From Rhizomicrobium sp. (GTDB lineage: Bacteria > Pseudomonadota > Alphaproteobacteria > Micropepsales > Micropepsaceae), in the NCBI GenBank assembly GCA_037200385.1, contig JBBCGL010000001.1, forward strand, positions 2,108,001 to 2,172,000: a stretch of DNA of 64,000 nucleotides, in the 5' to 3' direction. Within the stretch, counting starts at the first letter, position 1. Each line of letters opens with the position of its first letter. Made by a program: the position numbers and the translations under genes. This document shows, piece after piece, positions 1 to 64,000 of this stretch. The notes beneath the pieces are model-generated. The model saw only the letters and a list, made by a program, of their open reading frames with translations, searched no databases and was not told the DNA's origin.

Positions 1-29
1 ATGGGAATGGAGGCGGATCGCCGGGTCAC

Positions 30-175
30 AGGGGTTGGCGCGAACCCCTCCAAGTCCCCCGTCGCGCGACTGTGGGTCCGATGCCGCAGTTGCGCGAATA
101 CTTCACGTTTTACTCAACCGAAACGCGAGTCCTTGTAAACGCACGTTGCGTAGCAATGTATAAGTGCACACATGG
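30..175 (+). other. Candidate oriT region upstream of the relaxase
   Basis: Two inverted repeats lie here: AGGGGTT/AACCCCT (30-36 and 43-49) and ACGCA/TGCGT (139-143 and 147-151). Nine bases after the second one is TAAGTGCACACA (161-172), which resembles the MobQ/RSF1010 nick core TAAGTGCGCCCT in its first seven bases. The layout of hairpin, short spacer and nick-like core just upstream of a MobQ-family relaxase matches known oriTs. The rest of positions 1-228 holds no supportable gene. The assignment is an inference from motif and position. Confidence 0.4.
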
Positions 176-228
176 CGGTATAGCCTTCTTTTTCTCGCTT
201 TTGGAAAGGGTTGGAAGGGTCTGGCGCT

Positions 229-1215
229 TTGGCCATCTATCACCTCAGGCTCAAGGTGATTTCCCGGTCTCTGGGCAGAGCTGCCCGGCCGGGTGGAGCA
301 ACGCGCAAGTCGGCCGTGGCGGCGGCCGCCTATCGCTCGGGGGAGAGGCTATACGATTCTCTGCAAGGGAAATGGTTTGCCTTCGAGCGGGACGATGTCT
401 TCCACAACGAGATACTTGCCCCGGCCGGTGCCCCGGATTGGGTATTTAACCGGCAAATGCTGTGGAACACCGTCGAGCGCTGCGAGAAGCGGTGCGACGC
501 CCAGCTGGCGCGCGAGATCGAAATTACCCTCCCCCGCGAGTTGACGCGGGAGCAGTGCATCACCCTGGTCCGCGAATTCGTCAATGAAAATTACGTGCGG
601 AAGGGCATGGTGGCGGATATCGGCATTCATTGCCCCAGCGCCTCGGACGGGCAGGAACAGCCGCACGCGCATGTGATGCTCACCCTGCGCCGGCTGGACC
701 CGACCACGCCGTCCGGGTTCGCCAAACAGAAATCTCGCGAATGGAATGAGGACCCGGACATCGCCAGGGCGGTGGCCGAGGCGCGCAAGCGGTTCAACAA
801 CACCGGCCTTGAGACGGACAAGCTGGCGCTCGATGCCGTCGAGGCCCAGCGCAATGTGAATCAATGGCGGAAGGCTTGGGCCGATACCGCCAACAAGGCC
901 CTGCGCGAGGTCGGCTCCACCGCGCGGATCGACCACCGGACGCTGGAAGCGCAGGGCATTTTCCGTCCGCCGCTGACGCATATCGGCCTCGCCCGCCATA
1001 TCGAAAATGCCTATGCCTATCTGCGCGATCGCATCACGCAATGGGTCGCGGTCAAGAAGCGCGCCATGATCTGGCGCGAGGCGCAGCACTATAAGAACCG
1101 CGACCCGACCAAGCTCGCCGAACTCGTGCTGCGCCTCTCCGAGATGGCCGAGGACTTCGCCGCCGGCCATCGCCACCCACCGCCAAACATTCCGGAGGTA
1201 TCGCTTGACCGCTAG
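229..1215 (+). CDS. MobA/MobL-family (MobQ) relaxase
   Basis: A 328-residue DNA relaxase expected to nick oriT and pilot the transferred strand. The N-terminus (AIYHLRLKVISR) and the AAYRSGERL segment around Tyr35 match the catalytic start of MobL/TraA relaxases. His134 with His146 and His148 (PHAHVMLT) form the metal-binding histidine cluster. I choose the TTG at 229 because GGAAGGG lies 9 bases upstream and the family normally starts at this point; an upstream in-frame TTG at 211 has poorer spacing. It lacks the C-terminal helicase of TraA, so it is a relaxase-only form. Its stop overlaps the start of the next gene. Confidence 0.88.
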   Translation: MAIYHLRLKVISRSLGRAARPGGATRKSAVAAAAYRSGERLYDSLQGKWFAFERDDVFHNEILAPAGAPDWVFNRQMLWNTVERCEKRCDAQLAREIEITLPRELTREQCITLVREFVNENYVRKGMVADIGIHCPSASDGQEQPHAHVMLTLRRLDPTTPSGFAKQKSREWNEDPDIARAVAEARKRFNNTGLETDKLALDAVEAQRNVNQWRKAWADTANKALREVGSTARIDHRTLEAQGIFRPPLTHIGLARHIENAYAYLRDRITQWVAVKKRAMIWREAQHYKNRDPTKLAELVLRLSEMAEDFAAGHRHPPPNIPEVSLDR

Positions 1216-1672
1216 AGATTTCGACAGGACCGCGAACGCCGTCGCCACCCAGACCTTCGCCGAACGGCTCGGCCGCGGCCAGCCGTTGCCGCCATCGCCG
1301 GCAGCGGTGGAACAGCCTGCCCGCCACGACGCGTATCGCGCCTATGGCGCGATGGCGGCCGAGGGCATTGCCGAGACCTGCGATATTCAAGGGTGGATGG
1401 AGAATACGACCATCGCGCAGGGCACGGAGGTTCAATATCGTTTCCTGATGCGCACCGACTACGTCGGCGAGGAACAGATCAAGCTGTTCCTGCCCGACTG
1501 CATCGTCGTCATCGACGGCGCGCACTTGCGCGACCTGCGCAAGAAGCTCGCGCGGCGTCAGGTCACCTTCGTGCAGCAATACTCACCGTGCATTTGGCAG
1601 AGCACACCGCCCAAAGGAGAGGCGATAGTAGAGAGGATTTCTATTGTGAGGCCCGGGCCTATCACCCTCTAG
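1205..1672 (+). CDS. Hypothetical protein coupled to the relaxase
   Basis: A 155-residue protein I do not recognise. It begins at a TTG preceded by GGAGG (1194-1198) and overlaps the relaxase by 11 bases, so it is translationally coupled and probably belongs to the mobilization module. The first ~150 residues look like a soluble, mostly acidic/basic globular protein with no membrane helix. The last residues run straight into a 26-bp tandem repeat and an AT-richer cargo block, so the C-terminus may have been replaced when that block inserted. Function unknown. Confidence 0.65.
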   Translation: MTARDFDRTANAVATQTFAERLGRGQPLPPSPAAVEQPARHDAYRAYGAMAAEGIAETCDIQGWMENTTIAQGTEVQYRFLMRTDYVGEEQIKLFLPDCIVVIDGAHLRDLRKKLARRQVTFVQQYSPCIWQSTPPKGEAIVERISIVRPGPITL

Positions 1673-1676
1673 ACCG

Positions 1677-1728
1677 TTGGGCTCAGACCTTGGACAGGAT
1701 GGTTGGGCTCAGACCTTGGACAGGATGA
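1677..1728 (+). repeat. Two tandem copies of a 26-bp repeat
   Basis: The sequence TTGGGCTCAGACCTTGGACA followed by GGATGG occurs at 1677-1702 and again at 1703-1728, with only the last base differing. It lies just after the stop of the 1205..1672 gene, at the junction with lower-GC cargo DNA. It could be an insertion scar, the end of a lost IS, or a binding-site pair. Confidence 0.75.
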
Positions 1729-1745
1729 GAGCCATCACTTCCAAG

Positions 1746-1946
1746 TCATTCCCTCTTTGATCCTTTGTCCTTACCCAATTTAGTTCGCTCAGAATAACTA
1801 TCGGGACGGCCATTAAAAATGTCGGCTAGTCGTTCCGCGCCGTCTTCCAAGATTTGCAATCTTCGATCGAAATGCTCCTTCTCAACTTTGAGCCTTCCAT
1901 GCAAAGGTACCCGGCCAGGTGGTGATGCATCATCCGATGGAGCCAT
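1746..1946 (-). CDS. Possible small hypothetical protein, divergent from 1950..3008
   Basis: An open frame of 66 codons with ordinary codon use and a charged helical middle (for example EHFDRRLQILEDGAERLADI). Its ATG is only three bases from the divergent ATG at 1950 and no ribosome-binding site is visible. It may be a real small regulator of the neighbouring cargo gene or a chance frame. No family recognised. Confidence 0.3.
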   Translation of the reverse strand: MAPSDDASPPGRVPLHGRLKVEKEHFDRRLQILEDGAERLADIFNGRPDSYSERTKLGKDKGSKRE

Positions 1947-1949
1947 AAA

Positions 1950-3008
1950 ATGACTGAGGAAATGGATGTTGAAACGAAAGAAATTGTAAATGTCGAAATA
2001 AAGGAAATCGATATCGAATTAAAAAGCGGTGTCTTATCTGAACCGCACGATAACATAAGAACGCGAATTATTCTATTGCTATCTGCAATTCTTCTTCTAG
2101 TGCTTTCGGTTGGCATCGATATATTGCTAAAAAACAATGGCGATAACCCGTATTTGTGGACAGCGGCCGCACTTCTGAACAGCATCATCGGGGTAACAGG
2201 GGTCGGCGTTACTTTAAGCGTGCTTGAAAGATATGGGATTCTTCGCCCGATCGAGAATGACATTCGAACCCAACTCTCTGCCCTCGGCCAGAGAACTGAC
2301 TCGCTTGTCAAATGGATAAAACGGATAAGCGCTGAGTCAAAACAGACATACGAAGAGTCCTTAGATCAGCTATCCCGTCATGACCAATTCCAGACGGCCG
2401 CTATCGACCACGGCTTCTTCGGTATTCTGGGTATACCCCGCCCTCGGGGAGTTAAGGGTCCATCCCTAAGCACCGTCTTCATTGAGGCGGTTCGAGCCGC
2501 TAAGCCGGGCTCGACGGTGTACTACATGAATACTTTTGCCGAAGCGACGGAAACGGTTGGATTGGAAATTTCGGAGGCACTAGCCGAAGGGGCAAACGTA
2601 AAAATGCTCCTTATGCACCCAACGGACCCTAGCCTGCTCCATCGATTCCGTGAGTTACCCGAGAATTACGGAACACCTGAGTCTTTCACCGAGCGGGTGA
2701 TGGTCGATGCCAAAGATTTCTGGCAGAGGGCTCAGAAAACAAGTGACAGAACAGCGGGAGGAAAGCTGGAAGTGCGATTTTATGAGAACACAGTGAATTA
2801 CCCGATTGTTGCCGTAGGTCGCGAGCTCGTCGCTGAAAAAGACGGGAAAAGAAAACTTGAATACGAGGTCGTCTACACTGGCTTCTACGGCTCGTATTCA
2901 TCTGAACGCATGCCATACGTCGAGTGGCGAAAAGGGAGGGAGCCGCTGTTCGATAAATTCATGACAATTTTTCACGCCAAATGGAAAGACGCGCGAACAG
3001 AGATATAG
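1950..3008 (+). CDS. Membrane-anchored protein with C-terminal PLD/DUF5919-like domain
   Basis: A 352-residue protein. Residues 1-35 are acidic and cytoplasmic. Two transmembrane helices lie at about 39-60 and 70-92, followed by a helical linker (~100-150). The C-terminal domain (~180-345) contains TVYYMNTFAEATET and LLMHPTDPSLLHRF. These strings recall domains of unknown function distantly related to phospholipase D that are attached to sensor or defence proteins. I infer this from pattern, not from a search. Base composition is clearly more AT-rich than the neighbours, marking recent cargo. GGAG lies upstream of the ATG. The gene stands alone, in opposite orientation to the coupling-protein operon. 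Function unknown; a membrane sensor or abortive-infection effector is one possibility. Confidence 0.75.
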   Translation: MTEEMDVETKEIVNVEIKEIDIELKSGVLSEPHDNIRTRIILLLSAILLLVLSVGIDILLKNNGDNPYLWTAAALLNSIIGVTGVGVTLSVLERYGILRPIENDIRTQLSALGQRTDSLVKWIKRISAESKQTYEESLDQLSRHDQFQTAAIDHGFFGILGIPRPRGVKGPSLSTVFIEAVRAAKPGSTVYYMNTFAEATETVGLEISEALAEGANVKMLLMHPTDPSLLHRFRELPENYGTPESFTERVMVDAKDFWQRAQKTSDRTAGGKLEVRFYENTVNYPIVAVGRELVAEKDGKRKLEYEVVYTGFYGSYSSERMPYVEWRKGREPLFDKFMTIFHAKWKDARTEI

Positions 3009-3014
3009 ATCGCT

Positions 3015-3563
3015 TCACCAATTTATTAACGCCGCACAGTATTCTGGCAGGGCAGCATAAGCATATGCCAGCGCCGACTTTTGGCGCGGCATCACCACGC
3101 ACACGGTCACAACTACGTCGCGGCTAGCCGCCTCCCCGCGTCGCGGACGACCCTGGCACGACCGGCGAAAGAGTATCCCCACGATGCCAATCAAAACCGC
3201 CAATACAACAACGCCACTGGCGATATTGCCGTCCGGCGTTTTGGGAGCAGCAAGTAACAGAAAGCCTCCGCCGCCCAGGCCCACGACGCCTCCAAGGACG
3301 CGCCACGACGGAACAAAGCGACGGAGCGACGCGCCCGGCGCACTGCCCTCCATCGCCTGCCACTCGCGTTTCCACCGACTGAACTTCGTGAGCTGATCGC
3401 TGGCCTTGAAGGCGTAGGAAGCGGTCAGGAGCGCGACGAAGGCAAGCGTTCCCGAGCCCTGCATGGCCCACCAGACATAGATGAGATATGCGGTCAGGAT
3501 TGCGAGCGCGAGAACGCTCAGCGGATTTCCGAAGAGGTAGACGACGGGTCCGGGGCGCTTCAT
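3015..3563 (-). CDS. Membrane protein coupled to the coupling-protein gene
   Basis: A 182-residue inner-membrane protein with hydrophobic segments at about 10-32 (FGNPLSVLALAILTAYLIYV), 40-55, ~88-105 and ~115-133. I use the ATG at 3561-3563 because it forms an ATGA overlap with the stop of the upstream coupling-protein gene; longer starts would lie inside that gene. Tight coupling suggests the product works with the coupling protein, perhaps as its membrane anchor, since that ATPase has no membrane helices of its own. No named family recognised. Confidence 0.75.
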   Translation of the reverse strand: MKRPGPVVYLFGNPLSVLALAILTAYLIYVWWAMQGSGTLAFVALLTASYAFKASDQLTKFSRWKREWQAMEGSAPGASLRRFVPSWRVLGGVVGLGGGGFLLLAAPKTPDGNIASGVVVLAVLIGIVGILFRRSCQGRPRRGEAASRDVVVTVCVVMPRQKSALAYAYAALPEYCAALINW

Positions 3564-5131
3564 TGGACGAATCTCGTGAAAAGATAATTGCGGCGGCTGT
3601 CCTGAAAGGACTTGCCCGCCTGAAACCACACCGCCGTCACGTTGTTGCCGTTCGCGGGCCCGCCGGTCCTGAGCACGCGCGAGAACGCGCCGGGCTCCAG
3701 CTCGTAGTCCATGGTCTCGCTGAAGCCGCCGCTGACGCTCTGGCCGCGATTGAGGCCACGGTTGCGGCCGGTGCTCTCGCCGCCGCCTGCGTTGCTGCCG
3801 ATGCTTGAGCTGGTCGAGTAGCCGCCGTGGCTGTCACGGGACGACCCGGCGCTGGAATTCGTGCCCCAGCTCATGTTCTCACCCTCGTTCATGCCGTAGG
3901 AACGGCCGGTCGAGCTGCCCTCGCTGTAATTGGCGCGGCGCTGGATGACGCGCCCGATGGTGTCGGCGGCCCAGCGGTTGGTTTCCGGGTCGGCATTGTT
4001 ATGGAAGATCTTGGTCACGAAGTTGGCGAGCAGCATGTCGGCCTTGTGCTTAGCCTGCTCGCCGCCGATTTTGGCGTAGTAGGTCGGCAGCGACTGCGTG
4101 AGGTAGACCGTGCAGGCCCGGCTGCCCCGGCAGGTCGATTGAAAGTCGGTGTCGAACGAATTGACGAAATACTGGCTCTCATCCGCCCACAGGAATACGG
4201 GCCGCTCGCGATGCTTCGGCTCCAGCGCGTTGCGCGACAGCACGGCGCGCTGCCACATGTACTTGAATAGCTGCTGGCCGATAATGCCGTCCTCGTTCCA
4301 GGTCAGCGCCGACATATCCATGATGATGACCGCGCCGTGAAAGGTCAGCTCGGGCACGAGCGTCGTATCGGTGCAGAAAGCTGTATGAAGCCGGCCGCGT
4401 GTGAAGCGGTCGAGCGCGGTGGAGACCGAGATGGCGATATTGCTGCGGGTCTTCGGGTCGAGCTGGGCGAACTCGTCGTGCCAGTAGCTGCCGATCTTGT
4501 CCAAGTCCTGCCGGCTCAGGCGCACGACAGGGTTCTTCTCGGCCGCCAGCATGGTGGCGAACATGAAGGATGAGCCCTGCCATGCGGGGCTATGCGCCTG
4601 CTCGAGACTCATCGGGGCGGAGGCGATGAAGCGGGTAATGTCGCCCATGCGCACGGTGCCGGTGGCGGCATAGAGCGGCGGGATCGTGTTGCGCAGCAAC
4701 TGGCGCATGGCGTCGTCCCAGAACTGCTGGCCCTGGCCGGCGCTGGGATGCGATAGCCGCGCGGCTTCAAGAATGCGCATCAGGCATTCGACGACGCTGC
4801 CGATGCCCGCCGGCCCCTGGCGGGCCAGCTCATAGGCGATGAAGTTGAAGCGTCCCCCGCCGCGCTGGCCAAAGAGCATGGCCGATTCGGCCCTGCCGTT
4901 CTCGGCGGCGTAGCGGCACCATTGCTCGACCTCCTCCGGCTTGGCGCAAAGGACCAGCCCGCCCATGCCGGCGCGCAAAAATGCCGCGGCGAGCGCTTTC
5001 CCCGAACCGGAGGTCTTGCCGGAGCCGATGCCGCCGAAGACATGCACGCCCTGACAGGCGTCGCGAATCGTAAATTTATCCTTCGCCGACAGCTGCAGGA
5101 GCGGCGCGTCCAGATCGCTGACAAAGGTCAT
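3560..5131 (-). CDS. Type IV coupling protein (TraG/VirD4/TraD family ATPase)
   Basis: A 523-residue conjugative ATPase that links the relaxosome to a type IV secretion channel. Walker A is GGIGSGKT at 33-40 and Walker B is VFLWADES around 312-319; QSLPTYY (~346) is the downstream glutamine motif. Residues 403-470 are an unusual Ser/Gly/Asn-rich low-complexity linker before a short C-terminal domain. The family's usual N-terminal transmembrane helices are missing: the protein starts at the ATPase core. A GGGGA ribosome-binding site precedes the ATG. It is divergently transcribed from the 5250..6781 genes and coupled to the membrane protein 3015..3563. Confidence 0.9.
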   Translation of the reverse strand: MTFVSDLDAPLLQLSAKDKFTIRDACQGVHVFGGIGSGKTSGSGKALAAAFLRAGMGGLVLCAKPEEVEQWCRYAAENGRAESAMLFGQRGGGRFNFIAYELARQGPAGIGSVVECLMRILEAARLSHPSAGQGQQFWDDAMRQLLRNTIPPLYAATGTVRMGDITRFIASAPMSLEQAHSPAWQGSSFMFATMLAAEKNPVVRLSRQDLDKIGSYWHDEFAQLDPKTRSNIAISVSTALDRFTRGRLHTAFCTDTTLVPELTFHGAVIIMDMSALTWNEDGIIGQQLFKYMWQRAVLSRNALEPKHRERPVFLWADESQYFVNSFDTDFQSTCRGSRACTVYLTQSLPTYYAKIGGEQAKHKADMLLANFVTKIFHNNADPETNRWAADTIGRVIQRRANYSEGSSTGRSYGMNEGENMSWGTNSSAGSSRDSHGGYSTSSSIGSNAGGGESTGRNRGLNRGQSVSGGFSETMDYELEPGAFSRVLRTGGPANGNNVTAVWFQAGKSFQDSRRNYLFTRFVQ

Positions 5132-5249
5132 TTCAAGTCCCCGGATAAGTCATCGAAATACAGATTCGATGAAATATTGAATTCACGGCGGGAACTAAAG
5201 TTCCGTGCCGTTCGTAATATTCGCGACTGCGGTCCGCAGCGAGGGACAG

Positions 5250-5531
5250 ATGAGCAGCGAGACGAAAAACCCGTCGGGGCCGACCGGCCTCGCGGAATTC
5301 CTATTCGGCGAATTCCGCCAGGCACTTCAGGACATTCGGCAGAAACTTGTCGAAGAGGGCTGGTTCGGCCGGGCCGTCAGCGCCGCGCCGGTCGTTGAAA
5401 TGGACCGGGGGCCGCCCGCCGACCAACTCGGATCGCTCGGCGACCGCCGCCCATCCTTTGAAGAGATGTGGACCCCGCGCGAGCCGAACGCGCGCGACCG
5501 CCATGAACGCGGCCTTGATATCGACCGGTAG
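5250..5531 (+). CDS. Small hypothetical transfer-region protein
   Basis: A 93-residue protein, first of three co-oriented genes facing away from the coupling protein. The N-terminal half contains an amphipathic helix (LAEFLFGEFRQALQDIRQ). The C-terminal part is Pro/Asp/Arg-rich and probably disordered. The ATG at 5250 is preceded by GAGGGA at short spacing; an upstream in-frame GTG at 5205 is less likely. No family recognised; position suggests a mobilization accessory role. Confidence 0.6.
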   Translation: MSSETKNPSGPTGLAEFLFGEFRQALQDIRQKLVEEGWFGRAVSAAPVVEMDRGPPADQLGSLGDRRPSFEEMWTPREPNARDRHERGLDIDR

Positions 5532-5547
5532 GAAAGGAAACGACCCG

Positions 5548-6030
5548 ATGATCACCCCGGCACACTCGCAAATCATCCTCGGGATGCTCTCGACGGCGGC
5601 GCACCTGGCGACCCAAAGCCGCGATGTCGCGACCAGCCGCCACCAGCTCCACGAATCGACGGCGCGGCTGGCGCATGAGCGCGGGTTGTTCGAGGCGAGG
5701 GCCGAGGTCATGAAGGGCCTGATCGACGCGCTGATCGACAAGCGTGTCTCGGCCGTCCGGAGCGGCTTCAGCGAAGTGCTGCAGCTCTATGCCGAGCAGG
5801 CGACGCGATACCTCGACCAGCAGGGCGCGGTCTCGCGCGAGATGCTGCGCCAGGACGATCCGCTGGCGCGCTCGGAATACCGGTGGCGGCTCAACGAGGT
5901 GGACACGGAGCTACGCCGCATCCGCAGCGACGCCCGGCAAATCTACCGGCAAATGACGGAGATCGTCTTTCTTCTCGACGGAAGCAACCTGATTCTGGAC
6001 GGGCGCTGTGTAAACGCCCTAGCAATTTGA
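5548..6030 (+). CDS. Hypothetical coiled-coil protein of the transfer region
   Basis: A 160-residue, almost entirely helical protein with heptad-like segments (about 25-60 and 110-145) and no membrane helix. I use the ATG at 5548 because AAGGAAA lies 7 bases upstream. The open frame extends further upstream but overlaps the preceding gene. It sits 16 bases after the previous stop and 10 bases before the next gene, so the three form an operon. Function unknown. Confidence 0.7.
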   Translation: MITPAHSQIILGMLSTAAHLATQSRDVATSRHQLHESTARLAHERGLFEARAEVMKGLIDALIDKRVSAVRSGFSEVLQLYAEQATRYLDQQGAVSREMLRQDDPLARSEYRWRLNEVDTELRRIRSDARQIYRQMTEIVFLLDGSNLILDGRCVNALAI

Positions 6031-6040
6031 GGAGGCACAC

Positions 6041-6781
6041 GTGATCGACATCGAAGAGGTCCACCAGGCCATCAAGCGGATTCGAAACGGTGTCGGGCTG
6101 CTGCTCATGGTCGCCTGGGTCGTCTACTGGTGGCACAGCATTTCGGCGGCGGAACAGGCCGCACTCGCCGCCTTGCCGCAGGCGAGCGGCCTGATCGGCG
6201 TCGCGCAGTCATGGTGGGACAGGGGCGGGATCGAATCCGGCTACGGATTCGAGAAGTTCGTCTGCCTGATCACCGCGCCGTTCATGTTCATTCCGGCCCA
6301 CTATTTCGCGCGCTGGTACATGGCGCAAAAGCTGACCTCGGAATTCCGCCGGGCGGACGCCCTGCAGCGCAGCCGCGAGCAAGCACAGGCGCAGGGGCTT
6401 GAGACCATGCGCCGGACCTCCGAGCGCGAAGCCGATGCCACGCAGGCAGCCAATCGGCGGCATGAGCTGGTGACGCGCATCGGCGATGTCGATTCCCAGC
6501 TGCTGATCTACGAGGGCGAGCAGGACCAGGATCGGCGTACCCGTATGCTCCTGAACCTCACCCAGTACATCTATGAGCTTCACGCGAAATATCCCGGCGA
6601 GAGTCTGCAGGGGCTGCTCTCCACCGACCCGACATTGGCGCAGATGACGCAGAACACGCTCGCGCACATGCGGACGCTGGGCCTGCAATCCAGAAATTTC
6701 TACACCGTGCTGAGCGGATTTGTGCCGGTGCAGTCGGAGCCGGAAGGGGAGCGGCCGGCATTGGTCGCGCTGGCCAGCTAG
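6041..6781 (+). CDS. Hypothetical inner-membrane protein of the transfer region
   Basis: A 246-residue protein starting at GTG directly after a strong GAGGAGG. Two transmembrane helices (about 14-32 and 74-95) flank a ~40-residue extracytoplasmic loop. A long cytoplasmic helical tail (~100-175, rich in Arg, Glu, Gln) and a C-terminal domain follow. The topology fits a membrane scaffold that could contact the mobilization ATPase or relaxosome. No family recognised. It ends just before the convergent short recombinase. Confidence 0.7.
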   Translation: MIDIEEVHQAIKRIRNGVGLLLMVAWVVYWWHSISAAEQAALAALPQASGLIGVAQSWWDRGGIESGYGFEKFVCLITAPFMFIPAHYFARWYMAQKLTSEFRRADALQRSREQAQAQGLETMRRTSEREADATQAANRRHELVTRIGDVDSQLLIYEGEQDQDRRTRMLLNLTQYIYELHAKYPGESLQGLLSTDPTLAQMTQNTLAHMRTLGLQSRNFYTVLSGFVPVQSEPEGERPALVALAS

Positions 6782-6817
6782 AGTAGTGGTCGCCGCGTAT
6801 CGGAGCGACGTCCGTCC

Positions 6818-7393
6818 TCAGCTATCCCACTTTCGCCAAAGGCGACGCGCGAACGCGGTCTCTTCGCGCCCGACCGCCTGCTGGTAGATGGCGGTGGTCT
6901 CCAGCTTCGCATGGCCGAGCCAGCGCTGCGTGGTCGCCATCGGCACGTTCTCCTCGGCATTGGCGACGCCGAAGCCGTGGCGTAGCCCCTTCGGCATGGC
7001 CTGGGACCCGGTGACGCCGGCAGCGTCCATCACTTTCTTGATGCGGCGCCAGGCGGTTTGGCGGCACCACGGCCACACACGGCCGTCGCCTTGCGTTGCG
7101 GCCGTGTGCGCCTTGAGCGCGAGCAAGAGCTCGCGCGGAATGGGAACGGCGCGAAATGCGAGCTTTCGCCGTTTGAGCGAGCGAAAAACGACACGGCCGG
7201 TATCGGCGTCGAGCCGGTCTGCGGTCAATGCCAGCGCTTCACTGACGCGGCATCCCGAATAGGCGATCAGGGAGCACAGCAACCGCGTCGATTCATCGGA
7301 CTGCGCCGCCGCCGCGAGGAACCGCGATAGCTCCCTGGCGCAAAGATATTTGCGTCCGCCATGCGCGTCGTAAAGCTCTAAGAGCGCGGGCAT
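6818..7393 (-). CDS. Short, catalytic-domain-only tyrosine recombinase
   Basis: A 191-residue site-specific recombinase of the lambda-integrase fold. The active-site arginine is in SGCRVSEALAL, the second box is PKGLRHGFGVAN (Lys in place of the usual first His), and the last box is RWLGHAKLETTAIYQQ with the His and the nucleophilic Tyr. The core-binding N-terminal domain is missing, making it FimB/FimE-sized. The ATG at 7391-7393 is chosen because homologous sequence starts about there; the open frame continues upstream without recognisable similarity. It lies inside the element, away from its end, so it may serve inversion or dimer resolution rather than integration. Confidence 0.75.
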   Translation of the reverse strand: MPALLELYDAHGGRKYLCARELSRFLAAAAQSDESTRLLCSLIAYSGCRVSEALALTADRLDADTGRVVFRSLKRRKLAFRAVPIPRELLLALKAHTAATQGDGRVWPWCRQTAWRRIKKVMDAAGVTGSQAMPKGLRHGFGVANAEENVPMATTQRWLGHAKLETTAIYQQAVGREETAFARRLWRKWDS

Positions 7394-7623
7394 GAAGCGC
7401 CCCGCCGGAGGAATGCACCATTTCGGGGAATAGTGTTGCAAGACGGGTCCGGGCGGAAAGGCGCGCCGGGCCTCACGAAGTACAGATTTTCGCGGGCGCC
7501 TTCCGCGCCGATGTTCCTGCAAGAGATCATGCATCCACACCTGGAAGAAAGCCGCGCTTTGCGCAACGGAATTCCCCGTAGTGTTAAAAATTCCTCGCTT
7601 TTGACTTGGGTGAGGACCGCGAC

Positions 7624-7806
7624 ATGGCAAATGTCTACGAAGCAAAGCACAGCAACGGCCAGACCTATACAGTGACGACCAGTCACCACCACGACGATCA
7701 CACGGCCGAGAATTTCAAGAAGCTCCTGGGCGACATCGTCAAGCAGAGCGCCGGAGGCGTCGTCAGCGGGACGATCCTGCATTTCGTGTTCAAGGGCCGT
7801 CGGTAG
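7624..7806 (+). CDS. Small conserved-looking hypothetical protein
   Basis: A 60-residue protein with an ATG 7 bases after GAGGA (7612-7616). It has a His-rich centre (TSHHHDDHTAENF) and a C-terminal hydrophobic stretch (GGVVSGTILHFVF) that could be a short membrane-seeking helix. It lies divergent from the short recombinase and 6 bases before a predicted secreted protein. Function unknown. Confidence 0.6.
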   Translation: MANVYEAKHSNGQTYTVTTSHHHDDHTAENFKKLLGDIVKQSAGGVVSGTILHFVFKGRR

Positions 7807-7812
7807 CCGAGT

Positions 7813-8211
7813 ATGCACGCGACTCCCTCGAAGGCGCGGCGGCTCCTGGCCGCCGCGCTGCTGGCCGGATTCGGTCTTAGCGCTCCAGCAACGGCCGGCA
7901 GAACCGACGATGCTGCCGCCCACGCCAACAGGCTGGCTTACGACGCGACGCTCAAATGCGCCGTCGCCAACGGTCTCGCCAGTGACGATCACCATGACGC
8001 GGGTGACGCCGCCAAGGCCGACGAGTACCGGACGAAAGCGCGGCGATCCTTCGACCTTGCGTACAAGATCGGCGCCAAGCTCGGCCTGGCGGATGGGCAA
8101 ATCGCCCGCGACCTGGAATTCGCCCAGGACTCCGAGCTGCCCCGGATGATGCGCGACCGGTCGTACTATTTAAGCACGGCCGCGACCTGCAAGGCGGTGG
8201 GACTGATGTAA
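7813..8211 (+). CDS. Hypothetical exported protein
   Basis: A 132-residue protein with a Sec-type signal peptide (positive start, hydrophobic core around 11-24, ATAG-like cleavage near residue 28). The mature part is helical and charged. It holds two cysteines, one in TLKCAVANG and one in AATCKAVG, which could form a disulfide in the periplasm. It follows the 60-residue gene by 6 bases and is convergent with 8213..9022. No family recognised. Confidence 0.65.
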   Translation: MHATPSKARRLLAAALLAGFGLSAPATAGRTDDAAAHANRLAYDATLKCAVANGLASDDHHDAGDAAKADEYRTKARRSFDLAYKIGAKLGLADGQIARDLEFAQDSELPRMMRDRSYYLSTAATCKAVGLM

Positions 8212-8212
8212 G

Positions 8213-9022
8213 CTATCGGGGCGGTAGCGCGGCCGCCCGACCGCTTGCCGAAGTGTCGCGTGCGGCGACGCCAGGGCCGGTGCCGTCCTGATCGGCGAGC
8301 GTGATCCCGTTCGCACGGATGCCCGCGAGTAGCTCGGGCGAAACGACAGCCACCGGCTTGGCCGCATCGACGGCCGTTGACGCTGCCCGCGCCGTCTTTT
8401 CCTCTGTCCGCCCGGCGATGGCGCCTTGGAGGCTGTCCCGTTTGGCGTACAGATCGTCCTCCCATTTCTTGTACGCCGGGCTCCTCGTCGCTCCGTGCGC
8501 CCCAGCGTCGTGCAACTGGTCGATGGAGAGCTGGACGGCACGAAGGTTTCCTTCCGGGGAATTCTCCGCCCTGGCCCTCTCGATAGCTTGCTGCCGCTCA
8601 GCCTCGCGATGTCGGTATTCTTCTTCATCCTGCGCCGACGCGAAGGTCAGGTAGGAATCGAAGATGCGACGCTTGTAGTAGTCGTCCATGAAGCCGGTCG
8701 TGGCGTTGCGCGCCGCCTCGCTGGCGGCAGTCAACGTCATGCTCGCCGTCTGTTCGGTGGTCGCGCCCTGGACAGCCGTCGTCGCGGTACGCGCCGCTGA
8801 CGTATAAGCGTGAGCGTCCGCTACGGCGGACGCCAGGGCCGCGCGAAGGACGGTCACGTCCTTCGCGCTTGAGACCAATTGGTCTCGCAAACGGCTCAGT
8901 TGGAGAAGCTTAGCGCCACCAAGCGCCAGCGTGTCGGCATGAAGATGCTGCGTATCAGCGCTGCGAAGTTCGTCGAGCTGCGCGGAAAGAGCGCGCTGGG
9001 CTGCGTCAAGATCGCCAAGCAT
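8213..9022 (-). CDS. Hypothetical long helical protein
   Basis: A 269-residue protein dominated by coiled-coil-prone helices, with Ala/Thr-rich heptads at ~60-110 and a charged segment EEEYRHREAERQQAIERARA around 135-155. There is no signal peptide or membrane helix. It is separated from its convergent neighbour by a single base. Likely part of the mobile element's backbone. No recognised domain. Confidence 0.6.
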   Translation of the reverse strand: MLGDLDAAQRALSAQLDELRSADTQHLHADTLALGGAKLLQLSRLRDQLVSSAKDVTVLRAALASAVADAHAYTSAARTATTAVQGATTEQTASMTLTAASEAARNATTGFMDDYYKRRIFDSYLTFASAQDEEEYRHREAERQQAIERARAENSPEGNLRAVQLSIDQLHDAGAHGATRSPAYKKWEDDLYAKRDSLQGAIAGRTEEKTARAASTAVDAAKPVAVVSPELLAGIRANGITLADQDGTGPGVAARDTSASGRAAALPPR

Positions 9023-9200
9023 ATCGGCGGACAGCGCATCGTTGCTGTTCGCACTCGATGCAGACTGACGCGATAAATCTGTAGGCTGAAATGCGATAAC
9101 AACTCCGCTCTACTCAAATTATCGCAAACGGCAATTAAGAAGTCGTTAACTTTCGCGCAAGCGGCTGATTTCTCGAAAAGAGAACCAACCGCGCGAAAGA

Positions 9201-9220
9201 GGGGCGGCCGAAGCCGCCCC
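9201..9220 (-). terminator. Hairpin terminator with UUCG loop
   Basis: GGGGCGGC and GCCGCCCC flank a four-base loop. Read on the minus strand the loop is TTCG and the stem is followed by TCTTTC. It sits just after the stop of the minus-strand gene 9228..9605, as expected for its terminator. Confidence 0.75.
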
Positions 9221-9227
9221 GTCTCCG

Positions 9228-9605
9228 TCAGAACAGGCTCAGCTGACGCGAGGCAAAATCTCGCTTCTTCCATGAGGCCGTTGCGGCTTCGGCTGCAAGC
9301 CACGCGCGGACGTAGGCGACCGGGCCACCGGCGCTATCGACATACACGTCGCTGATAAAGTGCGAGCGGTAGCCGGTATCGGTGAGGGGAATGACAGCTC
9401 CCTTCGGGCTCAATACCCGGATCTCAAGGTGAGCGATGCCGTCCTTCATTCCCATCCAGTTTCGCTCGTAGGAGATTTCGAGCGAGACGTCGGTCCATAG
9501 CAGCTTTCCCTTTGTGACGCCGCGCTTCCTCGGCTTGGCGGCTGGTTTGACGGAATTGCGCTTGGCAGCTTTGCGCAGCGGCTTGCGAGAGGAGCGGGAG
9601 GTCAT
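9228..9605 (-). CDS. Hypothetical basic-N-terminus protein
   Basis: A 125-residue protein. Residues 1-35 are strongly basic (many Arg/Lys/Ser) and could bind nucleic acid. The remainder looks like a small beta-rich domain (LLWTDVSLEISYERNW and AHLEIRVLSP). The ATG at 9605 is chosen because it forms an ATGA overlap with the upstream gene. It is the second gene of a two-gene operon that ends at the 9201 hairpin. No family recognised. Confidence 0.65.
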   Translation of the reverse strand: MTSRSSRKPLRKAAKRNSVKPAAKPRKRGVTKGKLLWTDVSLEISYERNWMGMKDGIAHLEIRVLSPKGAVIPLTDTGYRSHFISDVYVDSAGGPVAYVRAWLAAEAATASWKKRDFASRQLSLF

Positions 9606-9823
9606 TGCTGACCTCCCTCGGTACCTTCGCGGATGATGCGCATGACGATGCGGCCTTGCAGCGGCACGGCATCGCAGGCGAGCGAGAAGCCCAGGCCATC
9701 CTTGTGAACCCAAGCGGCCCCGATGGGAGTCCAGCTTGCTGCGTCGCCTTCCCCGATGACTCGGTAGAGCCGATGCGTGGGCTTTCGGCCCGGCAGCTTC
9801 GGTTGGTTTGCAGATTTAGCCAT
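9602..9823 (-). CDS. Small hypothetical protein, first gene of a bicistron
   Basis: A 73-residue protein starting at an ATG with an excellent GGAAGGAG site upstream. The sequence reads like a small single-domain protein (THRLYRVIGEGDAASWTPIG, then GAAWVHKDGLGFSLACDAVP). That pattern resembles small conserved proteins on proteobacterial integrative elements. Its stop overlaps the next start. Function unknown. Confidence 0.65.
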   Translation of the reverse strand: MAKSANQPKLPGRKPTHRLYRVIGEGDAASWTPIGAAWVHKDGLGFSLACDAVPLQGRIVMRIIREGTEGGQQ

Positions 9824-10354
9824 GATGGTCTCCTTCCAATTCCGCCACGGACCATTCCGCGGCTTCATGGGGAGCCAAGGGAGCGGGCCATTCGAGCCGG
9901 CGGTCACACCTCACGCCGTGCCCGAAGGGAGCGGAGCTGCACGGACTCGGCGAAGCGCAGTGAAGACGGGGGAGGAAGCGAGCTAGGTTGATCGGCGGCG
10001 GGCCCGCGCCAAAACGCTCACTAATAAGAAGCAGCGATGTTCACGTATGGCGCCGGGAGGAGCCGTTGGCGTTCGCCCAACCGAACGGGCTGCAACGCAG
10101 CTATCGGCTTGCGGCACATGGGAACACGCCAGCAGGCAGGCACGGGGTTCGATTCACAACGGTTCTGGCGTCCTCGCGTATTCGGTCGCCATCGCAGGGC
10201 CTGGCTCGATCGGTAGCGCCTTCGTCGGCCGGGGCCGGCAAGTGCAAGCACTCCTCCACTTACATTGCGGTCGCAAGCGATGCGGCTGCCCCCTGCGGCG
10301 CAATTCCTCTTCGCATGGCCGCGATGGTCGCGAGCCGGAAACGAAGGAGGACTT
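9824..10354. other. 531-bp gap without a supportable gene
   Basis: Several frames are open on both strands here, but none has a good ribosome-binding site or a recognisable protein. The middle (about 10,190-10,290) contains self-complementary GC-rich stretches such as GGCCGGGGCCGG. The region must hold the promoters for the divergent bicistron (9823, minus) and the small genes starting at 10355. A structured RNA cannot be excluded. Confidence 0.5.
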
Positions 10355-10552
10355 ATGGAACCACTGACGAAAATCGAACTAAGGACCTGCAAATGGCTGG
10401 GCGTGCTGGCCTTCGCCTGCGCGGTGACGGCAGAATTGCTCGATCTCGCGCAAGGCCCGAATGGACAACGCGCAACCTTCGCTGCTCGCGAACGGCTCCG
10501 CCGCGCCGGACGACTGGCCAAAAACAGCGCCTCTCAATGGAGGCGCCAATGA
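10355..10552 (+). CDS. Small membrane-associated protein upstream of the defence genes
   Basis: A 65-residue protein with a strong AAGGAGG site 4 bases before the ATG. Residues 13-30 (WLGVLAFACAVTAELLDL) form one hydrophobic helix. The C-terminal half is strongly basic, consistent with a single-pass or membrane-surface protein. Its TGA overlaps the ATG of the next small gene. Unknown family; the position suggests it may be co-expressed with the Gabija-like pair. Confidence 0.55.
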   Translation: MEPLTKIELRTCKWLGVLAFACAVTAELLDLAQGPNGQRATFAARERLRRAGRLAKNSASQWRRQ

Positions 10553-10644
10553 AGCTCGCGAAATTCACGCTGCTGCTTGCTGCTGTCGCTCAGCTGATCG
10601 CGGCGCTGGCTGAACTCATCGATGCGGTAAAGGGTGGCCCTTGA
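10549..10644 (+). CDS. 31-residue hydrophobic microprotein
   Basis: A very short frame, ATG overlapping the previous stop (ATGA), with GGAGG at 10539-10543. The product is almost one hydrophobic helix (FTLLLAAVAQLIAALAELI) with a charged start and end. Its helix has the same style as that of the upstream gene (a hydrophobic run ending in AELID/AELLD), so the two may be related or interact. Could be a holin-like or toxin-like peptide; this is inference only. Confidence 0.45.
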   Translation: MKLAKFTLLLAAVAQLIAALAELIDAVKGGP

Positions 10645-10721
10645 GCGCCACCTAGAACGAGAATTGGGAGGTGGTGACAACTACAAATACTGCTATCACT
10701 AAGGCCGGAAGGGGAGATGAA

Positions 10722-12431
10722 ATGGCCCGGGTTCGCGTCGTTGAAATACACCATTTCCGAGGGATCAAATCTCTTCGGTGGCTTCCGTCTGCCGGTATCA
10801 ACTGCTTGATCGGTCCGGGCGATAGCGGCAAAACTACCGTGCTTGACGCCATCGATCTTTGCCTCGGCGCGCGCCGGAACGTGCAGTTCACGGATGCTGA
10901 CTTTCATGCGCTCGACATTTCAGCGCCGATCTCGATCTCGGTTACAATTGGAGAGCTTGAGGAAGGCCTCAAGGAGCTCGATGGATACGGGCTATACCTT
11001 CGCAGCTTCGATGACAGGAATGGCGCAATCGAGGATGAACCTGAGAAAGACGGCGAGACTGTTCTGACAATCAACCTCTCCGTATCAACCGATCTTGAGC
11101 CAGTATGGACGCTGAGGTCCGAACGCGCTGCCGCGCAGGGCGTCACGAGAAATTTGAGTTGGGCGGATCGCGTTCGGCTAGCTCCGACCCGCATCGGGGC
11201 ATTTGCGGACAACAATCTGAGCTGGCGGCGTGGCTCGGTGCTGAATCTTCTTTCGGAAGAGCGGCCCGACGCGTCGGCAGCCTTGGTCAAGGCAGCAAGA
11301 GATGCCCGCGCGGCTTTCGGCGATCAGGCCGAAGAACAGTTGGGCGAAACACTCGACATAGTCGCGAAGACAGCAAAAGAGCTTGGTATCCCCTTCGGCA
11401 AGGCACTGAAGGCACTGCTTGACACACATTCCGTCTCGTTCAGCGGAGGCACGATTTCCCTCCATGACGAGCAAGGTGTGCCTTTGCGCGGCCTCGGCCT
11501 GGGCTCAGTACGGCTGCTGACGGCTGCGCTGCAGCGCAAGGCGTCCAAGCAAGCAACCATCGTTCTTGTCGATGAACTTGAGCATGGGTTGGAGCCGCAC
11601 CGAATCATGCGGCTCCTCAGCTCGCTGGGTGCGAAGGAGAAGGCGCCCCCGCTTCAGGCGTTCGTCACCACCCACTCCCCCGTTGCGGTTCGGGAGCTCA
11701 CCGGCGACCAGCTCTTTGTCATCCGGCGGACTGCGGATACGCATGTCGTTCTTCCTGTCGGAACGAGCGATGACATTCAAAGCACCGTGCGTCTCTATCC
11801 CGAGGCTTTCTTGGCATCAACCGTTGTAGTTTGCGAAGGAGCCAGCGAGGTGGGACTTCTGCGAGGCTTGGATTTGTTTCGCATAAGCAGAGGCTACCAA
11901 TCGCTCGGCGCCATGGGAGTCGCGCTTGTGGACGGAAACGGCATCACCAAGGTCTATCCGCGGGCACTTGCATTTCTTGCGCTCGGTTATCGCGTTATGT
12001 TGCTTCGCGACAGCGACGTGCTGCCTAAGCCGGAAGAGGAAAGTCTACTGACTCACGCTGGAGGGAAGCTCCAGTGTTGGCGCATTCCGCGCTGCCTTGA
12101 AGATGAACTGTTTGCTAGCTTGAGCTTGCAGGCCGTGGCTTTGCTGCTGAATCGCGCCATTGAAGTCCATGGCGAATCCCTAGTGGACGACCATATCAAA
12201 TCCGCATCGGGCGGAGCTGCGGCCTTGGCGGCGTACCGTGTTGGGTTGAATGACAATGCACGTTCCACCTTGGCCAGGGCGTCGTGTTCCAAAAAAGCTG
12301 GTTGGTTCAAATCGGTCACATGGATGGAATCGGCTGCTTGCGACATCGTTGGGCCGGCGCTCGAAACCGCTTCCGACCAAGGCTTCTCGAAGTTTCTCTA
12401 CGATATGTTCATGTGGCTGGAAAATGGCTGA
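10722..12431 (+). CDS. OLD-family ATPase/TOPRIM nuclease (Gabija GajA-like)
   Basis: A 569-residue ATP-dependent endonuclease. The ABC-type ATPase has Walker A GPGDSGKT at 31-38, signature-like LGLGSVR at 257-263, Walker B IVLVDELEHGLEP at 280-292 and H-loop TTHSP at 316-320. The TOPRIM nuclease domain follows, with the glutamate in VVVCEGASE (372), an aspartate in ALVDGNG (404) and DSD at 430-432. Length and domain order match class 2 OLD proteins, which pair with a UvrD-like helicase and are equivalent to GajA of the Gabija anti-phage system. The ATG at 10722 follows GGGGAG; an upstream in-frame GTG at 10671 is possible. It overlaps the helicase gene by 8 bases. Confidence 0.88.
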   Translation: MARVRVVEIHHFRGIKSLRWLPSAGINCLIGPGDSGKTTVLDAIDLCLGARRNVQFTDADFHALDISAPISISVTIGELEEGLKELDGYGLYLRSFDDRNGAIEDEPEKDGETVLTINLSVSTDLEPVWTLRSERAAAQGVTRNLSWADRVRLAPTRIGAFADNNLSWRRGSVLNLLSEERPDASAALVKAARDARAAFGDQAEEQLGETLDIVAKTAKELGIPFGKALKALLDTHSVSFSGGTISLHDEQGVPLRGLGLGSVRLLTAALQRKASKQATIVLVDELEHGLEPHRIMRLLSSLGAKEKAPPLQAFVTTHSPVAVRELTGDQLFVIRRTADTHVVLPVGTSDDIQSTVRLYPEAFLASTVVVCEGASEVGLLRGLDLFRISRGYQSLGAMGVALVDGNGITKVYPRALAFLALGYRVMLLRDSDVLPKPEEESLLTHAGGKLQCWRIPRCLEDELFASLSLQAVALLLNRAIEVHGESLVDDHIKSASGGAAALAAYRVGLNDNARSTLARASCSKKAGWFKSVTWMESAACDIVGPALETASDQGFSKFLYDMFMWLENG

Positions 12432-13845
12432 CCCTGAGTTTGATCTCCTGGCCATTGAGAGAGGTACTATTTCCGCGCCGGCTGGGTGCGGTAAGACGCA
12501 TCTAATCGCCCAGGCTCTGATGCGCGCGTCCGTTGCCAAGCCAATCTTAGTGTTGACTCATACCAATGCGGGCGTGGCAGCGCTACGCGGGCGTTTGGAA
12601 GGCGCGAATGTCAATCCGCGATCTTACCGCCTTTCCACCATTGATGGCTGGGCGATGCGATTAGTTTCGACATTCCCGGCGCGCAGCGGCGCCGCGCCGA
12701 ACTGTTTGACGCTTGCGAACCCCAAGACGGACTATCCGAACATTCGCAATGCCGCGTTCGGCTTGCTCAAATCTGGGCATATCCGCGACGTCATTCATGC
12801 CAGCTATTCTCGACTCCTCGTTGATGAGTATCAGGACTGCTCCCTTCATCAGCATGGCATCGTCTATTGCACCGCAGCGACTCTGCCGAGCTGCCTATTG
12901 GGCGACCCGATGCAGGGAATTTTTGGATTTCAAGGCCGTCTCGTTGATTGGGCAACGGACGTCTGTGCGCATTTCCCGCTGGTCGGAGAGCTGACCACGC
13001 CCTGGCGATGGAAGAACGCCGGAACAGAGTCTTTCGGTCAGTGGCTGCTCAACGTGAGAAAAAAACTCTTAGCGCGGGAGGCAATCGATTTGCGTACCGC
13101 GCCGAGCAATGTGACGTGGGTTCATCTCGATGGTACGGAAAACCGCAAACGTCAGCTTAAGGCTGCCGCGACGCGCGCGCCGGATGAGGGAGGCAGCGTT
13201 CTGATTATTGGCGATGCAATAAACCCAGCCGGTCAACGCGAGTTCGCCAGCCAAACGCCTGGCGCTGTGACGGTTGAAAGTGTCGATCTTCGCGACCTCG
13301 TAACCTTTGCCGAGAAATTCGACCTCTCACAGCCGGACGCGGTCAATCACGTTATCGACTTCGCGCAAAGCGTCATGACGAACGTCGGCGCCGCAGAAAT
13401 GATCCGACGCGTGGATTCTCTTAGACGCGGAACTGCGCGCAAAGCGGCCAGCGAGGCGGAGCAGGCCGCGCTCGACTTCACAACAAGTCCCTCGCATACC
13501 TCGGCTGGTGCACTTCTAGCGGAGATTGGTCGCCAAGGCGGCGTACGAGCCCATCGCCCGGGCGTGCTGCAGGCTTGCTTGCGCACTCTGCGATCCTGCA
13601 AGGAGGGTGAGCCGAACGCCCTCTACGAGGCAGCCATTCGCGTCCGGGAGCAGAACCGCGCACTCGGCCGTTCGCTTCCGCGCCGTGCTGTCGGCAGTAC
13701 GCTGCTGCTTAAAGGGCTCGAAGCCGAAGTCGCAGTCATCCTGAACGCGGATGCTCTCGATGCGCACAACTTGTACGTGGCAATGACGCGCAGCTCGAAA
13801 GCGCTTGTCGTCTGCTCTTCGAATCCTATTCTTCAACCGAGATAG
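12424..13845 (+). CDS. UvrD-like superfamily 1 helicase (Gabija GajB-like)
   Basis: A 473-residue SF1 helicase. Walker A is APAGCGKTH (18-26), motif Ia is LTHTNAGVAALRGRL (44-58), motif II is LLVDEYQD (131-138), motif III is GDPMQGIFGFQG, and motif VI is YVAMTRSSKALVV near the C-terminus. The motif IV region reads TPWRWKN where Rep/UvrD proteins have a NYRS-like string. It is shorter than UvrD and matches GajB. It overlaps the OLD gene by 8 bases, so the two are co-translated. GajA/GajB together restrict phage when nucleotide pools fall; that role is taken from the family. Confidence 0.85.
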   Translation: MADPEFDLLAIERGTISAPAGCGKTHLIAQALMRASVAKPILVLTHTNAGVAALRGRLEGANVNPRSYRLSTIDGWAMRLVSTFPARSGAAPNCLTLANPKTDYPNIRNAAFGLLKSGHIRDVIHASYSRLLVDEYQDCSLHQHGIVYCTAATLPSCLLGDPMQGIFGFQGRLVDWATDVCAHFPLVGELTTPWRWKNAGTESFGQWLLNVRKKLLAREAIDLRTAPSNVTWVHLDGTENRKRQLKAAATRAPDEGGSVLIIGDAINPAGQREFASQTPGAVTVESVDLRDLVTFAEKFDLSQPDAVNHVIDFAQSVMTNVGAAEMIRRVDSLRRGTARKAASEAEQAALDFTTSPSHTSAGALLAEIGRQGGVRAHRPGVLQACLRTLRSCKEGEPNALYEAAIRVREQNRALGRSLPRRAVGSTLLLKGLEAEVAVILNADALDAHNLYVAMTRSSKALVVCSSNPILQPR

Positions 13846-13871
13846 GTTGAGAGAAGAAAAGCCCTCGCTTC

Positions 13872-13903
13872 CGCCCATCCCAGTGGCCGGCGGCCGATGG
13901 GCG
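13872..13903 (+). terminator. Possible terminator after the defence operon
   Basis: An 8-bp inverted repeat (CGCCCATC / GATGGGCG) with a GC-rich 16-base loop lies 26 bases after the helicase stop. No T-tract follows. The remainder of the gap to 14096 holds nothing I can support as a gene. Confidence 0.35.
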
Positions 13904-14096
13904 GGCGCTGCGGAAGACGCCGGCAGGCGGGCCGCGTCGAGGCTCGACGCGCCTTTCTCCGCCCGCCGTCTTGGCGCCAGGACGGCTAAGTTCGCCAGCG
14001 GCGCGCCGTCATGGCGCGGAGCCGCCAACTGCCGGCGCAGCGAAGCTCGCTGCTTGTTTTCCCGGCGTCGTGCAGGCCCCGAAAGGGTAACGAAGA

Positions 14097-15617
14097 TCAG
14101 GCGTGAGTTCGTGGCGGCGTCGGCCTACGGCGGATCGCCAGCGCACGGGCCGCTTTGGCATCGGCATCCTTGCGGCTGCTTTTCCTGCTGCGCGCTTTCT
14201 TTGCGGGTTTCGTTTTCTTGCCGGCATCGGCTTCCGCATTGCCATCGGCATCCTGCGCCGGATCGACCGGGTCCCAGCTGCCGATGCCCTGCAGCACGCG
14301 GTCGGCGTGCTTGATCGTGTTCACGTGGCCGTAGTGCTCCTCGATCATCTTGACCGAAGTGCCCATCTGCTCGGCCAGGAAATACACATCGACACCTTCG
14401 CTCAGGCGAAGCGTGGCGTAGGTATGGCGGAAGCAATAGGTCGAGCGCGGAATGCCCTGCGGGCCGTCGCGCAGCTCGGCGTATTCGAGCATTGCGTCGA
14501 TGAGGTGCTTGTAGAGCGATTTGTCTGACTTGCCACTGAGCGTCGAGAACACCGGATCGGCAGGGCCGACAGCCTTGCTCAGCTTGCGGACGCGTTCGAG
14601 ATAGCCATGGACACTGGCCGGCGCGACCAGCTTGCGCGACTTGCCTTTACCGGTCACGAACAGCACCACGAGATCACGCCCTTCACGGTCCCTGGCGGCG
14701 GTGATATCCCGCCAGCGTAGATTGCGTGCCTCGGGCGGCCGCATTCCGGTGTTGCACATGATCAGCATGAAATTATAGGCGATCTCGCGATACCAAGCTG
14801 AGCGCGCGTCGGAGGCCTCCGTGATCCACTTGCGCGCCTTGGTATGCAGGCGGCGATATTCCTCCAGCGTGAACTCGTCGCGCCTGAGCTTCTTGAGGTT
14901 CAGCCTGCCTTCGAAGCGCTTTTCGGCGGACACATAACGCTTGCGCTGCGCATAGGCCATGACTGCGCCGAAGATCGACATCTCGAACCCGATGGTGGCG
15001 TCGCTGACGATGATCCAGGGCTGGTCCTTGCCCTTGGCGGTTGCATTGACCTTGGGAAACTTGCGCCGGTCGATCTTGGCGCGGCGCGCCTTCTCGCGCG
15101 CCGCGTCGGCGGCGTCGGCCAGCTTCCTGGACCGCTCGACCTCGTCATCGGTGCGCTCCCGGGTGAAGCCGGGGCGCGCCATGCGGCCTTCGCCATAGGC
15201 GCGCCGCCAGTTGGGGTAGTTCTCCCAGCGGTCGGAGCCGATGAGGTTGATCTGAATGGAGCCGACATAGGCGTTGAGCTTGCTTTCGATGACCGAGCGC
15301 ATACGCTTCACGCGCTCATAGGTGATCTGTCCGGCCTTGGCCCGCAGCTCCTCCTCGGCCAGGAAGTCCTTGGCGATCTGGCGGAAGGGCCGGTTGAACA
15401 GCGGCATGTCGTGCTTGATGGCGACGCGCAGCTCGATTTCCTGCTCTCCCGCCATGCGGCGCGCGTCTTCGATGTAAGGCGTCTTGAGGGAGACCGTCTT
15501 GTAGCGGTCCTGCTTCGGCAGCCGCATCCGGCAGTACCAGTTGTCGTGACCGACATCGGCGCGCCGGAAGATTACGACGCCGCGCTTCACCTCCTCCGTG
15601 TCCATCATGAACGCCAT
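14097..15617 (-). CDS. Tyrosine recombinase/phage-type integrase
   Basis: A 506-residue site-specific integrase, probably the enzyme that inserted this element. The N-terminal part holds arm- and core-binding regions (to ~270). The catalytic domain shows the first arginine in NTGMRPPEARNLRW, the beta-strand lysine in TGKGKSRKL, the second box YCFRHTYATLRL, and HYGH near the nucleophile. The C-terminal ~45 residues are Lys/Arg/Ala-rich and probably disordered. It is the outermost gene of the element, transcribed inward, and its promoter lies in the AT-rich 15,620-15,750 stretch, the likely site of attR/attL. Confidence 0.88.
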   Translation of the reverse strand: MAFMMDTEEVKRGVVIFRRADVGHDNWYCRMRLPKQDRYKTVSLKTPYIEDARRMAGEQEIELRVAIKHDMPLFNRPFRQIAKDFLAEEELRAKAGQITYERVKRMRSVIESKLNAYVGSIQINLIGSDRWENYPNWRRAYGEGRMARPGFTRERTDDEVERSRKLADAADAAREKARRAKIDRRKFPKVNATAKGKDQPWIIVSDATIGFEMSIFGAVMAYAQRKRYVSAEKRFEGRLNLKKLRRDEFTLEEYRRLHTKARKWITEASDARSAWYREIAYNFMLIMCNTGMRPPEARNLRWRDITAARDREGRDLVVLFVTGKGKSRKLVAPASVHGYLERVRKLSKAVGPADPVFSTLSGKSDKSLYKHLIDAMLEYAELRDGPQGIPRSTYCFRHTYATLRLSEGVDVYFLAEQMGTSVKMIEEHYGHVNTIKHADRVLQGIGSWDPVDPAQDADGNAEADAGKKTKPAKKARSRKSSRKDADAKAARALAIRRRPTPPRTHA

Positions 15618-15750
15618 GACGCCTCCATCCCTGTGCAGATTCCGTGCAGGTTTCCCGCTGTAAGTACTTGATAAGCCGTGCTGTGTCGGGTTTGTGTAGC
15701 TATTTTATACCAGAAATAGTTGTTTACTTCTAGTTATTTAGCTATTTATT

Positions 15751-15868
15751 GTCATCCCCGGCCGAGCGATGCGTTAGCATCGCGAGGGGAAGGGGACCCA
15801 GGCGGTAAACACCGTGACGGTATTTGCCGCCTGGGTCCCCTTCCCTCGCTTCGCTCGCCGGGGATGAC
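15751..15868. repeat. Palindromic interspersed repeat, copy A (118 bp)
   Basis: The ends are GTCATCCCCGGC and GCCGGGGATGAC, and the inner arms are a nearly perfect palindrome around GGGGACCCAGGCGG. It forms a long cruciform or hairpin. It lies between the integrase promoter region and the esterase start. It is one of four related copies in the window (also 16909, 47109, 63514). Confidence 0.85.
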
Positions 15869-15889
15869 AGCGGAGTTTTCGAGGATGAG

Positions 15890-16900
15890 ATGCGAAGAGA
15901 TCAAAGAACACCTGCCGGCGCCATCCATCGCCTGACGCTCGACAGCACAGTCCTCAAGGCCAACATGCTGGGCGACCCCACCCGGCGCGAGATCGACGTC
16001 TACGTCCCGCACGGCCATGACGGTCGGGGCCTGCCGCTCCTGGTCGACGTCGTCGGCTTCACTGCCGGCGGACCGGTCCATGTCAACTGGAAGAATTTCG
16101 GCGAGAACCTTCCCGAGCGCCTCGACCGCCTGATCGCGGCGGGCGCCATGCCGCCCTGCGTCGTCGCCTTTCCGGACTGCTTCACCAAGCTGGGCGGCAA
16201 CCAGTATGTGAACTCCATCGCCATGGGCCGCTGGGACGATTTCCTGCTGCAGGAAGCCGCGCCGTTCGTCGAAAGTGAATTCGGCTGCGGCGGCAACGGC
16301 CGGCGCGGCCTGTTCGGCAAGTCGAGCGGCGGCTATGGCGCGATGGTGCATGCCCTGCTCCATCCCGATTTCTGGAGCGCCGCCGCGGTCCATTCCGGCG
16401 ACATGGGTTTCCAGCTGCTCTACGGCCACGAATTCGTGCCGGTGCTGCGCGAACTGACCAAGCTCGGCTTCGACACGGGCGCCTGGGTCGACAAATTCTG
16501 GGAGGCGAAGAAGACCAGGGACAGCGACGTCCACATCCTCATGATCCTCGCCCAGGCCGCGAGCTTCGACCCCGATCCGGCGGCGCGTTACGGCCTGCGC
16601 CTGCCCGTCACGCACGACACCTGCGAAGTCATTCCGGAACGCTGGGCCAACTGGCTCAAATGGGATCCGCTGACGCTGGTCGAGCAGCATGGCCCGGGCC
16701 TGAAGAAGCTCAAGGCGCTCTACATCGATTGCGGCGACGTCGATCAGTACAACCTCGTCTATGGCGCGCGTCGGATGCACAAGCGGCTGGACGCGATGGG
16801 CGTGGCGCACACCTACGAAGAGTTTCCCGACAATCACTCCTCGGTGGACTACCGGATGGATGTGAGCCTGCCGATATTGGCGAAGGCGTTGGCGACATAG
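15890..16900 (+). CDS. Putative esterase (alpha/beta hydrolase, esterase D/Fes-like)
   Basis: A 336-residue serine hydrolase. The nucleophile elbow is GKSSGG with Ser145. A likely acid is Asp in YIDCGDVDQYN and the base is His in FPDNHSSVDYR near the C-terminus, the usual order. There is no signal peptide, so it is cytoplasmic. I use the ATG at 15890 because an earlier in-frame start (15824) would translate the palindromic repeat; GAGG lies just upstream. It is the first chromosomal gene after the mobile element and is convergent with ligA across repeat copy B. The substrate cannot be deduced. Confidence 0.75.
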   Translation: MRRDQRTPAGAIHRLTLDSTVLKANMLGDPTRREIDVYVPHGHDGRGLPLLVDVVGFTAGGPVHVNWKNFGENLPERLDRLIAAGAMPPCVVAFPDCFTKLGGNQYVNSIAMGRWDDFLLQEAAPFVESEFGCGGNGRRGLFGKSSGGYGAMVHALLHPDFWSAAAVHSGDMGFQLLYGHEFVPVLRELTKLGFDTGAWVDKFWEAKKTRDSDVHILMILAQAASFDPDPAARYGLRLPVTHDTCEVIPERWANWLKWDPLTLVEQHGPGLKKLKALYIDCGDVDQYNLVYGARRMHKRLDAMGVAHTYEEFPDNHSSVDYRMDVSLPILAKALAT

Positions 16901-16908
16901 CATCGCTT

Positions 16909-17038
16909 GTCATCCCCGGCTGAGCGATGCGTCAGCATCGCGAAGGGAAGGGGACCCAGGCAGCAAATACGGTGACGGTGGTGGGCGCCTGGGTCCCCTT
17001 CCCCTCACGCCCCTGCGCGGCGTTCGGCCGGGGATGAC
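16909..17038. repeat. Palindromic interspersed repeat, copy B (130 bp)
   Basis: Same family as copy A: GTCATCCCCGGC and GCCGGGGATGAC ends and internal GGGGACCCAGGC/GCCTGGGTCCCC arms. It fills the gap between two convergent genes (esterase and ligA) and could act as a bidirectional terminator. Identity with copy A continues a few bases past the right end (AGCGGAGTT). Confidence 0.85.
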
Positions 17039-17045
17039 AGCGGAG

Positions 17046-20899
<3,854 letters not shown>

Positions 20900-20909
20900 C
20901 GGCTCAGCC

Positions 20910-21776
20910 TTAGAGAATCCGCCCGAAAGTCTTGCTCAGCCAGGAGCCTTCGTCCATCTCCGGCTGCATGCCGTGTTCGGTCAGGAGCTTGTAGGCGTCC
21001 TGGTACCACGGGCTGCCGGGATAGTTGGCGCCCAGCACCGCCGCCGCCGATTTCGCCTCATTATAGAGTCCGAGCGCGTAATAGGCCTCGGTCAGGCGTT
21101 CCAGCGCCTCGGCGATCTGCGACGTCTTCTGATACTGCTCCACCACGACGCGGAAGCGGTTGATGGCACCGATATAATCCTGCGAACGCAGGTAGTAGCG
21201 GCCGACCGCCATCTCCTTGCCGGCCAGATGATCGAGCGTCAGGTCGATCTTCAGGGTCGCGTCGCGGGCATATTCGGTGTCGGGAAAGCGCTGCACGACG
21301 TCCTGCAGCGCGGTCAGCGCGTCTTCGGTGTTGGACTGGTCGCGGCCGACGTCGACAATCTGCTCATAGAGCGAGATCGCCTTGAGGTAGAAGGCGTAAG
21401 CCACTTCCTTGCTGCCCGGATGGAGCTGGATGTAGGAATCGGCGCTTGAAATGGCTTCGGTGTAGTGGTTGGCCTTGTAGTAGCAATAGGCCGACATCAG
21501 CATCGCGCGGCGGGCCCAGATCGAATAGGGATGCTGGCGCTCGACCTCGTCGAACTGCTTGCCGGCCCCGACCCAGTCTTCCTGCCGGATTTTCTTCCAG
21601 GCGTCGTTGTAGATCTGGTCGACCGGGCGCTCGACATATTCCGGCGGCTTGTCCGCATCGGCGCCCCGGCCGGTGAGGCTGTTGAGCGTGTCGCAGCCGG
21701 ACAGGCCGGCGCCCGCCACGGCAAGCAGCAGGGCCAGACCCACATTGCGGGCAGGTTTGAGAACTCGAAGCGCCAT
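20910..21776 (-). CDS. bamD: Outer-membrane assembly lipoprotein BamD
   Basis: A 288-residue lipoprotein of the BAM complex that folds outer-membrane proteins. The signal peptide ends in a lipobox GLSGC with Cys28 as the acylated residue. The mature protein consists of TPR-like helical repeats (for example YKANHYTEAISSADSYIQLH). It is 10 bases upstream of recN and 134 bases downstream of lpxC, the usual alphaproteobacterial neighbourhood. Confidence 0.95.
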   Translation of the reverse strand: MALRVLKPARNVGLALLLAVAGAGLSGCDTLNSLTGRGADADKPPEYVERPVDQIYNDAWKKIRQEDWVGAGKQFDEVERQHPYSIWARRAMLMSAYCYYKANHYTEAISSADSYIQLHPGSKEVAYAFYLKAISLYEQIVDVGRDQSNTEDALTALQDVVQRFPDTEYARDATLKIDLTLDHLAGKEMAVGRYYLRSQDYIGAINRFRVVVEQYQKTSQIAEALERLTEAYYALGLYNEAKSAAAVLGANYPGSPWYQDAYKLLTEHGMQPEMDEGSWLSKTFGRIL

Positions 21777-21910
21777 CGAAAAGCTTACCCGTCCGCTCGT
21801 TTTTCGTGTGGGACCAAGCTCTTATGCCATTCGCGGCAAGGCGCGGTCCAGCCCAATCCGGGCCAAAGTTAAGACCCGCGACGGCGGCTTATAGCATGGC
21901 TTGCCGGCCT

Positions 21911-22768
21911 TTAGCCTAAATCCACCGTCACATAATTGGCCGGATCGGCGAACAAGGCCCGCAGGACGGCATTGTTGGTGCTGTGGCCGGACTTGACCCC
22001 TTCGAACCGGGCGATCAGCGGACCGCCGGCCAGCGCCATGTCGCCGATGGCGTCCAGGATCTTGTGGCGGACGAATTCGTCGGGGAAGCGCATCAGGTCC
22101 TTGTTGAGGACCTCGTCGCCCTGGATCGCCAGCGTGTTCTCCAGAGATGCGCCGCGGCCCAGACCCATCTTGTTGAGATATTCGAGCTCATGCATGAACC
22201 CGAAGGTGCGGGCCGGAGCGATGTCGCGGGCGAAGGCGGCGCGCGACAACTCCGTGCGGAACACCTGCCGGCCGATCGCCTTGGTGTTGGAATAGTCGAG
22301 TTCGTAGGAATATTCCGGCGTCTCGGCCGGGCTCAGCCGGATATGCGCGTCCTTGATCGTGACCTCGACCGGCCGCGTCACCTTGATGGCGCGCCGGACA
22401 CCCGGCTGCTCCTTCGTCCCGGCCGCATCCAGCAGATTCAGGTAGCTGAGCGCGTCGCCGTCGAGGATCGGCGGCTCGGCGCCGTCGAGCGTCACCAGCA
22501 GGTCGTCGATGCCGGCGCCCGCGACGGCCGCCATCAGATGCTCGATCACGCCGATCTTGACGTCGCCACGGGCGATCACCGTGCCCAGATTGGTCTCGGT
22601 CACGGCATCGTAGTGCGCGGGGATTTCGGCGCCGCCCTTGTCGCTGCGGCGAAACACGATGCCAAAGCCCGAAGCGGCCGGCGACAGGGTCATATGCATG
22701 AGACCGCCGGCATGAAGTGCCACGCCTTCAGTCCGGATTTCGCGCGCGAGCGTCCTACGGGTTGTCAT
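21911..22768 (-). CDS. lpxC: UDP-3-O-acyl-N-acetylglucosamine deacetylase
   Basis: A 285-residue zinc enzyme that catalyses the committed step of lipid A synthesis. Conserved residues are visible: Glu76-His77 (IEHLMA), His235 and Asp239 in HKILDAIGD, and His262 in KSGHSTNNAVL. The ATG at 22768 is used because MTTRRTL starts the family's first beta-strand; longer in-frame starts lack similarity. It stands between bamD and, across a plus-strand island, ftsZ. In most relatives lpxC directly follows ftsZ, so that island is an insertion. Confidence 0.96.
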   Translation of the reverse strand: MTTRRTLAREIRTEGVALHAGGLMHMTLSPAASGFGIVFRRSDKGGAEIPAHYDAVTETNLGTVIARGDVKIGVIEHLMAAVAGAGIDDLLVTLDGAEPPILDGDALSYLNLLDAAGTKEQPGVRRAIKVTRPVEVTIKDAHIRLSPAETPEYSYELDYSNTKAIGRQVFRTELSRAAFARDIAPARTFGFMHELEYLNKMGLGRGASLENTLAIQGDEVLNKDLMRFPDEFVRHKILDAIGDMALAGGPLIARFEGVKSGHSTNNAVLRALFADPANYVTVDLG

Positions 22769-22879
22769 GGGCGCAATATAGAGCCTTTCGGCGCGAATGA
22801 AATCCGCGGCGAGCCGGCAAAGCCATGCTGAACAAGAGCTTAAACGGAACGCCGTGCGATCGTCGCACGTTGTAATTCC

Positions 22880-23077
22880 ATGGCGAGGCTGGATATATCG
22901 AAGGCTGGAGAGCTCCGCGCGATCGCGGAGCGGTTCCGCCGTCGCGCGGCGGAGATGACGCTGCTCAACTATATCGACCTGATGCAGCGCACAGCGGAGC
23001 AGCTGGAAGCCGAGGCGTCCGATTTGGAACGCTGCGAGCCCGTGCGGCCCGGGCGGCACCTGGATATCGTCGTATAG
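22880..23077 (+). CDS. Small hypothetical helical protein
   Basis: A 65-residue protein made of charged amphipathic helices (ELRAIAERFRRRAAEMTLL, then LMQRTAEQLEAEASDL). It starts with ATG 11 bases after a GTGCGA/TCGCAC hairpin (22854-22868); no strong ribosome-binding site is visible. The reading frame shows typical third-position GC. Family unknown. It could be a leader gene of the two-gene motor island that follows or an independent small protein. Confidence 0.5.
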   Translation: MARLDISKAGELRAIAERFRRRAAEMTLLNYIDLMQRTAEQLEAEASDLERCEPVRPGRHLDIVV

Positions 23078-23176
23078 CTACCCAAGCCGGGTTGTATTCC
23101 GCGGACGGTTCAACTTATGGACAGCGGTCTGGGCTGATGGTAAATACTCTCTCAATGGGCAGTATTGTTGGGGGAC

Positions 23177-24256
23177 ATGGGGTATTCAGATCTCGAAAAT
23201 GACGCAGGGAAATCAAGTAATCGTGCAGATACAGAAAAGCAGCACTATTTAAGCGAGGAATACTTACTGGATGACAGGCATATCCTGTCAGTTCATCGAA
23301 TTTATTTCCTCCGGCCGTTTCTTATCTGCTCGGCTCTGGTAGCCGTTATCTGGTTCTGGCGCACGCGGCAGCTCGAACATACGATCTTCGCGTCTTATGA
23401 GTGGCGCGACTTCTGGAATGCGGCAGGTGCCATATTCTGGGAAGGGGGTGGGCTGTCCGTCATTGTGACGGCCTTGGCCTTCGGCGTCTTGTGGCGGTTC
23501 TGGCGTCAGTTCGGAATCTATCTTTGCGCTACGCGGCCTCATCCCAACAAAACGCCGCTGATAGGCAAGCGCGATCTGCGCGCCATTGCTGCAATTCACG
23601 AACCGCCGGGCGACATCTTCACGCTGGTCGGCGTTGCGTTCACTTTTGTCGGACTGGCCCTCGGGTTGGTCACGCTCTCGACCGATACAATCCGGCAAGC
23701 CGTGATCGGCGCCGACGACCCCAGCGAACTCGGCGTGATGATCGTGACGTCCGCGGTGGTCTTCGGTTCGAGCTTGGCAGTGGGCCTGATCGCCAGCCTC
23801 AACGGCATCATGCTGGCCGTCGCGGCTCGTCAACTTACCGCGAAATTCGGCATGCCGGTGAAATCGCCAGCCGATCTCTCGAGAGACTTCGAACATATGG
23901 CGAAGAACATCGCGACCATGCAAGTCCAGCTCGACGCCATCGCCGCGGAGGATGCCGAAGTCTCCGACATGATCGACCGGAAATTGGCTGCCATCATCCA
24001 CAAGAACGGCGCCGAATTCGAACAGGCGATTCGCAATGAGCTCGACAGCGACGATCTTTCCGCCGGACCGGAATCGGCGGAAGCGCTGGAAGAGAAGATC
24101 AGAGCCTTGTCGAAAATCCGGACAAAGGTCTTGCGCACGATCAGGGCAGAATTCTGGAAGGGCCGCGAAAAGCCGACTCAGGAAAAAAAGTCCATGGTAA
24201 AAGCCAAGAGCGATGGAGCCGGCAAGCGCAACGCAGCCGACGAGCCGACCTCGTGA
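23177..24256 (+). CDS. MotA/ExbB/ZorA-like proton-channel subunit
   Basis: A 359-residue inner-membrane protein with four helices at about 44-61, 91-108, 148-167 and 187-212 and a ~150-residue cytoplasmic charged tail. TM3 (FTLVGVAFTFVGLALGL) and TM4 (VTSAVVFGSSLAVGLIASL) have the pattern of the MotA/TolQ/ExbB superfamily and most resemble ZorA-type proteins. In the family, a pentamer of this subunit surrounds a MotB-like dimer and conducts ions. The ATG at 23177 lies very close to GGGGGA; the in-frame TTG at 23165 is an alternative. It overlaps the next gene (GTGA). Confidence 0.7.
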   Translation: MGYSDLENDAGKSSNRADTEKQHYLSEEYLLDDRHILSVHRIYFLRPFLICSALVAVIWFWRTRQLEHTIFASYEWRDFWNAAGAIFWEGGGLSVIVTALAFGVLWRFWRQFGIYLCATRPHPNKTPLIGKRDLRAIAAIHEPPGDIFTLVGVAFTFVGLALGLVTLSTDTIRQAVIGADDPSELGVMIVTSAVVFGSSLAVGLIASLNGIMLAVAARQLTAKFGMPVKSPADLSRDFEHMAKNIATMQVQLDAIAAEDAEVSDMIDRKLAAIIHKNGAEFEQAIRNELDSDDLSAGPESAEALEEKIRALSKIRTKVLRTIRAEFWKGREKPTQEKKSMVKAKSDGAGKRNAADEPTS

Positions 24257-25086
24257 TTCGCCAGCCCCTGAATATCTGGCGCATCTATATGGATTTGCTC
24301 GCGAACTTCATGGGGCTGGTTGCGCTCGGCGGCGCGGGACTGATCATGATTGGAGGCGCTGTGATCCATGCCTCGTTGGGGGTTGCCACGTTTCCCGCCC
24401 GATGCGGCAGGGATCCCGGCATGCTCGCGTTCGCGCGACCCACACCGGAAAGAACCAGCACCGTAAATGTTCCGAACTGTCAGATCGACGCGCAGTACCC
24501 GGACATTCAATATGCGACAGCACAGACGACGATCGGGACCGACAACAAGGGCCTCGTCGCGCTATGCACGGACCTGAAGGACCTGGTGCAGATCGCGCGC
24601 GCAAATCGATCTTCGGTCCTTTTGGAGGTCGTTGGCCACACCAGCGGCGAATATTCCAACTTCGAAAACTGCGCCATGACTGCGGCGCCGCGGGCCGGCC
24701 GCGCCCGCAGCAGAAAAAAAAGCCCTTTCACAGCAGCCGATCTGGAGGGTTACTACAAAGTGCAAAGCACACTCACTCCGCACGCGATATCGCAGATTGA
24801 GGTGAATGGCTTCGATCGCTATATCTGCAATGCCCTCATTGCCTATGAACGCGCGGACAATATCGTCAGGCAATGCTCGGCGACGGCTCCGTCCGACGAA
24901 CAGGACATCCAGCGCTTCGTGACGATGGCCGCCGAGCCGCACGGCGCGCGATCCGGAAACGCCGAATTTTGTTCGCAAGCATCGCGAGCCGCAAAGGAGC
25001 ATTGCCGGCGTACCGTCACCTTACGCCTGCGCCTGTTGCCGCCAACGAAGCCCACGCCAAAAGCGCAGCCTTCGTCCGCCACCTGA
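24253..25086 (+). CDS. MotB/OmpA/ZorB-like stator partner
   Basis: A 277-residue protein starting at GTG overlapping the previous stop. A single N-terminal membrane helix (~13-37) begins YMDLLANFMGL. Asp14 sits where MotB, TolR and ZorB keep their essential proton-carrying aspartate. The periplasmic part has OmpA-like peptidoglycan-binding features: LLEVVGHTSG, then NALIAYERADNIV, and RRTVTLRL near the end. With the upstream gene it forms a complete two-component ion-driven motor. A long, cysteine-bearing insert separates the OmpA motifs. It ends 42 bases before the convergent ftsZ stop. Confidence 0.7.
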   Translation: MIRQPLNIWRIYMDLLANFMGLVALGGAGLIMIGGAVIHASLGVATFPARCGRDPGMLAFARPTPERTSTVNVPNCQIDAQYPDIQYATAQTTIGTDNKGLVALCTDLKDLVQIARANRSSVLLEVVGHTSGEYSNFENCAMTAAPRAGRARSRKKSPFTAADLEGYYKVQSTLTPHAISQIEVNGFDRYICNALIAYERADNIVRQCSATAPSDEQDIQRFVTMAAEPHGARSGNAEFCSQASRAAKEHCRRTVTLRLRLLPPTKPTPKAQPSSAT

Positions 25087-25090
25087 CGAA

Positions 25091-25118
25091 GCCGCGCCGG
25101 AATCCTGGCCGGCGCGGC
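25091..25118. terminator. Bidirectional hairpin between the motor pair and ftsZ
   Basis: A perfect 10-bp inverted repeat GCCGCGCCGG / CCGGCGCGGC with an 8-base loop lies in the 41-bp gap between convergent stops. It has no strong T-run on either side but is well placed to terminate both transcripts. Confidence 0.65.
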
Positions 25119-25127
25119 CCGGAGCCT

Positions 25128-26663
25128 TCAGTTCGACTGCCGCCGCAGGAAGGCGGGGATTTCGAACTGCTCGTCGCGCTTGTGGTCCGGGAACAGGTCG
25201 TCGGCGAGCGACGGAGCGGCCTTCGGAGCGTCCTGCTGCGGCTGGCGGGCCACGATGGGCTGCGCCGTCGCGCGCGGCGCCGGGCGCTGCTGCAGCGGCT
25301 CGATGCGCGGCTCGTCCTTTTTCTTGCGGCCGAAAAGTCCGAACAGCTTCTTTTCCGGTTCCGGCGCGATCGGCTGCGGACGCATCGGCTCGATGCGCGG
25401 GATCGGCGCGCTGCGGACGGCCGCGACGGCCGGCATCGGCGGGATGTCGTCCTCGATCGCCGGCGCTTCCTCGCCGCCGAGGATCATCTCTTCGGCGGGC
25501 GACACCGGGCGGACCGGCAGCTGGGCGCCGAGCTCGTCGGCCAGCGCCTCGTGCTGGCGATGAACGGCATTGGTCACGCCCATCGCGACGGCCGGACGCG
25601 GCTCGATCCTGGGCTCCGGCTTGGCGGGTTCAGGCTTCAGGGCGACCGGCTTGATGTGCGGACGCAGCGGCTGGACCTTTTCCGGCATGCGCAGCTGTTC
25701 CGCATCGATTCCCGTGGCGACCACGGAGACGCGGATGCGGCCTTCCATGTCGTCGAGGATCGTGTTGCCGAAGATGATGTTGGCGTCGGGATCGACCTCG
25801 GCGCGGATGCGGTTCGCGGCCTGCTCGACCTCGAACAGCATGAGGTCCGGACCGCCGGTGATATTGATGAGCACGCCGCGGGCGCCCTTCATCGACACAT
25901 CGTCCAGCAACGGGTTGGAGATCGCCATGTCGGCGGCCTTGGAGGCACGATCCTCGCCCTCGGCCTCGCCGGTGCCCATCATCGCCTTGCCCATCTCGGA
26001 GATGACCGACTTGATGTCGGCGAAGTCGAGATTGATCAGGCCGGGCATCACGATCAGGTCGGTGACGCCGCGCACGCCGGCATGCAGCACCTCGTCGGCC
26101 ATGGCGAAGGCCTGGGCGAAGGTGGTGCGGTCGTTGGCGACCCGGAACAGGTTCTGGTTCGGGATGACGATCAGGGTGTGGACGTATTGCTGCAGCTCGG
26201 TGATGCCGCGCTCGGCCGCGCGCATGCGCTTGTCGCCCTCGAAGGCGAAGGGCTTGGTCACGACGCCGACGCAGAGGATGCCCATCTCGCGCACCGCGCG
26301 GGCGATGACCGGCGCCGCGCCGGTGCCGGTGCCGCCGCCCATGCCGGCGGTGATGAACACCATGTGGGAGCCGGCGAGCTGCTCCATGATCTCGTCCATC
26401 GACTCTTCCGCGCCGGCCCGGCCGACATCGGGCGAGGCGCCGGCGCCGAGACCTTCGGTGGTCTTGTGGCCGAGCTGGATGCGCCGTTCGGCCCGGGACT
26501 GGGCCAGGGCCTGCGCGTCGGTGTTGGCGACGAGGAATTCGACGCCTTCGAGTTTGGACGCGATCATGTTGTTGACCGCATTGCCGCCGGCGCCGCCGAC
26601 GCCGAGCACGGTGATTCGCGGACGCAATTCCGTAAGTTCGGGCGCCTTAAGGTTGATCGCCAT
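25128..26663 (-). CDS. ftsZ: Cell-division tubulin homologue FtsZ
   Basis: A 511-residue GTPase that polymerises into the Z-ring. The tubulin signature GGGTGTG is at 109-115 and the nucleotide-binding loop [10 protein letters not shown] is at 21-30. After the globular domain (~320) comes the long Pro/Ala/Arg-rich linker typical of Alphaproteobacteria. It ends in the conserved C-terminal peptide FEIPAFLRR that binds FtsA and other partners. It is the last gene of the dcw run, 77 bases after ftsA. Confidence 0.98.
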
Positions 26664-26740
26664 ATCGCTCTCCTTGGCTGTTTTTCGTCATGACCACGTC
26701 ACACCCAGTCGCCCAACTGATTCGCATTGTTATTGTTGAA

Positions 26741-28021
26741 TCATCCGAACAGCCCACCGGTCAACCGGCCAAGCCATCCGGACGCCTTTGTTTCCGGCGT
26801 TTCATGCGCACGTTCTGGGTTCAGGACCTCGGGCGGCAACGTCGCGCCCGCCATGAGAAGACCGACCGCCGTCGCGTAGTCGGGACCGAGCGACGCGGCG
26901 GGAAGGCCGGGGAAGCTTTGCGGGCGGCCGATGCGCACCTGCTTGTTGAGGATGCGGCCCGCGAGCTCGCGCGTGCCGGCGAGCTGGCAGGCGCCGCCCG
27001 TCAGCACGGCGCGACGGCCGGCGGCCACGTCGAAGCCGCTGGCGCGCAGGCGCGATTGCACCTGGCCGAAAATCTCCTCCAGGCGGGCCTGGATGATGCG
27101 GGTGAGCATCGAACGCGGCACGCGCATCGCGCTGTCCTCGCCCTCCTCGCCCATCTGGGCCAGCGGAATGACGTCGGCGCCGGCCTCCATGTCGCCCAGG
27201 GCCGCACCGTACAGCGTCTTGGCGCGCTCCGCCGCGGAGATCGGTGCGGCGAGCATGCGGGCGAGGTCGGCCGTGACCTGCTGGCCGCCCATCGGCACGA
27301 CGTCGGCATGGACGAGATGGCCTTCGAGGAAGACCGCGATGGAGGTGACGCCGCCGCCCATGTCGATGACGGTGGCGCCGAGCTGCTTCTCGTCGTCCGT
27401 CAGAGTCGCGAGGCCGCTGGCATAGGGCGCGAACTGAGTCCCGACGACGCCCAGATGGCAGCGCTCGACCGCCAGCTTGAGGTTGTTGAGCGGCGACGGC
27501 TTGACCGCGACCGCGTGCATGGCGACGCCGATGCGCTGGCAGAACATCCCAAGCGGATTGCGCACGCCGCGCGCCTCATCGACCACATAGGTGGTCGGGG
27601 CGCTCTGGATCAGCTCATGGTCCTCGAGCAGGCAGCGCGAGCGGCCGTCGGCCAGGAGGCGGCGCAGATGGGCGTCGCTCACCAATTCGCCGTCGAGCGC
27701 CATGGCGGCGCGGCTGGTCACGCTGACCGGCTGGCCGCAATTGACCGAGATGATGACGTTCTGGATGCGCAGGTCGGCATGGTTCTCGGCCGCAGCAACC
27801 GCATCGCGGATCGATTCCTCGGCATGCTCCATGCCGATCACGGTGCCGGCGCGGATGCCCTGGCTCTCGCGCAACGCGGCGCCGACCACGCGCAAGCTCC
27901 CCGGCTCGGCGCGGCCGATCAGGCAGACGGTCTTGGACGAGCCGACATCGAGGACGGCGACCAGGCCGGCGCGATAGGCCGGCATCTCTCCTCCCGTGCG
28001 CAATTTGATCGTCTCTCCCAT
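26741..28021 (-). CDS. ftsA: Cell-division protein FtsA
   Basis: A 426-residue actin-like protein that tethers FtsZ to the membrane. The ATP-binding segments LDVGSSKTVCLIG (phosphate 1), VIDMGGGVTS (phosphate 2) and LTGGACQLAG (adenosine) are visible. The C-terminal GWLGRLTGGLFG is the amphipathic membrane-targeting helix. The ATG shares one base with the ftsQ stop (TGATG), so translation is coupled. Confidence 0.97.
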   Translation of the reverse strand: MGETIKLRTGGEMPAYRAGLVAVLDVGSSKTVCLIGRAEPGSLRVVGAALRESQGIRAGTVIGMEHAEESIRDAVAAAENHADLRIQNVIISVNCGQPVSVTSRAAMALDGELVSDAHLRRLLADGRSRCLLEDHELIQSAPTTYVVDEARGVRNPLGMFCQRIGVAMHAVAVKPSPLNNLKLAVERCHLGVVGTQFAPYASGLATLTDDEKQLGATVIDMGGGVTSIAVFLEGHLVHADVVPMGGQQVTADLARMLAAPISAAERAKTLYGAALGDMEAGADVIPLAQMGEEGEDSAMRVPRSMLTRIIQARLEEIFGQVQSRLRASGFDVAAGRRAVLTGGACQLAGTRELAGRILNKQVRIGRPQSFPGLPAASLGPDYATAVGLLMAGATLPPEVLNPERAHETPETKASGWLGRLTGGLFG

Positions 28022-28956
28022 CAGGCGGCATTCCCCTTCGGCTCGGTCTTCTTCTCGCCGCTCTTGAGCGTGAGGAAATATTGCTGCGGCGCGCGCATAT
28101 CGACGACGGTCACATCCCGTTCGAGAACGCCCTTGTCGATGATGAGATGCTCGAGCGCGTCGAGTTCTTTGCTCCAGCCGGTCTCGGGGAGCTGCACGAC
28201 GACGCCGTCGTCGAGGATCAGGTCCCAGCGGCGCTCTTCCATCCGCCGATAGGCGCGGATGCGGGCGGTAACCGCGCGATGCGTCGCCACCGCATCGACG
28301 ATATCGGCGGCATTGGAGCCGCCGGCGCCGGCGAGGATCGGCAGGCGGCGGAATTCGTCGACGCCGTCGGTGGTGATCAGGCCGCCATCACGCTCGACGA
28401 CCCAGACCTTCCGGTCCGGCGCCTGCCATACGGCAAAGGGCAGCTTCTCCACGATGCGGACCGAGATGTCGTCGGGATAGCGCCGGCGAACATCGGCATC
28501 GGCGACCCAGGGCAGCTTCTTGAGCCTCAGCCGCGCGGTCTGGACGTCGGCGCCGAAGATCGACTGGCCGGGCTCGAAGCCGAGCGCGGCGATGATCGAC
28601 TCCGCGGGGGTGCGCTGGTTGCCGGCGAGATGCACCTTGGAAATGCCGAAGCCCGCATCGTCGAGCGTCGTCGCGGTCGCGGTATCGACGGCAGCGAAGG
28701 CACGGTGGACATAGCCGCCGGCGAAGAGCGCGACGACGAAGGCGGCGAGCAGCAGAACGCCCGACAACACCAGCATGGGGCGGCGGAACAGGAGCCAGCC
28801 GGTCAGAGCGCGCCAGGCACGCGAGAGCCGCTCTGGCCGGCTGCGGCGGCCGAACGGCTTTGCCTGTGCAGGGGTCTTGCGCGACGCACGCGCGGAGCCG
28901 CGCCCGCTCTTGCTGCGGGGTTGGGCGGTCTTGCGGTCGATCTTCACCGATCGCAC
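28021..28956 (-). CDS. ftsQ: Cell-division protein FtsQ
   Basis: A 311-residue bitopic divisome protein. It has a ~60-residue basic cytoplasmic tail, one membrane helix (~65-85, [19 protein letters not shown]), a POTRA domain starting at [12 protein letters not shown], and a beta domain. I choose the GTG at 28956 because GGAGG lies 7 bases upstream inside the end of ddl, giving a 13-base overlap. It bridges FtsL/FtsB-type proteins and the synthase in the periplasm. Confidence 0.94.
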
Positions 28957-29870
28957 GAGGCATCCTCCACGATCCAGCGACAGAGCTTGGAATAGGACAT
29001 GCCGTTGACGGCGGCCTGTTCCGGCACCAGCGAGGTCGGCGTCATGCCCGGCTGGGTGTTGGTTTCGAGCAGCACCAGGCGATGCTTGTCCGTCACCGTG
29101 TTGTCGTAGCGCAGGTCGGTGCGCGACACGCCGCGGCAGCCCAACGCCGCATGGGCACGCTCGGCCAGCGCCAAAGCTTCCTTTGCCACGGCGGCCGGAA
29201 TCTTCGCGGGAAGGACGTGGATCGAGCCGCCCTCCGCGTATTTCGCCTCGTAGTCGTAGAATTCGAGATTGGTGGTGATCTCTGTCACGCCAAGTCCCTT
29301 GCCGCCCATCACCGCGACCGTGAGTTCGCGGCCGGGGACAAACTCCTCGACCATCATCTCGCTGGAGATCGTCCAGTCTTCGGCGCCCAGCGCTTCGGGC
29401 GGGCGGTTCGCGCCCTTGCGGATGATGAAGACGCCGACCGACGAGCCTTCGTTGACCGGCTTGACCACATAGGGCGGCTCCATCAGGTGCTGCGCCGCGG
29501 CCTCGCGGCGGTCGACCACGATGGAGTTCACCACCGGCAGGCCGGCCGCGCGATAGACGTCCTTGGTACGCTGCTTGTGCATCGCCAGCGCCGAGGCCAG
29601 CACGCCCGAATGGGTGTAGGGGATGCGCAGAAGCTCGAGCAGGCCCTGGACGCAGCCATCCTCGCCCCAGCGCCCGTGCAGCGCGTTGAAGACGACGTCG
29701 GGCTGCGCATCGAGAAGCTGCTGTGCGAGATTGTCGGCGGGATCGATCTCGAGCACCTCGAAGCCTTCTTCGCGCAACGCCTTCACGATGCCGGCGCCGG
29801 ACGACAGGCTGACTTCGCGTTCCGCGGAACGCCCGCCGAGCAGGACTGCCACGCGCTTGTATGAAGTCAT
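28944..29870 (-). CDS. ddl: D-alanine--D-alanine ligase
   Basis: A 308-residue ATP-grasp ligase that makes the D-Ala-D-Ala dipeptide for MurF. Visible motifs are [16 protein letters not shown] near the N-terminus, [13 protein letters not shown] of the ATP-grasp, and [14 protein letters not shown] with the magnesium-binding glutamate and asparagine. The ATG overlaps the murB stop by four bases. Ligase-active cytoplasmic enzyme; length is normal. Confidence 0.97.
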
Positions 29871-30769
29871 GCCACGCCCACCCGCTTGATCTCCCACTCC
29901 AGCACGACACCGGACTTCGCCTTGACCCGGGCACGGACCTCTTCGCCCAAGGCCTCGATATCGGCGGCGGTCGCATCGCCCAGATTGATGAGGAAATTGC
30001 AATGCATCTCGCTGACCTGCGCCGCGCCGCGCCGCAGGCCGCGGCCACCGGCTTCGTCGATCAGCTGCCAGGCCTTGCGGCCGGGCGGATTCTTGAAGGT
30101 CGAGCCGCCGGTGCGGGTCTTCACCGGCTGGCTGGCCTCGCGGTCGGCGACCAGCTTGTCCATGCGGGCACGCACCGCGGCGGGATCGTCCCGGGTGCCC
30201 TCGAACACGGCGCTGACGAAGATGACATCGTCCGGCACGGCGCTGTGGCGATAGGTGAAACCCATATCGGCAGGCTTGAGCGTGACGACACTACCCCGGC
30301 CGTTGATGGCGGTGGCCTCGACAAGCACGTCCTTGATCTCGCGGCCGTAGCATCCGGCGTTCATGCGCAGCGCGCCGCCCACCGTGCCGGGAATGCCGCG
30401 CAGGAATTCGAGACCGGCGATCCCCGCATCCGCCGCAAGCTTCGCCACGTTGCCGTCGAGCGCGGCGGCGCCGGCCGTGACACGGGTGCCGTCGATGCTC
30501 GTCTTGCCCATCGCGCCCGGTAGGCGCACCACCACGCCGGGAATGCCGCCGTCGCGGATCAGGAGATTCGAGCCGACACCGATCACGCCGACGCGCAGAT
30601 CCGCCGGCTTCGCCGCCAAGAAGGTCGCGAGGTCTTGCGCATCGGCAGGGCGGAAGAGAATCTCCGCCGGACCGCCGGCACGGAACCAGACGAGGTCCTT
30701 GAGCGGCGCGTCGGCGGTGTAGGTGCCGCGCACGGGCGGGAGGGCATCGCAGGGGCGGGTCATCATCAT
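29867..30769 (-). CDS. murB: UDP-N-acetylenolpyruvoylglucosamine reductase
   Basis: A 300-residue FAD enzyme that reduces UDP-GlcNAc-enolpyruvate to UDP-MurNAc. FAD-binding residues lie in [15 protein letters not shown] and [15 protein letters not shown]. The catalytic serine is in GSTFKNP and the catalytic glutamate is in SEMHCNF. It is the first gene after the only long gap of the mraZ-ftsA run, so its expression may depend on readthrough of the hairpin at 30786 or on its own promoter there. Confidence 0.97.
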
Positions 30770-30785
30770 GCCCCCGCTGCCGCAA

Positions 30786-30861
30786 GCGAATAGCGAATGG
30801 CGAGTAGCGAGCGGGGGGAAACGTGGCTTTCCCTATTCGCTACTCGCCATTCGCTATTCGC
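30786..30861. repeat. Perfect 25-bp inverted repeat of heptamers between murC and murB
   Basis: The arm 30786-30810 reads GCGAATA-GCGAATG-GCGAGTA-GCGA, i.e. three tandem heptamers. Its exact reverse complement is at 30837-30861. The 26-base loop contains GGGAAA/TTTCCC, which can extend the pairing. It is the only sizeable element in the 109-bp gap within an otherwise overlapping operon. It could be a mobile palindrome, an RNA-processing site or an attenuator. Confidence 0.9.
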
Positions 30862-30878
30862 CATGCACACGGAACACC

Positions 30879-32312
30879 TCATGGCGTGCCCCTCGCCTTC
30901 ATCACCAGCTCCAACCCATGTGCCCATTGCGTGATCGAGCCGGCGCCGAGGAAGACGATGGCGCCGCCGTCCAGGTTGTTCTCCAGCGTCGCGAGCAGCG
31001 CCGGCAGATCGGCCTCACCCTCGATCACCCGGACGTCGCGGTGGCCATGGGCCCGCAGCGCCTCGGCATAGCTGTCGCGGCTGATGCCCTCGATGGGTTT
31101 CTCGCCGGCCGCATAGACGGGCGCGATGATCGCCACATCGGCATCGTTCAGGCATTTGGCGAACTGCTCGAAGGTGTCGTGCAGGCGGGTGTAGCGGTGC
31201 GGCTGGACGATCGCGACCACCGGACCGCTATAGGCTTGGCGGGCGGCCTTGAGCGCCGCCGCGATCTTGAACGGATTGTGCGCGTAGTCGTCGATGATCG
31301 CCGCGCCGTTCCACTCGCCGACCTTGCTGAAGCGGCGGCCGACGCCGCCGAATTTGGCGAGCGCAGCACGGATGATCTCCTCGCCGATGCCGAGCTCGCG
31401 CGCCACGGTGATCGCGGCCAGCGCGTTCTGGACATTGTGCTCGCCCGGCATCGGAAGGCTGAGGTCATCCATCCGGCTCTGCGTGCCTGCGCGGCGATCG
31501 GTGATCACCACGTCGAAATGCGAGGCGCCCTCGGAGAACCGCACGTTCGTGGCGCGGATGTCGGCCTGCGGCGACAGGCCATAGGTGATGATCCGCCGGT
31601 CCTCGATGCGGCCGACCATGGCCTGCACCTCGGGATGATCGAGGCAGAGGACGGCGAAACCGTAGAACGGCACGTTCTCGACGAAGCGCTGGAACGCGTC
31701 GCGCATGCGGTCGAAGGTGCCGTAGAAATCCAGATGGTCGGGATCCGCGTTGGTGACGACCGCAACCGTCGCCGGCAGCTTGAGGAAGGTGCCGTCGCTC
31801 TCGTCGGCCTCGACCACGACCCACTCACCGGCTCCGAGCCGCGCATTGGTGCCGTAGGCGTTGATGATGCCGCCATTGACGACGGTGGGGTCGAGGCCGC
31901 CGGCGTCGAGCAGGGCCGCGATCAGCGTCGTGGTCGTCGTCTTGCCGTTCGTGCCGGCGACGGCGACGCAGGAGCGCAGGCGCATGATCTCGGCCAGCAT
32001 CTCGGCGCGGCGCACCAGCGGCAGGCTGAGCGCCCGGGCGGCATCGAACTCGGGATTCCCGGGCTTCACGGCGGAGGAATAGACCACGGCGTGGGCGTCA
32101 CGCAGATTTTCCGGGCTGTGGCCGATCATGATCGGAATGCCCATCTTGCGCAGCCGCTTGACGTTGGCGCTGTCGGCGACGTCGCTGCCCTGAATCTTGT
32201 AGCCCAGATTGTGCATGATCTCGGCGATGCCGCTCATGCCGATGCCGCCGATGCCGATGAAATGGATGGTGCCGACATCGAGCGGAACGCGGGTCTTGGC
32301 GGGGGCGGTCAT
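30879..32312 (-). CDS. murC: UDP-N-acetylmuramate--L-alanine ligase
   Basis: A 477-residue Mur ligase that adds the first amino acid of the stem peptide. The Rossmann start is [18 protein letters not shown], the ATP loop is [11 protein letters not shown], and EADESDGTF and [10 protein letters not shown] are the typical central and C-terminal motifs. The ATG overlaps the murG stop (ATGA). Confidence 0.98.
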
Positions 32313-33400
32313 GCGGCCCTCGCGATCTGCTCGACGGCATCGGCGAAGCGCTGCGTGCCGTCGATCTTGCCGATGCTGCGCGCGGCGGCGGCACGCCGGG
32401 CGAGATCGTCGGGCGCGGCAAATGCCGCGGTCAGCATATCCGCGAGTTTTTGCGCGGTGAGCTCCGACTGGCGGACGCGCCAGCCGCCGCCGGCCTTCTC
32501 CAGCGCGTCGGCATTGGGCGTCTGGTTGTCGTCGAGGGCGTGCGGCAGCGGCACGAGGATCGCGGGACGGCCGATCGCGGCGAGCTCGCTCACCGTGCCG
32601 GCGCCGGAGCGGGCGATGACGAGATGGGCGGCGGCGATCCGGGCCGGCATATCGCCGAAGAACGGCGCGAGCTCGGCTTTCACGCCGGCGCGGGCATAGG
32701 CGGCCTTGACCGCTTCGAGGTCCTCCGGCCGGCATTGCTGCACGATATCGAGACGGGCGCGTATCGCCTCCGGCAGCAGCGCGATAGCGGCGGGAACAAG
32801 CTCGCTGAAGACGCGCGCGCCCTGGCTGCCGCCGAAGACGAGCAGCTTCAGCGGGCCGCTCGGCGTCGGCTTGTCGTAAGGCGCGCCGGCCAGCGCGACG
32901 ACTTCGGGACGCAGCGTGTTGCCGGTGTAGACGACCTTTTTCATGTCCTTGGGCAGGAAGCGGACCAGCGGCAGGTTTGCGGCGATCAGGCGGACGTGAT
33001 TCATCACCAGCCGGTTGGCGCGGCCGAGCAGCGCATCCGGCGCCAGGATCGCGGTCGGAATGCGGCACGCGATGGCGGCGATCATGACGGGAACGCTTGG
33101 ATAGCCGCCGAATCCGACCACCGCGACAGGCTTCAGGCGGCGGAGCTTGATCCACGACAGGGCGATGCCGCCGACGATCTCGAACGGCGCACTCAGCAGG
33201 CCGAGGATGGAGCGGTCGGAGAAGGCGGCGGACGGCACGGTCTCGATCCGCGCATCGGGAAAGGCGGTGGCGTAGTTCTTGAAACGCGCATCGGTGAAGA
33301 CGACGACCGTCGCGCCGCGCCGTTGCAGCTCGCCTGCCAGCGCCTGCGCCGGGAAGAGATGGCCGCCGGTGCCGCCGGCCGAGAGCACGATGACGCTCAT
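32309..33400 (-). CDS. murG: UDP-GlcNAc:lipid I GlcNAc transferase
   Basis: A 363-residue GT28 glycosyltransferase that converts lipid I to lipid II at the cytoplasmic membrane face. The N-terminal loop is [26 protein letters not shown] and the donor-site segment [22 protein letters not shown] are conserved. The canonical HQ of E. coli at the acceptor motif reads [10 protein letters not shown] here. Four-base overlaps on both sides. Confidence 0.97.
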
Positions 33401-34548
33401 GCGCGCGCTCCCAGAAGCTCGTAGAGGGAGTGCTCGCGGGTCGGGAGCTGCGGACGCTGGCGGGTGACCGCGAGCGCGAAGCCCATGGTGAGCGCCACCG
33501 CGAAGAGCGACGAGCCGCCATAGGAGATGAACGGCAGCGTCATGCCCTTGGCGGGCAGCATATGCACCGCCACGCCCATGTTGATGAAGGCCTGCAGCGC
33601 GGTGACGGTGGCGAGGCCGGCGCCGGCGAGCTGGGAGAAGCGGTCGCGCTGTTCGGCCGAACGCAGCAGCAGCCGCACCGCAAGGGCACAGAACAGCAGC
33701 GCGATGACTCCGCACAGGATGAGACCGAACTCCTCGCCCGCCACGGCGAAGACGAAGTCGGAATGCGCCTCGGGGATGTGGTACTTGACCGTGCCGGCAC
33801 CCGGTCCGACGCCGGTGAGACCGCCATGCGCAAAGGCCCGCAGCGCAAGCTTGGTCTGGTAGCCGCCCTCGCCGTCGGGGTCCAGGAACTGGTCGATGCG
33901 GTGATGGACATGCGGGAACAGCGCATAGGCGAGCGTGCCCAGCACGACGGTGCTGCCGGCCAGGATGCTCATCCATTTGAGCGGCACACCGGAGAAGAAG
34001 AGCAGCGCGGCCCAGAGCGCGAGCAGCAGCGTGGTCTGGCCGACATCGGGCTGTTTCAGCAGGACGGCGATGGCGGGCAGGATGAGGAGCAGCGCGATCA
34101 ACGGTTTGGGCAGCGGCATCGGATTGCGGTCGGCGATGATCGCCGCGGCAAGCACCGCAAAGCCCGGCTTGAGGAATTCGGAAGGCTGGAGCGAGAAGGG
34201 ACCGAGTTCGACGGCGCGGTGGGCGCCGAAGGCTTCGTTGCCGACCACCAGTACCAGCCCGGAGCCGATCAGCGCCACGGCGAAAATGATCGCAGCGGCG
34301 ACCTTGAGTTGTTGCAGCGAGAGCAGCGAGGCGCCGCCGACGATGCCGGCCGCAATGACCGCGAAGACGATCTGCTTCACGGCATAGCGGAAATCGCCGG
34401 CCGTCAGCGAGCCGCCGGTCGCGGCGGGACTGGCGGCGAAGGCGAGCATCAGGCCGATGGCGATGAGCATGAGCATGAGCACCAGCGCGGGGCGGTCGAC
34501 GGTCCACCACCAGGCGGCATAGGAGCTGCGGTCGGCGCGGCTGTTCAT
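33397..34548 (-). CDS. ftsW: Septal SEDS glycosyltransferase FtsW
   Basis: A 383-residue polytopic membrane protein (about ten helices) of the SEDS family. It polymerises lipid II together with FtsI at the septum. Conserved stretches include [13 protein letters not shown] (essential region around TM4) and [19 protein letters not shown] near the C-terminus. It overlaps murD and murG by four bases each. Confidence 0.97.
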
Positions 34549-35963
34549 GACGCCTCCCGTACGGGATCGGCGCGCAGATCGGCGACGAGGTCGCGGAAGA
34601 CGTCGCCGCGATGCTCGAAATCCTTGAACTGGTCGAAGGAGGCGCAGGCGGGCGAAAGCAGCACCACGGGCGACGACAGCCCCGACTGCGCCGCATCGGC
34701 GGCGGCGGCGCGGACGGCCGAGCCGAGCGTGCCGGATATCTCGTACGCGACTTGGCCGCGGAGCGTCGCGGCGAAGCTACGCGCGGCGTCGCCGATCAGA
34801 TAGGCCTTGCGGATGCGCGGGAAAAAAGGCGCGAGGCTCTCGATGCCGCCCGCCTTGGCCTTGCCGCCGGCGATCCAGAAAATGTCGGGATAGCAGGCAA
34901 GGGCCCGTGCCGCCGCATCGGCATTGGTGGCCTTGGAGTCGTTGATAAAACGGACCTCGCCGATCCGTCCAACCTCCTCGATGCGATGGGCCAGGCCCGG
35001 GAAATCGGCGATGGCTGTCGCGATCGTCCTGGCATCGCGGGCGAAGGATTTGGTCGCGGCATAGGCGAGCGCGGCGTTCTGCTGGTTGTGGGCACCGGGA
35101 AGATGTGCGGCGCCGGCGAGATCCATCACCTTCGCGGCGCGCTGGCCCTGCGCATCGTAGAGCGCGCCGTCGACCGCGAAGACGCCGCGGCCCAGCACCT
35201 TGCCGACCGAGACAGGAACGGCCGCCGCGCCGCCGCCGGCGGCAAGGCGGGTGAAGATCGCGGCGGAGGGCGCGTCGTCGACGCCGACCACGACCAGCCC
35301 GCTCTTCGAGGTCTGGCTCAGGAGTCGCGCCTTCACGGCCGCGTAATTCTCCAGCGTGCCGTGGCGGTCGATATGGTCGGGCGTGATGTTCGACAGCACC
35401 GCGACGTCGGGCACAAGGCCCGGCGCGAGGTCGATCTGGTAGGACGAAAGCTCCAGGACATAGACCGTCTGCGGACCAGGCGGTTCGAGATCGAGCACGG
35501 CCTTGCCGATATTGCCGCCAACCTGCACGTCGTAGCCGTTGGCCGCGAGGATATGGCCGATCAGCGCGGTCGTGGTCGACTTGCCGTTGGTGCCGGTGAT
35601 GGCGATGACGGGAGAACGGCCCGGAACCGCGGGATCGGCGCCCATCTCGCGGGCGAACACTTCCATGTCGCCGATGACTTCGACCTGTGCGGCCTTGGCG
35701 CGCTCGACGATGGCGTGCGGCCTGGGATGGGTCAGCGGCACGCCGGGCGAGAGCACCAGCGACCTGATCCGGTCCCACGGCCATTCCGAGAAGGGCAGGA
35801 TGACGGCGCCGAGCGCCGCAGCCTCGCGGCGCGCCTCCTCCTTGTCGTCCCAGGCATGGATATTCGCGCCACCGGCCTTCAGCGCGGCGATGGACGCAAG
35901 GCCGCTCCGCGCCAGTCCGAAGACGCCGACGTCCCTGCCATGGAAGGAGCGCGCAACGATCAT
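34545..35963 (-). CDS. murD: UDP-N-acetylmuramoylalanine--D-glutamate ligase
   Basis: A 472-residue Mur ligase adding D-Glu. The N-terminal GVFGLARSGLASI Rossmann loop, the ATP loop ITGTNGKSTTTALIG, and the C-terminal FINDSKATNADAAARAL and LLSPACASFDQFKDFEHRG are characteristic. Cytoplasmic. It lies 3 bases after mraY. Confidence 0.98.
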   Translation of the reverse strand: MIVARSFHGRDVGVFGLARSGLASIAALKAGGANIHAWDDKEEARREAAALGAVILPFSEWPWDRIRSLVLSPGVPLTHPRPHAIVERAKAAQVEVIGDMEVFAREMGADPAVPGRSPVIAITGTNGKSTTTALIGHILAANGYDVQVGGNIGKAVLDLEPPGPQTVYVLELSSYQIDLAPGLVPDVAVLSNITPDHIDRHGTLENYAAVKARLLSQTSKSGLVVVGVDDAPSAAIFTRLAAGGGAAAVPVSVGKVLGRGVFAVDGALYDAQGQRAAKVMDLAGAAHLPGAHNQQNAALAYAATKSFARDARTIATAIADFPGLAHRIEEVGRIGEVRFINDSKATNADAAARALACYPDIFWIAGGKAKAGGIESLAPFFPRIRKAYLIGDAARSFAATLRGQVAYEISGTLGSAVRAAAADAAQSGLSSPVVLLSPACASFDQFKDFEHRGDVFRDLVADLRADPVREAS

Positions 35964-35966
35964 GGG

Positions 35967-37058
35967 CTATCGCAGCTTCAGGGTTGCAAGGCCGACCAGC
36001 GCAAGGACCACCGCGACGATCCAGAAACGGATGACGATGGTGGGCTCCTTCCAGCCGAGCTGTTCGTAATGATGATGGATCGGCGCCATCCGGAAGACGC
36101 GCTTGCCGGTGGTCTTGAACGAGATGACCTGGACGATCACGGAAATCGTCTCGAACACGAAGAGGCCGCCGACGATGAACAGCACGATCTCGTGCTTGAC
36201 CGCGACCGCGACGGCGCCGAGCGCCCCGCCGAGCGGGAGCGAACCGGTGTCGCCCATGAAGACCATGGCGGGCGGCGCGTTGTACCAGAGGAAGCCGAGA
36301 CCGGCGCCGATCAGGGCGGCGAGGAAGACGGCAAGCTCGCCGCTGCCGGCGACGTAGATCAGCTCGAGATATCTCGAGAAATTGTAGTTGCCGACGAGAT
36401 AGGCGATCAGCAGGAAGGTCGCGGCGGCGATCATCACCGGCACGATGGCGAGGCCGTCGAGCCCGTCGGTGAAGTTCACCGCATTGGCCGCGCCCGCGAT
36501 CACGATGCCGCCGACCACGACGAAGCCGATCCCGAACGGGATCACGAAGTTCTTGAAGAACGGCACCGCCAGCGTGCCCTGCAGCGAGGGGTCCTCGAGC
36601 CGCATCACCAGCCAGGTGGCCGCGAAGGCGACGCCGAACTCCACCGCAAGGCGGACATAGCCGCTGACCCCGGCCGACGAGCGCTTGCTCACCTTCAGAT
36701 AGTCGTCGGCGAAGCCGAGCGCGCCATAGGCGATCGTCACCAGCATCACGATCCAGACATACTGGTTGGACAGGTTGGCCCAGAGCAGCGTGGATACGAT
36801 CCAGGGCAGCAGGATCAGGACCCCGCCCATGGTCGGCGTGCCGGCCTTTTCGACGATATGGCGCTGCGGGCCGTCGGCGCGGATCGGCTGGCCCTTGCCC
36901 TGCTTCACCTTCAGCCACTGGATCAGCGAGCCGTTGACGATGAAGGCGAGGATCAGTGCCGTGATGACGGCGCCGCCGGAGCGGAAGGTGAGATATTTGA
37001 ACAGCCGGAAGAAGGCGAGCTGGTCGGTATGGGTGAGCAGCGAGAGATAATACAGCAT
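35967..37058 (-). CDS. mraY: Phospho-MurNAc-pentapeptide transferase
   Basis: A 363-residue ten-helix membrane enzyme that loads the MurNAc-pentapeptide onto undecaprenyl phosphate (lipid I). Active-site motifs are visible: [22 protein letters not shown] and [15 protein letters not shown]. It sits between murF (4-base gap) and murD (3-base gap). Confidence 0.98.
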
Positions 37059-37062
37059 GGCG

Positions 37063-38433
37063 TTATGCAGCCCTCGCTTTCAACGCATCGACGATCACGG
37101 CCATCTTGCTGCCGAGCGAACCCTTGACCAGGACGGTGTCGCCGGCCTTCAGCGCCGCCGTCAGAAGCGGCGCGAGCTCGGCCGAGGTTTGCGTCCAGGC
37201 GCCGCGGCGCGCCGTGGGCAGGACGTCCCATAGGGATTTCATCTGTGCCCCGCAGAGGAAGACGAGATCGGCACGGGCCGCCTCGAGCGGAACCGCCAGG
37301 CCGGCGTGATGCGACGCGCCATCCGGACCCATCTCCAGCATGTCGCCCAGGACGGCGATGCGGCGGCCCTTGGCGGCGCCGAGCAGCGCCAGCGCGGCGG
37401 CCATCGAGGCCGGGTTGGCGTTGTAGCTCTCGTCGATCACATCGACATCGCCGGCCGCGAAGCGGGCGCCGCGGCCCTTGAGCGCGGCAAAATCCTTGAG
37501 CGCCGCGGCGGCGTTCAACACGTCGCCGTCGAGCAACGCGACGACGAGCAGCGCCGCAACGGCATTGCCCGCGATGTGCCGACCCGGTGCGCCGATGCGG
37601 AATTCGACCGGCGTGCCGCAGATATCCGCCTTGACGTGACAACCATCGGCGGACTCTTCATAGGCGATGAGACGGGCGTCGCTGCCCGGCTTCTCGCCGA
37701 ATTTCAGGATGCGGCCGACATGCGCCTGGCGGGCACGGGCCCCGAGGCGGTCGGCGTAGGGGCTGTCGGCCGGCAGGATCGCGGCGCCGCCGGGGCTCAG
37801 GCCTTCGAAGATCTCGGACTTGGCGTCGGCGATGGCTTCGCAGGTCCCGAAGAATTCGAGATGCGCCGGCGCGATGGTGGTGACCAGCGCGACATGCGGC
37901 TGGACGAATCCGACCAGCGAACGGATTTCGCCGAAATGATTCATCCCGATCTCGAACACGCCGTATTTGGCGTCGCGCGGCAGGGCGGCCAAGCTGAGCG
38001 GCACGCCCCAGTGATTGTTGTAGGACGCGGCCGAGCAATGCGTCGTGCCGAGGGCGCCGAGGGCGACGCGCAGCAATTCCTTGGTCGTGGTCTTGCCGGC
38101 GCTGCCGGTGACACCGACGATCTTCGCCGAGGACCGGGCGCGGGCGGCGCGGGCGAGATCTTCCAGGCCGCGCTGGGTGTTGGCGACCGTAAGCAAGGCC
38201 GCGCCGGCGCCGAGACCCGGCGGATCGCGGCTGACCAGCGCCGCGCCGGCCCCGGCGTCGAACGCCGCCTTGACGAAATCATGGCCATCCCGGCTGTCGC
38301 CCTTCAGTGCGACGAACAGATCGCCCTTGCGCAGCGTACGCGTGTCGATGGAGAGGCCGTCCACCTCGAAGGCGCGGCCGGGAATGCCGAGCGTGGCGCC
38401 CTGCGCCTCCTCCGATGTCCAGAGCGCGGTCAT
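37063..38433 (-). CDS. murF: UDP-MurNAc-tripeptide D-Ala-D-Ala ligase
   Basis: A 456-residue Mur ligase that adds the D-Ala-D-Ala dipeptide produced by Ddl. The ATP loop is [25 protein letters not shown] is the central motif, and [15 protein letters not shown] marks the C-terminal domain. It overlaps the murE stop by four bases. Confidence 0.97.
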
Positions 38434-39908
38434 GCGGCGCGCCCTCCCAGAGACAATGCGGCTTTCACGGCTTCGTCGCGGTCGGAGAAGGGACGGGTCT
38501 CCGTGCCGACGATCTGGCCGCTCTCGTGGCCCTTGCCCGCGATGATCAGCAGGTCGCCGGTCGCGAGCGCGGCGATGCCTTCGTGGATGGCGGTCGCCCG
38601 GTCGCCGATCTCGCGTGCGCCGGGCGCGCCGGCAAGCGCCTCGTTGCGGATCGTGGCGGCATCTTCGGTGCGCGGATTGTCGTCGGTGATGATCACGACA
38701 TCCGCGTTGTCGGTCGCCGCCTTGCCCATCAGCGGGCGTTTGCCTTTGTCGCGGTCGCCACCGCAGCCGAAAATGACGTGCAGCCGGCCCGCCACATGCG
38801 GCCGGACGGCGGTCAGGACCTCGGCGAGCGACGCATCGGTGTGGGCGTAGTCGACATAGATCGGCGCGCCGGACGCGGCGTAGGCGACCTTCTCGAGCCG
38901 GCCGGGAGCGCCTTTGAGATGTTCGAGCGCGGCGAAAACTCGGTCCGGATCGTCGCCCAGCCCGATCACCAGCGCGGCAGCGATCAAGGCATTGGACGCC
39001 TGGAAGCTGCCGGCGAGCGGCAGGCCGACCGTATAATCCTGGCCGGCATGCCGAAGGCGGAGCGTCTGGCCGTCGATGCGGCCTTCGCGGGACAAAAGGC
39101 GGATGGCTTCGCCGCGTTCGCCGACCGCCATGATCTTCAGGCCGCGCTGGCGCGCCGCGGCGATGAAGCGCTCGGCATATTCCGCATCGGCATTCACGAC
39201 GGCGAGACCGCCCTCGCGGACCACTTCGGAGAACAGGCGCAGCTTGGCGCGGACATAGTGCTCGACCGTGCCGTGATAGTCGAAATGGTCGCGGCTGAGA
39301 TTGGTGAAGGCGCAGGCGGCGATCTCCACCCCGTCGAGGCGGAACTGATCGAGGCCGTGGCTGGACGCTTCCAACGCGAGATGATCGATGCCGTCCTTTT
39401 TCAGCTGCGCGAGCAGGCGGTGGACTTCGATCGGATCGGGCGTGGTGTGCCGAAGCGGGATCTCGCCGGAGGGCGTCACGACGCCGACCGTGCCGAGGCT
39501 GGCGGCGGGCTTGCCCAGCGCCGTCCAGATCTCGCGCACGAAGGCGACGATGGAGGATTTGCCCTTGGTGCCGGTGACGGCCGCGACGGTCTTCGGCTGG
39601 GCGCCGAAGAAGCGCGCGGCCTGGCGGGCGAGGCCGAGGCGCGGATTGTCGTCGGCGATGAAGCGCACATTGAGCGCCGCGGCGGCCGGACCGATGTCAG
39701 GACGGCCGAGCACCGCGACCGCGCCGCGCGCGACGGCGTCCTTCAGGAAGGCCGCGCCGTCGGCCTTCGAGCCCGAGAGCGCGGCGAACAAATAGCCGGG
39801 CCTGACCTCGCGGCTGTCGCTCGCGAGTCCCGTAAAACCGTCCGACGCCTGCATGGCGTTCTCGCCCACCTGACCGGCTCCGATCCTGTCCCCGGAATGT
39901 GTTGCCAT
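38430..39908 (-). CDS. murE: UDP-MurNAc-dipeptide meso-DAP ligase
   Basis: A 492-residue Mur ligase adding the third stem residue. The motif ITDDNPRTED contains DNPR, the specificity motif for meso-diaminopimelate. The ATP loop is TGTKGKSSIVAF, which carries KGKSS where many MurE proteins have GKTT. The start at 39908 shares a base with the ftsI stop (TAATG). A second ATG at residue 19 is possible, since similarity starts near DGFTGLASDSREV. Confidence 0.97.
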   Translation of the reverse strand: MATHSGDRIGAGQVGENAMQASDGFTGLASDSREVRPGYLFAALSGSKADGAAFLKDAVARGAVAVLGRPDIGPAAAALNVRFIADDNPRLGLARQAARFFGAQPKTVAAVTGTKGKSSIVAFVREIWTALGKPAASLGTVGVVTPSGEIPLRHTTPDPIEVHRLLAQLKKDGIDHLALEASSHGLDQFRLDGVEIAACAFTNLSRDHFDYHGTVEHYVRAKLRLFSEVVREGGLAVVNADAEYAERFIAAARQRGLKIMAVGERGEAIRLLSREGRIDGQTLRLRHAGQDYTVGLPLAGSFQASNALIAAALVIGLGDDPDRVFAALEHLKGAPGRLEKVAYAASGAPIYVDYAHTDASLAEVLTAVRPHVAGRLHVIFGCGGDRDKGKRPLMGKAATDNADVVIITDDNPRTEDAATIRNEALAGAPGAREIGDRATAIHEGIAALATGDLLIIAGKGHESGQIVGTETRPFSDRDEAVKAALSLGGRAA

Positions 39909-41515
39909 TATGTATTCTCGCGGGTCGCTGGGACCGGCTTCTGCGGCACGCCCAGAAGCGGCGCAATGCGCGAAATCACGCGGCCGGCGAGCGGCGCGGC
40001 GGTCGAGCCGGCGAGCGCGATTCCGCCGGTTTCCTTGGTGCCGTGCGGCGTGTCCAGCAGCACGAAGACAATGTAGCGGGGATCCTCGATCGGAAACGCC
40101 GCGAGGAACGACGTCACCAGGACATGGTGCTGGTAACCATGGCCGTCCTCGCGCGGCTTTTCGGCCGAGCCGGTCTTGCCGCCGACGTCATAGCCGAGGA
40201 TGTCGGCCTTGCGGCCGGTGCCGTTGGTCACGACATAGCGCAGCAGATCGCGCATTTTCGCGCTGGTGCCGGGCTTGAGCACCTGCGCGCCGCGGGCGTC
40301 GGCGGGATGTTTGAGGAAGGTCGGCGTAATCCGGCGCCCGCCATTCACCACGATGGCGGCGGCCGCGACGTAGGAGAGCGGCGCCACCGAGATGCCGTGG
40401 CCGAAGCCGATCGTCGCGGTCTCGATGGTTCCCCAATGCGCCGGCGATGGGTAGAGCGGCCGGGCGAATTCGGGCAGCTCGGTGCGCAGCGTGTGGAGGA
40501 TGCCGAGGCTGTCGAGGAATTCGCGCTGCCGCGTGCCGCCGGAGCGGAGAGCGATCTGCGCCGTGCCGATATTGGACGAATGGGCGAGGATGTCGCGCGC
40601 CGTATAGGTGGCCGGCATCGCTTCCGCTTCGTGGATCGTATACTTGCCGATCTTGAAGCCATTGCCGATGCGGAAGACCTCGTCCGGCGTCGTCGTGTGG
40701 TCCTCGGTCGCCAGCGCGAAGGACAGCACCTTGAACACCGAGCCGAGCTCGTAGCGGTCGCCCGCCATGATGTTCTTGTCGCTGTCGTCGCCCTTGAAAT
40801 GCCGGTCGTTGGGATCGAAATTCGGGACCGACACCATCGCGAGCACTTCGCCGGTGTCCACATTCATCACGATGCCGCCGGCCTTCACGGCGCGGAAGGT
40901 CTTGCGCGCCGCCTCGACCTCGCTGGCCAGGATGAATTGCACCCGCATGTCGACCGCGAGCTGGACCGGCTCGGACGGCGCGGTGCGCAGCTGGGTGTCG
41001 AGGCCGCCTTCGAGGCCGGACTGGCCGTTGCCGTCCGGATCGGTGACGCCCAGCAGCTGCGCGGCCGCGCGGCCGTCGGGGTAATAGCGCTTGGTGTTCG
41101 GTTCGAATTCCAGGCCCGGCAGGCCCAGATGCATCACCTTGTCCTGGACGTCCGGGGTCAGCTGGCGCGCCACGAGGACATAAGGGTGCTTGGTGTTGTC
41201 GAAGGCCGCCCGCAGGCGGCGCGCGTCGGTGCCGGTGAGGCCGGCGAGGTCGCGCGCGGCCTCGTCCTTGTCATAGAGGGCGTGCGGCAGGACGTAGAGA
41301 TCCATCACGGGGAGGTCGCGGGCGAGAAGCTCGCCATTGCGATCGACGAAGTCCGCGCGCGCGAAGACCGCGTTGTCGGTGACGGCGCCGCCGGCGAGCC
41401 GTGCCTTGAACAACGTGACGTCGACGAGGCGGACGCCGATCAGCGCGAAGGCCACGACGCAGAGGATTGCACCGATCACGATGCGCCGCTGATAGATCGT
41501 CGGGGCCTGGGTCAT
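39908..41515 (-). CDS. ftsI: Septal transpeptidase PBP3/FtsI
   Basis: A 535-residue class B penicillin-binding protein that cross-links septal peptidoglycan. A short cytoplasmic tail and one membrane helix (~12-30) are followed by the PBP dimerisation domain and the transpeptidase domain. Catalytic motifs are SVFK with Ser259 and Lys262, SSN at 313-315, and KTG at 447-449. It is an essential partner of FtsW. Confidence 0.97.
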   Translation of the reverse strand: MTQAPTIYQRRIVIGAILCVVAFALIGVRLVDVTLFKARLAGGAVTDNAVFARADFVDRNGELLARDLPVMDLYVLPHALYDKDEAARDLAGLTGTDARRLRAAFDNTKHPYVLVARQLTPDVQDKVMHLGLPGLEFEPNTKRYYPDGRAAAQLLGVTDPDGNGQSGLEGGLDTQLRTAPSEPVQLAVDMRVQFILASEVEAARKTFRAVKAGGIVMNVDTGEVLAMVSVPNFDPNDRHFKGDDSDKNIMAGDRYELGSVFKVLSFALATEDHTTTPDEVFRIGNGFKIGKYTIHEAEAMPATYTARDILAHSSNIGTAQIALRSGGTRQREFLDSLGILHTLRTELPEFARPLYPSPAHWGTIETATIGFGHGISVAPLSYVAAAAIVVNGGRRITPTFLKHPADARGAQVLKPGTSAKMRDLLRYVVTNGTGRKADILGYDVGGKTGSAEKPREDGHGYQHHVLVTSFLAAFPIEDPRYIVFVLLDTPHGTKETGGIALAGSTAAPLAGRVISRIAPLLGVPQKPVPATRENT

Positions 41516-41522
41516 GCGCAGC

Positions 41523-41873
41523 TCAGAATCTCGTATCGGTCGCCGGTGTCTGGATTGCGGCCTGGCGGATCGGCGTGTCGCTGAGCGGCGCCTCGTCGCC
41601 GCGGCGCGGCAGCGCCTCGAACGAGGACAGCTGCACGCTCGGCGCGCCGCTGATGCCCAGATGGTTCTCGGCCAGCGCCTGGATGCGCTCGGGGCGCGCG
41701 ACGCGCTCCCATTCGGTTTCGAGAACGCTCATATGCGCCTGCTCGGCGGCGATCTGCTGGTTGACGTTGACGAGCTCGACACGCGCGACGCGCGTGCGCT
41801 CGGAGACGTGGTAGAGCGCGAGGATCGACAGGCCGACCAGGGCCACGCAGAGAGTGTTGAGAACGCGAACCAT
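41523..41873 (-). CDS. ftsL: Cell-division protein FtsL
   Basis: A 116-residue bitopic protein with one membrane helix (~4-22) and a periplasmic coiled coil (VARVELVNVNQQIAAEQAHM). PERIQALAENHLG ends the conserved part. The Pro/Thr-rich tail is divergent. The family is recognised by size, topology and position between rsmH and ftsI. Confidence 0.9.
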   Translation of the reverse strand: MVRVLNTLCVALVGLSILALYHVSERTRVARVELVNVNQQIAAEQAHMSVLETEWERVARPERIQALAENHLGISGAPSVQLSSFEALPRRGDEAPLSDTPIRQAAIQTPATDTRF

Positions 41874-41885
41874 ATCGAAGCCTCC

Positions 41886-42800
41886 TTAAGCCGCCAGACG
41901 CTGGGCGGCACGCAGATGCGCCGAACGGGCGCGAGGGTTGGCATTGATCTCGGTTTCGGACGGACTGAGCGGACGTGAGGTCAGAAGCTTGAACGGCGCG
42001 TTCGCGGCGTGACGGGCGTCGGGCGCATGGCGCGAGGCGTTGGGGGCCGAGGTGCTGCGGGCCGAAAGGAAGCGCTTCACCATGCGGTCTTCCAGGCTGT
42101 GGAACGCGACGACCACGAGGCGGCCTTGCGGTGCCAGCGTGTCGACCGAGGCTTCGAGCGCCCGCTCGAGCTCGCCGAGCTCGTCGTTCACATGGATGCG
42201 CAGCGCCTGGAAGGTACGGGTGGCGGGATGGATCGCAAAGCGCGCGGCGGCGGGACCCTGTGCCGTCTTCACGATCTCGGCGAGCTGCGCGGTGCCTTCG
42301 ACGGGACGCCCGGCGACGATGGCACGCGCGATGCGGCGGGCGTTGCGCTCCTCGCCGAGACGGGCGATCACGCCGGCGAGCGTTTTCTCGTCCGCCGTGT
42401 TCACGAAATCGGCGGCGCTTTCGCCGTCGCGGCTCATGCGCATGTCGAGCGGCCCGTCCTTGGCGAAGGAGAAGCCGCGCTCGGGCTCGTCGAACTGGAA
42501 GGACGAGACGCCGAGATCGAGCACGATGCCGTCGGTGCGCGCGCCGTCCAGATAGGAGGCGAGCTGCGAGAACTCGCCCTGCACCAGCGTGAGGCGTCCG
42601 GCGAAGCGCTCGACCAGCGCCTGGCCGCGGGCGATGGCGTCGGGGTCGCGGTCGATGCCGAGCACGCGGCAATCGGCGGCTTCGAGGATCGCGCGGGTGT
42701 AGCCGCCGCCGCCGAAGGTGCCGTCGACATAGTGCTCGCCATCCCGGGGCGCCAGCATCCGCAGGACTTCGTCGAGCATCACGGGGAGATGGCCGCTCAT
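41886..42800 (-). CDS. rsmH: 16S rRNA m4C1402 methyltransferase
   Basis: A 304-residue SAM-dependent enzyme modifying 16S rRNA. The SAM loop is [34 protein letters not shown] and [16 protein letters not shown] are hallmark motifs. It overlaps mraZ by four bases, the standard start of dcw operons. Confidence 0.97.
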
Positions 42801-43258
42801 GCGCCGCCCTCCTTCGCCGCTTCGAACTTCGCCTTCATGCGGGCGACGCTTTCGGCCTCGACCGCGGCATAGGCATCGGCGTCCCAGATCTTGAACTTCT
42901 GGCCCATGCCGACGATGGCGACGCGGTCCTTGAGACCGGCATGCGCGATCATCGCGTCGGGCAGGCGGACGCGGCCGCCATCGTCGGCGGGAAGCAATTG
43001 GGTGCGGGCGATGATCGCCATCGCCATGTCGTCATGCGCCGGCGAGAGGAAGGGATCGAGCGCGGCGAGCCGCGCGCTCAGACCGTCCATCGCGACCTGG
43101 CCGAAGCCTTCGAGCGCCGCATCGACAAAGGAGGGGTAGAGATAGACACCGGCCGTGTTCTGGGCGGCGAGGACCTGCCGGAAGGTCGCAGGGATGCAGA
43201 CGCGCCCTTTGCTATCGAGCGACCCCATCACCGTCGACATGAACGGCAGGCTGGTCAT
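42797..43258 (-). CDS. mraZ: Transcriptional regulator MraZ
   Basis: A 153-residue DNA-binding protein with two AbrB-like (SpoVT) half-domains; [17 protein letters not shown] opens the first. In other bacteria it represses its own dcw promoter by binding repeated TGGGN boxes. Such boxes are present 60-84 bases upstream here. It is the first gene of the cluster. Confidence 0.96.
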
Positions 43259-43317
43259 AAACGCGCATCCCCTCGTCCGAAGGGGCTTTGCGGCGGGATG
43301 ACCTAATACAAAGCCTC

Positions 43318-43358
43318 TGGGACAGTCTGGGATAGCATGGGATGTGAACGGTAGTCAA
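43318..43358 (-). promoter_or_regulatory. dcw promoter with predicted MraZ operator
   Basis: Three TGGGA pentamers at 43318-43322, 43328-43332 and 43338-43342 (plus-strand reading) are separated by exactly five bases, the known MraZ site architecture. On the minus strand a -35 TTGACT (43353-43358) is followed, after 17 bases, by CTATCC (43330-43335) as -10. The boxes overlap the -10 region, which fits autorepression of the whole cluster. Confidence 0.7.
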
Positions 43359-43499
43359 CCAAAAAGCCGTGCAAAATGAGGGACTTGGCGTCTACCCGTA
43401 GAATCCCCTCGTCAAGCTGTAGTGTCTGCGGAACAAAACCAAAACGTGTAAACCCTATGGTCACCCCGGTAAACGAAAGCTTAACGCCGAGCATCGGAA

Positions 43500-43736
43500 T
43501 TATATCCTAGTGGAATTTATGCCTATCTGGTCCTTCCAATGCCGTCGGTGAGGTTCCGCGCTCTCGTTTTCAATCCGTGCCAGCAAGGCTTTCGCGCTCC
43601 TGCGAAAGGCGGCGATGCGACGCCGCAGCAGGCGCGCCTGGGCGTCGCGTCGGCCATGCTTTCGCGCATTGCGGTTGCCGAGTGGCGCGCCCAGCTTTGG
43701 TTGCCAGACATCGTCGGGACGCAAGGCCTTGATCAT
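43500..43736 (-). CDS. Small GNRNAxKHG-motif protein
   Basis: A 78-residue basic protein with the string LGAPLGNRNARKHG near residue 16, followed by an Arg-rich helix. The GAPxGNxNAxKHG motif occurs in many small proteins of unknown function in Alphaproteobacteria and phages. Its ATG forms an ATGA overlap with the stop of 43733..44221. It may bind nucleic acid; function unknown. Confidence 0.65.
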   Translation of the reverse strand: MIKALRPDDVWQPKLGAPLGNRNARKHGRRDAQARLLRRRIAAFRRSAKALLARIENESAEPHRRHWKDQIGINSTRI

Positions 43737-44221
43737 TGTTTGCCAGCCTCCGCCTTTTTTCGCGCGTCGAGGATCTTGTGGGCTTCGACGACATCGGCGA
43801 ACCGGCGATCTTCGCTGAGCGGTGTGGACCGCAGCGTCGCAACGGATTGCGCCACATGGGCGCCGGTATGGGCGCATTCCAGCGCGACGCGCATGAAGGC
43901 CAAGCGATCCTGCGGATCGGAGGACTGCGCGAGGCAGCGATAGGCGACCTCGCTCATCAGGAAATGGCATTCGCCGATCAACGTGTTCAGCCAGGCTTCG
44001 GTGTCCTGTGGCGCGGCGGGCTTGCGGTGGAGCGTCCAGGGATCCTCTTCGGGCAGCGGACGCGCGGGGATGCGAAGGGTGGGCTGCTGCGGCAGCGCCG
44101 GCGCTTCGGGGATGACGGCGCGGCGCGGCCCCGGCGCAGGAGAATTTTCGGTCGGGCGCGCCTTCCATTCTGATTGTCCGCCAGCGATGCGCTCCAACGC
44201 GGTCTTCACGGGATCTGTCAT
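43733..44221 (-). CDS. Hypothetical protein paired with the GNRNAxKHG protein
   Basis: A 162-residue protein. Its first ~65 residues are Pro-rich and probably disordered. The second half is a helical bundle with several Cys and His residues (for example GECHFLMSEVAYRCLAQ and LECAHTGAHVAQSVA). The ATG at 44221 follows GGAGAGGAAG. It is transcribed away from the DUF1810 gene and coupled to the next small gene. I do not recognise the family. Confidence 0.65.
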   Translation of the reverse strand: MTDPVKTALERIAGGQSEWKARPTENSPAPGPRRAVIPEAPALPQQPTLRIPARPLPEEDPWTLHRKPAAPQDTEAWLNTLIGECHFLMSEVAYRCLAQSSDPQDRLAFMRVALECAHTGAHVAQSVATLRSTPLSEDRRFADVVEAHKILDARKKAEAGKQ

Positions 44222-44309
44222 GCTCTTCCTCTCCAAATCCCAGAAATAGGCTTAAATACCTTTATTTCAAGAGGCTGTAGGAAAATTATTTCCGTGCGAT
44301 AGTCTCTGC

Positions 44310-44756
44310 ATGTCCGAGCCCTCTTTCGACCTCGAACGCTTCGTGACGGCCCAGGCGCCGGTCATCGCCCGCGTCCACGCCGAACTGGAAGCCGGCGCCA
44401 AGCGCAGCCACTGGATGTGGTTCGTGTTTCCGCAGATCGCGGGATTGGGTTTCAGCGCGATGGCGCAACGCTACGCGATCGGCTCGCTCGACGAGGCGCG
44501 CGCCTATCTGGCGCATCCGGTGCTCGGGCCACGGCTCAAGGCCTGCACCGAGCTCGTCCTCTCGGTCGAAAGCCGCGATGCGCATGCGATCTTCGGCAGC
44601 CCGGACGACCTCAAATTCCGCTCGTCGATGACGCTGTTCGCATGCGCGGCACCGCAGGAACCGGTGTTCCGCGCGGCCCTGACGAAATATTTCGCCGGCG
44701 TCGAGGATGCGGCAACACGCGCAAAACTTGCCGAGCCGCGACGACACCCGCGCTAA
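44310..44756 (+). CDS. DUF1810 family protein
   Basis: A 148-residue protein of the DUF1810 (calpastatin-like) family, recognised by FDLERFVTAQ at the start and SHWMWFVFPQIAGLG at 33-47, followed by YAIGSLDEARAYLAHPVLG. Small cytoplasmic domain, biochemical role not established. It stands alone with an AT-rich upstream region and precedes a PAS-domain gene. Confidence 0.85.
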   Translation: MSEPSFDLERFVTAQAPVIARVHAELEAGAKRSHWMWFVFPQIAGLGFSAMAQRYAIGSLDEARAYLAHPVLGPRLKACTELVLSVESRDAHAIFGSPDDLKFRSSMTLFACAAPQEPVFRAALTKYFAGVEDAATRAKLAEPRRHPR

Positions 44757-44817
44757 CAAAGCATTAGCGGTTTGCCCCTAGCCTCGCCCGCGTCGCGCGG
44801 TGAGAGTCTTCGAGGCG

Positions 44818-45378
44818 ATGAAACCGGTCAGCAAACGAGCCGCCGCACAGGTCCTTGCAGGCCTTGCCTTGGAACCGGACAACCGCGTCCTGGCCGATCA
44901 CTGGCTCTCGCTATGGACCGGCGATGCCCTGCCGCCCCGCGCCAAGCTCGATCCCAGGCAGATCAAGCCGTTCCTGCCGAACCTGCTGCTGTTCGAAGTC
45001 GTGCCCGACAAGAGCGTCGTCATCCGCCTGGCCGGCACGCGCTATCGCCGCGCCCTCAACACCGAACTCACCGGCCAGGACTGGATCGCGCTGGCGCCGG
45101 AGCATTATCGCGCCGAGCGGCTGCGCATCATCTCGGCCATCGCGCGCGGCGCGATCGGCGTCGGGCACCGGCGCGTGCCGCTGACGCATGGCGCGGATTA
45201 TGTCTGCGAAGAGATCCTGCTGCCCTTCGCGCCGGAATGCGGCGATACCCATCCGGTGCTGGTGCATGTCAACTGGAAGGCGGAGGAGTTCGTGCAGATC
45301 CGCTCGACGCAAAAAGCGCTCGGCGATCCGCTCGATTTCCGAATCTGCGCGCTCCACGAAGAAAAGGCCGCGGTATAG
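44818..45378 (+). CDS. PAS-domain (PAS_5 family) protein
   Basis: A 186-residue protein of the PAS_5 family common in Alphaproteobacteria. The typical start is DHWLSLWTGDALPPRAKLDP, followed by IKPFLPNLLLFEV and RLAGTRYRRAL. PAS_5 proteins are thought to sense small ligands or redox; the ligand is unknown here. I prefer the ATG at 44818 over a GTG at 44800. No output domain is attached. It precedes the dehydrogenase gene by 29 bases. Confidence 0.8.
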   Translation: MKPVSKRAAAQVLAGLALEPDNRVLADHWLSLWTGDALPPRAKLDPRQIKPFLPNLLLFEVVPDKSVVIRLAGTRYRRALNTELTGQDWIALAPEHYRAERLRIISAIARGAIGVGHRRVPLTHGADYVCEEILLPFAPECGDTHPVLVHVNWKAEEFVQIRSTQKALGDPLDFRICALHEEKAAV

Positions 45379-45407
45379 TCCCGTCGCAGCGACGCAGAGG
45401 CCATGCC

Positions 45408-46280
45408 ATGAAAATCGGAGTGATCGGACTGGGCGCGATGGGCGCCGGGATCGCAGGCAGCCTGCTGCGCGCCGGACACGCGGTCACCGTGTGGAACCGC
45501 TCGCCCGAGCCGGTCCAGGCGCTGGTCGCCAAAGGCGCGACGGCGGCGAAGGCGCCCGAAGAAGCGCTGGGCGGCGAGGTGCTGGTCTCGATGCTCGCCA
45601 ATGACGCGGCGATCCGCGGCGTCGGGCTCGACGGCGCCTTGCTGGACCATGCGGCCACGGGCCTGATCCATTGCAACATGGCGACGGTGTCGCTGGCGCT
45701 GGCCCGCGAACTCGCGCCGGCGCATGCGGCCCGCGGGCTCGGCTATGTCGCGGCGCCGGTGTTCGGACGCCCCGGCGTCGCGGCGGAGGGTCAGCTTCTG
45801 GTGGTCGCGGCCGGCGCCGCCGATGCCGTCGCGCGGCTGCAGCCGCTGTTCGCGGCGGTCGGGCGCCGCGTCGAGATCGTCGGCACAAAGCCGGAGCAGG
45901 CGAACCTGTTCAAGATCGCCGGCAATTTCCTCATCGTCTCGGTCGTCGAGACGCTGGGCGAGGCCTTCGCGCTGCTGCGCAAGGGCGGCGGCGACCATGC
46001 GCAGTTCCAGGAGATCATGGCGTCGACGTTGTTCGCGTCGCCGATCTATCAGGGCTACGGCAAGCTGATCGTCAGCGAGGCGTTCGAGCCGCCGGGCTTC
46101 CGGCTGGTGCTCGGCCTGAAGGACGTGAACCTGGCGCGCGATGCCGCCGCGGAGCTGGGCGCGACCTTGCCGCTGGGCGATTTGATGCGGACGCATCTGG
46201 ATGAGGCGGTCGCGGCGGGCTGGAGCGAGAAGGACCTGACGGCCGTGACGGCGCTGATCGCACAGAAGGCGGGACTATAG
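45408..46280 (+). CDS. Beta-hydroxyacid dehydrogenase (HIBADH family)
   Basis: A 290-residue NAD(P)-dependent oxidoreductase. The Rossmann motif GVIGLGAMGAGIAGSLL opens the protein and VWNRSPEP follows. The catalytic lysine lies in NLFKIAGNFL (~167), and the substrate loop normally DAPVSGG reads AAPVFGRPG. That change, and GLKDVNLARDAA in the C-terminal domain, are closer to the GLYR/NPAC-like subfamily than to classic 3-hydroxyisobutyrate dehydrogenase. Substrate unknown. It ends 7 bases before the convergent thiD stop. Confidence 0.85.
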   Translation: MKIGVIGLGAMGAGIAGSLLRAGHAVTVWNRSPEPVQALVAKGATAAKAPEEALGGEVLVSMLANDAAIRGVGLDGALLDHAATGLIHCNMATVSLALARELAPAHAARGLGYVAAPVFGRPGVAAEGQLLVVAAGAADAVARLQPLFAAVGRRVEIVGTKPEQANLFKIAGNFLIVSVVETLGEAFALLRKGGGDHAQFQEIMASTLFASPIYQGYGKLIVSEAFEPPGFRLVLGLKDVNLARDAAAELGATLPLGDLMRTHLDEAVAAGWSEKDLTAVTALIAQKAGL

Positions 46281-46287
46281 GACGTCC

Positions 46288-47088
46288 TCAGGCCAGGAGA
46301 TTGAGCGGACCGTTGCCGGCGCCGAAGCCGGGGGCCGTGGCGATGGCGCGCTGCACGAAGGCATGGGCGCGGGCCACCGCGTCGGCGAGCGCCAGCCCCT
46401 CGCCCAGGCCGCAGGCGATGGCGGAGGACAGCGCGCAGCCCGTGCCGTGGGTGTGGCGCGTGTCGCGGCGCGGCGCGGCGAAGCTTTGCGGCGCGGCGTC
46501 GTGCGTGAAGAGAAGATCGCTGAGCGTGGCGCCGGCGGCATGACCGCCCTTCAGCAGCACGGCGGCGGGGCCCAGCGACAGCAGATGCCGCCCCGCACGC
46601 TGCAGGTCGTCCGGCGTCCGCAGGGCGAAACCGCACAGACGCTCGGCTTCCGGGATGTTGGGCGTGACGAGCGCGGCGCGCGGGAAGAGATCGGTCTTGA
46701 GGACTGCGACGACCGCATCGTCGGCGAACACGGCGCCGCGCGTGGCCGTCAGCACGGGATCGACGACGAGCGGGATGCCGTGCGCGTGCCGCGCGAGCGC
46801 GGCGGCGACGGCGCGCGCGACCGCCGCCGTGCCCAGCATGCCGATCTTGATCGCATCGGCGCCGATGTCGGTGAGGCAGCGCACGATCTGCTCGGCGACG
46901 ACCTCGGGCGGAACGGGATGGATCGCGCCGATGCCGGTGGTGTCCTGCGCGGTGATGGCGGTGATCGCCGTCATCGCATAGGCGCCCAAGGCCGACGCGG
47001 TCTTGATGTCCGCCTGGATGCCTGCGCCGCCGGAGGAGTCCGAGCCGGCGATGCTGAGGAAGCGGATGGGTTTCGCGGTCGTTTGAAT
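46288..47088 (-). CDS. thiD: Hydroxymethylpyrimidine/phosphomethylpyrimidine kinase, apparent ATT start
   Basis: A 266-residue thiamine-pathway kinase that phosphorylates HMP and HMP-phosphate. The substrate loop SIAGSDSSGGAGIQADIKT and the later THGTGCALSSA (anion hole) are typical. The conserved N-terminus is in frame but has no ATG, GTG or TTG before it. An in-frame TGA lies eight codons upstream of the best candidate, an ATT at 47086-47088 preceded by GGGGAAAG. The resulting length equals that of E. coli ThiD. A palindromic repeat sits 20 bases upstream and may have displaced the original start. Starting at the first internal TTG would delete the substrate loop. Confidence 0.85.
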   Translation of the reverse strand: MQTTAKPIRFLSIAGSDSSGGAGIQADIKTASALGAYAMTAITAITAQDTTGIGAIHPVPPEVVAEQIVRCLTDIGADAIKIGMLGTAAVARAVAAALARHAHGIPLVVDPVLTATRGAVFADDAVVAVLKTDLFPRAALVTPNIPEAERLCGFALRTPDDLQRAGRHLLSLGPAAVLLKGGHAAGATLSDLLFTHDAAPQSFAAPRRDTRHTHGTGCALSSAIACGLGEGLALADAVARAHAFVQRAIATAPGFGAGNGPLNLLA

Positions 47089-47108
47089 TTTCTTTCCCCA
47101 GCTATGCT

Positions 47109-47156
47109 GTCATCCCCGGCCGAGTGCCGCGAAAGTATCGCTCAGCCGGGGATGAC
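47109..47156. repeat. Palindromic interspersed repeat, copy C (48 bp)
   Basis: A short member of the family with GTCATCCCCGGC and GCCGGGGATGAC ends and only a small centre. It fills the gap between glmM (stop 47170) and thiD (start 47088) on the minus strand and could end or attenuate the glmM transcript. Confidence 0.8.
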
Positions 47157-47169
47157 AATGTCGCCGCGA

Positions 47170-48516
47170 CTAGGCCGCCACTTCCTGGATCGCGCTCACG
47201 ATGTCGTTCACCACAGAACGGACCAGCGTCTCGTCGTCGCCTTCGGCCATCACGCGGATCACCGGCTCGGTGCCCGACTTGCGCACCAGCAGGCGGCCGG
47301 AGCCGTTGAGACGCGCCTCGCCGTCCTTGATGCATTCGGCGACGCGGGCATTGGCGAGCGGCGAGCCCCTCTGGAAGCGCACGCTTTCGAGGACCTGCGG
47401 CATCGCGTCGAACAGATGCGCCGCCTGGCTGGCCGGCTTGCCCTCGGCCGCGAGCACCGCGAGGACCTGGAGCGCGGCGATCAGGCCGTCGCCGGTCGGC
47501 GAGATGTCGCTGAGCACGATATGGCCGGACTGCTCGCCGCCGACATTGTAGCCGCCCTTGGTCATCTGCTCGATGACGTAACGGTCGCCGACCGCGGCGC
47601 GCGCGAGGTTGAGGCCGAGCGATTTCAGGTAGCGGTCGAGCCCGGCATTCGACATCACCGTGCCGACCACGCCGCCGCCCTTGAGCTTGCCACGCGCCGA
47701 CCACGACTTGCCGATCAGCGCGAGCACCTGGTCGCCGTCGATGACGCGGCCGCGTTCGTCCGACATCACGACGCGGTCGGCATCGCCGTCCAGCGCGATA
47801 CCGAAATTGGCGCGCATCTCGCGCACCTTGGCCGACATCGCCTCGGTCGAGGTCGAGCCGCAGCCCGAATTGATGTTGAAGCCGTCGGGCGCCACGCCGA
47901 TCGGGATGATCTCGGCGCCGAGCTCCCACAGCACTTCGGGCGCGACCTTGTAGGCGGCGCCGTTGGCGCAGTCGATCACGATGCGCAGCCCCTCGAGCGT
48001 GAGGTCGGAGGGGAAGGTGCGCTTGGCGAATTCGATGTAGCGCGCCTGGGCGTCGTCGATGCGCTTGGCGCGGCCGAGCTTGGGCGAGGTGGCAAGGCCG
48101 GTGTCGAAACCGTTGTCCATCAGCGCCTCGATCGCGGCCTCATGCTCGTCGGAGAGCTTGCGGCCGTCGGGACCGAAGAACTTGATGCCGTTGTCCTGGT
48201 ACTGATTGTGCGAGGCGGTGATCATCACCCCCATGTCGGCGCGCAGGCTGCGCGTCAGCATCGCGACGGCCGGCGTCGGCAGCGGACCGAACTGGAAGAC
48301 GTCCATGCCCACCGAGGTGAAGCCCGCGACCAGCGCGGATTCGATCATGTAGCCGGAGAGCCGCGTGTCCTTGCCGATCACCACGCGATGGCGGTGGTCG
48401 CCGCGGGTGAAGATGCGGCCCGCGGCCATGCCGGCGCGCATGGCGACGGCTGCGGTCATCGCACCGGAATTGGCGCGCCCGCGAATGCCGTCCGTGCCGA
48501 AATATTTCCGGCTCAT
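47170..48516 (-). CDS. glmM: Phosphoglucosamine mutase
   Basis: A 448-residue enzyme converting glucosamine-6-P to glucosamine-1-P for UDP-GlcNAc synthesis. The N-terminal [10 protein letters not shown], the phosphoserine loop [13 protein letters not shown], the metal loop ALDGDADRV and the substrate loop GGEQSGHIV are all present. The ATG at 48516 follows GGGGAG; a TTG two codons earlier is possible. It directly follows folP, the same order as the sul2-glmM remnant known on resistance elements. Confidence 0.97.
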
Positions 48517-48602
48517 GCTCAAAGCTCCCCATGGGTCAGGATGGTTTTACCAGCATTCTGGCAGCCCGGAGCGCAACAATTATTAACAGATGCGACAAGG
48601 GG

Positions 48603-49400
48603 TTAAGAGCCGCCCTCGGCCAGGGCTTTTGCCAGCAAAAGCGCGTCTTTCAGCGGGCCTGGGGCGTGCGTGCGGATGTAATCGGCACCCTGGCGGACAG
48701 CGTAAAGTTCCGCGGCGAGGCTGATGGGGCCGGCGTCCGCCGCCTCGCGGCCGGCCAGACGGCGCAGGAAGGATTTGCGCGAGACCGAGACCAGGACCGG
48801 CAGGCCGTAGCGCGTCTTGAGCTCCGGCAGGCGGCGCAGCACGGTCAGCGAGGTCTGTGGATCGGTGCCGAGGAAGAATCCCATGCCGGGGTCGAGGATG
48901 AGCCGGGCGCGCGCGATGCCGGCGGCTTCGAGCGCGGCGAGACGGGCGTCGAAGAACGCAAAGAGCTGATCCATGATCTGCGCCGGGGCAATGTCGATCC
49001 GCGTGGCACCGCCATTTGTTTGGACCGAATGCATCACGATCAGCTTCGCCGCCGAAGCGGCGAGCGCAGGATAGAGCGAGGCGTCTGGGAAACCCTGGAT
49101 GTCGTTCAAATAGGCGACGCCTTGTGCGAGGGCCCAGCGCTGAACCTCGGGCGCGTGGCTGTCGATGGAGAGCGGAATGCCGGCGAGCGCGGGCAGCACC
49201 GATTCCAGGCGCGCGATCTCGGTCTGCGGCGGGACCGACTTGGCGTCGGGATTGGACGACGCGGCACCGATGTCGAGCAGATCGGCGCCGTCGGCGGCGA
49301 GCGCCCTGCCCTGCGCGACCGCTGCAGCGGAATCCAGATAGCGGCCGCCATCGGAGAACGAATCTTCGGTGATGTTGAGAATGCCGAGAATCGTGGTCAT
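48603..49400 (-). CDS. folP: Dihydropteroate synthase, Sul1/Sul2-like type
   Basis: A 265-residue folate enzyme joining pABA to the pterin pyrophosphate. Several stretches match the sulfonamide-insensitive Sul2 and Sul1 proteins as I recall them better than classical FolP: DSFSDGGRYL (13-22), IGAASSNPDA (44-53), AYLNDIQGFPDA (96-107), LILDPGMGFFLG (167-178), SVSRKSFLR (205-213) and DYIRTHAPGPL (240-250). Classical enzymes carry GGESTRPG and DPGFGFGK at two of these places. It sits in its chromosomal context, followed by glmM. Whether it is sulfonamide-insensitive is not shown by sequence alone. Confidence 0.93.
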   Translation of the reverse strand: MTTILGILNITEDSFSDGGRYLDSAAAVAQGRALAADGADLLDIGAASSNPDAKSVPPQTEIARLESVLPALAGIPLSIDSHAPEVQRWALAQGVAYLNDIQGFPDASLYPALAASAAKLIVMHSVQTNGGATRIDIAPAQIMDQLFAFFDARLAALEAAGIARARLILDPGMGFFLGTDPQTSLTVLRRLPELKTRYGLPVLVSVSRKSFLRRLAGREAADAGPISLAAELYAVRQGADYIRTHAPGPLKDALLLAKALAEGGS

Positions 49401-49459
49401 GCGCGCCCGTTGCCGGCGAAGTCGTGAAGCAAAGCGCCATCCGTCCCGGAAAAGCGCAT

Positions 49460-49489
49460 TCCTTCCCCCGCAGAATTGCGGAGGAAGGA
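49460..49489 (-). terminator. Terminator hairpin after ftsH
   Basis: TCCTTCCCCCGC (49460-49471) and GCGGAGGAAGGA (49478-49489) form a 12-bp stem with one mismatch and a six-base loop, 21 bases after the ftsH stop. A short T-run (GCGCTTTT) follows on the minus strand. folP starts 59 bases further on and so may have its own promoter. Confidence 0.7.
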
Positions 49490-49510
49490 TAGCACTTTAT
49501 GGGTGAAGGC

Positions 49511-51427
<1,917 letters not shown>

Positions 51428-51575
51428 GGGGCCGTCCTTTCAGCAGGGGCCAAGGCGGTTCACAAGGTTACCCACCTTCCTAGATAGGTACCTTCTACGG
51501 CATTGCCAGCCTCGGAAACGTTAAGAAATTTGCGCTGCCGTCGCAATGACAATGCCGAAAGCCGATTAACACAGT

Positions 51576-52721
51576 CTAATTGCGCCGCTTTTGCGCTCCA
51601 TGGGGCGCGGGCGATGGGTCGCTTCGGCCCGATTCCCGCACAATCGCCAGGGTTCCGGCGCCAAAAGCTCCTCTTCCGGCCGGCGCCATGAAGAGCCGGC
51701 AGCCATGCAGCGTGGCACCTCCGCCCAATTTTCCATCCTTGAGGCGGTCGAACAGACGCTCCAGCCGCTCGAAACGCGGGCGGTAGGCCTGACCCGAAAC
51801 CAGCATCAGGAGCTGGGCCAGGGCGCGCAGGCCGACTTCGCGGGGAGCGGCGGTCAGGGCGGCGATATCGACATGCAGCGCCGCGTCGCGGAGACGCACC
51901 GCGCGGCTGAGGACGGCGGCGGTCACGGATTCCAGCGCCTCGCGGGCGCGCGCCAGATGGCCCGCGGCGGCGGCGATGCGGGCGCGGCTGAGGCCGGCGT
52001 CTTCGAGCGCGGGCAGCAGCTTGCGGACGCGGACGCGGGCGAAGCGATCCTCGCCATTCATCGGATCTTCGATCCAGGCGTGCTTCCGGACGGCCAGATG
52101 GTCGCGCACGGCGCCGCGTTCGAGCCCAAGCAGCGGACGCACCACAGCGAGCTCGGCGAAGCCGGGCACCGGCCAAGCGGCAACGGGACGCATGGCGGAC
52201 AGCCCGTCGAGGCCGCTGCCGCGCATCAGGCGAAGCAGGAAGGTCTCGGCCTGGTCGTCGCCGGTGTGGCCCACATAGAGCGCGGAAAGCTTCCTGCCGC
52301 GGAGCCATTCGCCCATCAGGCGATAGCGCGCCTCGCGGGCGGCAGCCTCGATCCCCGATGCGGGAGGCGGGCCGCGCCAGCGCAGCACTTTCGACTCGAG
52401 ACCAGCCTGCTTCGCCCAGCGCGCAACGGCACGCGCGGTGGCGGCCGAGCCTTGCTGCAGACCGTGATCGACCGTGACGACCGCAGGCGGCGCCTGGCGC
52501 GCCGCCTTGGCCCAGCCCGCGAGCAGGTGCATCAATGCGATGGAATCGCCGCCGCCGGAGACCGCAACGGCAGCCGGCCAAGGCGCGCCGCCTGCCAGCA
52601 GCGCATCCATGGCGGCGGCGAAGCGCGCCTCAAGAGGTTCCGCGGCAGGTTTTGCGCGCGTCGGCGCCTTGTTCGAGGACCGCTTTGGCGGCCTTGGGAT
52701 ATTTGGCCGGGAGCGCGGCAA
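51576..52721 (-). CDS. tilS: tRNA(Ile)-lysidine synthetase
   Basis: An enzyme of up to 381 residues that modifies C34 of tRNA(Ile) to lysidine. The PP-loop is AVAVSGGGDSIALMHLL, followed by VDHGLQQGS and YVGHTGDDQAETFLLRLMRG. The start is uncertain. The TTG at 52721 overlaps cpoB by 92 bases, but the next ATG (52610) would begin inside the domain's first helix. Positioned between cpoB and ftsH as in relatives. Confidence 0.92.
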   Translation of the reverse strand: MPRSRPNIPRPPKRSSNKAPTRAKPAAEPLEARFAAAMDALLAGGAPWPAAVAVSGGGDSIALMHLLAGWAKAARQAPPAVVTVDHGLQQGSAATARAVARWAKQAGLESKVLRWRGPPPASGIEAAAREARYRLMGEWLRGRKLSALYVGHTGDDQAETFLLRLMRGSGLDGLSAMRPVAAWPVPGFAELAVVRPLLGLERGAVRDHLAVRKHAWIEDPMNGEDRFARVRVRKLLPALEDAGLSRARIAAAAGHLARAREALESVTAAVLSRAVRLRDAALHVDIAALTAAPREVGLRALAQLLMLVSGQAYRPRFERLERLFDRLKDGKLGGGATLHGCRLFMAPAGRGAFGAGTLAIVRESGRSDPSPAPHGAQKRRN

Positions 52722-53616
52722 GGGCGGTGCAGCCTTCCTTCTTCTGGCCGGATGCGATCAGCGCCTGGCCGAGCTTGAGCATACTGTCCGGCGCCCGAAC
52801 CGAGGTGGGATATTTCTTGATCACCTCGGCAAAGGCGCGCGTCGCGCCGTCATAGTCCTTTTGGACATAGGCGATGTCACCCACCCAATAGACCGCCTGC
52901 GGCGCCAGATCGCTGTCCGGATTGGCATCGGCGAAGCCGCGGAAGGCGGCGCGCGCCTCGTCATAGCGCGCCTTGGCGAGCAGGTTCATCGCGCCGCTGA
53001 ATTGTGCCCGGCCGGCATCCGGCGCCGCAGCCGCCGGACCGCCCGAGGGACCCGCGCCGGCCGGCAGCGTACCGAGCACGCCGGGCGGCGGAGCCAGCGT
53101 CCGCGGCGCGGTGTCGGCACTGCGACCGTCGTTCTGCGGCTGCGGCGGAGCGGCAGCCATCGGCGCACCGGCCGACGGCGCGACACTGCCCGGGCACGGC
53201 ACGGCGTTGGCATCGCCGCCGGTCGAGGCGCCGAGCTGCTGCGCCGCCAGGGCGCAGAGGCGATATTCGAAATCCTTCTGCTGACGGTCGATCTTCGCGT
53301 TCAGTTCGCTCACGCGGTGACCGAGCTCTTCGTTCTGGCCCGTCAGATTGCGCACCGAATCTTCGAGATCGCGGATCTTGTCGTTCAGCGCCTTGAGCTG
53401 GGCGTCCTGGTCGGCCTCATGCTGCTCACGCGCAAGGCGCGCGGCCTTTTCCTCGTCGCTCTCGCCGAACAGGCCGGCGACGCGGACGAAGCTGCGGTCC
53501 TGCGGCTGGACATAGTGAGGCGCCGGCGGCGCGGGCGGTGTTGCAGCCGCGGTGACGGCAAGCCCGATCAGCGCGGCGGAGCTCAGAGCGAGAAGCCTCA
53601 GTCCGGTCTTGGTCAT
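52630..53616 (-). CDS. cpoB: Tol-Pal system protein CpoB/YbgF
   Basis: A 328-residue periplasmic protein that couples Tol-Pal to peptidoglycan synthesis. It has a signal peptide (cut near residue 25, AAATPPA) and an N-terminal trimerising coiled coil (~70-115, LNDKIRDLEDSVRNLTGQNE). A Pro/Ala/Gly-rich linker and three TPR repeats follow (for example ARYDEARAAFRGFADANPDS). The ATG at 53616 follows AGGAGG. Its 3' end overlaps the probable tilS start. Confidence 0.94.
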   Translation of the reverse strand: MTKTGLRLLALSSAALIGLAVTAAATPPAPPAPHYVQPQDRSFVRVAGLFGESDEEKAARLAREQHEADQDAQLKALNDKIRDLEDSVRNLTGQNEELGHRVSELNAKIDRQQKDFEYRLCALAAQQLGASTGGDANAVPCPGSVAPSAGAPMAAAPPQPQNDGRSADTAPRTLAPPPGVLGTLPAGAGPSGGPAAAAPDAGRAQFSGAMNLLAKARYDEARAAFRGFADANPDSDLAPQAVYWVGDIAYVQKDYDGATRAFAEVIKKYPTSVRAPDSMLKLGQALIASGQKKEGCTALAALPAKYPKAAKAVLEQGADARKTCRGTS

Positions 53617-53700
53617 CCGCGCCTCCTGTCGAAAAGCCCATTCACAGCCAAGACTTCGCCGAAAATGAGGCTCGGTTCCCTTGCTCTTTCCGGGAAGGCG

Positions 53701-53729
53701 AAAAAGGGCGCCTTTGGCGGGCGCCCTTT
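53701..53729. terminator. Rho-independent-type terminator after pal
   Basis: AAAAGGGCGCC (53701-53711) and GGCGCCCTTTT (53719-53729) form an 11-bp stem with a 7-base loop, ending in a T-run in either direction. It lies 21 bases after the pal stop and separates tol-pal from cpoB. Confidence 0.8.
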
Positions 53730-53750
53730 TCCCAAGATCGTGCAGAACCC

Positions 53751-54266
53751 TTACGAGTTCGCGCCGCCGCTCACGCTGGTGACGCCGCGGCGGTTCTGGG
53801 CCCAGCAATCCTCGGTCGATTCCGAGCACACCGGGTGTTCCTTGCCGTAGGACACGGTTTCGACCCGCCCGGCGGACACGCCGAGGCTGACGAGATATTC
53901 CTTCACGGCATTGGCGCGGCGGGCGCCGAGCGCGATGTTGTATTCGCGCGTACCGCGCTCGTCGCAATCGCCTTCGACCGTGACGCGGACCGAGGGATAT
54001 TTCTGCAGCCAGGTCGCCTGGCGCTGCAGCGTGGTCTTGTCGTTGTCCTCGATATTGTAGGCATTGTAGGCGAAATGCACGGTGTCTCCGACATTGACGC
54101 GGAGGTCTTCGGCGCTGCCGGGCACGATGGTCGAAGTCGGCGCCGACGTCGTCGGTTCGCTGGCCACCGGAGGCGGCGCGTCATTCACGGGCTTGGGCGT
54201 CGAGCTGCAACCCGCGAGTAGGAGCGCGACGGACACCGCAGCCACGCCAACAGAAAGCTTCGTCAT
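53751..54266 (-). CDS. pal: Peptidoglycan-associated lipoprotein Pal
   Basis: A 171-residue outer-membrane lipoprotein with lipobox LLLAGC and an OmpA-like domain (VGDTVHFAYNAYNI, then VTVEGDCDERGTREYNIALG). It binds peptidoglycan and TolB. The GDCDERGT peptide-binding motif is intact. The ATG at 54266 starts the signal peptide; upstream in-frame codons are not conserved-looking. Confidence 0.97.
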   Translation of the reverse strand: MTKLSVGVAAVSVALLLAGCSSTPKPVNDAPPPVASEPTTSAPTSTIVPGSAEDLRVNVGDTVHFAYNAYNIEDNDKTTLQRQATWLQKYPSVRVTVEGDCDERGTREYNIALGARRANAVKEYLVSLGVSAGRVETVSYGKEHPVCSESTEDCWAQNRRGVTSVSGGANS

Positions 54267-54406
54267 AGAATGAGGCTCCTCCAAATGTCGGCGCGACCGT
54301 GTGTCCAACAGGGACACGCGCGTTCGGCCATGGAACTTACGATCTAACGCATTCGTGGCCAAAAAGAGCCAAAAATGGGATTACAGGAAGTTTAGAGACG
54401 GAACTC

Positions 54407-55705
54407 CTACTGGATCAAGGGCGACCAGGCCGGATCCGAGGCGTCGCCGGGCGTCGAGACGCGCCGTTCGTTGCGGCCGGTGACGTCGATCGACCAGATC
54501 TGGGAGCCGCGACCGCCCTGGACGGTGCGGCCGAACATGATGACGCGGCCATTGGGCGCCCAGGTCGGGCCTTCGTCCTCCCAGCCATTGGTGATGATGC
54601 GGGCGCCGCCGCCGTCGGTGTGCATGACGCCAACATGGAATCCGCCGCTCTGGTTGGTAAACGCGATCAGGTCGCCGCGCGGCGACCACACCGGCGTGCC
54701 GTTGCGGCCGGCGGCGAAGGAGATGCGGTGCTGGTTCGAGCCGTCGGCGCCCATCACATAGATCTGCTGGCTGCCGCCACGATCGGATTCGAAGGCGATC
54801 TGGGTGCCGTCGGGCGAGAAGGACGGCGCGGTGTCGATCCCCGGGTCCGAGGTCAACCGCGTCATGCTGCGGGTCCGCAGGTCCATCACATAGATGTCGG
54901 AATTGCCGCCGGATTCCAGCGACAGCGCGACCTTGTTGCCGTCGGGCGAGAAGCGCGGCGAGAAGGTCATGTTGGGGAAATTGCCCAGCACTTCCTGGCG
55001 GCCGCTTTCGAGGTCGAAGAGATATACGCGCGGCTTGTTCCCGATATACGACATGTAGGCGATCATCTGCGCGGTCGGGTTGAAGCGCGGCGTGAGCACC
55101 AGATAATCGCCGCGGGTCAGGAAGATGGGATTGGCGCCATCCTGGTCCATCACCGCGAGGCGCTTCTTGCGCGCCAGCGCCGGCCCCGATTCCGAGATGA
55201 AGACGATGCGGGTGTCGAAATAGCCCTTCTCGCCGGTGATGCGCTCATAGATCGCGTCGGCGATGATATGGGCGATGCGGCGCCAATTGTCGGGCGTGGT
55301 GAAATATTGCTGGCCGATCATCTGGCTTTCGCCATAGACGTCCCACAGGCGGAAATCGACACGCAGCCTTCCATCCGGCTGGCCCTGGACCTGGCCGACG
55401 ACGAGGCCCTGGGCGTTGATCGCACGCCAATTGGCGAATTGCGGCGCAGCCGAGACGCTCAGGATCTTCTCGATGAAGGATTTGGGATCGAGCGGGTGGA
55501 ACAGCCCCGAACGGTCGAGATCGGCGCGGATCACCTTGGCGATGTTCTGCGCCACCACGGCGTCGGCGGCGTTGGGCGACGCGAAATCGGGGATCGCGAT
55601 CGGCATGGGCTGCAGATTGCCCTGGTCGACATCGACGCGCAGCGCGGCGTGCGCGGGCATGACAAGGGCGCAGAGCGCAAGCAGCGCCAAAACGAAGTTC
55701 TTCAT
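54407..55705 (-). CDS. tolB: Tol-Pal periplasmic protein TolB
   Basis: A 432-residue periplasmic beta-propeller protein with a signal peptide (cleaved near MPAHA-AL). Repeated propeller motifs such as [19 protein letters not shown] and [19 protein letters not shown] are clear. It links TolA and Pal. The ATG at 55705 follows GGAGA; an earlier start six codons upstream is less likely. Confidence 0.97.
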
Positions 55706-55719
55706 GCGGGTCTCCAAGC

Positions 55720-56592
55720 TCACTGCCCCATCATCTGACGCGGATCGAAGTGGAACGGATCAATCTCGCTCCACTGATCGTATTTGTCCTTCGGCAATTT
55801 GTAGGGCGCACAGGAATAGATCGCACGCCTTGCCGATTCCGCCGCGGCGCGGGTGAACGGATCGCTCGCGGCCCTTGCGGCGGAGTCTGCAGTCAATTGT
55901 GGCGGGCGTGCGACGGAGCCGTCCGCATTCAGCAGCAGGTCGAAATCGACCACGAGTTCCTCGGGACGCGGCGCGCCGACCGGCGGGCTCCAGCACGGCT
56001 TGATCTGGCTGCGCAACGCATCGCGCAGGTCTGCGGTGGCGGCGTTCATCGCGCCGGCGCCTTGCTGGGTGCGTGCGGCCGGGCGTGCATTGCGCGGCGT
56101 CGCGGCGGGGGCGGTGAGCTTGTTGAGCAGCGCGTCGATGTCGTCGCTCTTTTTCTTCGGCGCCGGCGCGGGCACCGGTGCCGGTGTCGCCGGCATCGGC
56201 TTGGCAAGCGGCCGCGGCGGCGGCGGCGCGGGTTTGGGGACCACGGGCTCGGACGCGACCGGCGTGGGCTCTTCATCCGCCTGCGGCTGGGGCGGTGTGG
56301 GCGTGGGCACCGGCTGCGGTTTGGGTTCGGGCGGCTTGACGTCCTCGGCCGGCTTGGGCTCCCGCGCCACGGTCGGCATGATGTTGGTCTTGTCGGCGAT
56401 GGGCGTGACGAGATCGACCGGGACGCTGGGCGGCGTCTCGTCGACGATCTCCAGCTTGTGCTGGAAGGTGAACAGCGTCGCGGCGATGATCGCGGCGTGC
56501 AGCAGCACGGCCACCACGGCGCCGCCGGCGACGGAGCCGCGTGCGGTGGTGGGGCGGCGCCTAGCGCTCGTCGGGCTTAGGCTTTGCGACAT
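55720..56592 (-). CDS. tolA: TolA/TonB-type energy transducer
   Basis: A 290-residue protein with one N-terminal membrane helix (~20-45), a long Pro/Lys/Glu-rich periplasmic stretch (~75-150) and a C-terminal domain ([20 protein letters not shown]) with a Cys pair typical of TolA III domains. The Pro-rich linker is more TonB-like than the helical linker of enterobacterial TolA. Placed between tolR (32-base overlap) and tolB. Confidence 0.9.
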
Positions 56593-57010
56593 CGGTCACG
56601 AGGCCAATATGCGTGAAGCCGGCGGCGGACAGCAGCCCCATCACTTCCATCACGCGGCCGTAATCCACGGCCTTGTCGCCGCGCACGAAGATCCGCTGCT
56701 CGTAGCCGTTGGCGGAGATCGCGCCGAGCTTCTCCACCAGGGCATCCTCGGCGATCGGCGTGTTCTGCAGGAAGATCGCGCCGTCGCGCTTGACCGTGAT
56801 GGAGAGCGGCTCGCGGTCCTGGCCCAGCGTCTGCGCCTTGGTCTTGGGCAGGTCGACCGGCACGCCGACGGTCAGCAGCGGCGCGGTGACCATGAAGACG
56901 ATGAGCAGCACCAGCATCACGTCCACGAAGGGCGTGACGTTGATCTCCGCCATGGGACGGCGGCGGGCACGTCGCCCGCCCTTGACCCGGCCTTGCAGCG
57001 TGGCCGCCAT
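56561..57010 (-). CDS. tolR: Tol-Pal proton-channel subunit TolR
   Basis: A 149-residue ExbD/TolR-family protein. The membrane helix contains the proton-carrying aspartate in [19 protein letters not shown], and the periplasmic domain ends [14 protein letters not shown] basic N-terminal tail precedes the helix. It starts directly at the tolQ stop and overlaps tolA by 32 bases. Confidence 0.97.
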
Positions 57011-57889
57011 TCAGCGCGCCTTCTCGTCGAGCTGGCGCGACAGGATGGCGGAGAACTCGTCGGCGAAGGCGTCGAGCCGGGTCGAATAGCGGCCGATCTC
57101 GTTGACGAAGCGGTTGTAGAAGATGACCGCGGGGATCGCGGCGAACAGGCCCATGGCGGTGGCGAACAGCGCCTCGGCGATGCCCGGCGCGACGACCGCG
57201 AGCGTCGTGTTGTGCTGCGCGGCGATGGCGGTGAAGGAATTCATGATGCCCCATACCGTGCCGAACAGGCCGATGAAGGGCGCGACGGAGCCGACCGTGG
57301 CGAGGAAGCCGAGCTGGCGCTCCAGCCCGTCGGTCTCGCGCAGGATGGTGACGCTCATCGCCTTCTCGATGCGGTCCTTGATGCCGGGGACCAGCGCCTC
57401 GCGCGGCGGGCCGCCTTCGAAGGCGCGGCGCCATTCGCGCAAGGCGGCGACGAAGGTCGCGGCCAGGGGATGATCGGCCTTGGCGGCGAATTGCTGGAAC
57501 AGCTCGTCGAGCGACTGGCCGGACCAGAAGATCTTCTCGAATTTGGTGGCGCGGCGCTTGAGCGTGCCGAAGGCGATCCACTTGTTGAAGATGATCGTCC
57601 ACGACCACAGCGAGGCGATCAGCAGCAGCACCATCACCGCCTTCACGATCGGATCGGCGCGCCAGAACACCGACACCACGGAAAGGCCGAGGGCCGGCGG
57701 CGTCGCGGATCCGCCGGTGGTCGTGACGTCCACCGCACCGGAGGGCGCGGCGGCGGGGGCGTCGAGATCGTGCGTTTCCGCCGGCGCGCCGGTCGGCGCC
57801 GCCGAGGGAACATGCTGCGCCCAGGCGGGCGCGGCGAATGTCAGGAGAAGGGCCGCGAACAGGGCGGCGGTCAGGCGCACGAAACTCAT
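57011..57889 (-). CDS. tolQ: Tol-Pal proton-channel subunit TolQ with N-terminal extension
   Basis: A 292-residue ExbB/TolQ-family protein. The core (about 65-290) has three helices and the conserved [16 protein letters not shown] and [20 protein letters not shown]. It is preceded by a ~65-residue extension that starts with a signal-peptide-like helix and an AWA-Q junction (residues 22-25), then a Pro/Ala-rich stretch. Such extensions are known in some ExbB proteins but not in E. coli TolQ (230 residues). GAGG lies before the ATG at 57889. Confidence 0.95.
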
Positions 57890-58000
57890 CCAAGACCTCT
57901 TCTTGAGGCGCGCGACGCTGCGCGCCGGAACCTTAACGCGCGACCATGTCCGCACGCCGACAAAAGTCATTTAATGTTGGCCGAATTTGGGCGTCAAAGG

Positions 58001-58453
58001 TTAAGCCCCTGTTTCCAAAAGAAAAGGCAGCAGAAGATCGCGCACCGCCTGGGGAATGCGGCGCGGCTTGCCGGTGAGCGTCATCATGCAGGCCTCGACC
58101 TTGCCATGCACCAGCAGCGTGTCGCCGCTGTAAATCTTCTGGTCCGCCCGCATGCGCGCGCCGGAAAGATGCGGACAGGTGGTGCGGACCTCGATCTGGT
58201 CCTCCAGCCGCGCGGGACGGAAGAATTCGAGCGTGGCATGGCGCAGCGTCCAGGCCGTGGGTTCCGGATCCTCGAGCGAGGCCATCTTGGTGACGCCGAC
58301 GAGGCGGAAGAACTCGGTGCGGCCGCGCTCCATGAAACGCAGGTAATTGGCGTGATAGACGACGCCGGAAAGATCGGTGTCCTCGTAGTAGACGCGGAGC
58401 GGCAGGATATGGGTCTTGCCCTCGAAGCGGCCGAGACCGGTGGGTTCGGTCAT
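58001..58453 (-). CDS. ybgC: Tol-Pal-associated acyl-CoA thioesterase YbgC
   Basis: A 150-residue hotdog-fold thioesterase. The catalytic segment is [19 protein letters not shown], where the aspartate of EDTD is the catalytic residue. Acts on acyl-CoA or acyl-ACP at the membrane face. It overlaps ruvB by four bases and precedes tolQ. Confidence 0.95.
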
Positions 58454-59511
58454 TCGGATTCGCCTGCGTTGAACAGTCCCATCTGCTGAGGATCGCGCGG
58501 CGGGGCGGCGAGGCCCAGATGACCATAGGCCGCGGCGGTCAGCAGGCGCCCGCGCGGGGTGCGCTGCACGAAACCCTGCTGCAGCAGGAAAGGCTCGACC
58601 ACATCCTCCAGCGCGTCGCGCGACTCGCCGAGCGCCGCCGCCAGCGTGTCGATGCCGACGGGGCCGCCGCCGAAGCCTTCGGCGAGCAGCTTCAGATAGC
58701 GGCGGTCGAAGGCGTCGAGGCCGCGGCCGTCGACCTCCAGCCGGGTGAGCGCCGCATCGGCGATCTTCGCGTCGACCGTCGCATGGCCCGCGACGGCGGC
58801 GACGTCGCGCACGCGCTTGAGCAGCCGGCCGGCGATGCGCGGCGTGCCGCGGGCGCGGCCGGCGATCTCTCGCGCGCCGTCGGCGGTGAGAGCGAGACCC
58901 AGGACGCGGGCGCCGCGCTCGACGATCGCGAGCAGCTCCTCCGGCGTGTAGAAGTTCAGCCGCACCGGAATGCCGAAACGGTCGCGCAGCGGCGTGGTGA
59001 TGAGGCCCGAGCGCGTCGTGGCGCCCACCAGCGTGAAGGGATTGAGCGTGATCTTGACCGAGCGCGCCGACGGTCCCTCGCCGATCACCAGGTCGAGCTC
59101 GTAATCCTCCATCGCGGGATAGAGGATCTCCTCGACCACGGGGTTGAGGCGGTGGATCTCGTCGATGAAGAGGACGTCGCGCGGCTCGAGATTGGTGAGG
59201 ATGGCGGCGAGGTCGCCCGCCTTGGCGAGCACCGGGCCGGAGGTCGAGCGGAAATTCACCCCCAGCTCGCGCGCCACGATCTGCGCCAGCGTGGTCTTGC
59301 CCAGACCGGGCGGCCCGGAGAACAGCACGTGGTCCAGCGCCTCGCCGCGCGCCTTGGCGGCCTGGATGAAGATGGAGAGGTTCTCGCGCGCCTGCTGCTG
59401 CCCGACGAAATCGGCGAGCCGCTTGGGGCGCATCGAGGCTTCGAGGCTGTCGTCCTCGGTGCGCTCGGGCGTGACGAGGCGTTCGGGCGCGGATTTGGGT
59501 TTGGGTGCCAT
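58450..59511 (-). CDS. ruvB: Holliday junction branch-migration ATPase RuvB
   Basis: A 353-residue AAA+ motor. Walker A is [11 protein letters not shown], Walker B is [10 protein letters not shown], and [14 protein letters not shown]-like sensor regions follow; the C-terminal winged helix ends RTPRGRLLT. The ATG shares one base with the stop of the PIN toxin gene upstream (TGATG), so its translation appears coupled to the inserted toxin-antitoxin module rather than to ruvA. Confidence 0.97.
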
Positions 59512-59915
59512 CACGACTCCCACGGATTTACGACATCCAACCCTTCAAACCGGAAGTCCTTGACGTTACGCGTCGCAAACGTGAAGTCGTGGGCCAACGC
59601 CGTGGCGCCCAGCTGCGCATCGGCAGTTCGGGCGTGTGGATAGCGCGCCCGCAGATAACCCCATTGGCGGGCCACGATATCATCCAAAATCACGATCCTG
59701 CTGGCGAAGAGCTGGCCTACTTCGGTGATCCACAAGTTCAGCTCGCGCTGTTTCGCGGCCACTTTCGATTTCGCGGCGCCGTAGTGGAGCTCCCCGAGCG
59801 TGACGACGCTGATGAAAAGCGACATCGGATCCTGGTACTTGAGCCAGGCCAGATAGGCCGGATCAGGCTTCGGCCGGATGCTTTCCGAGACGACACAGGT
59901 GTCGAGCAGGATCAT
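59511..59915 (-). CDS. vapC: PIN-domain ribonuclease toxin (VapC/FitB family)
   Basis: A 134-residue PIN-domain protein. The acidic active-site residues are Asp5 ([11 protein letters not shown]), Glu42 (TLGELHYGA), Asp99 ([12 protein letters not shown]) and Asp120. FitB-like toxins cut RNA, commonly initiator tRNA or specific mRNAs. It is coupled to the antitoxin (TGATG) and to ruvB. The ATG at 59915 is fixed by the start of the PIN fold. Confidence 0.9.
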
Positions 59916-60160
59916 CAGAGCACTTTGCGCATTTTTTCGCGCCGGCGCGGCGGCAACTTGAAGTCCGGCACCTTGGGCGCGGAAAGAATCCAGTCGACAA
60001 GCGTCTTGGGCTTCGGCTTGCCGGAGCGCTTTTCCCTGATCAACCGCACCTCGAATTTCGGCTTGCCGCGATAGGTGATGATCTGCGGCTCGATCTCGGC
60101 CTCGCGCAGGAATTCCGAGAACCGCGCCTTGGCGTCCTGCAGGGCCCAACTCTTTTCCAC
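59915..60160 (-). CDS. Phd/YefM-type antitoxin
   Basis: An 81-residue antitoxin. The N-terminus WALQDAKARFSEFLREAE is the classic Phd DNA-binding fold, and the Lys/Arg/Pro-rich C-terminus is the toxin-binding arm. It starts at GTG, 7 bases after AGGAG. A double ACTAGT operator lies directly upstream, fitting autoregulation. It lies 38 bases after ruvA. Confidence 0.85.
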   Translation of the reverse strand: MEKSWALQDAKARFSEFLREAEIEPQIITYRGKPKFEVRLIREKRSGKPKPKTLVDWILSAPKVPDFKLPPRRREKMRKVL

Positions 60161-60169
60161 CGCGTTCTC

Positions 60170-60190
60170 CTGACTAGTCTGACTAGTCAG
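60170..60190 (-). promoter_or_regulatory. Predicted antitoxin operator (two GACTAGTC palindromes)
   Basis: GACTAGTC occurs at 60172-60179 and 60181-60188, nine bases apart. They lie 12-28 bases upstream of the antitoxin start and in the gap after the ruvA stop. Tandem palindromes at this spacing are usual sites for Phd-family autorepressors. Confidence 0.65.
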
Positions 60191-60198
60191 ATTGTAGA

Positions 60199-60804
60199 TC
60201 ACCGTCCCATGCCCCGCAAACTCTCCCGGATCAGCATGTCCACCGCCGCCGCGGGACCGAGGTCGTTGGCGGCGCGCGCGACCGATTCCGCCGCGATGCC
60301 CTGGCTGTAGCCGAGCTTGACCAGCGCCGCGACGGCATCGGCTTCGGGGCCGCGCGGCGCCACGGCGACGGCGACGCCCGCCTCGTCGTGACCGCGCAGC
60401 ATCATCGCGGGCGCCTTGTCCTTGAGCTCGGTGACGATCCGCAGCGCGAGCTTGGGGCCGACACCCTGGGCGCGGCCGATCACCGCCTTGTCGGAGAGCG
60501 CCAGCGCACGCTCGAGCTCGCGCGACGAGAGCGCCGAGAGCACGTTCAGCGCGACGCGGGCGCCGACATTCTGCACGGTCTGCAGCAGACGGAACCACTC
60601 GCGCTCCTCCGCGGAATGAAAGCCGTAGAGCCGGATCGCATCGTCGGAGACCTTGGTCTCGATCATCAGCGAGGCCGGCGCCCCCGCAGCAAGCTTCGAC
60701 AGCGTCGAGGACGGGCATTGCACCAGATAGCCGACGCCGCCGACGTCGAGGATGGCATGGTCCTCGGCGACGCTGTCCACGATGCCGGTCAGCTTGCCGA
60801 TCAT
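60199..60804 (-). CDS. ruvA: Holliday junction recognition protein RuvA
   Basis: A 201-residue protein that binds four-way junctions and loads RuvB. It has an N-terminal OB fold (MIGKLTGIVDSVAEDHAILD), helix-hairpin-helix motifs (LLQTVQNVGARVALNVLS and GVGPKLALRIVTELK), and a C-terminal RuvB-binding domain. The ATG overlaps the ruvC stop. Confidence 0.97.
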   Translation of the reverse strand: MIGKLTGIVDSVAEDHAILDVGGVGYLVQCPSSTLSKLAAGAPASLMIETKVSDDAIRLYGFHSAEEREWFRLLQTVQNVGARVALNVLSALSSRELERALALSDKAVIGRAQGVGPKLALRIVTELKDKAPAMMLRGHDEAGVAVAVAPRGPEADAVAALVKLGYSQGIAAESVARAANDLGPAAAVDMLIRESLRGMGR

Positions 60805-61316
60805 GAGGCCAGGGCCTGCAGCATGCGGGCGCGGGTGCCCGCGAGATGGGCATGGGCGATGGCGCAGGCCAGCGCGTCGGCGGCGTCCGCCTGGGTGACG
60901 CCGCAAGTCGGCAGCAGGCGCCGCACCATCGCCTGGACCTGCTCCTTCTGGGCATGGCCGACGCCGACGACGGATTTCTTGATGTGGTTCGGGGCATATT
61001 CGGCGATCTCGAGCCCGGCCTGCGCGGCCGCGAGCAGCGCGACGGCGCGGGCGTGGCCGATCTTCAGCGCGGCCGAGGGATCCTTGGCGACGAAGGCCTG
61101 TTCGACCGAGATCGCGGATGGCCGCTGCGCAGCGATCACGACCGCCAGCGCGCTGTGGAGCGCGAGGAGACGCAAGCCCAGCCCTTCGGCGGCGCGGGTC
61201 ACGATTACTCCATGGGCGATATGGGTCAGGTGCGAGCCGCTGACCGCGATCACGCCCCAGCCCATCCGAGCAAGGCCGGGATCCAGACCCAGGATGCGAA
61301 TCGTGCCGATGGCCAT
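60801..61316 (-). CDS. ruvC: Holliday junction resolvase RuvC
   Basis: A 171-residue resolvase. Acidic active-site residues lie in LGLDPGLARMGWG, SVEQAFVA and QADAADALACAIAH. It is the first gene of the ruvCAB run, with its promoter in the 79-bp gap after yebC. Confidence 0.97.
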   Translation of the reverse strand: MAIGTIRILGLDPGLARMGWGVIAVSGSHLTHIAHGVIVTRAAEGLGLRLLALHSALAVVIAAQRPSAISVEQAFVAKDPSAALKIGHARAVALLAAAQAGLEIAEYAPNHIKKSVVGVGHAQKEQVQAMVRRLLPTCGVTQADAADALACAIAHAHLAGTRARMLQALAS

Positions 61317-61395
61317 AGGGCTTTGTGCCCTGTTCGTTCGCGCGGTTCAATGCGGACGGCACGCGCGGCGGGACGGCCGGGATCGACTTGCGTCG

Positions 61396-62142
61396 TCAGC
61401 CCCCCAGCTTGGCCATCAGCGCGTCGCTGAGCTCGTAATTGCCGTAGACGTTCTGCACATCGTCGTGATCGTCGAGGGTTTCGATCAGCTTGACCAGCTG
61501 CTCGCCCGCGGCGTCGGGCACGGCCACCGTGTTCTGCGGCCGCCAGACGAAGCCCGACGACGATGGAGCGCCCAGCTTGGCCTCCAGCGCATCGCGCACC
61601 GCGATGAAGCCGTCGAGGCCGGTGAGGAATTCATGCGCCTCGTCGGTCGAGACGACTTCGTCGGCACCGACGTCCAGCGCGAGCTCCAGCATCGCGTCGT
61701 CGCTGCCCTTGTCCTTCGAATAGACCACCTGGCCGACATGACTGAACATGAAGGCGACGGAATTGGATGCGCCCATCTCGCCGCCGAATTTCGCGAAGGT
61801 CGAGCGCACGTCGGCGCTGGTGCGGTTGCGGTTGTCGGTCAGCGCCTCGACGATCAGCGCGACGCCGCCCGGGCCGCGGCCCTCGTAGCGGACCTCGTCA
61901 TAGCTCTCCGCGTCGCCGCCCTGGCCCTTCTTGATGGCGCGGTCGATCGTGTCCTTGGACATCGACACCGCCTTGGCGGCGATGATCGCGGTGCGCAGGC
62001 GCGGATTGTGGGCCGGGTCCGGCAGGCCGGATTTCGAGGCGACCGTGATCTCGCGCCCGAGCTTGGAGAAGAGCTTGGAGCGCTCCTTGTCCTGCTTGCC
62101 CTTGCGAAACATGATGTTCTTGAACTGACTATGGCCGGCCAT
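61396..62142 (-). CDS. yebC: YebC/TACO1-family translation or transcription factor
   Basis: A 248-residue protein with the N-terminal [18 protein letters not shown] and [19 protein letters not shown] that define the YebC/PmpR family. Members have been reported as DNA-binding regulators and as ribosome factors relieving stalls. It lies upstream of ruvC as in many Proteobacteria. Confidence 0.95.
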
Positions 62143-62300
62143 GGGACATCCTTGGAAAGACTGCGCGGAGCGGCGTGAGATAGCCGGGCGGGCGCCGGGT
62201 TTTCAAGTGTAGGTTTTTTTCCGGCAAAAATCGCTTTATCGCGTTGTCGGGTCCGCACGGCACCACGCGTCCTTGGACCGGGTGCGACCAGGAGGGAGCC

Positions 62301-62666
62301 ATGCGCTTCATGATGCTGATGATTCCGGACGTCTATAAGCGGCCGGTGCCCGAAGATTTCGTGCCGCCAGCCGATGCGGTCGCGGAAATGGGCAAGTTCA
62401 ACGCGGCGATGGAGCAGGCCGGCATCCTGCGGACGGCCGAAGGGCTGACTCCACCGATCTTCGCCACGCGCGTCTCGTTCCAGGGCGGCACGCCGCTGGT
62501 GACCGACGGCCCGTTCGCCGAGACCAAGGAAGTGCTTGGAGGCTACTGGATCATCGAGGTCGAGAGCCAGGATGTGGCGGTACGCTGGGCGGTCCAATGC
62601 CCGGCCGCGCAGGGTGATGTGATCGAGGTGCGTCGGATCTTCGGCCCGGAGGATTTTTCGTCGTAG
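62301..62666 (+). CDS. YCII-related (DGPF-domain) protein
   Basis: A 121-residue protein with MRFMMLMIPDVYKRP at its start and VTDGPFAETKEVLGGYWII around 68-86, the DGPF signature. The ATG follows AGGAGGGAG at good spacing. Such proteins are often next to ECF sigma factors, but none is seen here. Enzymatic role not established. Confidence 0.88.
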   Translation: MRFMMLMIPDVYKRPVPEDFVPPADAVAEMGKFNAAMEQAGILRTAEGLTPPIFATRVSFQGGTPLVTDGPFAETKEVLGGYWIIEVESQDVAVRWAVQCPAAQGDVIEVRRIFGPEDFSS

Positions 62667-62898
62667 ATTTCGGCCGATGGAGAGTGTTGTTCGGGATACG
62701 CAGCGCGATGGCGTTGATCCCGGGCTGGATCGGCTTGGCTGTGAACGTCGCGGGCCTGGTCGCAGGTGGCGCTTCGGGGATCCGATATCCAGCCCTGCTC
62801 GCGGCCACCGCTTTTCGCCTGGATCGGCGGCCGGCAGCGATAGACACCGCATTGAGGTCCTGCGACGGGCTGTCGCCGGCCAAGCCACCGCACGCCGC

Positions 62899-62927
62899 TT
62901 GACTTAGTTTATAATAGTTCTAAGTAT
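62899..62927 (+). promoter_or_regulatory. Likely ahpC promoter
   Basis: TTGACT (62899-62904), a 17-base AT-rich spacer and AAGTAT (62922-62927) lie 36 bases before the ahpC start. The spacer contains an imperfect dyad (TTATAA...TTCTAA) that could bind a redox or iron regulator. The rest of 62667-62962 holds no supportable gene. Confidence 0.45.
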
Positions 62928-62962
62928 CACTCGCATCAATTCCCCAACGCGAGGACCCCTTC

Positions 62963-63502
62963 ATGCTCCGTATCGGCGACAAATTCCCCGACTTCGCCCT
63001 CACCGGCGTCGTCTCCACCGACCCCAAGACGGCCTTCCAGGACTTCACCCAGGCGAGCGACGCCGGCAAGTGGAAGATCGTGTTCTTCTGGCCCAAGGAC
63101 TTCACCTTCGTCTGCCCGACGGAGATCGCCGCCTTCGGCAAGCTCAACGGCGATTTCAACGATCGCGATGCCGTCGTCTATGGCATTTCCATCGACAGCG
63201 AATTCGTCCACCTGGCCTGGCGGCAGAACCATGCCGACCTCAAGACCCTGCCCTTCCCCATGCTGGCCGACATCAAGCGCGAGCTGACCGGCGCGCTCGG
63301 CATCATCGACCCCAAGGCGGGTGTGGCGCAGCGCGCGACTTACATCGTCGATCCCGAGGGCGTGATCCGCTTCGTCTACGTCACCGACCTCGATGTCGGG
63401 CGCAATCCGCAGGAAGTGCTGCGCGTGCTCGACGCGCTGCAGACCGACGAGCTCTGCCCCTGCAATTGGCAGAAGGGCGACGAGGTCCTCAAGGCGGCCT
63501 GA
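62963..63502 (+). CDS. ahpC: Peroxiredoxin AhpC
   Basis: A 179-residue 2-Cys peroxiredoxin reducing hydrogen peroxide and organic peroxides. The peroxidatic Cys51 is in FVCPTEI, and Cys165 and Cys167 (ELCPCNW) serve resolution. This CPC tail is typical of AhpC paired with AhpD as reductant, and ahpD follows. Cytoplasmic. Confidence 0.96.
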   Translation: MLRIGDKFPDFALTGVVSTDPKTAFQDFTQASDAGKWKIVFFWPKDFTFVCPTEIAAFGKLNGDFNDRDAVVYGISIDSEFVHLAWRQNHADLKTLPFPMLADIKRELTGALGIIDPKAGVAQRATYIVDPEGVIRFVYVTDLDVGRNPQEVLRVLDALQTDELCPCNWQKGDEVLKAA

Positions 63503-63513
63503 TTGAACCCGAT

Positions 63514-63618
63514 GTCATCCCGGACGGACGCGTCGCGTCCGATCCGGGACCCATCGCGACACTTGCTCCATGGGTCCCGGCTCGACGCGATGCTGACGCA
63601 TCGCTTGGCCGGGATGAC
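63514..63618. repeat. Palindromic interspersed repeat, copy D (105 bp)
   Basis: The ends are GTCATCCCGG and CCGGGATGAC, and the inner arms contain CGGGACCCAT/ATGGGTCCCG. It lies between ahpC and ahpD. The core differs from copies A and B, showing a second subfamily. It may modulate the ahpC-ahpD mRNA. Confidence 0.8.
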
Positions 63619-63644
63619 AAGCAGAGCAGAAGAAGGAAAAACCC

Positions 63645-64000
63645 ATGTCTCTCGAACATCTGAAATCGCGCCTTCCCGACTATGCGAAGGATTTGAAGCT
63701 CAACCTGTCGTCGCTGGCCGCCGAGCCGGTGCTCTCCGGGCAGCAGCGCGCCGGCACGTTCGTCGCGACCGCCCTGGCGTCGCGCAACGCGGAGGTCACG
63801 GGCGCGGTCCTCGCCGAGTTCGGGCCGCAGCTCACGCCCGAGGCGCTCGACGCGGCACGCGCCGCGGCGTCCATCATGGCGATGAACAACATCTATTACC
63901 GCTTCACGCATCTGGCATCCGCGCCCGACTACCGGACGCTGCCGGCCAAGCTGCGGATGAACGTCATCGGCAAGCCCGGCGTCGACAAGGCGGATTTCGA
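63645..64000 (+). CDS. ahpD: Alkylhydroperoxidase AhpD (cut by the window end)
   Basis: The first 118 residues of an AhpD-family protein ([20 protein letters not shown], then [16 protein letters not shown] and [16 protein letters not shown]). The family's catalytic CxxC lies just beyond the window. AhpD regenerates AhpC. AAGGAA precedes the ATG. Reading is open to position 64000. Confidence 0.93.

Follow-up and report, generated by a model that had tools for sequence, protein, structure and literature searches.

The window analysed here, a 64,000-nucleotide stretch from a Rhizomicrobium sp. (Micropepsaceae), carries a folP gene whose product, a dihydropteroate synthase (DHPS), resembles the mobile sulfonamide-resistance enzyme Sul2. 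The locus raises two questions: whether it belongs to or lies near the lineage that donated sul2, as the first-pass annotation had suggested, and whether its enzyme is itself insensitive to sulfonamides. The reading that we consider very likely is that the gene encodes a housekeeping DHPS of the Sul-type (FolP*) branch, probably sulfonamide-insensitive, and is a cousin of sul2 rather than its donor.

The minus-strand gene order in the window was tilS-like, ftsH, folP, glmM and thiD-like (Table 1). The range originally assigned to the gene (48516..49400) does contain folP, but its lower end is an in-frame ATG of glmM, so that it comprises folP plus the spacer. A single folP was found in the 5.0-Mb chromosome, which argues for a housekeeping role. 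Two Pterin_bind matches were obtained genome-wide, the other lying in a 1513-aa frame that we take to be metH. The adjoining glmM, which had been read as a link to sul2, is indeed present; since ftsH, folP and glmM are arranged alike in E. coli K-12, it represents ordinary synteny and is not diagnostic of such a link. By eye, the Parvibaculum loci L110 and L112 also have a gene similar to the thiD-like one after glmM. In the FtsH tree, the window's ftsH and that of genome G034 grouped with families f91 and f70 (support 98/99), apart from six other members of the window's family, and this discordance suggests that the ftsH adjoining folP was replaced.

Table 1. Features at and around the folP locus (positions within the 64,000-nucleotide window)
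Feature	Position	Strand	Remarks
folP, Sul-type dihydropteroate synthase, 265 aa	48603..49400	-	ATG to TAA
folP codons 169-178, LDPGMGFFLG, alpha-6 segment with two-residue insertion	48867..48896	-	Phe175 aligns with Sul2 Phe179
glmM, phosphoglucosamine mutase, intact, 450 codons	47170..48522	-	start TTG 48522 or ATG 48516
ftsH, ATP-dependent protease, upstream of folP	49511..51427	-	
thiD-like phosphomethylpyrimidine kinase	46288..46989	-	
tilS-like PP-loop protein, upstream of ftsH	51576..52721	-	

All six stretches first quoted as shared with Sul2 and Sul1 were found in the predicted protein, starting at residues 13, 47, 97, 169, 205 and 243. Amino acid identity was 62.1% to Sul2, 52.8% to Sul1 and 50.0% to Sul3; the best solved structure was Sul2 (7s2j, E 2.8e-92), with Sul2, Sul1 and Sul3 structures ranking first. 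NCBIfam profile scores were also obtained (Sul2, 332.5 bits; Sul1, 276.6; Sul3, 271.3; generic DHPS, 239.9; Sul4, 92.5). Because the first of these falls far under the 575 bits of the curated Sul2 threshold (NF000295), the protein is regarded as Sul-type but not as Sul2. It passed the DHPS family cut-offs of both TIGR01496 (162.6 bits) and PF00809 (203.3 vs 25.5 bits). The two-residue Sul insertion (R171-N211 region, E. coli numbering) is present as GMGFFLG, and the alpha-6 Phe (178 in Sul1, 179 in Sul2, 177 in Sul3) is kept as Phe175. We take R247 and H249 to be substrate-binding sites of the Sul structures. Conservation in the window's protein extends to N9, S14, F15, S49, N99, D170, M173, F175, F176, L177, K209, S210, R243 and H245, and covers the pterin-, phosphate- and pABA-binding residues of the Sul structures (sites from PMC10328974). 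Position 129 in loop 3 is unusual, being Asn where 31 of the 39 Phe-bearing family members have Arg, and this might change the handling of pABA.

The expectation that the protein would group with Sul enzymes was borne out phylogenetically. In a 78-row tree built without the motif columns, 56 Sul-type rows, including the window and Sul1-3, formed a single clade to the exclusion of classical FolP (support 100/100, stem 0.84), the bootstrap of this tree being not wholly settled. Every one of the 25 Sul-type genomes in the class sample had the insertion, which was absent from the 34 classical rows picked for comparison. A different insertion occurs at the same place in FolP of family f131 (GWSAFLS and GWGRFVS, in L216 and L324), and L216 sits on a long branch beside the Sul-type clade; these proteins could possibly represent an early or independent form.

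Like any DHPS, the window's enzyme would join pABA to the pterin. Its two extra alpha-6 residues would position Phe175 (Sul2 Phe179) so that room is left for pABA while sulfonamides clash. In the published mechanism of Sul enzymes, the Phe side chain fills the place of the sulfonamide group and the backbone still binds pABA; changing this Phe to Gly gave better sulfamethoxazole binding and left complemented E. coli susceptible, and the Gly-Phe-Phe motif was found in hundreds of deposited DHPS (PMC10328974). The FolP* of Rhodobiaceae/Parvibaculum, as described in PMC6335563, resembles the window's protein in being a chromosomal DHPS with the Sul insertion and an adjoining glmM, and folP* of P. 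lavamentivorans raised the sulfamethoxazole MIC of E. coli from 8 to >512 mg/L. It belongs to another family (f9, taken here as Parvibaculaceae, with g249 as Parvibaculum; the window's family is f1), and the window's FolP is 56-66% identical to that of L110, L112 and L116. A forest-soil enzyme, SEW5_DHPS01, can be likened to the window's by description: it is non-mobile, conferred resistance in a functional screen and was closest to alphaproteobacterial DHPS (58-61%), so that natural insensitivity has a precedent in such bacteria (PMC6416219). SEW5_DHPS01, unlike the window, is a metagenomic clone, and its description suggests a possible kinship. Classical FolP of E. coli K-12 is, like the window's, a pterin-binding DHPS within the same gene order, yet it lacks the insertion (GFGF--GK) and falls outside the Sul-type clade.

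From these comparisons we infer that the window's DHPS is probably active and drug-insensitive. That it is instead an ordinary sulfonamide-sensitive enzyme, Sul-like in its conserved blocks only, seems unlikely. The window's protein does also pass the generic DHPS model (239.9 vs 162.6 bits), some relatives carry Q, L, M, A or Y in place of the Phe, and both activity and resistance are here predicted from sequence comparison; against this, the Sul-type clade holds at 100/100 when the motif columns are removed, insertion and Phe occur together in the window's protein, and the other FolP of the class, among the matches listed, reach at most 43% identity to Sul2, a clear gap to the ≥50% of the Sul-type proteins. 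Recent acquisition of a mobile sul-like gene by the chromosome is scarcely credible. The GC3 of folP (0.812) does lie under that of glmM (0.92) and ftsH (0.928), and the neighbouring ftsH is phylogenetically discordant, but a comparable value is seen in the nearby tilS-like gene (0.796). Moreover, the only folP found in the genome sits in the ftsH-folP-glmM place, a folP of this kind is held by 56 of 60 family genomes, counting the window's own, and same-genus relatives are 74-75% identical.

Membership of the locus in the sul2 donor lineage is also highly improbable, if marginally less so. The window's protein is 62% identical to Sul2 and shares its GMGFFLG with Phe and its conserved substrate residues; the folP-glmM order is common to both, and the window's glmM is 78.0% identical at the nucleotide level to the sul2 glmM remnant over 236 bp. 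It differs from mobile Sul2 in being chromosomal and single-copy with an intact glmM, where the Sul2 context has a truncated one, and far closer relatives exist. The closest found, in a Parvibaculum sp. MAG (L110), is 90.4% identical to Sul2 in amino acids, and its locus is collinear with the sul2 element over 1134 bp at 84.8% nucleotide identity (gene 83.1%, spacer 83.2%, and the 249-bp glmM remnant 91.6%). Sul2 and L110 were paired with support of 100/99 in the 78-row tree, nested in a supported set of 13 rows made up of Parvibaculum, its sister genus g283 and L114. The window ranked only 32nd of 78 distinct loci in closeness to sul2 and 35th of 79 to the glmM remnant (86 distinct loci were searched, with L114 counted among them). 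L110 ranked first, so that the sul2 glmM fragment does not align best to the window's glmM. Thus, sul2 came from Parvibaculum and not from the window's lineage.

Within Parvibaculaceae, 37 of 40 genomes had a match, with identity to Sul2 graded from 91, 81 and 75% down to 58%. The L110 glmM is intact, the genes around the L110 locus correspond by eye to those in L112, and no second folP was found in the L110 genome, which is 92% complete. Rhodobiaceae and Leptospiraceae had earlier been named as chromosomal sources of sul genes (Sanchez-Osuna 2019, PMC6335563); the same report gives the identity between P. lavamentivorans and sul2 as 63.33% and describes a P. aeruginosa contig bearing another mobilised folP* with a partial glmM, at 72.76% nucleotide identity to P. 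lavamentivorans. With 83.1% for the gene alone in the MAG against the reported 63.3%, the source of sul2 is narrowed from a family to one Parvibaculum cluster. A limited search of later literature, seen in part, brought up no report recognised as naming a closer donor.

The origins of sul1 and sul3 were less clear-cut. Sul1 and Sul2 are 53.5% identical, compared with 90.4% for Sul2 and L110, which makes recent descent of sul1 from sul2 unlikely. The published reading that sul1 derived from sul2 is disfavoured by this identity together with the test of Sul1 and Sul2 as a single clade (p-AU 0.040, which is not strong). Placement of Sul1 within the Parvibaculum clade was not rejected (p 0.075). 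Sul1 paired with the Parvibaculaceae genus of L117 (98/91), but was joined by a long branch (0.98), and its best identity in 40 genomes of the order of Parvibaculaceae (37 with a match) was 55%. Sul3, for which an origin in Leptospiraceae has been published, paired weakly with family f126 (84/77).

Another sul2-like gene was encountered in two MAGs carrying different labels (an unclassified bacterium and Kiritimatiellae), which have in common a 1.73-kb segment at 99.7% identity (L114:3621-5349 and L115:2891-4618). The segment contains a gene whose product is 77% identical to Sul2, followed by approximately the first 132 codons of glmM, and each genome also has a classical FolP. No plasmid records matched the gene at ≥90%, and the whole segment returned one record with a partial match at ≥99% that was not returned when three parts were searched apart. 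In L115, direct repeats of 126-236 nt (starts at 1623, 2898 and 4545) lie between unrelated genes and on both sides of the sul2-like gene; no plasmid match was found for them. A promoter-like stretch, TTGACA-N17-TAGGAT, was noted in these repeats by eye, and searching L114 and L115 against Rfam returned a single sub-threshold match, which lies outside the repeats. The gene has the appearance of a sul gene, as yet unnamed, that was mobilised independently.

Sul-type FolP proved to be spread across Alphaproteobacteria. A Sul2 query of the class sample matched 293 of 385 genomes, 25 of them at 50-67% identity, and these 25 fall into nine families (f1, f9, f18, f39, f54, f121, f123, f126 and f142). 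None of the 385 was marked as belonging to the window's order outside its family. In the family itself, best matches in the genomes other than the window's were 55-75% identical to the window. In a phylum sample of 398 genomes, three passed E 1e-60, namely that of the window and two others, with a Sul2 (100%) and a Sul1 (99.6%), respectively. An IMG/VR scan yielded one relative, a contig of the viral collection (L325) with Sul1 (99.3% aa) at its end.

On a quick RpoB tree (49 of 55 genomes matched; 46 rows, with E. coli), the Sul-type trait required at least 5 changes, and host monophyly without f39 was borderline (p 0.053). FtsH rejected host monophyly (p 0.00095), but the window's ftsH is itself discordant. 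In family f39, one genus (L133) has a Sul-type folP inverted between ftsH and glmM, where its sister genus has a classical folP. Because these sister genera differ in the same place, lateral replacement of folP is likely to have occurred at least once.

The key Phe is not fixed in the window's own family. Among 55 readable FolP, the position of Sul2-179 is occupied by F in 39, M in 6, L in 5, Q in 2, Y in 2 and A in 1. The Phe is thus replaced in 16 of 55, as against 0 of 53 Sul-type rows of other families, and since the trait is not fixed, its presence in a relative is no proof for the window, which itself keeps the Phe. Tyr, a mild change, accounts for 2 of the 16 replacements; the published change to susceptibility is Phe-to-Gly (PMC10328974), and the natural replacements in the family are L, M, Q, Y and A. 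The two-residue insertion was kept in all 55. These counts include three genes that have a stop codon within, or at the end of, the matched region (L011, L188 and L198); G036, whose folP is split over contigs, was left out of the family set, and L011 of one folP alignment. By parsimony, at least 9 changes between F and non-F were required on the best tree, in which 18 of 57 inner branches were weakly supported, and seven independent contrasts rest on supported branches. Covariation of the loop-3 Arg129 with Phe was suggestive, going one way in 3-5 of the 7 supported pairs and the other way in 0-2; it was chosen post hoc from 290 tests and is not significant. Two Leu-bearing members, L179 and L184, read MFSVE at a site that is MH in the remaining 53 of 55, with loss of the His beside loop 3.

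Taken jointly, these data allow a tentative reading to which we give slightly less than even chances: the insertion would have been fixed for a reason other than sulfonamides, insensitivity would be its side effect, and the family would supply naturally occurring alleles that grade from insensitive to sensitive. Mobilisation of sul genes out of Parvibaculaceae would also have happened on more than one occasion, giving sul2, perhaps sul1, and the unnamed sul2-like gene that two MAGs of different label carry together with a glmM stub. Sulfonamides are synthetic drugs. According to our survey, several alphaproteobacterial families have a Sul-type enzyme as their native DHPS, and since alleles occur in nature both with the key Phe and lacking it, the question why an insensitive DHPS predated the synthetic sulfonamides becomes testable.
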